DNA of 64,000 nt from Syncephalis plumigaleata (taxonomy: Eukaryota > Zoopagomycota > Zoopagomycetes > Zoopagales > Piptocephalidaceae), in assembly GCA_025201365.1 (NCBI GenBank), contig JAIXMF010000005.1, positions 248,001 through 312,000 of the forward strand. The letters run 5' to 3'. The position numbers were made by a program, and so were the translations under genes. Shown here one piece after another: positions 1 through 64,000 of this stretch. Numbering within the stretch: the first letter of the stretch is position 1; the number at the start of each line of letters is the position of its first letter. The notes beneath the pieces were generated by a model. The model made no database searches, was not told the origin of the DNA, and saw nothing but the letters and a program-made list of their open reading frames with translations.

Positions 1-61
1 ATTACTCGAATGTCTTCCTATAGTGTTACTTTGTTAGCACAGTGCATTCAATGATGTCTAG

Positions 62-1637
62 TTACGAATACTTGCCATAGATGAAGTACATGATCATAAA
101 AAGAGCACGTGCCAATGAGAGATTGACCGCTGGTTGAACTTCATAACTCCAGTCAGCACCGTAATTCATCGACGTGTGCTCCTCGAATCGATTGTAACCG
201 TCAAGGTATCGTTGTCCAATTTCAAGCAACGCGCACCAGCATGCATGCATGCAGCAAGAAGACGTGTACCATCAGTGGGATGCCATTTCAACCGCCAGAC
301 ACCACCATCAACACGACACTCGGATAGTGGTCGTCGTCCTTGTCGTGTATCCCATAGCAGAACACGTTCATCGTAACTAAATGCAAACACAAATAATATA
401 TATATATATATATATATATGAGTTACTAATCACTTGTATTTCATCTGATATTGAATCACATATTGCTCTACCTTCCCGATACTAGTATGTGTTCACGAAA
501 TGGATTAGACTGAATACTGCACACGCCCATATCATGTCTAATATAATCCATTAGTACTATAATTCCTTAGTAACGACAACTATCCTTCCTCTTAACTTAC
601 GCACTACTCTTCCATATTGGCATGGCATTATTGGATCGTGTATCCCAAGCACAAACTTGCTATCATCACCACCTATAATTATATCACGACAATATCTGCT
701 ATTTAGAGACAACTCTACGACGTTGTAAACTAGTCATCACTCACCAGAGAATATAGTAGTCGGATGATGATAGTCAAATGCAGCAATCCATGCCTCAAAA
801 CTATGAGCTGACCAACTATGCTCGGTGGTTAGCTGACCGCCATCTGTCCAGGATAGTAGATCAACTCGACCATCGCTACGACTGACTACGATCTTGTTAT
901 GACTTATTCAATAATCATTAGTGTACACATTGAAATAGAGTAGTCATTTAACTACTTACTCTGCTATTAGACGATTGCCCCAGTCTAATGACAAGCATAA
1001 CAAGTCTTTCTCGTAATCGGGTGTTCGTTCCAATGTTGTACGTGCCATCAACTGTAGCACTGGATCATCTGGTTGACATGTAGATTGTTGTGCCTCATCA
1101 GTCAGACTGTAGATAGACACTGAACCATCAGCGCTTGCCTGACCAATAACCCATTGTCCATTAGTGCCCATTGGTTGATGTGACCTATATATATATATGT
1201 TGTTTGCTTATTATTTATATACTGTATATTGTTGTATTACATATTCATATTACCATTTCATATCAAGAATTGCTGAAGTATCAATAGTTTGATGTAATCG
1301 ACTAGAGTATTATACACTATATATAAGCTAATGTCAATCATCTTATCCGCTAATGGTAGACTTACAGTTGTTCCTTTCCTTCCTCATTATTGTTATGTAG
1401 CATTTCATATACAAGAACACGACCAATACGCTTTGTATTAGGCGATGATTCATCCAACGATGTATCAGTAGATGTTACATTCTCACTAGTATCATCATTC
1501 GTATCCACTAATTGATATGTACCACATATCAACCATCGAGCTGCATCAGCTTCATGAGTACCACGCGACGGACAGCATTCAACGCAATCTGCGTGATATT
1601 CGGTATCTACTTGAGTCAAGGATGGTTGTAATGTCAT
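62..1637 (-). CDS. DPH7: Diphthine methyltransferase, WD40 protein (DPH7-like)
   Basis: This is a multi-exon WD40 protein. Family-typical pieces read in order: an N-terminal start at 1637 ([20 protein letters not shown]) followed by [13 protein letters not shown] near 980; [20 protein letters not shown] then GGDD around 700-810; [12 protein letters not shown] and [10 protein letters not shown] around 280-380; and YGADWS near the end. DPH7 acts in the cytoplasm on the diphthamide of elongation factor 2, removing the methyl ester from methylated diphthine before amidation by DPH6. The upstream ATG at 1748 would add a hydrophobic lead-in unlike the family, so I chose 1637. A four-base repeat (ATGC) near 240 separates two frames: LAACMHA is in one and the [14 protein letters not shown] end in another, so there is a real frameshift or a consensus error. 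Family assignment comes from recalled motifs, not a search. Confidence 0.82.
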
Positions 1638-2057
1638 TATATTGAATTGCAAGAAAAATAAAAATAAAACAAAAATCACGTTTATTAAATGAATGGTATG
1701 GAATGAACGGAAAAAATAAAAAGATGCCTCATGATCTGATAACATCATTCAATGACCGAATGATTTGTGCTCTCTTCCAATGAATCATTGAGAATGATGA
1801 AATCGTTACTCATAGGAAAGGCGATTGTATTTATCCGTGAACACATTTATGGATACTACTGCCATTTGCTTTCCTTTTCACTTTTACTTACTCGCATATA
1901 TTCTTATTATACTTGTTGATCATAGCAGGGTAATATTAAGAATAAGTGTATTTGTATAAAAGTGTCTAGATCCTCGAGAGTGTGTGTTGTACTAGTTCAC
2001 GATTTATCAAATCTACAACACATTTAGTACAGTACTGATCTTGACTATATTACAACA
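1638..2057. other. Intergenic region between divergent DPH7 and carrier genes
   Basis: This 420-nt spacer must hold both promoters, because the flanking genes are transcribed away from each other. It is AT-rich with runs of A and T. I see no RNA gene or repeat worth naming. Confidence 0.5.
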
Positions 2058-3679
2058 ATGAGGGACAACTTGATGTCGCAACCTTCTTCCCCTCCTCCTC
2101 CCTCTCCTTCTAAAGAAGCATTTACTAGCACAGCTGTGAGCAATTATCATTACAAAGTAGTGTCAGCATGTGCAGGTGCCGTCATTACCTCGCTGTTAGT
2201 GACACCGCTAGATGTAGTGAAGACACGTCTTCAGTCACAGCCTACGACAAGGAATAAATCGCATAAATCCAGTGGTGGTAGTAGTGGTACTTGTGCAACT
2301 ACCAAGTGTCATGCGTATTTCGAACGAGGATTATCGAAAGAGTACGCATATCGCTACAATCATACGGCGTGTCAATGTCCTTCACGCTTCCCATCTGCCA
2401 CTCTATCCTCCTCTCTTCAACACGAGTCACCATTATCGTGGCTTGCTTCATCGACCAAGCCATCCCCTGTTAGTGTTGGTATGAGTAGACCGATTAATGG
2501 TACCTTGGTAAGTCATATAATGGGATAGCATAGCGTATATATGCATATACATTTTAACAGTATTATTATTATTATAGGATGGTTTATTGACGATTGTACG
2601 ACATGAAGGTGTGCATACACTTTGGCGTGGATTAGTGCCTACACTGTAAGTCTATCGTGATGAATGGTACAAGTGAAGTGATTAGTTTACTAACTTGATA
2701 TACTGATTTAGGGCCATGGCTTTACCCTCTACAATCATGTACTATACCGGGTATGATCAGTTACGAGAAGTTATGATGGAGTCATGTCAACAATCAGCGC
2801 ATGTACAAGCGGCCGTTCCTTTGGTAGCAGGCGGTGCTATGCGAGGTAACTAACCTATATCCAAATCAAGATATCTAGTACTAATTATACACCTATATAG
2901 CAATCACTGCCACAATCATCTCTCCTATGGAATTAGTACGTACTCGAATGCAATCCTATGGCGAATCTCGTGATCTTCAAGGTAAGCTACTAGCAATACT
3001 ATTGTTAATAATACATGAACTAATTATATATTGTTACTATTACTATTACAATCAATAAGGAGTATTGCGAGACATTCAGCATAGAACCCGTAAAGAGGGA
3101 ATTCGACTATTGTGGCGTGGTCTAGGGCCTACACTATGGCGAGATGTTCCATTCTCAGCGGTCTATTGGTTAGGCTATGAAACGATCAAGCAGCGTATCA
3201 AGCAGTATGACCAGCGTAACTCATTAAGTATGGCGAATGAATTCCAGTATGCGTTTATAGCTGGTGCCACTTCAGGCACGGTATGTTCAAAATAATGCGA
3301 TTGTACCAAATAATCAATAATTTACTAACATGCTGTTATGTTGTTGTCAATAATAGATTGCCGCCATTGTAACTACACCATTCGATGTCATAAAAACTCG
3401 TGTTCAAACCTATCAACATAGTAATTTACATAGTAAGTATAGAGTATACAATAGATTACAGTTGATTAATACGTGTGTATGATGATGACAGGTCATTCAT
3501 CGGTTAAGTTAAGACAAGTAATGCGTAATATTGTCTATCGTGAAGGCTGGTCCGGATTAACACGAGGTATGGTCGCACGAGTGGCAAAGATTGCACCATC
3601 ATGTGCAGTGATGATAGGCACCTATGAATTTGGTAAGCGATGGCTTACGGAAGGAGGAGCACAACATCAACGAGAATAG
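2058..3679 (+). CDS. Mitochondrial carrier, SLC25A39/40 (MTM1) type
   Basis: Three carrier repeats are visible across about six exons. The Px[DE]xx[KR] signatures read TPLDVVKTRLQSQ, SPMELVRTRMQS and TPFDVIKTRVQT, each followed by a second helix such as LWRGLVPTL or LWRGLGPTL. The protein should sit in the inner mitochondrial membrane. The first matrix loop is long and carries four cysteines (GTCATTKC and, 24 residues later, ACQC). In SLC25A39, the mitochondrial glutathione carrier, a cysteine loop of this kind binds an iron-sulfur cluster that controls protein stability. The match in loop and repeats favours the SLC25A39/40/MTM1 group over other carriers. Introns begin GTAAGT and end YAG. 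Substrate is inferred from the family, not shown. Confidence 0.82.
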
Positions 3680-3980
3680 CGTGAATATAATATCATCATA
3701 TCTGGTAAGTAATAGATGAATGACTCTATATAATTACAATGTTCTATTATTTATCTCCTTTCTCTCTTTCTTCTACTAGTGTATTATTAATGAGGAAACG
3801 AAAAAACATTATTAATATCATTGTAAAGCGAAATGAAGAGCCTTACACAAATACAATTCAATCAAGAGCAGTGCATAATAATAATTATTATTAAAATAGC
3901 GTATATGTAGATCATTATCAATGTCAAAAAAATCATTTATTTCAATAAATACTAGCTAATTCTTCAGTCGAATTCCTGCT
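3680..3980. other. Convergent intergenic region
   Basis: This is the 3' flank shared by the carrier gene and the Myb gene that ends at 3981. AATAAA/ATTAAA-like AT-rich sequence around 3890-3960 probably serves for polyadenylation on both strands. I see nothing else in it. Confidence 0.4.
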
Positions 3981-6344
3981 TCATGTAGTTTGAGCACTTT
4001 CTATTATGTCTAACCATTTCCCTTTCTGTTGTTGAATGGCTCGATTGTTCAACATGATTAGTTCGTCAAGGATTTCTTAATAATGCTGTGTTAGTGTATG
4101 ACAATGACAATGTTCATCATAAGGGAGACTTACCATCCCATGTTTTCCATTGATAATTTGTTATACTTCGTTTTAGTTGTGCAAATCGTTGTGTTAATAC
4201 TGATACATGACTGTAATCACGAATGAGTTAGTAATGATTAGAGTAGAAGATAAGTGTCACATGTAATATCAATCAATTACTAGCTTACTATTTAAAATTC
4301 ATGTCTCGTGCCACTCTCGTCCAACCGATCTCATCATCACGTTCTACACCGCTGTTATACAATCTACGATGATTGCAATTAGAATGTGTAATGATCATTT
4401 CATTACTAAAGTGTAGACTTACATTGAAAGTAATTGTCGATCATCTTCAATATTGAATCGTTCCGCTGTCATACGATGAATGACACCATTTGGATTATTA
4501 TAAACAATATGAACCATAGTACGCCTAATAGTCATGAGTAAGATAAAAGGTACAGTTGTAGTAATGTTCACCACTTACCAGGCATAACGACATTGCCATG
4601 CATCACGATGAGGAAAGTGTTGACTAATCTCATGCCAGCGTATGACACTATAGGAATCCTCAAGTCGTAGGCGTAGGAACTCCTTAACATCACCGTGATT
4701 CTTTTGAATATGTTCGACCACCTTATGTGCTAGTCGACGTTTCTCCACCAAAGACCAAGCACCTATGACAAATAAATGATAAATAGATAAATAAATAGTT
4801 ACTAAGAAACATCTAGCTTACCTCTGTCCAAATTACGATAACTATGCATTGTACGATAGTGTTCATAGCAAATACGTCGCTTTATACCCATGTGTACAGC
4901 TATCTCATTCCAATTACCATTGTGTCTTACGTATAATCTATACACTCCAATTAGTACAAAGTATTCACGATTCATCCTTTTATCGATTGACACAAGTAGC
5001 ATGCTTACCGCATTAGACGACGTTCCTCTTTCTTGGTCCATTTTCGCGCGTGTAGTTCTTCATCCAGAATATGACGAAGATGACGTGCAATGGTTGCGGT
5101 TGTTCGATCAGGACAGGCTAGGAAAAGTCGCGACCATAATCCTTGATATTGTTGTTCCGTAACAGCTTGAGGTGAATGATCAAATCACGCAGATCAGCTG
5201 CACTCATATCATGTTCCTAATGATTCATTTCTATTAGAACAATACACACACACATGAATGATCAATGAACATCGCCGCTTCTTACCTGACTAAATGATTC
5301 CAGTATACGTAATAGACGATAACTTTCATTGGCTGTAATGAGTCCACGTCGTGGTTTAATACCTAAAAGTCATAAGTGTGAGTACAGTGAATATCATCGA
5401 TGATGCTTATTACAAATCACTAGAGTGATGTCAATTGTATATATATAAATAGCATACCTAATTCTTCTAATCGTGAAAATTTATTCACTGCTTTTGTGGC
5501 ATTCTCGCGAATAATTCGATAGGTAAATACGTTTCCTCTTCCTCTTTACTGAGTGTCTCTCGTCGTTCAACGGCATCGGCTGCTAATTCACCGAATGGAA
5601 CACGCTCCTTTAACGCTTTATCCAATGAACGAGGACCCAACTCCTCTGTCGTATTCTCCTCTAGTGTTGGCCTAGTTGCCATATTGATATGATGATAATG
5701 ACCTAGAGCTGCCCAACGCTTTTCAAATATTTGTCGTAATGTTAATGGCTCTGCCGTATTAGATGCTGGTGTATCAGCCGTTTCCTCTTCTTCATCTTCA
5801 TCTTCGCTATCATCATCTTCATCAGATGATGATGGTATAGTGGCATTCTCATTAAGAAGAATATTATTAAACTCTTGTGATATAATATCAACATTGTTAT
5901 CCTGTTCCATATCATCATGTACTTGCACATCTTCTCGTTCTGTTCTTGTTCATGTGTTGATATATTAGTTCGCTTTACGTTCTTTTTCTTAGTCGATTGA
6001 TCCTCTTCTACTGCATTATGTCGTTCTTTATCGGTTGACTTCGACTCTTTCTTATCCTTCTTATGCTTCTTATCCTTCTTGTGCTTTTTATGCTTCTTAT
6101 GCTTTTTCTCTTCTTCGTCAGAATGATCGTGTTTTGAATGCTTACGCTACGAGTAATTAGTTTACCGTTATTGTCTAGTTGATTACGCTATACAAATTAC
6201 CTTGTGATGTTTACGTTTCTCTTTTGTTGATTCTACTACTGCGTCACTAGTTGTATCAATGATTGTCGCGTTGTCTTCCTCGTTACGTTGCAGTTCACTG
6301 CTACGCCGAGGTTGTTCTTTCGAGTGACGAGAATGCTGCCCCAT
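3981..6344 (-). CDS. Myb/SANT DNA-binding protein, REB1/TTF1-like
   Basis: Start MGQHSRHSKEQPRR at 6344, stop near the residues KWLDIIESAQTT. The N-terminal third is highly charged: Lys/His-rich runs (KKHKKHKK) followed by an acidic stretch (SSSDEDDDSEDEDEEEE). The C-terminal half, spread over about six exons, has repeated Myb-like segments with WNEIAVHMG, WHEISQHFP and CQYRYAW-type helices. This arrangement fits fungal Reb1 and animal TTF-I, which bind rDNA terminators and arrest polymerase I, though other REB1/DMTF-type Myb factors are possible. A frame change near 5945, between EQEQNE and VQVHDDMEQ, looks like a one-base indel. Target sites cannot be inferred from the sequence. Confidence 0.62.
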
Positions 6345-6500
6345 ATCTCAATTAAAGTGGAAAAATAAAAATAAATTAAAAAGTAGGATGTTATAAAAAT
6401 GTCTCTAGATTTTATTGAAACAAAAACACGATTCAGCAAGAAATAGATGCGATAGCGATATCATGTATGATTACTACGATTATTACTGCTGATGCTGCTG

Positions 6501-7408
6501 CTAGGTAGCTACTAGTGGTCGTTGAAAACTTACATCGTTTAGCGTAGATGAATAGGGAGATAATGATGTAATTGATGTAAACTCACTTCTTGTGTTATTA
6601 CTATTGCCATTACGAATAGATGTACTACGTAATGATGCTAATCGTCTACATGGCCGCCGTTTCTTACGTATTATCTTCATTGGTTTCTGAGGTGTGGATT
6701 CCCTTGGTGATTCATGGTTACTTTGCTCCAATATTGCTGACATCAATGCGTGTTGTCTAGTGCTGCCACGGTCATTTATGCCGGATCGTGGACGTGATAG
6801 ACTTGACAGGGAAAGACGGATCCTATGTAAAGTACCTACATTGGTGTCATTGGCATGTTGTTGAATAACAGTAGTAGTAGTAGTAGTAGAAGTAGTAACA
6901 GTATGATCATCACTATCATCATCATCATAATAATAATAATTGCTTTGTGGATTTGTCATATGATCAAACTCGTGTGTACTCTCGTGATACTCGTCTAGTA
7001 GATCCTCATCACCATCATCACCATCATCATCAAGAGGTGAATCTACCAGCCATTTACGCCGAGTAGTTGGATACGAAGTGATTGTAATGGATTTACAAGA
7101 TGTATCCGGTACAGCTAATAAGTGAAAGACTAGCCATTAGCCAAGAAGACAATTATGAATGACGAGAAAGCCTTCTTCTACTTACCTTGAGAGGAACACG
7201 ATGAGTTGATGAAAGTATGAGGCAAGGATGGATTGTTGCACCATGACACTAATACTGCTGATGATGACGATGGTGGTTGTAATGATGACGATATAGGTGT
7301 ATCCATATTGACGGAACAACTAGAAGGGGAGCCAACTTGCAATGATGGTATATCTATTGGTAGAGCGATATCGATGTTAAATTGCTTAGTCAGTGACATG
7401 AATATCAT
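6501..7408 (-). CDS. Hypothetical acidic low-complexity protein
   Basis: Two exons are supported: MIFMSLTKQFNIDIALPID from 7408, spliced near 7185, and a second exon with VDSPLDDDGDDGDEDLLDEY, a Tyr run, an Asp run, a Thr run and a basic segment (KIIRKKRRPCRRL), ending in RPLVAT at 6501. I do not recognise the family. Acidic and basic blocks plus Ser/Thr richness suggest a disordered nuclear protein, but this is only inference. It lies downstream of the gene for PEX5 on the other strand and upstream of the Myb gene on the same strand. Triplet repeats (GTA)n and (CAT)n encode the homopolymer runs, so these could be variable in length. Confidence 0.45.
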
Positions 7409-8332
7409 CTATTACCCATACCGTCACTCAACATATGACATGTTCTCCAGTCTAGGACAGGAAGAGTAGTGGCACACTTGTACTTTTTATACCAGTGGCA
7501 ATACCAGTAATAGAATAGGCGGTGTAGAACAAACGATACTGAAGATACGGAAAGAGAAAGTGTGTTTTTTTTTGAAAAGAAAGGACAAGTGCAGTCCACA
7601 AAGTGATACACCGAAAGGATCGTCGCCTTTGTACAATACGAGTAGCCAAGATATGATGAATGGAAGTAAAAGAGAAGATATTTACAAACGAACCCGTTGA
7701 CTGGTGCAATCGTACTCGTTGTCTCTGTACCGTGCAATATAAAAACAAATGAACAATGTCACACACACACACTGAATACGCAATCATTCATTGCCATCTA
7801 CATATCCACGTCCTTACTCCTATTACTAACTGCTCGACTGGTTGCTAGCCTTTATTCAATTTTATCACGTGATGTAGATGCAATCCAAAGCAATTAATAT
7901 TATTGCGCAACAATCAATCAAACTAGCGACGAGACCAATTCATTAGTTAACTGATCTACTATTGACCATTTACAAGGTTATACATAATGAACAATCCTCT
8001 TAATTGCTTACTAGTTTATAATAATGGATCATAAGAATAAATCTAGATTATAATCTAGTGCCAAATAGTTTGATGTTTACCAAGGATAACAATAACAATA
8101 GCAATAATCATGTAATTGTCGGCATTAATGGAACCGAGCCGATGATTCGTTTCCCTATTCTCTTGCTCACACACGCAGACACACGTCTTCTACTTGAGCT
8201 TACTGATCTCCTTCAGCAATTACTTCTACCCCACGCTACGTTTACTTGCTTTTTTATTCCACGTCAACGTTTTATCTCCTCTTTCCTTTTAGTTACCTTG
8301 TATCTTTAGCCTAGCTGTCTATCCTAACCAAT
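7409..8332. other. Intergenic region upstream of PEX5
   Basis: About 920 nt between divergent genes. It contains A/T-rich stretches, a short (CA)n tract near 7762 and several small open frames without conserved features, so I annotate no gene. It should contain the promoter of the PEX5 gene and that of the acidic hypothetical gene. Confidence 0.4.
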
Positions 8333-10654
8333 ATGGCCAATATGTTTAATGGTGCTGACTGCTCTGGCTCTAATGCCATGATGCAGTTTTCGAAAAAGTT
8401 CCAAGAGGATAAGTCGTTGCAACGAGTAGGTGGCAGAGTCTTCTTCTTCTTCTTCTTCTTCTTGACTTGATACCAATGTCAGTGTATGGATAGTTGACTA
8501 ATTGATAAAATGGAACCATAGGATCGAGCTCAGGAAGCACTTCGTAATGCCACTAGTTCGGCTCAGGTAAGCTCGTCAGTTACCAGGATATCGATTTGAT
8601 GAAATAGATATAACAATTAGCTGATATATACGTATGTATGTATATATGTATATGTACATAAATGGATATAGGGTGTATTTCGTCAAGCTGGACCTGCACC
8701 CAATCTAATGGATCAAGATGTAAGTGGATTGATAATGTCGTTTACGTATACGTAGTAATATTTGTATGTAGATGGTAAAGGAGTTCTTCCAGCAACAGCA
8801 ACAACAACAGCAACCAGCTGGTATTATGGATGCACGAGATATGGCGAATCATCCATTTGAATTCAGTCAAATGCATGGCGAGTTGTCAGATATACCAGTA
8901 TTGCCACCGGATGTTACCTCGCCAATACAGAGTAAGGAGATGACGATCATTGAAGATGAAGAGCATTAGTAGTTAATAATGTATTCAATGATCCCTGTTA
9001 GATAACTGGACACAAGAATTCCATAGATTCGAACATAAGATGGAGGCATTGGCTCCAGCTGAACAGGAAGCATTCAATCAAGCATTCTCCGTTTATGAGC
9101 ACATGCCAGGTAAGTTGCATAGTAATTACACGATAAATATATGACCAGTTATCGTGATGTACTAACTATCATGAACTAATTCGCAGCTAATTGGCGAGAT
9201 GAATTCCTTACGCATCAAATGCAAACTCCTGTCAAGTTGGGACCGGAAGAGGAGGCGGCCTTGGAGGCAGCGTTTGCTCGTCATGCCGACTGGTCGACCG
9301 AATTCGCTCAGCATGACGTGAAAGGGAAACAACCGCTAGAGACGGATTTGATGCAAGAGCCGGCCACCGCTGCGGAATCATGGGCCAACGAGTTTGAACC
9401 GACGGCGGATGATGTTGAAGCCTCGCAGAAAGTGCAAGATGACTTGATGTCGAAATTCGAGACATTATGGAATCAGAATCTGGAAGAGGATCTAGGCGAG
9501 GATGACTGGCAGTCGCAATTCCAACGTACAATGTCGGGTGGTCCGTACACCTTTGAAACGGATAATCCCTACTTGCAACATCCGGATCCATTGGCCGAGG
9601 CACATCGATTACGCAGTGAGGGCGGCTCGCTAACCGAGGCAGCATTAGCATTGGAAGCGGCAGTTCAGGGAACAGCCTCCGAGAATGCTGATGTATGGCG
9701 GGAACTAGGAGAGGTACAAGCCGAGAATGAGAAGGAATCGGCCGCTGTACGAGCATTGGAACGTGCACTGGAATTGGATCCTGCTTGTTTAGCTGCTTAC
9801 GTGGTATGTAATATTATGTTAAAAGCGGAATAAGAATGAACATGCTAAGCTAACTCGTAATGATGAATGAATGATAGCCACTTGCCGTGAGTCTAGTCAA
9901 TGAAGGCTACGATCGACAAGCGTATGCCACACTTGAACGCTGGCTACGTCAGCGATATCCCGATTTGCCCATCGCGGATGGTGCAGCCATGGGCATGGAG
10001 TTACGTGATCGTATTATCGATTCATTCCTTATTGCCGCACGTAACAGCGACGGTGTCAGTCAAGATATGGATCCCGATGTACAAGTGGGATTGGGCATCC
10101 TATTCTACGGTGGTGGCGAGTACACGAAAGCCGTCGACTGTTTCGTGGCAGCACTAGAAAGTCGTCCTCAGGTAATATTACTATTAATTATATTACAACA
10201 AGTATACTTGCTAATGATTGTTGTAATTGTGACCATTATATAGGATTATTTATTATGGAATCGACTTGGCGCTACATTGGCTAATTCGGGTAAAAGCGAG
10301 GAAGCCATATCGGCCTATCATCGAGCACTCGACATTAAACCGACATTTGTACGAGCTCGCTACAATCTAGGTGTTAGCTGCGTCAACATCGGATGCTACC
10401 GAGAAGCAGTCGAGCATTTACTAGGAGCACTGGCCATGCATGACAATAAGCAAACCACCGTCAATGTCAGTGCTAGTCTATGGGAGACACTACGTCGATC
10501 TTTCTACATGATGGTAAGCATCGTTACTGTGGTTAGTACTAGAACATAATTCATACGCTAATTGATATAATTAATATAGGATCGTTCTGATTTGGCTGAA
10601 CTAGCTCAACCTGGTGCAGATCTTGAGCAGTTTAGAGGTGAATTCGATTTCTAA
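8333..10654 (+). CDS. PEX5: Peroxisomal targeting signal 1 receptor PEX5
   Basis: The start at 8333 gives MANMFNGADCSGSNAMMQF, matching the PEX5 N-terminus with its conserved cysteine, the residue monoubiquitinated for export from peroxisomes. Downstream exons encode a poly-Gln stretch and at least five WxxxF/Y-type pentapeptides (WTQEF, WRDEF, WSTEF, WANEF, WQSQF) that bind the docking proteins PEX14/PEX13. The C-terminal half holds TPR repeats (AEAHRLRSEGGSLTEAALAL; VWRELGEVQAENEKE; LLWNRLGATLANSGK; RARYNLGVSCVNIGCYREAV) that bind SKL-type PTS1 tails. The last exon ends EFDF then stop. One intron (after SPIQ) is phase 1 and rebuilds the first W motif. The protein cycles between cytosol and peroxisome membrane. 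I see no frame break. Confidence 0.94.
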
Positions 10655-11316
10655 ATCATTTAAACAAAAATGCTATACAACTTAATAAATTCGTCTTATT
10701 ACATTCAGTAATACACCAGTTGTCTATATATTAATGAACCAATCGGGTAAGCGGCAGGAGAACAGTCAATGGGGTTCTGTTACCCCAGTGTGGCATGTGC
10801 TCATCGGTGCTTAGAATTGCCGCTCCTTTTATTTTCTTCACATAAACATACACGCAAGTGATATCTAGTCGAAAAGAAAAATAGCACTATATTAGATAGT
10901 TCTGCTTATATACTATCAAGCAAATACTACAATAGAACGATACACTATATTAATTAGTACTATAAAGACGCAAGTATCGGGAATAGCCTCGTTCTTCATT
11001 TTATTTTCTATCTCATTCAATGCTTATCACGCCATTGTGTTGCCATTCATTATCGTTATCGTGATTACAGACTTTTATTTCCACACATCTGCTGCTATCC
11101 TACGTGAGGTACACACGCCCACACCATTTTATTACTCCCTTTCTTTCTTTCTTTCTTCTCTCTTTCTTATCTCATTACTATAGTGCTTGTCCTGCACTTC
11201 TTTCTACTACTATTACTACAATTACTACTACTCCAGTTGGTGCTGTTATCTCGATTTCGGCCTACGATTACTTTTGTGTTTCTACGCATTTCTAATTACT
11301 AGGCCCCTATTACAAG
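10655..11316. other. Intergenic region between PEX5 and TLC gene
   Basis: Downstream of PEX5 there is an AATAAA-containing tail (10684). A GC-richer islet at 10740-10830, listed separately, stands out from the AT-rich surroundings. The rest, including a (TTTC)n tract near 11140, is probably the TLC gene promoter and leader. Confidence 0.4.
10750..10824. other. Possible structured RNA element
   Basis: AGCGGCA at 10750-10756 can pair with TGCCGCT at 10818-10824, enclosing a smaller hairpin GGGGT (10771-10775) with ACCCC (10782-10786) and a six-base loop. A run of T follows the outer arm. The islet is clearly more GC-rich than its surroundings. This could be a small RNA, a 3' UTR structure or chance; I recognise no family. 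Confidence 0.25.
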
Positions 11317-12467
11317 ATGAATGCACTTCACGCTTACCTAACGGATATCCTCAAGCCCTATTTTTACGCCATTGGCTTGCCTAAATTAACGGATCACTGG
11401 CATATACTGATGGCCTCGTTCATAGGCTGGCATCTGGTGGCCTATGCGTCGACTCGACTTAGTCCCATTCTGGCACCAAAGAGTTATCCACAACTACCGT
11501 TGATTAAGCGTATCAACTGGGATATTCATGTGGTATCGATGGTGCACTGTGTTTCCGTACTTTACTTGGCTTTCCAAGTATATGGTCTACCCGCACTTAG
11601 GCGGATAAACTATTCGGTTACGACACTTATGCAGGCAACGTTTACGCTTATACTTGCGGCTACTTTCTATGGGATGGTCTGACCAGTCTACGCTACGTAC
11701 GTCACTTTGGCGTTAGCTTCCTATTGCACGGTGTTGTTTGCTTTTCCGTATACATTTTCAGTTTCGTAAGTATGATGCTTTGAAGATATATATATATATA
11801 TTGATTAATCTAATTATTGCAATGATGCGAATAATAATATCAATTGTAGCGTCCTTTCCTAAACTACTTTGGAGCAGTATTTTTAATGTTCGAATTGAGT
11901 ACACCATTCCTTAATATTCACTGGTTTATGGTAAGCCATTGTCGTTTATAAGAGGGGAACACTTGTAGTTTAGCTAATGTATCATTGCGTGGTATATATA
12001 TATAGGACAAGACCGGTATGACGGGCACTGTTTGGCAAGCAATCAACGGAGCAATCCTACTTATGGCATTCTTTGTTGCACGTATTATATTCGGTATCTG
12101 GTCTTCATTCGAGTTCTTCGGTAAGTAATGAACGAACGGATGTATGGATGTGGCAGACCAGTCAATGAACAGAGGAAAATAACGGATATAATACGCATGT
12201 GCTATTGCATTTCTAGGTGAAATTTACGATGCTCGTGGTAGAGTGCAACCGCACTTTGTCACCATCTATGCAGTGGCCAATGTCGCTATGAACTTGTTGA
12301 ATCTTTACTGGTTCCGATCCATGGTGGCTACTCTGCTACGTAGATTCCAGAAGCCAACTGCAATCTCAGTTTCAAACAAGTTGCCACCTAAGCAACCGTT
12401 GGTCAATAAGGCAGCTACCACTACAGGTCGCCAAGAGAAAGCGGAAACCATTAAGCGTCGTGCATAA
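11317..12467 (+). CDS. TLC-domain multi-pass membrane protein (TLCD4/TMEM56-like)
   Basis: Four exons encode a TRAM-LAG1-CLN8 domain. Recognisable pieces are NWDIHVVSMVHCVSVLYLAF, the GYD...CGYFLWD segment, YVRHFGVSFLLHG, NYFGAVFLMFELSTPFLNIHWFM and a final helix near LLNLYWFRSMV followed by a basic tail. Five or more hydrophobic segments suggest an endoplasmic-reticulum or Golgi membrane protein, probably acting in lipid handling like other TLCD proteins; it lacks the Hox-like region and paired histidines expected of a ceramide synthase, so I do not call it one. Between LPAL and ADKLFGYD, near 11602, the frame moves by one base within AGGCGG, which looks like a missing base. Confidence 0.75.
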
Positions 12468-12975
12468 ATACGGCATTTGATTTGATGATAAAATACAGAC
12501 ATTGATACATTGATACACTGCGTAATATTATATATCATATGCGATTAATGAAATGGATTATGCCTCACTTGTTTTTTGAACAATTCGAAATTACATACAA
12601 ATGATAGCATTAACTGATATCTACAGTAGATAGTTCAACCAATACTAATTGCTTGTGAAATTCGCTAGATGGAGGAGATGGAAAAGATGCCTTGTTTTCA
12701 TCACATTCATCGGCAGTATTGCTTGTTTAACAACCGTGAATGCATAGAGAACTACTCATTCTTGCAATTAATTCAAGGCCATCATGCTTGTTGCATTTAA
12801 TGGTTGCATCGTGTCATTCCCAGCAATTAATTGCTACAAAATCATCTTGAACCGAACCGGGCCGAGCCGAAACGGGCCGGAGTTATCCTCTTTTTTGTTT
12901 AGCGCGTGTAGTCACGCGTTCATCATCTGATGTATCTCAGCAAATACACCGATGACGATATACGACGAATAGACA

Positions 12976-13019
12976 AAGGAAGGCAAGGAAGGCAAGGAAG
13001 GCAAGGAAGGCAAGGAAGA
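12976..13019. repeat. 9-bp tandem repeat
   Basis: The unit GGCAAGGAA is repeated about four to five times in tandem. It is simple satellite-like DNA with no coding role that I can see. Confidence 0.85.
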
Positions 13020-14349
13020 ATGGACCTTCTTAACGCAAGGTTATACAACCGAGGCAAACATGTCATCCACGGGATAATGGTAATAGCGATAAACTGGATT
13101 CTTCCTTCCTCCGGCCATTGAAGCAAGTTGCCTTCACATTTCCTTAAGCATGTCCCTATAGAGGAATAGACTGCATACACACCTTATTCACACTTCCATA
13201 CCCCTTCCCTCGCACCCGGGAATTATTAACAAGTCCTACGACTTGTCACGAGAGCATGTGTAGCAAGTGCGCATTGACATGTACACGCTTAGATATTAAC
13301 AAGCACACGTACATACACACGTATATTCATTCATTCATTCATGTACATGCACGCATACGTGTGTTCAATCATTCATTCACTCATTCAGTCTTTTTGCTGA
13401 TCAGGCAGACCTATAGTTAATGAGTAAGAGGTGTACTAGTCCTGATGGATGTATCTACAGACAAATAACATGTTGTTTCTTTTATCGAAATGACACATAC
13501 AAATTCATGTCAATTCATATTTATTGATAGATAAACAATGCTTTTTGTAATAAAATAAAATACACGATTATCATTCGTATTAATCGTCATTTTACAAGTA
13601 CCAAATAAATATAAACGAGATAATAGCGCGCTTTTTTCCAATATAGGATAGGTTCGGGCCGAGCATCCGACCAATCAGGAATTCATAGACAGGTTATCAT
13701 GGCGTGCTCGATCTTATTCGTTGGCCTTGAATGACGAGTGCTTGTATGCTTGCGTGTATACATGTACGTATCCATGCCTGTATGTATGTAGGTATGTATG
13801 TAGGTATGTATGGAAGGAAGGAAGGCAGGAATAATGAATGAGTAAAGTGTCCTTCTAATGGCGTGTCTTCATTATTCTTTCTACTTGATCCAGTTGGACA
13901 GTACGGATGAATGATGTATGACCTTGGCATTACTATGAGGCATGCGGATATAACATTGATAAATAAAATTACGAGATGCACAAGGCGGACATAAGAATAG
14001 CCGTAGAATAGTACGAGCTACATCCTATATCGACTTCATGTGATCACATTGCCTGCAAAATTGGTACCATCCGAGACAAGTTTGCCAAGGATGCGTTCAT
14101 TAAGCGCCATCCATAATGGCTCTGACGTAATCGCTATAATGACACTGATGACACTGATGACACTGATGACGATGACAGTAATGGCAATGATGATAGTAGT
14201 CGCAATAGTAGTAGCAGCAACAGCAACAGCAGCAATAGCAATTACTCGTAAATCCGAGCAGAATTCAATCATTCATTACAATGTAATGCAACTGTTACAT
14301 GGCACGACATTCTTCATCCATAGAGAATGCATGTGGCTTTATTAGGTTC

Positions 14350-14411
14350 TAGACCCGATAATCGTCATCACCATCATCATTATCCATGAGTTTTTATTGT
14401 TATCGGGTCTA
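14350..14411. repeat. Perfect 12-bp inverted repeat
   Basis: TAGACCCGATAA at 14350-14361 is the exact reverse complement of 14400-14411, with a 38-nt AT/CAT-rich spacer. It could form a hairpin or be a paired protein-binding site. No element ends or target duplication are evident beside it. Confidence 0.7.
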
Positions 14412-17104
14412 TTTTACATTGCATTGAACAAGGGGATAGATTGGTTTTTCTGGTGTGTGGGTGTGGGTGTGCATGTGCCTGCAGTCAAGTAGAGTGAGCG
14501 AGATGAACATAAATCGGTTTGTGTTGCTAATAGTTAGGGGGAAATCGAGGGGAAATGAGTGGGAAACCTCATCAGACGATACAACTGTTGTGCCTGACTT
14601 TCATGTAAAGATAGTGCAACTGCTTTAGTTAAGTGCAATGTTAGCTAGATTTACACATCCACATGGTGGCCAATGACATTGTCAGTGGACACACATACGC
14701 ACGTACACATACACGCACATACGCACGCATAAAAGTACAGATGACAAGTAAACAGGCGCAGATGGTCATACAAGCAAATAATCGTGTGACAATAAAAAAA
14801 ACATGAATTGATTACAATGACCTTGTCCAACCGGTGTCATGTCAGGTGGTTAGCAAGAATGGCGTTATCACCGCCACCACCAGCATCATCATCACCATCA
14901 TCATCCTATCTTTCATACTATGCTGCTTAATGACTAGCATCATACAATGAAACAAATGGTCATTCATCATTAATTCTTCTAATGAATCATATGAAAACAT
15001 GGCACATTAATGATGAGTGATCATGTTATTGGTCGTTTTAGAAAACATACATACATACATACACATTAGAAACCATAAGCATGTAAGTTTAAGCAAGATC
15101 CCTTGACTTTCATATGTGTGCGCAATCAAGAAAAAACCACTCCATGTGGCATTGCATTGACCTTTTCACCGTTATGGGAATAAACCATTGACTTAATTGA
15201 TATACCGAGCAGTTGCAAATGATAAACAGTTGTACTACTCGGTCGTTGACGTCAACTTTTGGTTTTCAACATGGTTCGGCACCAGTTTGAGGGAACTTTT
15301 GCGTCAACTATTATTATTATTATTAGTGGAACCAATAGATTACATGAGAAGGTGCTTTATTCGTGTGCTCTATTTTAGCCAAGCGGTATCACGCGCATGC
15401 GCTTCCACTTCTTTACAGTCGTGTGTATGTGGATAGATGGATTGACTGATAGATGGATAGATAGGTGAATGGTTGCTTGTGTGTATATGAATGTGTGTGT
15501 GTGTGTGTGTGTTACCGCTTAGGTCCACCTGTTCTTTATCCCCTCACATGCGCCTCATACACATCATACGTACGTGCGTATGTACGCATACACATACATA
15601 CGTACATTTTTTCATTCATTCATTCATTCATTCATACATACATTTGTTCATACATACGCACGAATTTATGTTCCCAATGCTTGTTTGTTAGGTAGATCGG
15701 CGGTGGATTTACTGGCTTAGTCATTGGAGGCTCGTTTTAAATTGCATGTCCTCTTGGACTATCGGACTTACCATTTACACACGCGTGATACATCAAGGGC
15801 ATTGCGAGGGCAGCGTCAGTCACGGTGATAGCAATGTAGCAACACCGTTGAAACAGCATTGCCAACAAGTATTCGCTAGACGACACAGGTATTGTCATAG
15901 GCCGTATCGTGGGGTTTACCGCCACACACATACACGCTCACGCTCACACTCACCTTGGGCAGCAAACATTCACGCTTCCACTAACTAGGAAAGGCAATAC
16001 GTATATCTAAATGACTTTGCTTCGTGACGGATGTCCACATAGTCATGCTGTACACGCGTAATTGGCGAGAGGTACGCGCTAACAAGTCATAACCTCGATG
16101 CTCATCGTCTATGTGCTCGGGTTTAAGAGCCAGCAATTGAAAGATAAAAAACGCTTTAAATGGCCTTCGTTCGCAGTGCACGTCACCATTCGCATCTTGT
16201 TGTTCGTTTATTTCATCATCATTACCTTTGCTCACCTCCGCCTATATTTGTGCGTATTTGTAACACACACATACACACGCGCGCATGTGTGTATGTCTAT
16301 GTGTATGTACGTGTGTGTGTGCACCTTGCTTCAACTTCGTATACTTATTTGCCAAGCCCTTCTTCCATATCATTTGCCGTAATAACCGCAATAATAACAA
16401 CTATTGCTATTACTGTAAGTAAACGATTACCACTTGTCATACCTAATAATCCTGTTACTCCTACATCTATTCATACATCTACTACTACCATTACTACTAC
16501 ATTACTACTATATTTACTACCAACGTCTCTACTATTAACTATAATTGGTTGCTTGGCATTTCATTTCTGGGATTGACTAAAGTTTTAAAGCAGCCGTTTT
16601 ACCTAACCAGATCTGGTCCCAAAAAATCAACCACTACTTTCGTCGCTTGTATTCGTCGCCTACTCTTCTTTTCACTTTATCCGTACTCTTCCCTTATCTC
16701 CTTTATCCTCTCTTCCAATACAATACTTGGTCATTTGACCTTATATTCCTTTTCATTTTTCTCCGAAAACAACATCTTTTTTGAATTATCTACATTTACT
16801 TTCTACATAATCATTAACAAGTTAACCACAAACAACTTGTGGTGATTAGGTATTATTATTATTACTACTACTTTTATTACTTTTATTACTTTTATTATTG
16901 TTCTCAAATTAGCAAGTGGCGGTCACTTTTATTGACTTCTATTTGTGTTCATATTTGTTTTGTTCATTCAAAGTAGTTTCAACACTTTCCAGCCAAGCTA
17001 TCGCTACCTTGGTGGTCCCGTGTATTAGCCGTTTATCCTGATATTTACAAGCTTCTATTACTGTGACTCCAGAAGAGCAAGCGTTAAAACAACTACTAAC
17101 CTTT

Positions 17105-17142
<38 letters not shown>

Positions 17143-17448
17143 ATTCTCTCCTAACTTATTATTGCATTTGAAGTTTTATCGCTTCATTCATCACTATTAT
17201 AGTGTCCTATCGCCAATTCCTTTCTTTTTTTGGTCATTCTGACTGTCACTTACCCTTTGAAAGGTATAGTCCAATCGTTGACGCACTTTGTTGCCTTGAG
17301 TGTGCTTACGGGTGCAGTGATTTGCTGATCCAGTGTACTACACAATTTCCAGCATCACCTTTTGCGATAGAACATTAGTACACATTTCCTATTTCGTTTT
17401 CGTATTATTCCTTGCAAGACAACAACAGCAATAGTAACAACGAAAAAC

Positions 17449-19109
17449 ATGCAGCCTCACTTGCCCTCATCGCAGCACGATCGATTGCCGCCGTTAACAG
17501 CACTACTAACGGATGTACCAAGCGAATCACGTGATAGTAATCGGCCTTGGACGCATGTTGGCTCGAGCTCAACGACGATTGCCGCCGCCGCCGCCGTCAT
17601 CGATGGCAATGATCGTAGCGGCATTACCACCAGTGCCAACTCCAATCCAACGAATACATCCGATATTTTCACTCGTATTGGAAGTCGCGCACGATCCTAC
17701 TCCTATGGATCGGCACATGTCATGAGTGGCAATAGAACTGATGTTCCCGTTTCGTCGTGCGCAACCAATTTGTCCTGCGCCAGGCAAACTAACCTTGTCT
17801 TCAATTCATCTAATCCAAGGCAGGTGCCTTCGCATCAGTCATCGTCCATTCCTAACAATAATTACTTGTTGTCAAATGCAAAGGACAACTACACCGCTCC
17901 GTCGCTACACATTAACACGTCGATGTACGATGTGCGAAGAGACTCGATGACCGTGTCTCCCGTCTCGACAACGGCCAATTCAATTGCTAATATGACCGGC
18001 CCAATGATTTCTAATCATCGAGTCGGCGGTGGAGGAGCAGGAGGAGGTTTATCCCTATCCCATACAATCCCCGCAAATCCACTTAGTACTCATGTGACAC
18101 CAAGCACGGCAAGTTCCATGGCCTCTATTGCGCAGCAGTCTGCAGCGAACAACCTGGCCATCCACTCGACGTCGTCCTCGTCGTCTTTATCGCCTTTGCT
18201 TCCCGCTGTCCCGTCCGCCGCGTTCTCCTATAGTAATAGTCAGAAACCAAATAGCACGCAGGCTTCATTCGACCATATATTATCGCCCAGTAATGGTAAG
18301 TTTACATAATTGATAGGTGATCACACATTTGTCTAATATAGCAGCAATAGATCATTTACCGTTGATGCATTTCTCGGACACGCTTTCGCCACAAAGTAAA
18401 AGCCCGACACTGTCGCCGCACAGCCAGTTTAGCAAGGTGGATCGTTTCCAGAAGCAATTACAACGACGTAATCGCAGGAATGATCGATCGAGCTATATTC
18501 ATTCGGATGGAGAGAATCTAGGTCAGCGTACATCGGCGCATAGTAGTAGCGGTGAGTCTTCCCCAGCACGCCGTCTATCTCCATACCCGATTCCTGCCAA
18601 TTATGCAACCGACGGCTTCAGCAGCAGTAGTCTTGGTCGTAAAAACGATAATATCAGCGGTGCTGGAAGCGTGGATGAACATGACGATGTTTTGTTGACG
18701 GAGAAGCGCCGACGAAACGCCAGAGCATCGGCCCGCTTCCGTGACCGTCGTAAGCAACGCGAACGTGAAATGCGTAATCGTTGCGAACAATTGGAGCAGC
18801 GTGTTATGCAACTGGAGGCATTACTTAGCTCATCGGATACCGGTGCCGCACGACTTGACGCGGAGAGATGGCGTGTGGAGGCGCAGCGACAGGCCTCTAG
18901 AGTATGTGAGCTAGAAGAAGAGGTAGGTATACAATCATCAATATCATCATCAATATCATCATCATCATTATGTTAACAACAACATTTATCTACTTATTTA
19001 CTTATTTTACTTTTAGGTATTCCGGCAACGTCATCTATTATTCTCTGATCGCCATCGTGGTAGCGCTTCAGCAGGTATGCATTTAAAACGCACACCTGAA
19101 TCGCCTTAA
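17449..19109 (+). CDS. bZIP transcription factor, CYS3/ZIP-1 type
   Basis: Three exons. The first two encode a long Ser/Asn/Thr-rich disordered region with proline-directed serine sites (SPQSKSPTLSPHS). Near the C-terminus is a basic region, KRRRNARASARFRDRRKQRE, whose N-x-x-x-S-x-R-F-R core matches the Neurospora CYS-3/fungal ZIP-1 group, followed by a leucine zipper (EQLEQRVMQLEALL). The final exon adds VFRQRHLLFSDRH and ends TPESP. Relatives act as dimers in the nucleus and often control sulfur assimilation or amino-acid stress genes; which of these applies here is inference. The gene stands alone between two multi-kilobase repeat-rich spacers, which suggests extensive upstream control. 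Confidence 0.82.
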
Positions 19110-19717
19110 ATATTCGACACTCTACATGAGCAACAAGTAACGATTGATGATTGAATAGTCAACATTATTGACCCAGTGATTAAGCAGTAACGATTATTAC
19201 ATTTATTACTAATTACTGACGACATTGATGGATTATGCAACAATCGATTGTTACTACGTCATCTTACCAACTGCAAAAAAACATTTATTCTCGCTTGGTG
19301 ATCATTCATTCTTTTTTCTGCGCCTCTCAACACTTTAATCGACTTTTACTTGCCTTCCTTTTTTCCGCTTCTTCCTCTTCTTCTTCCTCTTCTTTTCGAT
19401 TCAATTGTCGTTTTAAGCCTACTTCTTATAAGCATTCGCAATCGGTAATAGCTCATTTTGCCAATTTATTTTTTACTTCATTCGTTATTGTTATCATATT
19501 CATGCCGCTGGTTATCAACTACTTTTAATCACACAGTACTTGTTAAGGCTTGATTTGTGATGATGCGCACCACGATTCTTTCCTCGTCATCCGCCTCGTC
19601 ATTCTATTCGACCATACTGTTTTCTCGTTTAAAGTAGTCGGCACATATGATATAGATATTTTTTCCGCGCTTTCTCATTCAATTCATCATTTATGCATTC
19701 GCTCTTTTCTTCTTCTT

Positions 19718-19752
<35 letters not shown>

Positions 19753-22700
19753 TCTTGGCTATTCCGCCATTTTTCATTTACAAGGCGTTAGAGCCATTGA
19801 TTTGTTTCCCTTTAGGAAACCTTTATTGATATTAGTAGCAATAGCAATTCATTTCTGACTATACATTCTTCTTAGTTATGATCATTTTATTACCATTACA
19901 TTATTGTCACGTATGCCACACATCTATATAGATATATGATTGCTAATATCAATATTATAACATTTTGGAGCACACGCTTGTAACTCTTACTCATCGCTGA
20001 TGCATTTTTATTATTTGACGGAACCTTTTACTCGTTCTCTTCTCCAAACACGTTAACGAACGAACGAACAAACAAAACAAAGGTGACAATCATAAATGGT
20101 GGTCACAGCACTGGATTAATGATCGTCTTTAGCATCATTTGTCATAACAACGTTCCAAGTAGTTATGTAATAATATGAAATACTTGGTATCAGCGTTAAA
20201 TGATTCAACAACTATTTCATATATATATATATCTATTTACATATCTTTGCTAAGCATCTAGCTTGCCCTATTGCGCAAGTGATAGCATTGAGTACTTTTA
20301 CCATCTTGATCGTTAATAAAATTAAATCTACCATTGTGCTAATTGCTATATTCAGACGTAGCCATGCCCAGAAATAGATCGTCTATGCCCTTTGTACATT
20401 TAAGAAGGTTTACAAGCAAGTCGGATTCCACAGGTCAAGTCGCTCGCTTTATTTTATTTGCAACATTCAGTTATTCTTCTCCTACTAAGTAGCTATAAAT
20501 TACTATTGCCATTAAGCTGATTAAATATAATACACCATTAACAAAAGTAAATAAATTGGTATTAACTAACAGAGAGAAAGAAAAGACATAATAAAGTCAG
20601 CTTAAATGTTGCATCTTATCGAAATATTAAGGATAAGCGGTAATAAGAGGAGTAATATCATGCTCCCTAATAATCATTAGCATAGTATAATCATATGTAC
20701 ACTTATAATTATACAAGAAATAACTAACTTATGCATACACGTATTAATTGGTATCGTTTCTATATGTATATGTAACTTCTAAGTTGTATGTATTTATTTA
20801 GATCACTCCAAAATTGTAATAGCACAGATACAAAATGCGATGCAGAATTGCAAAGAGACCAGGGATATGCGAAATCATAAAGGTCCGACACGTCTATGAA
20901 TCAATGCAAGAAAATGTATGAATTATAATAAAACAACAAAAACAGCTCAAAGGTTGTTCGCGCGACATATGGCATAAAAGTCCGCTTGATGCCTCGAACC
21001 ATCGATGTACGTGTGTAAGCGAAAAGACAGCGATTCGGAGGAGAAAAGCCAAGCGCTATTCCATTGCCTCCATGTCTCACCACTTGGATATTAGGAACCA
21101 AGTAAAATGAATGCTCCACGTACATTCGACATTGTCGATAACATCATAAGCGACTCGTTACGATATGTGACCGGGAATGACCGATGAGTGCGTTCTAAAT
21201 GCAAGGTTACGGACAAAAAAGGTCCAGTAATGGTTCAAAAGAGGAAAATGGCAAGGGGAAACAAAACAAAATAAAATGCCGTCAGCATTAATCTGCTGAA
21301 TAAATCAAAGGTACGAGAGAGCAAGCACAAGAATTCTTTGATGCAATGAAAAGAGAGAGAGCGAGAACGAGAAAGCGAGAGAGAGGTAGGGAAATGCAAT
21401 AAAATTGACGATGAATTTACGCACGCGTGCAAATACAATATGCTTATACTAATAATAGTAATAGTAGTAATAATAATATGGATACAACACCTGATGTAGT
21501 GTGTACCGAGGAAGGGAGAGGAGGAGGATGCTCATCAAACTCGTATAGAGTAAGCCAACTGGAATTGTAGCAGTTCATAGTGATGGCCGAATGTCCATAG
21601 AGTATAATGATGATAGTTTCATAATGTCTTTTTGACCAATCAATGTTCTCAAAGACAAGAGGAACTTATTGCCTGTATACACATATGTATATGTATATGT
21701 ATATATATGGCTGAATGGATCCACTGTGTATGTATAATTGTCGAGTGGAAGAATGGTAGGCGGATTCGTTGCATGAAGAATACGTCTGCTTGTCGGTGAA
21801 GTTGTCGACATGGGATTTCACCGTCAAACAAACAATAGTGTATCGATGCCTGCACACATATACACCAAGTGTCGACTATGTCTATAGTGTCGCAGTTACT
21901 GTCGGGCGGGGGATAGCTTGAGGGGAAGAAGTAACGAGGTTGTGGCGTGATATGTTCTTCAAGGTTGTCGTGATTTCGTTGTTAAGTAGTAGCAGTAACG
22001 ATCGCTGAAAGAGTATATGTGGATATGTATACGGTGGCCAATGTTGATAAAGTAAGCGAGACGAATGATGACAACGGGATATAAGCGCGCAGGAAAGCAG
22101 AAAATTATGTAGTCGATCGGTTAATTATAGAGATGGCAGCACTTCTTCCTTGGAAGAGGCTTGCCCACGAAAAGAAAGAACCGATATTGGTATTACTTTT
22201 TTTTGTGAAAAGCAACGGAGATAAGAATATAATAAACGAAGTAAAGACGCGTATTACTAGAGGTAGAGGCAACGGATAGAAAAGGAATTAATAAGATGGA
22301 TAGATTTCTTTAGCATTACTTGTGTCTCATCGTGTGATGCAACCAACACGTCGCTGTGTTGGGTGAGCTTTGCATGCACATGAGAGATCAAAAGCAACGC
22401 CTTAGTAAGTGGTACAGATGGAATATGTGGGGAGAAGAACCGCGACGTAATACTGAAAGAAAAGAGAGAGAGAGAGAGAGAAAACGCGTAAACGAGGAAA
22501 TAGGGAAAACCAAGGAATGATACGAGCAATAAAAAGGTATAACTGCAGCGATAAACGAATAACGCGCGGCTTAACCGATAAAAACTCGTCCATAAAGTAG
22601 GTTATACATTTATAATATGTAATGGTAATAATAATGATGGTGATGGTGGTGGTGATGATGATGGTGGTGATGATGATGAGGGAATTGCGAAAAGGGATCG

Positions 22701-22793
22701 GGCGAGAATAGCATTAGCTTATAGTTGACTAATGACATGATATTAAGCTAGTAAATCAACGATTTACCGGCGTCTAGATGTAATAAAATGGCA
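19110..22793. other. Gene-poor region rich in simple repeats
   Basis: About 3.7 kb. A (TTC)n tract lies near 19706-19747, AT repeats near 20220, an AG-rich tract near 21350 and 22460, and a (GATGGT)-type repeat near 22630-22680. Open frames are short and compositionally biased. It holds the 3' ends of two convergent genes but I find no RNA gene or mobile element. Confidence 0.5.
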
Positions 22794-24668
22794 TTAATGG
22801 ATAGAAGCCTTTGATAAGGCGGAAGCCGACGTGGTTTCCTCCATTGTCTCGCAAGCAGAATCGGTGTCGCTCAACGAGGACGCAATGGAGGCGGTTTCAA
22901 TATCGACAGAAGGACGTGTCGCGTGTACCACCACGGATATTGGAGCGACGACAACGTCGTCGGTGTTGCTACAGCTTTCCGTATTACACAGGCGTTTCTC
23001 CATGAACATTAACTCGCTCGGTTCCACCCATAAACGATAGTTGACCAAGCGAAGGAAGGTGCGTTCCGCGCGACTAACATCACGGGCTGTGAACACACCT
23101 CGAGTAGCACGACTCATGGTCTCGTTTCGCATACCATTGTCTATTAAGAATTTGCTGGCGGTAAGCGCGGCAGCCACGAAGATCCGGTAAGGAGCGTCAA
23201 AATCACCACGGGATCCTTGTGGTAGGCAAGGTTTGAGACGCTGGATATACACCAGGGTAACGGCTAGTGCGGCAGGACGCATTCGAGAACGTTCCGCGAC
23301 TTGGCGGACGAACTCTAGCATCGGTGGCAACTGAGGATCGTTAGCCGTTCTAGAACTGCATGGAAGCAACTCTTCCGTGGCCTTTGCGGTCCAGACTAGA
23401 AGTAAAAAAATATTATATAATTTAGGAAACATGTGATTGTTAGTACGTTGATTAGACTAGACAAGACTAGATTAGAGACACAATGGTGGCATTAATGGTT
23501 GTACATTTGGTGGTGGCATTGCTGACAGTTCAAAACAACAATAGCCTTGATTAACAGTCGCAAAGCCCGTCTTTTGCATCAGCAGCGATCAATCACTCCA
23601 TGTTGTGAAACGAGCGCACACACACACATACATACACACGTTCATTCATTCATGCACACCAACATACAACCATTATTTGGCTGCGGCAGTTCCCATTGTC
23701 CATTCAACAAGTGAAAAAAAGAGAGCCAATCCATGGAAGCGCACACAAGGTTAGAACAATAGTTGCCACAGGATAATGACAATAAGCAAAAAGCCAGTTC
23801 AAATGAAACTGTTCCTCCGAAAATACTGGGGTGCAGCATCCGGCATAAGCGAGCATTATTCACCTGCACTCACACACACACATCCATACATATGCATAGG
23901 ATAAAAAATCTTTCCGGACAAGCCTAATGAAGGCATGGCATACGATAGAGATTACAGGTTATGTTCAAGGCGCAACAATCACTCGCGTTACGTGGCCAAA
24001 TTAGTTTTGAGCAAAGGTTGCACCATATACTGTACACGAAGTGCCATGCCTTTAAGTGCGTATGGAGTGTACGCACACATACGCACACGCACACGCAGAT
24101 ACTAGAACATGAATATAGAAATGTACATATCCATACATACATACATACGTACATACATAGATTGATTGATTGATTGATTGATTGATAAACAGACAGGTTG
24201 ATTGATAGACAAATACGTTCATACGCGCGCGTACGAGTTCATGCCCATTCAGGCAAATGTCCATTTAGCAGTCCATCATCCGTACATCCGTACATACATA
24301 TGAATGAATGAATGAATGAATGTGAATAGTGTGCATGCTATTCAAAAGTGCTATGCAAACTGTAGTCACTGTGATATTACCCCCAAAATTACTAAAATGA
24401 CCAAAGGAAGAAACTATGGAGAGCCTTATCTAAAGCACGTGACAGCACCGCCACAAGCACGCGCACACACACACACACACAACACGCCACACCCATACTA
24501 CAGCCATACTACAGCCATACCATATCCGTATGGGTACACAGGTAAATCCAAACATCCATATCAAATAATGTTCCTCTATATACCGATAAAAATAAATTAC
24601 TCACCAATCAAATCATCGTGGGACGGCAGAGAAAGCGCGTCCAAGGATAGCTTGTCTAATGCAACCAT
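22794..24668 (-). CDS. PHO80/PCL-family cyclin
   Basis: The main exon (22794-23395) encodes a single cyclin box: LEFVRQVAERSRMRPAALAV, LVYIQRLK, YRIFVAAALTASKFLIDNG, then FTARDVSRAERTFLRLVNYR and LWVEPSE. This pattern is that of Pcl/Pho80 cyclins, partners of the Pho85 kinase in cell-cycle, polarity and phosphate signalling. The C-terminal tail is Ser/Thr-rich. The acceptor at 23396 is clear (TTACTTCTAG). A first exon at 24605-24668 (MVALDKLSLDALSLPSHDD, donor GTGAGT) joins in phase and is plausible, but it needs a 1.2-kb intron, long for this genome, so that exon is tentative. The upstream region is very long and repeat-rich. Confidence 0.78.
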
Positions 24669-27600
24669 GATTGACTGTTTTGGTTTCGGCTGTTTTTGTT
24701 ATTGTTGCACCGATAGATCGACAATGAATTGGCAGCTAGAATGGCGGCTTCAAGGCTGAATATTCCTATCGCTGGGAGTGTAGAACGTAAACACGACCGG
24801 TAAAAAATGCAGTATTGTTGGTGGAATAGCACTATAGTTGCCAACAATGAATAACCAAAAAAAAGCGAATAGATAGTTGTTAATGAAGAGAGTGTTGCAA
24901 CCTGGTTTAAGGTCAAGTCAAGTTAATTAGAGGGGAGGAGTTGATTGATGGAAGATTGGTGAACAATGTCAACTCTCGAGGTATTTCACGCGTAAATCTG
25001 TATAGGAGATGGTGGAATAGGGATAAAAGTCTAATATGCCAGATGCATACTCTTCAATAAGGGCAGACTATCACTGGAAATGGGCAATGGTGCGATAGAC
25101 GTCGTCGTGGTGGTAATGGTAATGGTGACGATATGGGGGAATGAGAGCGAATGTGATAGTAATAGTAATAATAATAATAGTAGTAATAGTAGTAATAGTA
25201 GTAATAATTGAGTGTATGTCAGATAAAATAATATCAGCAAGAAAGCGTGTTTAAAGGGCTGCTCGGTCAATTACTACTAGCTACTGGTCGAGAGTAACGA
25301 GTCAGTTACAGTTAAACAGTAAAGAAATTTACAAAATTCGTGGACATTCCATCAAAATAAATTTGATAGAGATAGATATATATAAAAGGATATGCAGACG
25401 TGAGACCAGCGAAGAAATCGACGTTGCAAAGATTCAATGGGCAAGAAGAATAGCGGAGCAATAAGAAGGGGATACGTGATGATTGATCGAGTTTATATAG
25501 GCGTTGGAGGGAGAGACAGCGAGAGTGTGTGATCGATGTGTGAATTGGCCGTGTTTGGCATGTGCAAGGAGACAAGGATGAAGAAGAAGGAAGTTCAGCG
25601 ATGATCCAGCCAAAAGAACGCGTGAAAGAGGAGTGCATGCACAGCCCCGAAAAGAAACGCGCGTTGTTGACAAAGGTGAAGAAAACGAACACGATACGCG
25701 GTCACATACACACACATACACACGACGTGTCAAAAGCGATAATAGTGAGGTAGCAAGAAATAGAGTGTATAAGATGTGACAACGAGTGACAATAGAATGA
25801 CAAGTGTCAGGTGTCAGATGTCAGATGTCAAGTGACAAGTGTCAAATTTCAATTAATGCGAAATAGATGAATGTGTCCCAATGAGTCACAAAGAAAGGAA
25901 AAGAAGAAGAAAGATAGAGAAAGGGAAAGAATAACAAGAAGAAGAGGAAGAAGAGGAAGAGGAAGAGTATGAAGAGATGGTCGAAATAGATGATAATACG
26001 CGTGCGTATATATAAAATAGGAGAGGCGTAGAGGAGATGACCGTAATGAATTAAACATTGATTAATTCGTTGTAATGTACGTATATATATATATATATAT
26101 AAATACATTTATACGATAAAGCGCGAAATGTATAGGAATGTATAATTACCATGGTGCGTGCGTAAGCCAAGTCGGTTCCATTCGTTAGCACATGTTTTTG
26201 AATTCGGGACAAATGTCGCGGCGGCAATACCCATCGGTATAATCATAAGATTAGTTATAATAGAGAATTGTAAGGAAAAAAAGAGGTGTAAACAAACAAT
26301 GGTTAGTTAATTATGCAACGCGATATTTCATATGTTTATCCTTCGCTCTTCCTCGCGCGCGCGCGCGCTCTCTCTCTCTCTTTCTTCACCACACCGCCTC
26401 CACACTTCCGGCGCATCCACCCCTTTTACCGGATGGCTTCTTCAAACTATTTTGAGCCATCATGCAGACGCATTGAGTATTGCAGCATTGTACAATACTA
26501 AGCGGTGGATGAAGAAGGAAAAAGTCAATGCCTTGAACATTGATGTCTTTTGATTAGAATGCAACTAAAGAGCATAAAACGCCTTCGCTCTACATTAGCA
26601 TGCGTATAGCTTGGCAGCTCATGTAGTCACTCCATACTTGTTGATATCGGACGAATCACGCACTAGTTGTTATTTTTTGTTAACACATACCAAGGCCGCC
26701 GCAGTGAATGTGGTCCGTACACACACACACACAAACAAACACACACGCTTGCCAGTTAGCTGTTTTGCCACGTGCTTTTCGGTATCAATGCAAGTGGTCT
26801 AAATTGCAGCGTTTTACATAGACAAAAATAGGGGGGATGAGGATGATGAAGAGGATGATGAAGAGAAGGAAGCGCACGCTAAGGAAGGAAGATAGGCGCA
26901 AATAGACTGGGGAAGGATGTATGGGAGATGTCTAAGCTAAAGATAAAAGAAAGATAGACGGGCAGATATATCGATATACCGCGAATGGTAGCACAAATAG
27001 CACACTATGCCACAATGAAAATGATCTGCGTTCCACGCACAGCATGCACAGGCACCAATGAAAGTATAGAATGTATTTGTACAAAAGTAGGAAAGAAAGA
27101 GAATCGCCAAATGGAGAAATCAAAAAAAGAAGGTAAGGAAATGAAGAAGGATATGGAAAGTAAGGAAGAAGGGTAGAAAAAGGAAGAGAGAGAGGAAGCG
27201 AGGAAGAGAGAAGGAAAGTGGCCCACAACCTAGAGACCAACAACATACGATACTAAATGGAATAGCTTACGAGAGAGAGAGAAATGACACGTCTATAAAT
27301 ACTATCGTAAATTTACAAAGTAGACTGACTTGATGCCTAAAACTATTTTTGATCGGCAAAGAAGAACAGCTTAGGTGTGATGGAATGTGACAACGCTATG
27401 AATACTTCATGATAGGTGACCACTCCTACTCCTACTTTACTGCTACTATTCCTACTACTACTACGTGTATTCGGAATCGAGTAAGGTAAATAGACTGGAG
27501 AAGATAAGGATACGCACATTAATGCAAAGCAGAAAAGGCCATGTTAGAAGATGATTGACAGACATACAAGGCGCATAGAATTAACGTTGCACACCATTCT

Positions 27601-30600
27601 GTACGCAAGAAACGCACATGCCCAAGCGTGTCGCGATTCGTACTTCTTCCCAAGCCCCAAACCAAACAGCGCTTGTAGCTAGGCTAGTCAAAGAAAGAGA
27701 TCATCAAGGAGCGAATGTACGTGCGTCTATCTGTGCGTACATATGCACCTCTCTCTCTCTCTCTCTTTCTGTGTGTACGTGTACGTGTGTGTGCTTGTCA
27801 ATAACAAGAACAATGCATGACCATTGTTAAATGGAAAATAATCAGAGTATACCAGATTATTTGTATTACAAAGTTATATTCTATGTAAGAACAAGTGCTA
27901 AGAATCCTGCTCATTTAGCCCCTTTCTGTTGATCAATGACAATGTTACGCGTATGATTACACAATGTGTCTATGTATATATTTTAATTTAGCATTTACAT
28001 TGAAATTCATTGTAATCTGCTTTACTTGTCATTGTCTCTTATCTTCTTCATCTTCTTCATCAAGTATGGTCGCTATCCATTAGATATATGCAAATGAATA
28101 TTCGATTGAAGATGTCTAGCATTCTTGAGATACATGCGTAGGTGCCAAGTCTAGGGTATTAATGTGTCTGTGTGTACGTATGCCTATGTGTCTGTGTATG
28201 TTGACTGCAACGGCGATATGGTAGCACTATGCACATTATGCAGATAATCTTCTCAGAGCTGTGTTGGCGCTAACCCATCGCTGCCGTTGACAAGCTGTGT
28301 ACAATGCACTAGTTCAAGTTTCGACATGGCATGTCCTTGGTATGTGGGAATAACAAAGTGCTCGAGCATCTTGTAGACAACAACAACAACAATAACAACA
28401 AGAAGAAGAATCAAGTCACTCAAACAGCAAGTGTGTATGTGTATGTGTGTATGGCTTGTGCAGTAGATATCGCTTACATGATTCGTCATTCGCCAGCAAT
28501 GTTCAAATGGTCATTGATACCAGTTGTATTTAAACGCATCAGCATGTCAATATTCCCCGCCCGCGCACCCACCTCAACCAAATTGTCCACAATGCACTTA
28601 TAGAATAAATACCACCCAAAATATCTAGCAATTGTTCAGGTAACTTACCGTAGTGTTGTTTATACCGTATCAAAACTTTCTAAATCGACAACGCTTATTA
28701 GCGCAAAGATAATATAATTAAGTAATAATAGTAATAGTAATAGTAATTATAGTGATAATGATAGTAGAAAGGAGAGGAAGGAGGGATAGTTTTCAACAGT
28801 TAACATAAGAAGAAAACTTTATGTAGAGGACTAGTAAAGTAAAGTCGCAACTACTTTGCGGAAAGAGAAAGAAGGTGTAATGAAGGGACGAGCGAGTAAG
28901 TGAATGAACGGACGAATGAAGAAGCGAACGAATGAACGAACGAGCGAACGAGTAAATAAATAAATAGTGAATGAACGAACGAATGAACGAATGAATGAAT
29001 GAGCGGAGAAACGCAGTACAACTCTTTTTTGTTTAATAGCCACTCCGCCAGCTTGTAATAGAAGAGTAGTTCTAGTAGATTTTAGGAGCAAACAACGAAC
29101 ACCTTTGACAAAAATAAAAAGGATAAACGCGACAAAAATAAAGATAAAAGAGGAACGAGTGCGACAGTAATATAGAGTGCCAGAAAGGCGACAATCGAGA
29201 CTGAGAATTGTCGCCAGCGTAGAATACGAGGACTAAACCTGTATTATTTAAACATTCACCATGGACGGATGGAGATCATGGGACCGCGTGGCATATCCAT
29301 AGGAGAAGCACGAGCTCAGGGGCCATTTTGGATAGGTCGGAGTACGGAATATCAGAAAAAAAGGAAGTATGTTTGTATGAATGTGTGTTGTGTGTGTGTG
29401 TGTGTGTGCGTATGATGTGTATGTGTGGCTGTTTACCGCCTACCAAACGAGATCCTACTACACCTTTGACTATTTACCGTTCACCGTATCACATTATATT
29501 GCCACCGCCTCGTTCACCTTACCCGATTGCCCCTTAACTAAGGAGGCACAGACGGTCACTGCTAATATGAAAGAGTGAGAGGCGTATGTGTTTCTAAAAT
29601 TTGGATAGATTAGTTAATCATCAGCATAAAATGGTCACAAATTGTTGACGATCACTAACAAGTGTTATACGGTCAAATCGACAAATGATTGTAGTCTATG
29701 CTCATTCATCATCAAGATCTATACTGAATGTTGTGCATAGTGTGCGTGTGTGTAGTATGTGTGCGTGTGTGTAGTGTGGTCTGCATGTGTTCTTGGCTAC
29801 CATATCGGGCGATTCCAATGCCGCACTTCCTTGTAACAAGTTCTATCCCGAATGTTTGTTTGTTTTACTTGTCTGTTTGTTTTGTATCAGACCATTGGTC
29901 TAGACTAAATGTCAATGAATTTAATAAATGAACTTGGCCTTAAATTTGTGAATCTGAGAGATCGTTATGCAGATGGGAGGGCGCCATTCCATCGAACAAT
30001 GTACGTTTAAGAGGTGTTGCACATCATCTGTCACATCGTATGTGTGCGCGGTTTACCAACTCGGCCAACTTGAACAAGTCTAACCAGTGTGCCATGAAGC
30101 ATTTCCTAGCATAAAGCACCATTAGCTAAACCTGATTGTTTCTACATACGGCAAAGCACCATACTTGCAATGGCAAGTATTACGGTTGAGTTGCAGTGCT
30201 TAGAATGGTACTTGGCCAGCGACACGTTGTCGTTACAGCTGCTCTTATTAGCCACTTACGGTATTACATCGACCAGTCTAGTTCACATCGTGAATGATAA
30301 TGACAAGGCACGGTCACTAATCTATTCGGCAAATGGATGTATATACATATGTATATGTATTACGAAATGTCATCTATACATGAATGAGCACTATTCATCT
30401 CGCACATGAATGTACACACACACACTTCTTGTTGTTGTTGTACTCGTCTCCTTCAAATGATGTGGAATGATCGACAAGGTGGTCCTTGAATTCGTACACA
30501 TACATACATACATTAGACAAATACAACTAGACAGTAATGCACTAATAATACTAACGAGTGAAAGCGATTGCATTATGATTTATTTAAGCATGCGTAATCC

Positions 30601-30990
30601 TCTTGACAATAGTAACAAGTGAATAATCTGCATTGCTCATTGATGATTACATTGTTGAATTAAGGCATTATGCGTAAATAAGAACAATTGATAAGGTAAA
30701 GCATGAAAAGCATTTATTATAAATAAATAAATAAATAAACAATCTCGAATGTATAAATATGTAGTTCAAATTGGCAATCCACTGTTGCCATTTCATATAA
30801 TTGTATGGCTATTGCTACATGATATTAACACGCAACTCTGGATTGATTGACTAACGAGACTATCATTATTATTATTATTATTGCTTTAGAGAAACAGGGG
30901 GAAGAGGGAGGAAGGGGAGTTTGCAGTTGAATGAGTACTTTTCTAACACTAAGCATCGTACAGCATTCTGCTGGTCAAGTCGTCTTTCCC
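24669..30990. other. 6.3-kb gene-poor region
   Basis: I find no supportable gene. The region is a patchwork of microsatellites: CA/GT tracts (near 25702, 26720, 29390, 29745), (AG)n, (GAAC/GAAT)n near 28920-29000, (AT)n near 26085, (ATT)n near 30865, and GC/CT alternation near 26355. A dense cluster of TGACA/TGTCA pentamers lies at 25777-25844. It probably contains far-upstream control DNA of the cyclin gene. Non-coding transcripts cannot be excluded. Confidence 0.5.
25777..25844. promoter_or_regulatory. Cluster of TGACA/TGTCA motifs
   Basis: Nine copies of TGACA or its complement TGTCA occur in 68 nt, four in one orientation and five in the other. This pentamer is the core site of TALE-class homeodomain proteins. 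The cluster lies 1.1 kb upstream of the proposed first exon of the PCL-type cyclin gene. Spread of a short tandem repeat could also have produced it. Confidence 0.35.
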
Positions 30991-33020
30991 TTACACGCCA
31001 TACATGATGTCACCATCATCATCATCACCATACTTGCCATTAGGTGGCGAGAATATTTCGTTTTCAACACGTTCGGCTAAACCACGACCTACCTCGAGTA
31101 CAAGTAGTCCCCCTGGTAGGAGCAGTCGATTTGAGCGAAGCACCTTTGCTAATGCACGATAGGCCCCAAGTCCGTCGGTATCTGGTCCGATCAAGGCCAA
31201 TGCTGGCTCGGCGGTTAAGCTTGAAAGACGCTGATAGCGCTTGCCAGTCAAGTAGGGCGGATTACAGACGATATGCGTGAATGGTGCGGCTGACTGCATT
31301 GCATCGGCATTATCGTCAATCGATAGTAATGCTGTTCCAGTTTTGTCAATTCGTGTGGTTGATCCAATGTCAACATGTCAGCTTGCATAAATCGAAATCG
31401 TGCTCGTGATGACATCTGATTTAGTAATAGTCGACTGGCATTATCGTTTGCCACGGCTAATGCTGCATCAGAGATATCAATGCCTACACCAGTGCCATGA
31501 GGTAGAGCGTGTAGGATGGATATTAGTAGACATCCACAACCAGTGCCTATATCCAAGACTCGTGGTGTTACCGTAGCAGGTGAATTCGACCGTTGAATCC
31601 AATCGAGTGTAGCATCGACTAATGTTTGCGTACTAGGACGTGGGATAAGGGTGTCCTTAGTGACACGGAATCGTAATGAACAAAATTCCTATTTGAACAT
31701 TAGCATGTATGTATGTATGTATGTATGTATATGCACTACATCGTAGACATAATGATAGGGGAACCTACTTTCTCGCCAATGGTATAGGCAAATGGTATAT
31801 CATCCGTGTCAAGGTCCAAATCAACCGATGCACCATCAAGCATAGTCAACTCCTTTGCTTCCAAGGCAAGTTTACGGGTTCGAAATCGATTCTCTCGTTC
31901 TTTCACTGCATTCATTTTACTTGGTTCATCATGCTGAAAGTGTAACGGCTCTGTATGGTTATTGCTACTCGTACGATTTGGATGTCGTAATGATAGTGCC
32001 ATTAGCGATAGCATGTAGCCTTTGTCACGACTACCCGGCAACTCCACCGTATCGAATAGATTGCCAATAATCGGATGACCAATAGATGCAAATGCTCGTC
32101 GTATAAACCTACCGAGAGCACCGACTTTCTTCAGCTGCTGACTGGCCTGTTCCGTCACATATGATGGCGTTTCCATCTTCTCATCTTTACAATCGTCTGA
32201 TATGTTCAACCACGCATCAAGTGTAGTAAGATGTCCAAAGGTATTACTCATTGATATATCGACAATCTGAGCGCATACTGGTATAACTACATGCTTATCA
32301 TCGACATTAGACTCGGTATGATTCCCCGTAGGATGATGACCATTCATTATCTCCTCGGATGTCAATGATGGAATAGAGATCCTCTCGCCTATAATACCCG
32401 GATATACCTTGCCTTTACAAAGAATACGGAATCGACATTGCATCTCACCGGATATTAACTGTTTTTGTAATTCTTGGTAGGTTGTCGCATTACGAGCTAG
32501 TATTAACTAGAACTACAAGATAAGCATGTCAACTTGATAGGAATCATTGATTATATTTACCCACCACAGCCGCTTTCTCCAACCAGTAAACAGCTTGCGT
32601 GTTATACGCTGATTTACTAAGGCAACTTTGCAATTTAGTATCGATTTGTTCTAATTCCTGGCTTGCTACACCAGCCGGTTTCCAAACGACGGAAAACGAC
32701 CATGGATCATCAAGAGAGGACGACGCGTTCTCGGATCGATCAAGCTTGTCCGGGTCGGGTGTTCGATAGGCTATGGTGCAGACTCGTTCCAATTCATGGA
32801 CTGCTTGCTGATACATATCTTTAAACAGCTCTACGCGATCCCCTTCATGTAATATACGCGTTTCCTCGACTACTTGACCATTAACGCGCAATTCTCCCGC
32901 TCGAATGGCTAAAATAGAGCGTCGCTTGGAGGGTAGCCATTCTGGGAAGTTATGCTGCGAGAACTTGTACAAACGTAGACCGGACTGTTTTGCCGATACA
33001 ATACGCGCACTAATAGACAT
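30991..33020 (-). CDS. Fusion of S4/pseudouridine-synthase-like domain with PrmC/HemK methyltransferase
   Basis: The N-terminal part has an S4 RNA-binding motif (RSILAIRAGELRVNGQVVEE...GDRVELF) and a RluA-like region (SVVWKPAGVASQ; MQCRFRILCKGKVYPG; FASIGHPIIGN; MLSLMALSLRHP). At the place of the catalytic R-L-D motif I read YWLEKAA, so the aspartate is missing and this half is probably inactive for pseudouridylation. The C-terminal half is a class I SAM methyltransferase: LIPRPSTQTLVD, VLDIGTGCGCLLIS, CNPPYLTG, EPALALIGPDTDGLGAYRAL. PrmC/HemK enzymes methylate the glutamine of the GGQ motif in release factors; N-P-P-Y is the substrate-binding motif. A mitochondrial role like that of yeast Mtq1 is likely. 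A one-base break lies near 31340 in an A run. Confidence 0.75.
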
Positions 33021-33179
33021 GATGTCTAAGGCAACTGCTGTTGACGTGTATGATTAGAGTGTTCAATATTATATTTAACTAAGAGGAAACAAATGTTCCT
33101 ATAGAATGGCTCGAGAAAAATTCTTTTTATTTTATCTTGCTCTATTTTAATATAAAAATACACTTTGTAATCTGGCAAT
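33021..33179. promoter_or_regulatory. Short bidirectional promoter
   Basis: Only 159 nt separate the start codons of the divergent PrmC-fusion gene and DUS4. Both products modify the translation machinery, so a shared promoter is plausible. The sequence is AT-rich with A and T runs; no motif is obvious. Confidence 0.5.
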
Positions 33180-34514
33180 ATGACCACTCTGGGACGAAGA
33201 AAACGATATACGGTGGAGGAACTATTCACTACTGGTCCGGAGAAGCCTTACATTCGAATATGCGCACCTATGGTACGCTACTCCAAGGCAAGTATGCTTG
33301 ACCGGCTACCTGGTGTATTCGCTAATCTCCCGTTAATAATAGCTTCCTTTTCGTGAATTGGTTCGTGGGTAAGTATTTCTAGTGAATAGGTCTATAAGAA
33401 GTAGTAGGGCTCATAGTTACCATGCTAGTTATGGCGTTGATATCGCTTATACGCCAATGACACTGGCCGATGTATTTCATCAATCGCCATTCGCGCGTGA
33501 TTCCGACTTTACCACGAACGACCATGATACACCTGTGGTTGTTCAATTCGCCGCGCGTAACCCCGTAGATATAACACGATCGGCTCAGCTTGTAGTGGGG
33601 CATGCTGCCGCGATAGATATCAATTGCGGCTGTCCTCAACGATGGGCCTATCAAGAAGGTATTGGCTCGCGTTTAATGGAGGAACCGGAGACGGTTCGCG
33701 AGATGGTACGTCAAGTTAAGGCACAGGTGGATATCCCGTGCGCAATTAAGATTCGTGTTCATCAAGATTTGTCGTAAGTAGTTTCTTTTCCTTCTTGGCT
33801 CTTTATTTGTTCGTTTATCCTGCATAATTACATACTCAATCCTAATGATTTATAGTGAGACCGTGTCGTTTGCTCGTCAAATGGAAATGGCCGGTGCCGA
33901 TTGGCTCACCGTGCATGGACGTACACGACATCAACGATCTAGTGTTCCCGTTAATATCGATGCCATTCGACTTGTTAAAGAAAGCGTGGATATTCCCGTA
34001 GTAGCCAACGGTGATATATTCACTAGTGATGACGCCGATCATGTTTATGCGACGACCAAAGTTGATGGTAAGCAAGACAGCAATAACATTTATTAGGAGA
34101 TTAAGCAAACATATATATGTATATACGCTTGCTTTGTATTTAGGTGTAATGTCAGCGCGTGGCCTACTAGAGAATCCCGCTCTCTTTGCCGGCTACAAAC
34201 ACACACCATGGAAATGTGTACAGGCAAGTGTATTTCTTATTTTCTTGTCAATCAATAGCAGTATAACTAATGATGATAATTATATAGGATTATGTTCGTT
34301 TAGCACTTGAATACGGCACGAATCTATTCATTTTTCATCATCATCTAATGTATATGCTAGAGAAGCAAATGAGTGCAGCAGGTATGAACATGATGTAATA
34401 TGGAATAATAGCTTATTCTATGATTCATTAGAACGACGAGCGTTTAACACGTTGACCAGTATTCCCGCGATACTCGATCATCTTGAAGAGTATTATGGAC
34501 TAATAGTAGATTAA
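33180..34514 (+). CDS. DUS4: tRNA-dihydrouridine synthase, DUS4-like
   Basis: About six exons encode an FMN-dependent TIM-barrel enzyme. Key pieces: ICAPMVRYSKLPFRELVR, YGVDIAYTPM, VVQFAARNPVD, the active-site segment DINCGCPQRWA with its catalytic cysteine, IPCAIKIRVHQD, WLTVHGRTRHQRS, DIPVVANGDI, and VDGVMSARGLLENPALF. The NCGCPQRWA form separates Dus4 from Dus1-3. Yeast Dus4 reduces uridines 20a and 20b of the tRNA D loop. The intron after YSK begins with GCAAGT (33288), a GC-AG intron. The ORF ends EEYYGLIVD. Its 3' end converges on the first micro-exon gene. No frame break is seen. Confidence 0.9.
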
Positions 34515-34636
34515 AATGATGTCATTATTGAACTGATAATAAACAAATCAATTATTTATGCTTATTAAGTTGTCAGAAAGCATATCATTCATGTGGTGTT
34601 TTCTAACAAGCAATATGCATACTTGTAGTGATAATA

Positions 34637-34818
34637 GTAATGGTCAGAATACGACATATTTATTCAATAAATGATTGAATGATCTTGTAGATATGCTTGT
34701 AGTTGTTGTACCAAGGAATAATGACTTGAATGACATGGACACTAAAGGGTCTTGCACCAATACATTCTTGACTTGATTACCTATACCTATATCTACTTGA
34801 TGATGTCCTTGTCTTGCT
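34637..34818 (-). other. Conserved 3' UTR exon of micro-exon gene 1
   Basis: This last, non-coding exon follows an intron with branch CATACTAATCC and acceptor ATTATAG. Its 182 nt match 51010-51190 downstream of the second micro-exon gene with roughly a dozen differences by eye, including identical stretches of about 40 and 60 nt. It contains an AATAAA signal. The conservation is far higher than in the coding micro-exons of the two genes. Confidence 0.75.
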
Positions 34819-34873
34819 CTATAATCATAATGGATTAGTATGGATATGATTACTGTGGATTATTACTTACTAG

Positions 34874-36726
34874 TTAAGCTCGCTGTTATTTAGGTGATGC
34901 ATAGCGTATTGTGATTAACATATCATAGATGGCGACTAGAATGATAACTTACGTCCTATCGTACAGAAGCATAAAAATCATGTGCATACCGTGATTAGTA
35001 CATTCATAAATGATAATTAAAATGATAACTCACGCTCTATAATGCATAATCATACGTGGATCGTGTGCCATATTGTGATTAACACATCCACTGATTACTA
35101 TCAGAATGGTAGCTTACGCCCTATTTATACACAAGCATAGATGAAGCATGTTTCATAGTGTGATTAGTACGCCGTGCATTACGATAATAATGTTGACTTA
35201 CGTTCTATCATACGGGGACATACGAAAAGCATATGTCATAGCATAGTTAGTACGTTTATACGTTACAATGATAATGGTGGCTTACAATCTGTTATACACA
35301 AATGTATGGTGGATATACATCGTGATGTAGTCAGCAATCGTGCGTTATGATCGAAAGTGTCTACTTACAGGCTGTTACGGCCAAATATGTGGATTAAGCA
35401 TCGTATTGTGATGATTAGTACTCACATTGCAGTCAGAATGATCGACTTACGGTCTATCATTCAGGAATATATACGTGGATCATATGTCATATCGTAATCA
35501 GTAGTCATTCATTGCAGTCAGAATGATAACTCACAGGCTAGTATACAAATATACGTGGATCGTGTATCAAACAATAATTATTAATACATTGTGCATTACA
35601 ATTAGAATGCTGACTTACAGGCTGTTATTCGCAAGCGTACAAGAATGGCGAACCATAGTGTAATTAGTATTTGTACATTACGGTCAGAACGTTCACTTAC
35701 AGGAGCTTGAAATGGTAGCCACATATAATTTTTATTTACATTACTATTAGCATAGTATTTGTTATGGTCAATAAATTAGCTTACGAGGATTTACTACCAG
35801 ATTAATACGTAGAATAAACATCATAGTGTGATTAACATAGCACTTGTAGTAGTCAATAAACCAACTTACAACCACCATTATTATCTAACAAATGAATAAA
35901 TAGAATAAACATTATAAATGATTAGCATAGCACTTGATATGGCCAATAAACTAGCTTACCCCATTCAGCTAACAAATTAACACGCAAAATAAACATTATA
36001 AATAATTAGCATAGCACTTGGTATGATCAATAAATCAGCTTACTCCTTCGATCTAACAAATTTATAGACAGAATAAACATCATAATGTGATTAGCATGTC
36101 AAAACAATCATTTAATATACATGAACTTACGACCTGGCGCTAATCATCGGTAGACAATGAAACAATAGACTATGATTAGTACATCAACTGATAGGGTCAT
36201 AGTAGTTATACGTACCACCTATTTGTGGAATAGTTCCATTTGGATGGTTAGCTCATTGTATGTATGGTCAGCATGGCATGACTACTACTTACGGCCTATT
36301 GATCCATGTACCGTGTCGATATGGCAGTATGATTAGTAGCATGTCAAGTGGTTTATTTATTTATCGGCAAACCTACGTTCGACTATCGGAATACACACAC
36401 ACACATATGAGGATTGAGCATGATTATATTACAGTTAGCACATTGAATGGATCATTATTACACTGACAACATACCAACTATTGACGGAATAAATGTACAA
36501 ATAGTGTTACAGCATGGTTAATACACGGGAAATTGTGGTCAAATGGTAGACTTGCCAGCTATCGAGCAATCATTAATGAGTCAGCTAGTGTCCATTATCG
36601 TCATTGTTCTTGTTGTTCCTATGACATACCACGACGACGCATCCTAGTGGGCTTGGCTTCAACGGCGACCTGACTGGTGAGAGCGATAACGGCGACGGCA
36701 ATAGCGATAACAGTAGAGAGTTTCAT
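34874..36726 (-). CDS. Secreted peptide precursor built of micro-exons, gene 1
   Basis: Exon 1 (36630-36726) encodes a signal peptide and KPTRMRRR: MKLSTVIAIAVAVIALTSQ, then V-A-V-E-A before the K. Micro-exons follow, downward: CTG 36556-58, TTG 36475-77, TCGAAC 36377-82, GCC 36293-95, GTG 36216-18, GTC 36131-33, then 9, 9, 15 and 9 nt (36044-52, 35960-68, 35870-84, 35785-93), and CTCCT 35701-05. These read AVVERRGHRR then TEWDNNGGLNPPP without a stop. Nine exons of exactly one codon follow (35619 down to 34953): P, P, T, P, I, N, G, S, D. The last coding exon (34871-82) gives R, A, stop. Donors are GTAAGY, GTATGT, GTAGGT, GTACGT, GTGAGT or GCAAGT. Dibasic sites suggest Kex2-type processing. 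I recognise no family; function is unknown. Splicing is predicted only from sequence. Confidence 0.78.
34953..35705 (-). repeat. Tandem exon-intron units with single-codon exons, array 1
   Basis: Ten 3'-splice/exon/5'-splice modules are spaced 81-84 nt apart: one 5-nt exon, then nine 3-nt exons. The introns are recognisably related copies: each starts GTAAGT or GTGAGT, has CATTCTGA-like sequence soon after, a TACTAAT/TATTAAT-like branch, a GATCCACGTAT-like stretch and an end such as ATGATAG or ATAACAG. Only the three bases between AG and GT are unrelated from unit to unit. Confidence 0.85.
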
Positions 36727-36762
36727 GTTGATGTTAATTAAATAATATGGAAAGATGAGTTG

Positions 36763-36774
36763 ACTAGAACGAGA
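36763..36774 (-). promoter_or_regulatory. 12-nt upstream element shared by both micro-exon genes
   Basis: TCTCGTTCTAGT lies 36 nt before the start codon of gene 1. The identical 12-mer lies 35 nt before the start codon of gene 2 (48108-48119). It may be a transcription start or leader element. Confidence 0.5.
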
Positions 36775-37220
36775 ATATAAGATAGTGGTATATACGAGTA
36801 CTGTTAATAGATGGTAGAGTAGAGTAGAGTAGAATAGAAAAGCGAGATATAGCAGTAACAGTAATAGCAGTAGAGCACACACATTATTATTCATAGTTTA
36901 TCACGTGATCTATTCAAACCCATCCACCAATCATTGATGTAGTATTGTTTATTTTGACATAACACGCATATCATACACACACGCGTCCCCAACATAGCAC
37001 GCCATTTCGTTCGTGTTTTCAGTTATTTTTCCTTCAATCTTGTTGACTACACCTTTGATCTACTCTTGTCGTTTAGTTGTGATTCTCTTGTTGTGCTTTC
37101 TTGTAAGGATCTTTGATCTTGGATTGCATTTCCTTTACTTCTACTATTGTGCTTAGTCTACTATTACTATTACTACTATTACTACTATTACTATTGTCAT
37201 TATTCGCGATATCTGTGGTC
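36775..37220. other. Intergenic region between micro-exon gene 1 and kinesin-5
   Basis: The genes diverge here. It contains a short (AGAGT)n tract near 36820 on the gene-1 side and (ACT/ATT)n near 37155-37195 in the probable kinesin leader. No other feature is seen. Confidence 0.4.
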
Positions 37221-40200
37221 ATGGCAAGTCCGACGCATTCTATCGCGAGCGGACGCACAACTCCTAGCGAACGTATTCCTCAGGCTACATTTCAGAAACA
37301 GCACACGAACGGAAAAGAGACCAATATCCAAGTGGTTGTACGTTGTCGGTAAGTAGTCTATTCGTGTATGTGTTGTCTTAGTTGTTTATACTCATTCTTG
37401 CATAGAGGACGCAATGACCGCGAACAACGTGAAGGTCAAGCTATTGTGGTCGATACGCCATGTGTTACGGGTCGCGAGATCAAGGTCAACTCGGAGGTGT
37501 CCCGCAAGTACACGTTCGATCGAGTGTTTGGCCCGGAAGCCACTCAAGAGACCGTGTACGATGATATTGTAGCTCCCATTCTGAAGGAGGTACTCGATGG
37601 TTACAACTGCACGATATTCGCCTATGGTCAAACTGGTACTGGTAAAACGTAAGTGCATCTCTATTGTACATTGGAGTTGTGTTGTTAACGCGTGCAACTC
37701 TAACTAGCTACACGATGGAGGGTGATCTAGAGGATGTAGAAGGTTATCATGCTGGTATTATTCCACGTACAATGGATCGTCTATTCCAACTACTAGATCC
37801 AGATGTTCCCGAATATTCCGTAAAACTATCCTATAGCGAATTATACAACGAGGAATTACGCGATTTATTGTCTCCATTCAATGATGATCGTAAATTGACC
37901 ATCTACAAGGAGACTTCCGGATTACGACGTGTAATCATTCAAGGTCTCGAGGAGGTAACCGTCGCTTCAGCGCAAGACGGCATATCCTGGCTGAAGAAAG
38001 GATCGAAGAAGCGCCAAGTAGCCGCTACCAAGTGCAATGAAAACTCATCGCGTTCACATGCTATATTCTCCATTACGGTACATGTCAAGGAAATGACCCT
38101 GGATGGCGAGGAGGTGCTTAAGGTTGGCAAGTTGAACCTAGTCGATCTTGCAGGATCGGAAAGTATAGGTCGTTCTGGCGCAGAGAATAAACGAGCACGA
38201 GAAGCAGGCAACATCAATAAGAGTTTGTTGACCTAGGCCGAGTTATTAACGCGTTAGTTGACAAGGCGGTCATATACCTTATCGGTATGTATTCCCTCTT
38301 CTCGTAGAGACATTAGTGAACATAGACTAGACTAACGCAACAACAACAACGATAATGATAATAGTGATTCCAACTTGACAAGACTATTACAAGATTCTCT
38401 TGGTGGTCGCACGAAAACTTGTATCATTGCCACTATATCGCCAGCCAAGAATGCACGCGAAGAAACACTTAGTACATTGGATTATGCACGTCGTGCCAAG
38501 AATATTCGCAATAAACCAGAGGTCAATCAGCGTATGACAAAGCAGATGCTTATCAAGGAATATATCGTGGAGATTGATCGATTAAAGGCTGCACTACTAG
38601 CAACTCAGGAGAAGAATGGTATTTATTTGGCACAACGCGATTATCAGCAAATGGTCAGTGACAATTCAACCTACAAGGAGCGACTGGCGGAACAACGCAA
38701 GACCATTGAGAACATAGAGGCGGAATTACGACAGGCCGAGGAGCAATTCCTACAACAGATGAGACTGTTCAACGAGACGAAACGAATACTACAAGTTACG
38801 GAACAGAATCTCAAGGAAAGTCGCGAGACCTTGGAACGTACAGAGATCGATCTTCGCAACACTAAGCAGAACTTGACGGAACAAGAGGTGCTTACGGCGG
38901 CACATGCAGCTACCGAGGAACGTCTAAATACAGTTGCACTCATTCTGGGTAACACATTGAATCGGTAACCAGTGATGTTGAACAATTACACGCTAAGATC
39001 GGTCGTAAGCAACGGGTAGAAGAACAGCATATGGCGACAGCATCTCAAATACAGTCATTTGTACAGATGCGTACCGCTGAACTGAAGACGAATACATTTG
39101 ATCACATGAATAGACACTCGACGCTGGTTAATGAACATTCAAACTAATCGATGAATACGCTAAGAATTGTAAACAAGTAAGCTGTATTATCGTTACTTAT
39201 AATACATATATAATACTAATCATTATAATTATGTTAGATGGTGGGAGCATCATTAACAGAAGCAGAACAAAATATACGCGTATTGACACGCAAAGTAAAA
39301 CGATGGAAACGGAATTTATCCAGCATATTGACTCCATGTCGACATTCGTCAAGGATATTCGATCGATTGGTGGAGATCTGCAACAACAAGCACTACAACG
39401 AGCCGAGATATCTCGTGAAACATTTAACGCATTGTTTAATCAATTGAAATCGGAAGTTTCCAAATTGCAGGAACAGGTAAATAGTCTATTATCATTATTA
39501 GTATATACATATATACATATATACTTACACGCTAGTCACTCTATTAGTCGAAAGCACATAATGCGACCCTACATGATAATATTACTAGTTTGTATGATTT
39601 GATGGCACAACAACTAAAGACGCAAAATGATGCATTCATGTCCATTATTAGTGCGTTAAGTCAAGAAGTAGTGAATGAGGTAGGTGAAGTACATAGTATT
39701 AACATCAGCATTACAGCTAGACCCTTCTATTAATCATTACTTGTTTGTAGCAACGTCGATCCAATAAGTATCTCGAGCAATTAAATCAAATTGCTAAGAA
39801 AGAACAAGAAACAGCACGAGAAGCGCAACAAGCGGTTATCTCAAGTGTAGTACAGCTATTAACGAATTTCACCAATGGTCACGAGCATAGTATACAGAAC
39901 ATGTTGACAGCAGTACAAGATACGCATACACAGTCATCAGATGATATCCTTTACTATTTAGCATTAATATTAGTAATAGTTGTAATATTATTAACTCATT
40001 ATTCGTACAGCGTAGAGCATTTGTAGAGGAACAAGTCGAGATTGTTACCAAGGCCAATGATAATATCGAGACATGTCGTACGGAATTACAAGATAAACTA
40101 GGTATGACCACCAAACAACTGGACACTATCGAGCAACAAACAGGCACGTCAATAGGACACATTCATCAGGCAGGTGATGATGTTGAAATGGTAGTCAATG

Positions 40201-41453
40201 ATATGCAACAACAATATCTAGAAACCATTGATGCCAATGTTAATAATATGGAGACCAAGAGTGTTAAAGGTATGCTTATATACAATAGAACAACCGATGT
40301 CAAATCTATTTACATTCGTGCTTACTATTGTAATTGCATTGAATAGCAAATACACAATTGGATCTATTTAAGGAACCGCATCGTGTGGCCATTCACGATA
40401 TTGTTCAACATAGTCAACAAGGCCATACAGCATGGACGCGTGACATGCATAGACTAGATGATACTAGTGTTGCCTTGACAAAGGACAGTACCAAAAGGTA
40501 TACAATTATAATACATTTGTATATATATATATTATAGATATCACTAACATGATGTGATTAGATGAATGAAATCCATACGTTACGGAACAACAATCGCAAA
40601 CACTTGTCACGCAACTTGATCAAACATGCAATGAACTTGATAGATTAATTGTGACAGGTATTCAGGTAAGATTAACAGATAGATCATCTATACACATATA
40701 TATATATATATGTAAATGTAATCTAATTAAATTGTATATTAGCCTGATTCATCTACGGGTGAAACCCCATTAAAGCGCAATTATCAATATCCGCGTAAAT
40801 GGCAAGTCACACAACCTCATAATGCCATTCTACAAAAGTTCAGAGAGACTGGCAACATTGAGCAGTCCATTATACCGCCAAATGAATCTGAAGACTTGTT
40901 GCAAGGTGATGCTATAATGTCACACCAAGAAACCTCAACTCTTCTATCCAGCCCTATACCACCATCTCGTAATTCTACACATCCTATTGAAGATAATAAT
41001 GATCATCTATCATCTCCTCATATGGCAGACGAAGCAACAACATCGACAACATCATCGTCATGGTCACCTGGCATGGCAGAGCGTCCTAATAAACGACGTC
41101 GCCGTCCATCACCTAGTTATGCACGTTTACCACCTGTAGAATCTACAATTAGTCAACAACCGGATAACATGGAGATATCTTCCCCATCAAGTTCACCTAA
41201 CTCACAAGGCAGTAGAGAGTCAGATATCATTAAGGAGAATCGTATGGAATTACCTAATGTTGAACAAGCAATAAGTGTGACACGTCGTTTACAACGTATA
41301 CCACGTCGATCACATTCAATTAATAGTAACAAATCAAATGGGAAGTCATCTACACAACGAGCAGCAACAACAACAGCAACAACAACAACAAGGGCAACAC
41401 GAGTAACGCGTGCATTACGCCATCTAGGTAATTCACCAGATGAAATGGCATAA
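37221..41453 (+). CDS. Kinesin-5 (BimC/Cut7/Eg5 family)
   Basis: The N-terminal motor shows [31 protein letters not shown], the P-loop GQTGTGKT, switch [14 protein letters not shown], switch II DLAGSE and the NINKSLLT helix. A neck and long coiled coil follow ([39 protein letters not shown]). The tail has a BimC box, [14 protein letters not shown] near 40765, with the threonine that CDK phosphorylates in kinesin-5 to allow spindle binding. Kinesin-5 forms bipolar tetramers that slide antiparallel microtubules apart in mitosis. At least three one-base frame breaks occur (near 38235, 38963 and 39147) in otherwise conserved sequence, including inside the [11 protein letters not shown] helix. Either this copy is decaying or, more likely, the consensus has indels. 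Confidence 0.88.
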
Positions 41454-41876
41454 TTACATTCGTGTTTCTTGTTTATTCCTTTATTCGTCTTTGTTTTCTT
41501 CTTTTCTACTACTGTTCTCTATTTTCTAGTTACAATTATTATTCCTATTACTATTAGTGTCCAGTTCTAGACATATGTCAATCATTATCTATTTCTATTA
41601 TATCTATTAAATAATTACTAACTTGCAATGTTAGATAAATGAATGATGATGTGATGATTGGTGTAGAGGAATGACTATGGATTTTCATCTCCTTGTCAAT
41701 TTTGTATACTTGTCCTTCTCTCCACTCAATCTCATCTCTCATCTCTCATCTCTCTCTCTTTTGTCATTATCGTTTTTCTTTCTACTTTCATCATTACTCC
41801 TAGTACAAGATACTCTACTACAGTGATAAGCACAAATATTGAACAAGTGTTTCTCTTTGCATTACAACAATTCAGC
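41454..41876. other. Intergenic region upstream of the cell-wall-type protein gene
   Basis: About 420 nt containing the kinesin 3' end and a pyrimidine-rich stretch with (ATCTCTC)n near 41730-41755, typical of a strongly expressed fungal leader. No gene is seen. Confidence 0.4.
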
Positions 41877-42298
41877 ATGCGTTTCTCTGTGATTATTTCA
41901 TTGACTGCTATGGCTTTGTTGTTGTTAGCCAATAGTGAACTTGTTATGGCTCAAAACAACGGAGATAACAATAGTGGCAATGGCGGTAATAGTGGCAATA
42001 TAGTGGCAATAGTGGCAATAATAGTAGCAACAATAACAATAACAGTAGCAACAACAACAATAACAAGAGCAGTGATAGTGGCAATAAGAGCAGTAGTGGT
42101 GGTGGCAATAAAAGTGCCTCTAATTCCGCACCACAGCCTAGTCTCATTGATAGTTCACCGGATAGTAATCGTGCACCTGCCACATCTCCTGCATGGGGTC
42201 ATGTTGAAGTGGCCACTGCAGAACGACAACAAACTGCTGTCATTACAATGAGTGCCAGTATGTTATTAGTGGCTGGTGTAGCCATTTGGCAATTCTAA
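41877..42298 (+). CDS. Ser/Asn-rich secreted protein, probably GPI-anchored
   Basis: The ATG at 41877 opens a signal peptide (MRFSVIISLTAMALLLLANS, then ELVMAQ). A Gly/Asn/Ser repeat follows (NNGDNNSGNGGNSGN), then a segment PQPSLIDSSPDSNRAP and a hydrophobic C-terminus (MLLVAGVAIWQF) with small residues before it, as in GPI-anchor signals. The whole is about 140 residues, without an intron. The frame changes by one base near 42000 inside the AGTGGCAAT repeat: the downstream frame gives SGNNSSNNNNNS and the anchor, so I take that as the real one. A surface or wall protein is likely; nothing more can be said. Confidence 0.6.
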
Positions 42299-42651
42299 AT
42301 CTATTCAGTCATCTATTATTATATATTATTAAAGATGAGATTATTAAGAACCATTATGAATTGAATATGATAACCAATGGTTTATTTAAAGTGAATAACA
42401 ACAGCAAGAAATGGTGCAAAATAAATGAGATAGTATAAATGATGATGATGATGATCTCCTTTCTCTAAATGAACATGATACACATGATGAGAAAGGAGGA
42501 GGAGGAGGTGAAGAGAATGGAACAATATCAAATGTCGATTACTAGAGAGTGCAAGTAAAAGAGTCATGTTACAAGTGGATATTTCATGAATCAATAATGA
42601 ATAATGAATGATAATGCTTATAGAATGAATACACACGAATGTAAAGCATTG

Positions 42652-45600
42652 TTAACGTACCATTTGAATGGTAACTGCCATCTTCTTTGCATCATTTTGT
42701 AAGGCATGGGTTGCTCCTTCAGCTGCTGTCATACCAGCTGCACTAGTACTAGTACTAGTATTATTATTATTGCTAGTAGTACCATCTTCATGTTGATTAT
42801 CGTATTTACGTTTGCCTAATATACCGGAAGCTGTAGGACTATTAGCACTCGATGATACATTAGAACTGGTAGTAGTAGTAACAGTGGAATCCTATTATAT
42901 AAATATAGTACAGATGATTGATTGATTGATTGATTGATTAGATGTAAGATTCACAATATTCATATACGAGATATCACATCACGCATTACTTACCTCGATC
43001 ATTGCAGTGTCCGTGTAGCATGTGGCGTGATATATCCTATCATTGACCATGACAGCATTGCGTAGCATCCATTGATCTTCGTCGTCGCACCAGAACTCCT
43101 CGAACTTCTCCTGACAAATGGGACAAGGTAACTTCTTCTTAACGTCGGATGGAGAAACAACCGTTTGTGCTCGTAGTGTTGCTTCTTGATCGGGTTGTTC
43201 ATTTCTAACAACTCCTTTCGTAAATACTAAAGGTAAACATGTATACGCCATGATTAATATCTATTTGTTGTTGTTGTTTTCTTTCGTGTATATATAGATT
43301 ACTATTGTACTTACCATTCTCATCTTCATTCGTTACTAGACGTGAATGAATCCAATCCTAATAGGAAAGAAAAGCGTAATAATACAATTAGTAAGTGTAT
43401 CGCTACTATCATTGCCATTATGATTACTTACCTCATCGCGTACAAACCAGGATCGTGATATAACTTACGTGTACGTTCCTTAAGTCGACGATTCTGCTTA
43501 AAATGTCTGTCAAGATGAGCACTCATTCGTGACCTGCCACGTTCATCGTCGGAGAAACGTAGTCCGCATTGACCACAACGCAAACCCAATTTACTATAGA
43601 TGTTCTCGAAAAGACCGGGACATTTTCTAGTAATGATAATTAGTATATAGATATTATTATTATTAATCAGCTTACCGTTGAATACCCTCTTGAGTTAACG
43701 TAGGTAGGGGAATGTTTGTCGTTCCACTACTACTAGTAACTGCCGTAGCTAGACCGGGTACCGATGACAATTGACTGATTAATGAGGCGATCATTGCAGG
43801 ATCCAGTTGATTGCCAGTAGATGGTGCTGCTCCTATTGTTGATACTGGAGCAGGTGCCGACATCTTAGGCATGGAAGCAGTCGATCCATTTGATAGTTTA
43901 CCAATCAGTGATGAGATATTCGCTGGATTGGACATTGTTGCTGCAGTTATGTTTGTCGTAGCTGCAGTTGTCGTGGTGGATGGTCCGACAATAGGTGGTG
44001 TCGATGATCTTTGCATGGCTAATGTTTGTTGAATACCAGCAATTACAGTTGGATTAAGTTGTAATGTTGGTACCATGCCTAGAAGCTGTATTCATGTTTA
44101 TTAGAAATAGATCAATAATTAGTATCTAACTAGTTTGTAAATGATGTGCATGTATGTATGCGTATTTACCTGACTAAGTACATTGATGACATTCGTTAAT
44201 ACTGGATCATTTGGTTGTTGTGCAAGTTGCTGCTGTTTCATGCTTAGAGTCGCCTGTATCTCTTGCATTAATCGAAGATGTTCCGGGGTAATTCCTCCCA
44301 ATAATGCGGATAGATTCTAAATGATAGTAAATATATTATGGTTAGTATACGCTTTACAATTACATGCAATGTTATACAATATAATAGATGTATCTATTCT
44401 AAGTAGATACAACTTAGAGTAAACAAACAAGAGAATAATAATAATTGATTGCATCGCTAATCTAATCAATTCTAGAGGTAAACTCACTCAATAAGAATCA
44501 ATAGTAAAATTATTCTAGTCAATGGTGATCATGCAAACTATTACTATATCTAAAGGTGAGTATGTCGCCATCATGGACAAGCATAGACATTATAGAACAA
44601 ATCATGCAAGTTACCGGGGAACAGGAATATTGCGCAAACAACGATTACACCACCATGCACATCAAGTATTTTATTCGATCTATGCGTGGAGTAGATGTCG
44701 TTGTCATAGGAAGAGGAAGAGAAGAGGAAGAAGACATCGTCTTTACTCTTTCGCATAGATAGTCATCATAAATAAATACCCGATAATGATGATACAAGAA
44801 AGATAACATCGCGTGCTACACTTTGCCATTCACTTATTTATCTTTATCTCCCCCATCGCATTTTATATCATGTTTTTCTAACATGAAAGACACTTGATAA
44901 TAAAATAGGATCCACCTACCTGTGGTAATTGAGTATTGGGCTCAGCTCGAGATACGGGCAATGGTGGTGTATTCATTCCGTAGTTGCCTAACAAGAAATG
45001 TACAATCAATCGTGTGTGTTATTAAATTATATTCATTACTTTTTGTGATGATGATATTACGAGTATCATCGTTATTAAAGCCATTTTAATAGTATTATGA
45101 CAAAACAAACAAGCAGACAGACAGACAAATAATGAGCAATCAAACTTACCGGTAACATTAGAGGAGGAGGGGGGATATCCTGTATGAGCTGGTCTCTGCG
45201 TATAATGATGATATTGCTGTTGTGGCTGTGGCTGCTGTTGCTGTTGCTGTTGCTGATACGCCGGTGGATGTACATGTGGATTGCCATAAGCGTGTATCAC
45301 ACCTGGATTACGCTTTGGCAAATGGGTCTCTATGTTGTTAATGGTACGATGGGTGAATATTGATCCGGTGACATTACTACGCCACGTAGCAAGCATACGT
45401 TCCATGCGCTGCTTCGTGTCCATGTCAACTGCTCGATAAGTCTCAAGGAACGTTCTCGTGATATTCCGCTCAAACAATGCCAAATAATCTCGACGAACTA
45501 TCTTGCAAATGGAATCAAGCACATAGAAAGCGGGTAGCTTCTGATGAGGTGGCGCCTACAACAATTGCAATCAATTAATAAAACACGACACGACAAGTAA

Positions 45601-45631
<31 letters not shown>

Positions 45632-45854
45632 GAGGCTTTGTAAACGAAATGTGCACAATGAATTCAAATGATCAATCACTCACCTCATGAATACGATCCT
45701 CGACCAGTTTCACAATGGTAGGGGCGGCAAATATCTTCTCCTGAGCTAGTTGTGTCAATTCCGAGATTTGATCCTTAATATTAGCCGATAGCATGCGTAA
45801 CTTGTATGCGTATTCGTGTCGAACACGATCCAATTCGAGTTGATTCGGATGCAT
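42652..45854 (-). CDS. PCF11: Pre-mRNA cleavage complex II protein PCF11
   Basis: The start MHPNQLELDRVRHEYAYKLR leads into a CTD-interacting domain: ISELTQLAQEKIFAAPTIVK, then FYVLDSICKIVRRDYLALFE, and MLATWRSNVTG. A Gln-rich linker and Ser/Thr/Ala-rich region follow. Two zinc-finger regions end the protein: one around 43560 (LRCGQCGLRFSD with His residues downstream) and one at 42990-43150 (LPCPICQEKFEEFW...IYHATCY), as in Pcf11. Pcf11 binds Ser2-phosphorylated Pol II CTD through the CID and bridges to Clp1 in 3'-end cleavage and termination. About nine exons. The last exon ends with a Ser/Thr/Asn-rich tail, KKMAVTIQMVR. A TTG upstream of the start could extend the frame but the ATG at 45854 fits the family. 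Confidence 0.86.
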
Positions 45855-48005
45855 GATAATGGTTTTTAGTTGGTGTGTCGTTGCTATTGTCGTCGTCGTC
45901 GCCGTCGTAGTTTTTGCTTCCGCCTTGTCAAAATAAAACAATACACTACTGCGCTTTAATGAAAATGATGCCTATAGTTGTGCCACCTGACGCTGATAAT
46001 ATCGTTGATGATAGATAAAATATAAATAAATACTACCGCTGCTATACGTAATCAATGGATTCAACTATTGTTCTGATAGTAATAAAGAAAAGAAGGAAAG
46101 ACTCGGATTACGTGGCAGTCAATAGTATATATATAGAAGATGCAACTGTTACGCTACTATAACTGCTACTACTACTACTACTACTACTGTTGCTACTGCT
46201 GTTATGACGACGTCTATGTTAACAATTATTTTCCTTACTCTTCAACTTCCTATTGATACTTAAAAAGCTCTTTACAACTTTTTTACCGCTATTTCTCAAC
46301 TATTTCAAAGACTTTTGCTTAACAATTGCTAAGCGGTAGAATACTAAGAGATGGATAGTAGTTTGCGCTTGTTTAAACGTAGAAATAATTGATCTCTTTC
46401 CAGAGATGCAACTAATTTCAACTGAATAGTATAAAAAGAAAGAAACAATAATGATCTGTTGTGGTTGTAATTGTTATTATACGTAGTAGTGATGATGATG
46501 ATGATGTAGTGGCGATGGTGCTTGAGGGAATATGCTTGCACCAGGAATAATCCCTACAAATACTGATGATTTATAAGGCAACGGTGGCAAAGCAACCGAA
46601 ACAAATAAAAAGGAATACGACTTACTCGTTCGTTCTTTCGTTCTTTCAATCGTTGCTTCGTTGCTTCCAGGATAAGTGTCCACAGAGAGGTTGTCAAGAT
46701 GACAGACCACACACACACACGCACGCTTGTTAGCAAAAGTGCAGGTGTTGGATAAGCGCACTAGTATACTATACTAGTCGTGTTCCAAGGATGGAGAAGA
46801 TACGATAAGAATATTGTTATACGCTAGTTATCGAGAATATATATAAGTCAGCCGTATGGTGATATGGGCCTACCGCATACACGCACTCACGTACGTAAAT
46901 ACAGTTATGCTCGAGATGCGTTTATTCCGCAAAGATAGAAACCGTATAGAGATCGATGAATAGTGGTGACTGTAGTAGTGGTGGTAACAAAATACGAGGA
47001 AAGAGAAAGAGAGAGAGAGAGAGAAGGAACACTAGATGAGAAAGGAAAGGAGAGAAAACGGTAGAGAAGAAGTGAAAGTGGAAGACCCGATGGTGGGCGG
47101 ATTGATGGATTGATGATCACCTCTTTCCAATATCAATGTGCTGGGGTGTCAAACAACGGGAGGAGTCATTGGTCCCATTGTTCCATGAAATAAACTGGAA
47201 TTCTTTAACAACACAAAGAATGATGGCCGGGAACAAAACTGTCAAATATATATTGCGTGATAATCATACCAAGTCGAATGAAATTGATTCAACCAATATT
47301 TGTTATTACATAGTTGATTTTGGATCACGCTTTGCTGTCACTTGTCGGTCATCATGCGCCTTTTATACGAGATTAGACACTTGGACATATTAGCTGTGCT
47401 TACAGAAAGGACATTACATGATATCATCTGCCATTAATAGTACACTTACTATAGGAAGATACTCATTCAAACAAACCGTGTATTGACAAGTATGTCCATG
47501 TCCAATTGATCATCACATCGATGATAATGGAATGGCATTCACCCGATGTATGATGTCTAATTCAATAGTAATAGCTTGTACGATGTACATTCAGTTGTGG
47601 GGATAGGAATGATACATAATGTATTCTAAGCAAAGGCGACAATGCAATCATTCAATGATTGACCTAGGTAGCCCTTGTATCTATTGCTTCCCTGCACTAT
47701 TTGGACTGCATTACCAGTTGATAGAAACAGGTTATCGTGTATTCCCACATCTAATTAATACTAATCTACTCCGTATACCATCTGCCGTTTATAGATTAGC
47801 AGTTCAACTATATTAATACCTGATATCGCTCCATATGTATCAGCCAGAAATAGACTTGTTCTATCAGTCACAAGATAAATCTATTGTCCGATACTTACTT
47901 GTATGCAATGGTACGAATACAGGTTGATTGATGTCGTTAGATGGAATACACATCCATGATGGTATGTTTGTGTACTGTTTGATACTCCATCATCATCATC
48001 ACGGC
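45855..48005. other. Intergenic region between PCF11 and micro-exon gene 2
   Basis: About 2.1 kb between divergent genes. It has (ACT)n near 46166-46190, (GAT)n near 46490, (AG)n near 47005 and a (CA) tract near 46712. Open frames are short and low-complexity. I see no array-like AG-NNN-GTAAG modules here, so the array does not extend upstream. Confidence 0.45.
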
Positions 48006-48012
48006 TATAAAT
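48006..48012 (+). promoter_or_regulatory. Possible TATA box of micro-exon gene 2
   Basis: TATAAAT lies about 140 nt upstream of the start codon, followed by a long pyrimidine-rich stretch (CTTCTACTCTCGTTC-type) that ends at the 12-nt element shared with gene 1. Placement is plausible for a fungal TATA promoter with a 60-100-nt leader. Confidence 0.4.
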
Positions 48013-48107
48013 CAAGTACTTTTTGACACACTTAACTTGTCATCTTCATACTCTCTTCTACTCTCGTTCTACTCTCACTACTTTCCTCCTCATCCACCAC
48101 TTTCTAC

Positions 48108-48119
48108 TCTCGTTCTAGT
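48108..48119 (+). promoter_or_regulatory. 12-nt upstream element shared by both micro-exon genes
   Basis: TCTCGTTCTAGT, identical to 36763-36774 (minus), 35 nt before the start codon at 48155. A partial second copy (CTCTCGTTCTACT) starts at 48061. Confidence 0.5.
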
Positions 48120-48154
48120 TAGCTGAGCTATCCATTTCACTGGTCAATATCAAC

Positions 48155-50952
48155 ATGAAGTTCTCTGCCGTTCTCGCTATTGCTGTCGCCGTGTCGCTCT
48201 CACCAGTCTGGCCACCGTTGAAGCTAAACCCTCTCTGCATCGTCGTGGCATGTTGACCGTAACCCTATCAATTGATATACTAATCGTAGTCTATTGTTTG
48301 ATTGTCTACCGATGATTCCCGATAGCTCGTAAGTTCATGTATACCAAATGATTGATTTGACATACTAATCACATTGCAATGCTTATTCTATCTATTGATT
48401 TGTTAGCACAAGGCGGTAAGCTATCCTATTGACCATAATAAGCACTATGCTAATCGCGTCATAATGTTTATTTTATCTATTCATTTGTTAGATAATGACG
48501 GTGGTAAGTTGGTTTATTGACTACTACAAGTACTATGCTAATTGTAATACAAATGAAATCATATGTGACTACCATCTCAAGGATTTGTAAGTTGCCATTC
48601 TGATCGTAATGAATGGATATACTAATTACAGCATGACACACGATCCACATATGTTCCTATATACTAGCCTGTAAGTTACCATTCTGATTGTAATGAATTG
48701 ATATATATATATTAATTATAGTATGGCACATGATCCGTATATGTGTGATAGTGGGTAAGTTATCATTTTGACCGTAATGAATGGAGGTACTAGTTCTAAC
48801 ATGTCGTATAATTCCTGTATTTCCTTATGATAGGAGGTAAGTCACAATTCTGATCGTAATGCATGAGCGGGTACTAACTACGATACGGCATGTAATTCAC
48901 CTATGTGTGTGCATAACAGTTTGTAAGTTATCATTTTAATTAGAATGAATGATGTGCTAATCATGCTATGACACACGATCCACGTATGTTTGTGTATGAT
49001 AGAAGGTAAGTCTCCATTTTGATTGCAATGAATGAGTACTAATCATCACAATATGATGCTCAATCCGCATATTTGACCATGATAGCCTGTAAGTAGACAC
49101 TTTCGATCATAACCCACGATTGCTAACTACATCATGATGTATATCCACCATACATTTGTGTATAACAGACGGTAAGTTACAATTCTAATTACTATGAATT
49201 GATATATTAATCATATCATGGCACTCGATCCGCGTATGTCCCTGTATTGATAGAAGGTAAGCCATCATTTTAACCGTAATATATGGCTATGCTAATCGTG
49301 CTATGGCACATGATAGGAGGTATGTTGCTATTCCAGGTGTCATTTATGGTATGCTAATCACGCTATGGCATATGGTACACGTATATTCTCATACGATAGT
49401 GGGTAAGTTATCATTTCGATTGCATCTATGCTATACTAACTACGATACGACTGGCAATTTGCGTATGCTTGCACTGATAGGCTGTAAGTTATTAGGCTGA
49501 TGGTAGTATGCACTGTACTAATTAATCTGCCGTGATTCACGTGTGTTACGTATATCAGGCTGTAAGTTACCTTTCCAATCCTCATCTACGCTATACTAAT
49601 CATCCTATGGCATATGATTCTGATATACGTGTGTATGATAGAGAGTAAGTCATCATTCTGTTGAAATGTATGGATGCACTAATTGCAGTATGGCATACGA
49701 TTCACTCTGTTCCTGTATGATAGGAAGTAAGTCAATGTTCCGTTATAAACTATGCTGTTACTAATCATGACATGGCATGTTCGCATACGTTCGTATGTAA
49801 TAGCAAGTAAGCATTATGCTAGTTATACGCGATGATGCATTAATTATGACATGTGACACACGATCCACGTATGTTGGATACGATAGGCCGTAAGTAATCA
49901 TTCTGATTGTTGTCTACGGTGTATTAACTATGATACGACAATCGATCTGCATATGTTTTTGACTAATAGGAGGTAAGTGAAAGATGCTTATATTGTCTAA
50001 GGTACTAACAGCAACACGGTACATGATTCACGTATGCTTGTGTAAATAGAAGGTAAGCCATCATTTGGACTGCAACATATGGATGTACTAATTGTAGTAT
50101 GGCACACAATCACCGTATGTTTATTTGTGGCAGGAGGTAAGTCATCATTCCAATAATAATGCATGGCGTACTAATTACAGTATGGCATGCAATCATGTAT
50201 GCTTGGATATAACAGACCGTAAGCTACCATTCTGATTGCAATGCATGGATGTACTAATTATGATATCGCACATGTCCACCTATGTTTCGTATAATAGAAA
50301 GTAAGTTCCATACTCTTACTACAATGAATGGATGCACTAATGATGCTATGGCATGCAACAAACTATGTTATGCATGATAGGAGGTAAGCAATATTCTAAT
50401 TGTAATGCATGGATGTACTAATGACAACATGACATACGATCCACATATGTTTGTGCATAACAGATTGTAAGTTGACGTCTCGATGATAATGGATGGATGT
50501 ACTAATGACAATCTGGCACACCATTCGCGTATACTCGTTCATCGTAGAACGTAAGTAAATATTTCGATTGAGTGTATGTGATACTAATCGTGATATGTGA
50601 CATGCAATCCACGTATGCTTCGTGACTGATAGGAGGTATGTTAACACTTTAATCATCGTGTATGAGTACTAACGGAATATGACACACCACTCATGCATGC
50701 TTGTATACAACAGCGGGTAAGTTGTCATTCTGGCCATAGTGTATCGTGTACTAACAGTGTGTGTGATGCATATTTGTGTATGCCAGATGGTAAGCAGTCA
50801 TTTCCCGATTGTAAACTATGGCATACTAATCACAGTATGACACATGATCCGTGTATACTCGTGTACCATAGAAGGTAAGCTACCATTCCAATTGTAATAT
50901 AAATGTACTAATCACACTATGGCATGCCCTACTTTTATAGAACCGTCATTAA
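48155..50952 (+). CDS. Secreted peptide precursor built of micro-exons, gene 2
   Basis: Exon 1 (48155-48247) encodes a signal peptide and KPSLHRR; the first intron starts GCATGT. Micro-exons CTC (48326-28), CACAAGGCG (48407-15), a 12-nt exon (48492-503) and GATTT (48582-86) read APQGDNDGGF. Then come 28 exons of exactly one codon, in phase 0. The first 14 are P48668, W48752, E48834, F48920, K49003, P49086, T49169, K49254, E49317, W49400, A49481, A49559, R49642, E49724; the other 14 are listed with the repeat entry. The last coding exon (50941-50955) gives N, R, H, stop. Introns are 60-83 nt. In exon 1, near 48193, one base is missing relative to gene 1, so signal peptide and KPSLHRR lie in different frames; similar breaks in housekeeping genes suggest a consensus error. 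The rest is open to the stop. Function is unknown. Confidence 0.78.
48582..50940 (+). repeat. Tandem exon-intron units with single-codon exons, array 2
   Basis: Twenty-nine modules with most exon starts 78-86 nt apart (shortest intervals 63, 69 and 73). Each reads YAG, three bases, GTAAGY (GTATGT twice); the first module has five bases. Introns are degenerate copies of one sequence: GTAAGTTATCATTCTGATTG, then TGGATGTACTAAT, then TATGGCAYACGATCC, then a GTATG-rich end such as TATGATAG. Single-codon exons 15-28: Q49804, A49887, E49970, K50050, E50134, T50216, K50298, E50381, I50464, N50548, E50633, R50714, M50787, K50872. The charged, helix-friendly composition differs from the Pro-rich run of gene 1. 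Tandem duplication of a one-codon unit explains the structure. Confidence 0.88.
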
Positions 50953-51190
50953 GCAGTAATTAATAATCCAACAAATAATCATACTCATACTAATCCATTA
51001 TGATTACAGAACAAGACAAGGACATCATCAAGTAGATATTATAGGTATTCAAGTCAAGAATGTATTGGTGCAAGACCCTTTAGTGTCCATGCCATTCAAG
51101 TCATTATTCCTTGGTACAACAACAACAACAATATATCTACAAGATCATTCAATCATTTATTGAATAAATATGTCGTATTCTGACCATTAC
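50953..51190 (+). other. 3' UTR of micro-exon gene 2 with an intron
   Basis: After the stop, a donor GTAATT (50956) and a CATACTAATCC branch lead to the acceptor ATTACAG at 51009. The final exon from 51010 is the near-identical partner of 34637-34818. AATAAA lies at 51163-51168. The intron in the UTR has the same branch and acceptor context in both genes. Confidence 0.7.
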
Positions 51191-51267
51191 AATGTTTATT
51201 TTTCTATACGTGTAGACTACAGGGAAATAAGGATAAAATGATGATTAATTGATTTTACCATAGGAAC

Positions 51268-52993
51268 TTATGTACTCTCATTAGCATTATCATATTCTTC
51301 ATCTAATTTTTGCTCATAATCTTCCAACTCTTGCTCTTCTTTCAATACCTTATGGTACTCTTCTTCGTCTTCTCCTTCTTCTTCATTAGTATCAAATGCT
51401 AGCAATCAGCATTATTCGCATCGGTATCCTCCAGAGTTGTGCTAGTAACACTGCTCCTTTCATCCGTCAATATAGGTTCTTCTTCCTCAGTTGGGTTGCT
51501 ATCACGTAATCTAGCTAGCCGTTCGACATCAACCCAATTTATCTTGGATTCATCGCTTGCCACATTAGAACTTGTTAATTCATCCGGTAATTCATCAATT
51601 ACATCCTCCTCGTATAATTGATTATACATTCGCTCAAGGAATGATCGTCGATTAAGTGGATCACCGCGTAATTCCAATGCTAGTTTGACAATCTTCCAAT
51701 CAATCTAAATTTATAAATTCATAATCAATTGCAATGTAAATAATCACGTCTAGTTAGATTACCGATAAGCTCCTACTCGCTTCATTATTGACTTGCTTAG
51801 CATTGGCTAATGTGATAATGTGACCAATCAACTTTGTAAGCCAATTTCGTAATTTGATGTACAACGCTGTAAATGTATCATAACCAATGGCCACTTGACA
51901 GTCAGGTTGATGTCGATAAAATACACTAGATAAACATACAATGATAAGCTAAGTTATCGTAAATAATAGTAATAGTAGTAATCAACTTACTATTGACTCA
52001 ATGTTAACGCGTGTCTTAGATGAAATAACTCTAACATTAACAATGTTTTCCTCTTATCCATAACTGGGATTCTTCTTCTTCTTAGTAGTAGATTGAGTGG
52101 ATTCATGCCATGACCCGCTTTTCTGTATAAATACTCGATAGATGTCATCATCCGTTCGAGCTAGTATTTCTGCATCTTTTTCTTCTTTTAGCACTTTCTC
52201 CTCAGGAATACATCGTGCCGTAGGATGTTGCCAAGGATATATATTCCATAAATGTAATGATCCACTTTGTTCAAGCCCTATATCAAATAGAAATCGGCTT
52301 ATTATCGCGTCATTGGAATGTAAACATTAGTCTAATTACCATGGTATAACTCCATCATTGCTCTTTGTATACTGGCTAAGTAACTGGCACACTCAATCAT
52401 ACTTTTGTTGGTCACCCGATTGGTAAAATGCGCCAGATTGTGAACACCATGCCGTTCTATGGTTTGAAGAACTCTTCCTTCTGCGTAGCTGTCCATGTCA
52501 CACCATAGTGCATTGAAGATTTCAGTCGTCGCGTTGTTAACTTTTTAAAATTGGATCGATTGATTGTTGTGGATTCCTCTTCCTCTTCCTTGCTTCTGCT
52601 TCTTCCTCTTGTTCTTCATCCTCTTCCATCACTTCTGATTGACTATGTTGCATGGCAGATGGAGGTGTATTGGACATAATCATCGTTGGCGCATGTCTTG
52701 TCACTAATAGTATCATTGTTTATTCATTGTCAATACGCCACTCTATTATCATATAATAACGATTGAACAAACAATCTTTCTATATCACTTTGTCCTTCTA
52801 CTTTAAACAAAGATACTGTACATATCATTGGCTAATAGTTATACTTACTTTCCATTGTTTGTATTGAAGTGTCATTAGTAGATTGCGTATAACGCGCTCT
52901 TCTAATTCGCGTTGATGTACGCTCAACTGGTTCGGCATGTTCTACTTCATAGCGTCTAGGTCGTTTATTCGACCTGTTCTCGTATACCTCCAT
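51268..52993 (-). CDS. SANT-domain protein, RRN5-like Pol I factor (tentative)
   Basis: A likely start at 52993 gives MEVYENRSNKRPRRYEVEHA. A SANT-like segment follows: IFNALWCDMDSYAEGRVLQT, IERHGVHNLAHF, VTNKSMIECASYLASI. Downstream are a segment with ALYIKLRNWLTKLVGHIITL, which resembles a histone-fold helix, and a long acidic C-terminal tail (TNEEEGEDEEEYHKVL). Budding-yeast Rrn5, part of the upstream activation factor for rDNA transcription, has this order of SANT and histone-fold-like regions. The resemblance is by pattern only, so other SANT proteins remain possible. Two one-base frame changes (near 52550 in an A run, and near 51407) separate blocks that clearly belong together. It converges with micro-exon gene 2. 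Confidence 0.5.
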
Positions 52994-53733
52994 CAATACG
53001 TTTAATGTATATTCATTGAAATGCCAGGGGAAACCAGTACCCCACAGTACGAATTGTCTTTTTGAATAGCGTGAAGGAAAAGATAAAAAATAACAATTAT
53101 CAAAATCTAAAAAGGGATATTTGATTCAATGATGGATTTCATCAAGGCAAACATGATTACATACACTCGATATAGTTTCTTTATTCCTTTCTCCCTCATT
53201 CTTTCTGTGAGTGCATGCTTGTTTGATCGATTAGCAGTTTGTAACAAATGCGTTACATTGTACTCATCAAGCTTAGTAGCCTTGTCTAAGCTATTATTGT
53301 TACTGTTAATAAAACAAAGTGAAAATATCCAAATAGTGATATCATTCCACCTTGAACTGACTTGATGACTTGTCCTCCCCTCGTTTAGTTACAAACGAGT
53401 AAAAGTGGATGCGTGCCAGTCTTGTATAATTACTCTATGTGGAAGTAAACGAGCTAGAAACCGTATGAGTATGGTTGATAATGGCATGTTTATCCAAGTA
53501 ATCTACTTGCTTGCTTGCTTGTCTGTCTATCTTCCTATCCATATGTCCATCTGTTTGTATGTGCGCGTGTGTGTGTGTGTGTGGAGAGAGAGGGAGAGAG
53601 GAAAGGATGAACAAACATGCTTGTGTATGCGAATGTACAGGCTTTTTCCATCCAATTTGCGCAGTTAGCATTTTGTCTTTACGAATAAATAATAATTAAC
53701 ACTTACAAGTACAAGTACCCCCGTATTCTGTTT
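52994..53733. other. Intergenic region between RRN5-like gene and Fanzor 3' end
   Basis: This 740-nt stretch holds the promoter of the RRN5-like gene. It contains a (TG)n-(AG)n tract near 53563-53602 and TTGC repeats near 53510. No gene is supportable; the open frames over the microsatellite are compositional. Confidence 0.4.
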
Positions 53734-53766
53734 CCCAGCCCCCCTTCCCTTTGGGGAAAGACTGGG
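53734..53766 (-). ncRNA. GC-rich hairpin just 3' of the Fanzor gene, possible guide-RNA scaffold
   Basis: On the minus strand CCCAG pairs with CTGGG, and inside it CTTTCCC pairs with GGGAAGG (one G-U) around a CAAA loop. It lies 17 nt beyond the Fanzor stop codon in otherwise AT-rich DNA. Guide RNAs of TnpB and Fanzor proteins come from this position, overlapping or following the 3' end of the nuclease gene. The position and structure fit, but no transcript is shown. Confidence 0.4.
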
Positions 53767-53782
53767 GTGATAGCGATAACCA

Positions 53783-56225
53783 TCACGGATGAATTGTTTT
53801 TTGTTGTTTGGACCCCCGTTGTCCTTGCTCATCATTGCTTGAACGTTTAGAAGGAACAGCACCTCGTTGGAATTGTGTTGGAACACCCTTTCCATCGCGA
53901 ACACTGTGGATAATCTGAATGAAGTTCAGACATGCTGCCATATCCCGATTCCATACACGATACTCGAATCTTTCAATTGGCTTGTTGTCTTTATCCAGCT
54001 CGACCTCCTCGTCCTTCTCGTCATCCACGTCCATCATACCCTCTTGAACCTTCTTGTCCTTGATATTCTTCATGGCTTCTTGACAATTTTGATGTGTGCA
54101 TCTAATAAAATAATTAATTACTATATCATGATAAATAGCAAAGTGTAATAAATTGTACTTACCTTAAGAGACCATGTCGAATAACTTTAGGACCGTCTTC
54201 GTGTTTCTTGAGTCGAGGATTTCTGACCTTCTTGAACGTCTCGAGGGAGGGATTGTTGCACTCGGGACAGCACTTGCTGGTCTTATGCTCATCAATTAGA
54301 AAGACTTTAAAGTGTTGTTGTATAAGTCTTCTAAAGCCAACACCACGAATGGGCCCGTGGTGTTTGGCGTGAGGAGCTGACCAGTTGCCCATCACAAACA
54401 CCGCCTCCTTACCGAACTTCTCAGTTAGCTCTTGGATCAGCTTATGATCACTTTGTTGTTTGTTGATGTAGGCTGAGAGCTTTAGCTTTCTGAAAAGAGG
54501 TTGAGGGGTAGGACGGGTGGTGGGCTCGGTGGAGGGCTCAGCGGCAGAATTGGCGATGGGATCGGTGATGGGATCGGTGGCAGGACGGGTGATGGGGGTG
54601 GTGAGCGTTTCCCGGTAGAAGTTGGTAAGAATATCTGAGTGCTGTGATCGACACTTCAGATATTTCTCGTAATCCGCCAGAGATACAGCGCTGCCCTGGG
54701 TCCTTGAAAGAGCCACCTCGGCCTGCTGCACCGCTTGATTCCCCTTCTTGCAGTTTTGAATGATCTTGCGGTATTTCTTCATCTTTCGCATCTTGTCTTG
54801 ATGTAGTTTCGTGTACCGATATTTGATCGGCTTTTCTGATGTCGAATCTTCGTGTACACAAAACAATAGATCTCTTCTTCCAGGGTCCACCGCCACGCAT
54901 TTGCCTTTGAGGTTGTTGCGATCCTCCTCACTTAAATCGGTGATATATTCGATGCTCTTCTTTGCTGGTTCCTCTGCTGCTGACTTCGCTCCCCGTCTCT
55001 TGGTAATCTTCTTGGTGATCTTCTCGGCAATATTCTCGTTGACCTTCTCGTTGACCTTCTCAATGCCCTTCTTGATGACCGTAACACCAACGCCATCGGT
55101 GTCAATTGAACCAAAAAACTCGAGCTCACCATCCTTTTGATTTCTAAGTGGCTTTGCCTTAAGGTTCACGACTTGGCTCCAATGTCTGTGCTTCCAAGCC
55201 TTAAGCTCTTCCTCAGTCTTCTTCTTCATCTTCTCCCCCGCTTTCTTGGCCTCCTCCCTCTTCTTATCTTCTTCACGCCTACACTTGCAATTACCTAGTA
55301 TGTTCTGGCAAAGGATAACGGTGTCTATGTGGATGTAACACGGCGAAAACGAACGGCGCATGGGGAAACACTCAAAGGCCTTTAAGCCGAGGGCTTCAAA
55401 TAAAAGAGCAAGCTTGTAGAACGCTTTGAAATGCATAGCTGGATTTGCTTTACAATCATAATAAATATGATCCTTTTCAAACTCGTAGTTATCAGGATAA
55501 GCTTTTAGAACGGGCTCAAAGACGTCGAATGCTTCTGCAAGCTCAGGCTCTTTCTCAAATGTCGCTCGAGATACACCTTGCTTCGCTATTGCAGCTTTAA
55601 ATCTTCTTACAGGAGTAGTGATTTCCTTACTGATTTTCTCGCGAAGCACAGTATCATCTACACCCTGTTCGGACAATTCCTTCCTCATATCCTTTATCTT
55701 CTTTTTGACCTTGAAGTACTTGTTGATGGCGCGGCGAAGATGGTCGGCAAAGTGTAGCTTGATGTTGTTTGTATAAGCAACATAAATTCTGTTTGCTTCG
55801 TAGGTAGCCGACTGATCAGCTTTAACAAAATCTGGCTTTTGATAGCCAGTAGCGGTATAATAACCATCCCAATGGCCGCTGATCAATTCGCGAAGTTCGG
55901 CTGTCCTACCCTTGATCTGACTCTTTGTTTTGCGATTGAGTAAAGAAAGCCACACCTCTTTGAAAAAGTCTTTGTGGACGTACTTTTTAAACTCAAAGCT
56001 TGCATTCCCCTCAAATTCACTGAGAAATATGTACTTCGAGAGCGAGTAGGCATGGAAGGTCGTCGTATGCACAGTGTTTACTAGATGGCGTAAAACATCG
56101 TGATACTCTTTCTTCCAACCAATGCCAGAGAGAGACGACTTCACAGACAGCACTCGTTCACTGTCGGCAGCAGATTGGGAACTGCCTTCAGTTGACGAGA
56201 CTGGAGTCTCTGTCTGTGATGTCAT
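53783..56225 (-). CDS. Fanzor: eukaryotic TnpB-like RNA-guided nuclease
   Basis: Two exons (56225-54162ish and about 54093-53783) joined over a 60-70-nt intron with GTAAGT and TTAG. The protein, nearly 790 residues, has a helical N-terminal part, a Lys/Glu-rich middle, and a split RuvC domain: motif I CVAVDPGRRDLLFCV, a Pro/Thr repeat insertion (TTPITRPATDPITDP), VFVMGNWSAPHAKHHGP, then FLIDEHKTSKCCPEC, and after the intron CTHQNC, completing a zinc ribbon, and motif III WNRDMAACLNF. The usual RuvC-II glutamate position lacks Glu; the Glu of LIDEHKTS is the likely substitute, as described for Fanzors. All catalytic acids appear present and the frame is open, so it may be active. Fanzors are RNA-guided DNA endonucleases carried by mobile elements. 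I cannot find clear element ends. The gene lies alone between host genes. Confidence 0.88.
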
Positions 56226-58735
56226 AAAAATGGATGGATATCAAGGTAATAGCAGTATGTTAAATGAGAACAGCAACAGTATAACAACCAAGAGGTGCAT
56301 GTAGAAATTCAATGGTAATATAATCTTTTTATTAATTAATGTATAGAGGTATTTATTATAAACTGCGCTTACAAATTATTTGCAGTGTGTACGCGTACTT
56401 ACTGTTCGGAGAAGTTATCAAACTTTTCTCATACAATATTATAACATAAAACTTATTTCATTACAGTAACAGCTGTATAGTTGTGAATAAAGATAGTATT
56501 TTATTAATGTTACCATTTATATAATCGATGCGAAATGAAGCGGAGGTAAATCATTATAACTGTGACAATATTTGTATACCGGTGGATAACGACACACTCA
56601 GACTGAGTAGTCTGAGCTGCTCTCGGCTCACACTTCATTAATATCGCCGTATGTACTTATCAACATGTTCTTGCAAGCCGGATAACGGTTTATTGCGACG
56701 AGCCGAAAAGCTCTCATGGTAAATCATTAATGTCATTAGACAGTAGTAACAAACATGTCTATTAGTATTAGACTTGTTTGTACTTATTGATTGGGTATAA
56801 TTCACCTATTACCTCATTAATTATTCTCTTATATTGTTCCTCCAGTTGATTACCTTTGTGGTAATGTTCATTAATAAACCTATTAACCTCCTTATCTTCT
56901 ATTAATTACACTGTTAATTGTGCTTTTCTTAACACTTGATTAATTTCCATTAGTAGGCTTGTTAATGCTTCCGTTAGAAACCTCTCCTTATCTATTTGTT
57001 AACACTTGATTAATGGTTTACCTATCCACTTCCAAGTATCCATCTCATCGTTGCTTCTCTTTCCCCTTTCCCTTTACTTCATTATCTACATTATTTCCTC
57101 CTCCTTTACTTCGTTAATTTTAATATATTTCCGTTCCTCATTATCGACTGATGTATAAACTCCTGATTTTCTTTATTAGTCAATAAAAGCATTCTTTCCT
57201 CTCTCTTTACCAATGCTGTCTTCTTCGTGCTAACTGCATTTCCCTTGTCATTCAATAACACGCTTATTTGTGTCAACTACATTCCACTTGTCAGTAAACA
57301 ACACACGTCTACTTCCTCTTAACTATATGCTAGCTAGTTCTTTTACTTTCTCAGTAATACGCGTCTCCTTCGTATCATTCACATTCCACTTACTTCCTCT
57401 TTCACTTTAGCATACACACTCCCAATAGCAACTATTCTGCTATACTATCTCTATGACGTTTATTTATCTCTTTGTTTTCCTCTCCCTCTAACCTATCTAC
57501 ATGCTCACTTGTCGTTATTATTACTATACCAATAAGCCTTGTTTATTGTTCGTTCTAGTCCTTTGTTTTCTATCACTGCCCTGCTTATTTATCAATGTTT
57601 AAGCGTTCACTGTTCTCGTTGTAATATGTACCTTTTACTTTTGTCACTCTTTTCCGTCATCTGTTTGTATGCCACCCTTACATCATGCTTTTATTTGTAT
57701 TTTATTTGTTTACTGCCATCTACATACTCTATCTACCTACAAGCATACGCTGCTTCTTCGAATAAACTGGCATACGTGTTCATGCACCTTTCCTTGCTCA
57801 TTCCTTGCTCGTTCGTGACAAGTCAGTCATTCTACTAACTACTGCTTGTTTATTACATTGTTTATCGTGTATTCTCTTTGTTCACTCGTTGCACTCTATA
57901 TGCAATCAATCGTAAGCATTATTACAATAACTTATATATTATACTAGTTTATTGCTACTTGTAAGTACATGACATGGCAATATTCAACTATACTAGTACA
58001 CTTGTATCGTTTACCTTATAGAATTGATGATGATAGTTATCGCTATCAATATAGGATCCATTACTGAATACTGAATTGTTATTATTACCATGCTGTGTCA
58101 AGTGGCATTTCTATGGTGATAATGGTGTCAGCGAATGTGTAAATCTATTTATTAATAAACTGCAAAAGTGAAAAGATAAATGCGCAAATTGGATGGAAAA
58201 ACAATGTATATAGAATTATTGGGCGGACAAATGCGCTGATTAGTACAAGTGTGTGACCATTCTCGCTCAGTCGCTCACTCCCGCCTTCTCTTCTTATCTT
58301 CACTGTTATTACCACCGCCACTATCACTCCTACTGCCACTCATTAGCATCGTCCTTCCTCCTCACCTTCCTTACTATATCTCTTCTTCTTCTACCTCTAC
58401 AAATACTACTACAGATATTATTGCTAGTGTCGCCACAAGGTGATGCCTTTAGCAGTTCAAAAGTTTTGTTTAAGGAATACTTGTCAGTAACGACAATAGT
58501 ACGATTGATAACTACAAGCAACTATTACACCACTACAGTTTATATTGCCGTTGAACACGGGGAACGCCATTGCTACTAAGCACTTGTCGTGGTGACATCC
58601 CATATGCTGATTGATCGACCAGCTTGGCGATACTATTGTTGACTTCATAGCGATTCTACAGGCTGGTTGGCAATTTATAATAGTGGTTGGTTTAGTTTTA
58701 TATATATATATACTAGATTTGGTTTAGTACGAATT
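56226..58735. other. Intergenic region upstream of Fanzor and MAPKKK genes
   Basis: About 2.5 kb, strongly pyrimidine-rich on the plus strand from 56800 to 58450. A structured stretch at 56571-56720 has the hairpin listed separately and two copies of GGATAACG (56584 and 56683). If the Fanzor sits in a mobile element, one end may be here, but I find no paired terminal repeats by eye. A TATA-rich tract at 58697-58711 precedes the MAPKKK start. Confidence 0.4.
56597..56616. repeat. Hairpin: 8-bp perfect inverted repeat
   Basis: CTCAGACT and AGTCTGAG flank a GAGT loop. A second imperfect GAGC/GCTC pairing follows at once (56614-56628). This lies about 370 nt upstream of the Fanzor start codon. 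Confidence 0.7.
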
Positions 58736-61700
58736 ATGACTACGGGCAGTACCAATTATTCGAATGTGCACTCCACGGATCCTAAAATTACTAGTGGAAC
58801 AGGCTCAGCTCCTCAGGTCGGCAACTATATGCTGAATAATGAAGCGACAACAGTAGCCGGTGTAGCATCCACCACGCATATCGATTCAACACGTCAGAAT
58901 CGTGTAAATCATGCATACAAAGTGGTGGGTGAGGGTAGCGGTAATCCAGCAATGTCGGCACAAGCTCCTCTTTCTCATTCTTCTCATTCCTCAGGTCCGA
59001 TACCATCTGCGCAGGTTATGCCAATCCATGGCAGTTATCGACGAGTGCAAACGAATTATCCGCAAGCACCTACGGCGCAACAACTTGAAGCACAACGTCG
59101 TCCTTCACAGCCGGTAGCATTGTCGCATATACCGCCGTATTGGCGATCACCCGCGGCTGCCCCATTACCGGCTGGACATAATCACAACCATAATAATAAT
59201 AATACTAGTAATCATGGACATGGGCATCCTACTACGACGTATAATCAAGCATCACGCCCACCCTACTCGACGTCACCTAATACGCAGAATGGATATACGG
59301 GAAATGCGCCATCGTCATCTAAGCCGAAAGCACCGCTATTAGCTAGTAGGGAATTATCGGACCAGGTACATTATTCAAATATACCAAAAAGTCTAGTCTC
59401 ACCACCACCGCAACCCTCTTCATCTGCATCGTCATCTTCACCTTCACATCATATATATACGGGACCACGTACTACCGCCTCTGCTGCTGCAGGAAGAGGG
59501 CGTGCGCCTTTACCGCGTGGATTTAAAGCACCAGTTGCCGGCGATACTTCACCCAAGATCGAACCCGCCACCATAGGATACCATACACCTGGTATGCGTC
59601 AGCGTAGTCTGAGTACCGATGCCACTGCATCTCGCATGCCGTATTTACGTCCTATCGATGGTAGTCGCGCTCGATTCAACATTTCCGATTCATCACTAGT
59701 AAGGGAAGATGGTGAACGACAAGTGGTCAACCCGCCAGATAATCATCAGTACAGATATCCTGGCACGATAGAACGACCTACACTAGCACCGATGGGAACG
59801 GTCAATGCCCCATCAACATACGATAGTGCTATGCGGGATGATGAATGGCCTCCTGGTTCATTTGGACATGGGCCTCTTGCAACAAATTCGAATAAATCAT
59901 CCACAGGACGTAGCAAGCCACCTCCAACTTCAATACCACGCATTACCACCGTGAATAATGAACCATCTCCATCGACAGCTTCCCCAATCGGTATGGCCAT
60001 TAGTAATGCATTTGCTCAGTGGCATCATTCATCGCGTAACTCTACACCGTCGCCATCGGCTTCACCTTCCTCGTCAGTTGTGAATAGTCCGGTGGATTCA
60101 CGCGCTAGTCCTGCACGAATGTTACCAGCTTATCCAGCAATGACTGGCTCTCCAGGAACAATGCGACCATCCAATCATCATGCTCCACCATTGCCACCGC
60201 CACCACCACGTCAATCGGGACCTATGGCCACATTTGGACGTATTATGTCGCGTAGTAAGCAGCAGCAGCAACAACAACAACAACCACAACAACCACAAAC
60301 TGTACCAGAGAAAGTAGAGACTACCAAGTCAACAAGCTCGCATACTGGTTATCATGAGTTCAATCAAAATCCATTTTATTTTGCTACTAGTATTGGTACA
60401 TTTATGAAAATTGAGAAGCCTAGCTCATCTTCCTCGACCAACAAGCTAAAGGTCAACACACAAATGGCATCATCACAGCAAGGTGACCAGCCACGACGTC
60501 ATTCGGTAAGTTAATTACAAATATATTTAAACGATATTCCTTCATTCTTTTCTTTCGCTAATAATGATTAATAATCAGGATGCTGGATTAACTCATCGTT
60601 CTCAAATGAGTGTTGAATCAGTACCGGCTACTGTCAATGAAGAGAATGAACAATCGATCTCGCCGTGTGCGCCATCCGCGCCAATCGAACGATCTACACC
60701 ATGGTTTGATTATAATACAGTGAAGCATTCAAATCCAAATAAAGTGCGAGCTGCTATTCGACAACGATCCATGGGTGACTTTAAGGCGGGAAGAAATGCT
60801 AGAGATTACGATAAATCAACACACGGATTAGATAGTAGTTTGCCACGACTAAAAACATCGACACCAACATCTATACCTACATCTTCTGCCTCTGCTCATA
60901 CTGGTTCACCACATACAATGCATCCACATCATTATCCTCCGCATCATTTTACCTCCAATGGCAGTGGTAACAATAATAAAGCAAGTCCTAGTTCAATGCG
61001 TGCATTGCCTACGTCAACTCGTTCCGGACTAGCGACGACCAATCTCGCTAATGAATCACCTAGACTGGCTGGCGGGGAATCGTTACATCGTGATAATAAC
61101 AACAACATGCTAAGTGGTGATGTGTCACCATTATTAGCCGCGATGCCAGCTCCTGTGCCTGGTGCTTGGACAACACGTGTCCCACGACCATTATCGCCAT
61201 CGCGGGATGCATTGGCAACGGCTGCTACTGCCGCGACTATGACGAAACTTCCTACAGCTATCGCGCGTCCAAATGGTGACATCTCCTTGTCCAGCTCGGA
61301 TATACATAATGAGATAAAATCGATTGTCAATCAGGATAATGCCGATAAATCGAAACCTACAGTCTACTATGGCAAGAACATCGCGAAACAGGTCAAGGTC
61401 AAACATGCCAATGTACAATTGCAATCGCTTAATGTCAAACTACTGCCTAATCAGCACCTTAAAAGCCGGGCTCAGTATCATATGAACAATGCGGAAACCA
61501 CACAGGCAAACCATCAATTGACCACTTGTAACGGGGAACCTGGCACGCAAGCGTTTATGCGACGTCAATCGACACTACGCTCGGTACGCAGCGATGAAAG
61601 TCTCATCTCACGAATCACCCCGAGTAGCTCGATGGAGGGCGCGTCACGTGATAATATGTTAGGGTGGAGTGCCAACCCGGACAATGCAGGTACTCAAGGG

Positions 61701-64000
61701 TTGCCTATGGTCAACTTGAATTCTGGCATGTTCACCGCGCAGACTGTACGGGCCTCATCGATTCGTCGTACACCGTCCACTAGCAAGCCAAACTCGTTAT
61801 GGGCGAAGAAACCGAAACATTTGCAAACTGTTGCTCGGGTACTTAGTTCGTCGCCAGAACCCATGCCAGGTCCTAGTGGTAATCATCTACCAGGATCACC
61901 TACAAAGACCACGGCCATGGCTATGGCTACAGCCACGAATACCAGTAGTATCACCGCGTCTGGTATGTTTATGGAACAACCGGCAATCACGAAACTACGA
62001 CCTTGGAGTGAACGACCCTCAACGGATGAGATTTCCCAAAATTTGGATCGTTACTTCCCGGATCACGACTTGGATCGGCCTATTATGGACCCGGTCGACG
62101 AAGACGAAGAAGGCGTGTCCGACGATGAACTTAACTCCTCTGACCCTACCCAGGCGGAAATCAATGTCGAACTCTTTATTTCTCATTCGCGTCGACCATC
62201 GGAAACCATTAATAGTGGCTGCAATAGTAATGCCGCGTCCACCGCTCATTCCACTGATAACGCTTCTTCATCCTCGCCATCCTTAATGTATTCTGATCCA
62301 TCACGATCTGGTCACGATAATCAATCCACGGTGACATTTGCGGATAATATGTACAATAATGAAGCAGATGATCAAATGTACGACTCGCTAGATACGGACT
62401 CGGCATCAGCATTGGCAGCTCGTCGTGCTCATTACAAACTACGTCGTGTCGCCAATCGTAAGAGTATTCGAGTGGTGGTTCAGGAGGCACAACAACGATC
62501 GCAAGCAGCCTGGGTCTCACCGGTTATACCAGTATTCTCATCACCATTAGCAGCGGCAGCAGCAGTAGTGTCCTCATCATCATTAACATCAGATCAAGCA
62601 GCTCAATCGACGGAATTAAACGACCTAGGACACAATAGCGACGAATCGAATAGTGATACTGAGAAATCACCGCGTAGAATCACTCCTATAAGGCGTCGTA
62701 GCACGATGCTATGGGGTAGTCGAGTGGCAGAACTGCCCAAGAACGGATCCAATCGTATTCGTCGACGAGATCGAGTGCGTCCACGTAAGTGTTTAATGCA
62801 TTAATCACTATTAGGCTTATCACTAATTACTAAACAATGAATTACTTAGGCCTACCACTTGCACTACCCGAGGAAATGGGCAAACACAGTAAGCAACGTC
62901 GTACACGCATGTGTGTTTACGCGTATATCCACAAATACTAATTGTTCTGTTTAGCTACAAAGATGTTATGGGTTCGTGGCAAGCTAATCGGTAAAGGTAG
63001 CTTCGGTCGAGTATTCATGGCGGTCAATGGTACTTGCGGTGATGTGATGGCTGTCAAACAAGTGGAAATACCGCAAATTCAATCTAAACGTCAAATGGAA
63101 AAACAGGAACAAATGGTAAGGCCTTTTATCCACTAAATGAGTGTGACACATTGGTCATCGTCGAATAATTAACAACATATAATATCTTGATTGTAATACT
63201 AATAATAATAACAATACTACGTAGATTCTGAAACTATACGAGGAAATCAAATTAATGAAAGATTTGGACCATATCAACATTGTTCAATATCTTGGTAAGT
63301 TAACATGAATGAAATCAATAGGAATAGACGCACGAACAATGTGATGACTAACTAACTAATTGATTGATTGATTAGGATTTGAACTTGATTCTCGTAATAT
63401 CAACATTTTCCTCGAGTATGTACCTGGCGGTAGCATTCTTAGTATGGTGCGTAAATTAGGATGTGGCTTCCCTATGCCGGTTACCCGATCGTTCACCCGA
63501 CAAATACTTTGCGGTCTTAAATATCTACACGATAGCTCCATTGTACATCGAGTAAGTTGTCATTTTATTCGATAAACGATCATTAGGAATGAGACGTGCT
63601 AATCGGTTTTATGTGATATGTCAACTTGTATAGGATATTAAAGGAGCGAATATATTAGTGGATTTGCATGGTACATGTAAGATATCCGATTTCGGTGTAT
63701 CAAGACGACGGGAATATGCGGAAGCTTACGAGGAACGTCAATTGTCCTATCAAGCTGAAGGATCGGTATTCTGGTAACTTATTATAAAGCCATACACGAT
63801 ATAGAGTGTAATTGAACTAACGATTAATATTAATAGGATGGCACCTGAAGTGGTGAAGCAACGTGACTATAGTGCCAAAGTCGATATTTGGTAAGCATTT
63901 CTTTTTGTTATTGCTATTAGAATGTACCATACTAATATTTATATGATATATGTGATGTATAGGGCATTGGGTTGTGTGATGATTGAGATGATTACAGCCG
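58736..64000 (+). CDS. MAP kinase kinase kinase, Bck1/Mkh1-like (partial, runs off window)
   Basis: The start MTTGSTNYSNVHSTDPK at 58736 opens a disordered N-terminal region of about 1,300 residues in two large exons (58736-60505 and 60579-62784), with poly-Pro, poly-Gln and Ser-rich stretches. After a short exon the kinase domain begins: GKLIGKGSFGRVFMA, VMAVKQVEIPQ with the ATP-binding lysine, HINIVQYLG, LEYVPGGSI, YLHDSSIVHRDIKGANILVD, KISDFGVSRR, GSVFWMAPEVVKQRDYS and VDIWALGCVMIEM. The MAVKQVE and long N-terminus fit Bck1/Mkh1, the MAPKKK of the cell-wall-integrity pathway below Pkc1, rather than Ste11, which would show a SAM domain. An upstream ATG (58667) overlaps a TATA-like tract and is less likely. 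The window ends inside the kinase domain. Confidence 0.88.

Follow-up and report, generated by a model that had tools for sequence, protein, structure and literature searches.

Syncephalis plumigaleata carries a large family of genes, apparently for short secreted peptides, in which the mature region is almost certainly written with one codon per exon; each codon would be left behind as an intron is removed. The architecture of these genes, their phase, the avoidance of stop codons and the agreement with paralogues and with an annotated protein are read directly from the DNA. We describe them from the window, i.e., the whole stretch of 64,000 nucleotides that was analysed, and from the relatives of its two arrays elsewhere in the genome.

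The first array of the window lies on the plus strand, between 48668 and 50874, where the first-pass annotation had placed 28 consecutive three-base units with splice motifs on both sides. A pattern search found all of them again (28/28 YAG-NNN-GTAAGY or YAG-NNN-GTATGT units), with 26 GTAAGY and two GTATGT donors (49317 and 50633) and a unit spacing of 63-86 bp, typically about 83 bp. The 28 single-codon exons, with 27 introns between them, read PWEFKPTKEWAAREQAEKETKEINERMK and contain no stop, as had been proposed. The gene begins with exon 1 (48155..48247), a leader of the MKFSAVLAIAVAV... type, and its first donor is GCATGT (48248), which makes the first intron of this copy a GC-AG intron. 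Exons of 3 nt (CTC, 48326..48328), 9 nt (CACAAGGCG, 48407..48415) and 12 nt (ATAATGACGGTG, 48492..48503) follow, and then the 5-nt exon GATTT (48582..48586), which had been credited with setting the phase; indeed, in the intact relatives, a 5- or 2-nt exon at this place shifts the phase from 1 to 0. Downstream of the array, the short exon expected to end the frame is a 15-nt micro-exon, AACCGTCATTAAGCA (N-R-H-stop, 50941..50955), whose TAA is in the phase of the array. It is followed by a 3' untranslated exon, AACAAGACAAGGACATCATCAAG...GTATTCAAGTCAAGAATG... (51010..51170, right end approximate), that is conserved in the family. When as many as 3 mismatches are allowed, the motif of this exon occurs 177 times (control 0), and the leader exon has 150 matches in the genome, haplotig copies included.

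A second family member occupies the minus strand of the window (34871..36726), with a leader exon of 97 nt as parsed and then exons of 3-15 nt. Its nine single-codon exons (P P T P I N G S D) and its terminal exon CGAGCTTAACTA, which carries an in-frame TAA, follow the same plan, as had been claimed for a paralogue. Rfam, searched at gathering thresholds over the whole window, gave no match. In both arrays the units are arranged head to tail and Tandem Repeats Finder reports 84-bp periods, which is what a non-coding tandem satellite of about 83 bp, merely resembling splice sites, would give. Against such a satellite stand the absence of stops, the phase held through the terminal exons, and the fact that contiguous relatives and an annotated protein agree with the arrays (see below). 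Moreover, the mean identity of neighbouring introns (0.674) is barely above that of introns from different arrays (0.659). We consider this explanation practically negligible.

The signal is not restricted to the window. Genome-wide, we counted 2302 (1221 + 1081) neighbouring pairs of YAG-NNN-GTAAGY units, haplotig duplicates included, versus 3 (2 + 1) with the pattern reversed. The composition-based stop rate of 3.56% predicts about 82 stops among the first codons of these pairs. TRA was found four times, always as TGA (two sequences, each present twice) and never as TAA, the backward control giving 2; TRG was found 73 times, all TGG and none TAG among the matches listed; and TRT was found 62 times. 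One of the two TGA-containing sequences, on C112 and repeated on C226, is a short copy with a 2-nt exon before the TGA, its phase being uncertain. The other is on C68 and repeated on C193.

We then segmented loci by their splice signals, with no reading frame imposed, using donor, acceptor and branch models trained on 324 array introns; the absence of stops played no part in this training. Thirty-two loci were parsed, those left out being haplotig partners, short or degenerate (L001-L008, L029-L036, L038, L039, L042, L051, L052). The resulting chains comprise 893 exons, 773 of them of 3 nt. Among the 120 others, 88 are multiples of three and 32 are not, which brings the multiples of three to 861/893 overall, while the same parse of the reversed sequences gave 101 exons, five of them of 3 nt. 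No stop occurs in 771 single-codon exons, versus 27.4 expected (P 7.5e-13), and in these exons the third base is not independent of the two before it (chi2 p 6e-55). Both P values overstate independence, since the units share descent and also served to train the models. In the other exons that are multiples of three, 2 of 140 codons are stops and probably reflect misparses.

These results also bear on the possibility that each array is one long intron removed by recursive splicing, with the NNN dropped and a product reduced to leader and terminal exon. In recursive splicing, an acceptor and a donor nearly abut and work as a ratchet, and zero-nucleotide waypoints leave nothing behind. The YAG beside GTAAGT does look like what is commonly called a ratchet point, and in Syncephalis, where acceptor and donor also nearly abut, a ratchet is possible, but here three bases appear to be kept at each step. 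Discarded triplets should neither avoid stops nor show a codon-type dependence of the third base, nor should they form a C-CC-C framework or match a contiguous relative; the NNN are, on the contrary, under coding constraint, unlike a ratchet site of which nothing is retained. We regard this explanation as very improbable, and return to single-codon exons that are kept and translated.

The phase set upstream of the arrays is maintained to their end. Of 22 arrays, those of 20 loci and the two of the window, 20 reached a terminal exon of 8-15 nt, always with a TAA in the phase of the preceding single-codon exons; the arrays of L011 and L023 reached none. We also applied a stricter parse to 14 genes, requiring a path from the leader to the terminal TAA motif and leaving the phase of this motif free. 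It succeeded in 12 genes and found no path in two. Six of the 12 run uninterrupted from ATG to TAA through 10-33 single-codon exons (L012, L015, L019, L021, L025 and L026), four have a broken exon 1 (the window gene, L010, L013 and L022) and two were parsed out of frame (L014 and L017). A further model, in which stops were forbidden and the terminal motif was required, is descriptive and not a test. Applied to 34 leaders, haplotig partners included, it gave paths for 29, with 5-46 single-codon exons and at most 51 exons in total (L044). Leaders are intact in 24 of these 29 genes, and the frame is broken in exon 1 in 5 of the 34, the window gene among them. A frame-constrained model without an end rule was abandoned, having run past the stop into the untranslated exon, and the frame-blind parses and the model with the terminal rule were used instead. 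Separately, L011 (C1:1408000-1417999, minus strand) represents a second subfamily, in which single-codon exons are mixed with repeated exons of 27 and 21 nt (PSYNHIPEE / PSYNHTPEE).

The array introns have a modal length of 80 nt, the donor GTAAGT and the branch sequence TACTAAT or TACTAAC. The distance from branch to acceptor is 39-44 nt in 238 of the 281 introns with a branch match (43 array introns have none). When AGs closer than 8 nt to the branch are disregarded, the chosen YAG is the first one downstream in 279 of the 281; with every AG counted, it comes first in 234. By their GT-AG ends, their branch site and the AG-free stretch between branch and acceptor, these are U2-type spliceosomal introns.

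Some relatives of these genes are contiguous. The protein P0127 is encoded, at 100%, by an uninterrupted frame (C223:1552857-1553084). The surrounding DNA (L053, C223:1552780-1553280) matches the spliced form of L037 across its first joins (G, AAC, CTCAAGGCG, AGGAT, CCT) and again near the end, where ACC-GTC-CCT-TGG-CC stands against ACAGTTCCTTGGCC, and TAAGCA is fused directly to the AACAAGACAAGG of the untranslated exon; between these ends the alignment is poor and has a 33-base gap. L054 (C329:130120-130560) is a second intronless member of the family. In the other subfamily, the 63 parsed exons of L011 match P0133, with E 2.5e-13 when the two sequences are compared alone. P0133 is itself matched over its first 111 residues, with no stop, at C318:1455923-1456258 (96%). 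The residues of the single-codon exons of L011, taken alone and in order, score 27.3 bits against P0133, versus 19.2 for the best of 200 shuffles of their order. Intronless members may be retrocopies or may represent the ancestral state. In addition, leader matches with the untranslated-exon motif close downstream point to further intronless members beside the many-intron ones.

An annotated protein passes through such an array as well. Splicing of C362:262196-258186 yields the exact sequence of BDF22DRAFT_685685 (P0121, 92 aa), and the match crosses 38 consecutive single-codon exons. One join came out of this matching as two abutting introns, where our full parse puts the exon TGC. The record leaves out six micro-exons of this parse, one of them of 2 nt, and ends inside the last intron; including the 2-nt exon restores the usual terminal stop. 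P0121 is an independent gene model, which may stem from a gene predictor and not from transcripts and which, because of the dropped micro-exons and the read-through into the last intron, we do not take as transcript based. Hence, exon lengths, stop avoidance, the phase-setting 5- or 2-nt exon, the terminal stops in frame, the annotated protein and the contiguous relatives agree with the central claim of the first-pass annotation, consecutive single-codon exons in one frame. Among 27 related proteins (P0121-P0147), only P0121 matches exactly, 11 match in part and 15 have no locus among those parsed. P0122 was matched to 69 of 72 positions at L049. For P0125 compared to the haplotig L041, a long codon run agrees by eye, and the exact match halted at 40 of 83 positions. 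P0139, P0140 and P0142-P0147, short JGI or ENA proteins with the same leader, are relatives in other samples.

These annotated proteins also raise the question of skipping. The single-codon exons could be cassette exons that are coding and often skipped, one gene then giving many peptides, as skipping reportedly does in schistosome micro-exon genes. The array exons are symmetric (multiples of three), any subset of them can be skipped in frame, the P0121 model does without six micro-exons present in the full parse of its own locus, and P0125, by eye, misses three residues of L041 whose exons have GTAGGT donors. Nevertheless, the splice signals of the arrays are near consensus, the cysteine framework requires most of the residues, and the omissions may be artefacts of the predictor, the P0121 record also entering an intron. 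Frequent skipping is a possibility, on this evidence a rather unlikely one.

The predicted products begin with a leader that resembles a secretion signal (MKFSAVIAIAVAVVALTSLVAVEASP.LxRR) and that is hydrophobic by inspection. It is conserved, and in most of 18 aligned products, chosen from 29 models, it ends in a dibasic motif that we take to be a Kex2-type cleavage site, which suggests secretion and processing of the putative precursor. Ten of the 18 share a C...CC...C framework with loops of varying length. L044 fuses a C-CC-C domain to the helix-like segment of the window gene and L025 (IEARKQAEKERQAINDRMKNRH against WAAREQAEKETKEINERMKNRH). Pfam gave nothing above the curated cut-off for five spliced products, and a PDB profile search with the product alignment returned two weak matches (best E 0.035).

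The family may be real and its copy in the window nonetheless a pseudogene. Exon 1 of this copy measures 93 nt, one fewer than the 94 nt that the models give for 24 intact relatives, so that its ATG does not open the frame of the array, and its first donor is GC. Against this, the window array is itself stop-free, and L022 and L032, which are 99.25% identical (6 mismatches, 15 gaps), differ in whether exon 1 is open. In the same window, a kinesin frame shifts twice within a conserved stretch of the motor (38150-38300, plus strand, by eye against Syncephalis pseudoplumigaleata, to which the kinesin ORF is 92% identical). The kinesin shifts and the exon 1 difference between L022 and L032 make base errors in the assembly likely. 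Decay of the window copy is thus a serious possibility, though not the one we favour; the copy may be dead, misassembled or mis-sequenced. Elsewhere in the window, a 688-aa ORF (54159-56225, minus strand) is a Fanzor1 relative; its PDB matches are Fanzor 1 of Parasitella parasitica (E 4e-103) and the Fanzor of Spizellomyces punctatus (E 5e-26), and it has no match in the phage collection searched.

We also compared how codons and introns evolve. Ten pairs of haplotigs or close relatives provided 286 aligned codons, of which 20 differ (7.0%); the residue is altered in 18 cases and a stop arises in none. Of 7592 intron triplets, 628 changed (8.3%); in these pairs, codons are no more changeable than intron triplets. 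Other alignments of five of the pairs, with 14 of 138 codons changed and none of these changes synonymous, are superseded by the ten-pair analysis. Multi-base changes account for 12 of the 20 changed codons versus 133 of the 628 changed intron triplets (p 0.00025), an excess that is partly unexplained. The flanks of some changed codons have diverged, which makes unit exchange or misalignment a likely cause in part. Pairing by intron similarity in the paralogues L045-L047 gave differences of 7-15% for introns and 22-44% for codons. Some members may thus be under diversifying selection and others under constraint, which would fit the pattern; a process that replaces codons may also be at work. 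Within arrays, 58 intron pairs exceed 85% identity, and the codon is the same in 31% of them, versus 4.4% of 3814 other pairs, as expected if cassettes duplicate whole; since neighbouring introns barely surpass introns of different arrays in similarity, such duplications are old or rare. The codons that outpace the introns in L045-L047 and the multi-base codon changes led us to consider that intron and codon form movable units that are gained, lost, exchanged and perhaps skipped, so that the protein is edited residue by residue, conserved introns framing variable codons. We put this forward tentatively and with some doubt, since in close pairs codons change no more often than introns and some of the flanks are diverged.

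Our literature searches, from which bioRxiv preprints and most subscription journals were outside scope, turned up no paper recognised as describing consecutive single-codon exons, in line with the earlier remark that no gene with a residue-per-exon segment was known. The nearest kinds, compared by description, appear to be schistosome micro-exon genes and aphid bicycle genes, and the Syncephalis family would be the micro-exon plan at its extreme. Schistosome micro-exon genes are described as having 10-20 short exons of 6-81 bp (3-81 bp in the abstract), mostly 15 bp, and introns of 0.1-5 kb (PMC10526429). The same account lets one recognise several likenesses, i.e., a parasite, secreted products (putative here), many symmetric micro-exons and difficult annotation (PMC10526429). 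Unlike them, Syncephalis has as many as 46 successive exons that each measure exactly 3 nt, such exons making up 773 of the 893 parsed, with introns that are alike and about 80 nt long. Bicycle genes are presented as putative effectors of divergent sequence, with an average of about 17 exons, the internal ones being numerous, small and mostly in phase 2, and their relative megacycle as having more than 100 microexons (PMC9168663). The Syncephalis genes share with them the putative effector status and the many small internal exons, but their arrays, once past the 5- or 2-nt exon, run in phase 0 with one codon per exon. Single tiny exons are on record, with 1 nt in Fusarium CYP621A (PMC12940212, PMC4674806); Arabidopsis APC11 has one of 1 nt and Drosophila homothorax one of 3 nt (PMC8831610). 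They show that splicing can handle exons of 1-3 nt, in fungi too, but they are single exons in otherwise normal genes.

From the DNA, we infer not only splicing itself but also its order, the secretion of the product and its role. A conventional first exon would encode the leader; exons of 3, 6, 9 or 12 nt, plus one of 5 nt (or 2 nt), would bring the frame to phase 0; then as many as 46 exons, each of exactly 3 nt, between introns of about 80 nt, would be joined one after the other and closed by a short terminal exon with TAA. With GTAAGY and a TACTAAY lying about 42 nt before the YAG, every array intron would contain a complete set of signals and could therefore be removed by intron definition, one codon being left at each removal. 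Since an acceptor lies only 3 nt from the next donor, two spliceosomes would hardly fit, and the introns would have to be removed stepwise or alternately. Because the frame survives the loss of any array exon, skipping, whether regulated or noisy, would yield mixtures of peptides. The product would be a short secreted peptide, often of the C-CC-C type, most likely acting at the interface with the host fungus, perhaps as an effector. Piptocephalis and Syncephalis are described as mycoparasitic (PMC10386755).

These runs of 3-nt exons carry the micro-exon gene to its limit, the exon being as small as the codon dozens of times over in one fungal family. The family tests the lower limit of exon size under intron definition, and its arrays offer a natural system for the study of splicing order and fidelity. 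It also shows how annotation can garble such genes, as the public model P0121 illustrates. Finally, intron and codon together make one cassette of about 83 bp, the gain or loss of which would alter the protein by exactly one residue while keeping the frame, a route by which single residues could enter or leave a putative secreted protein.
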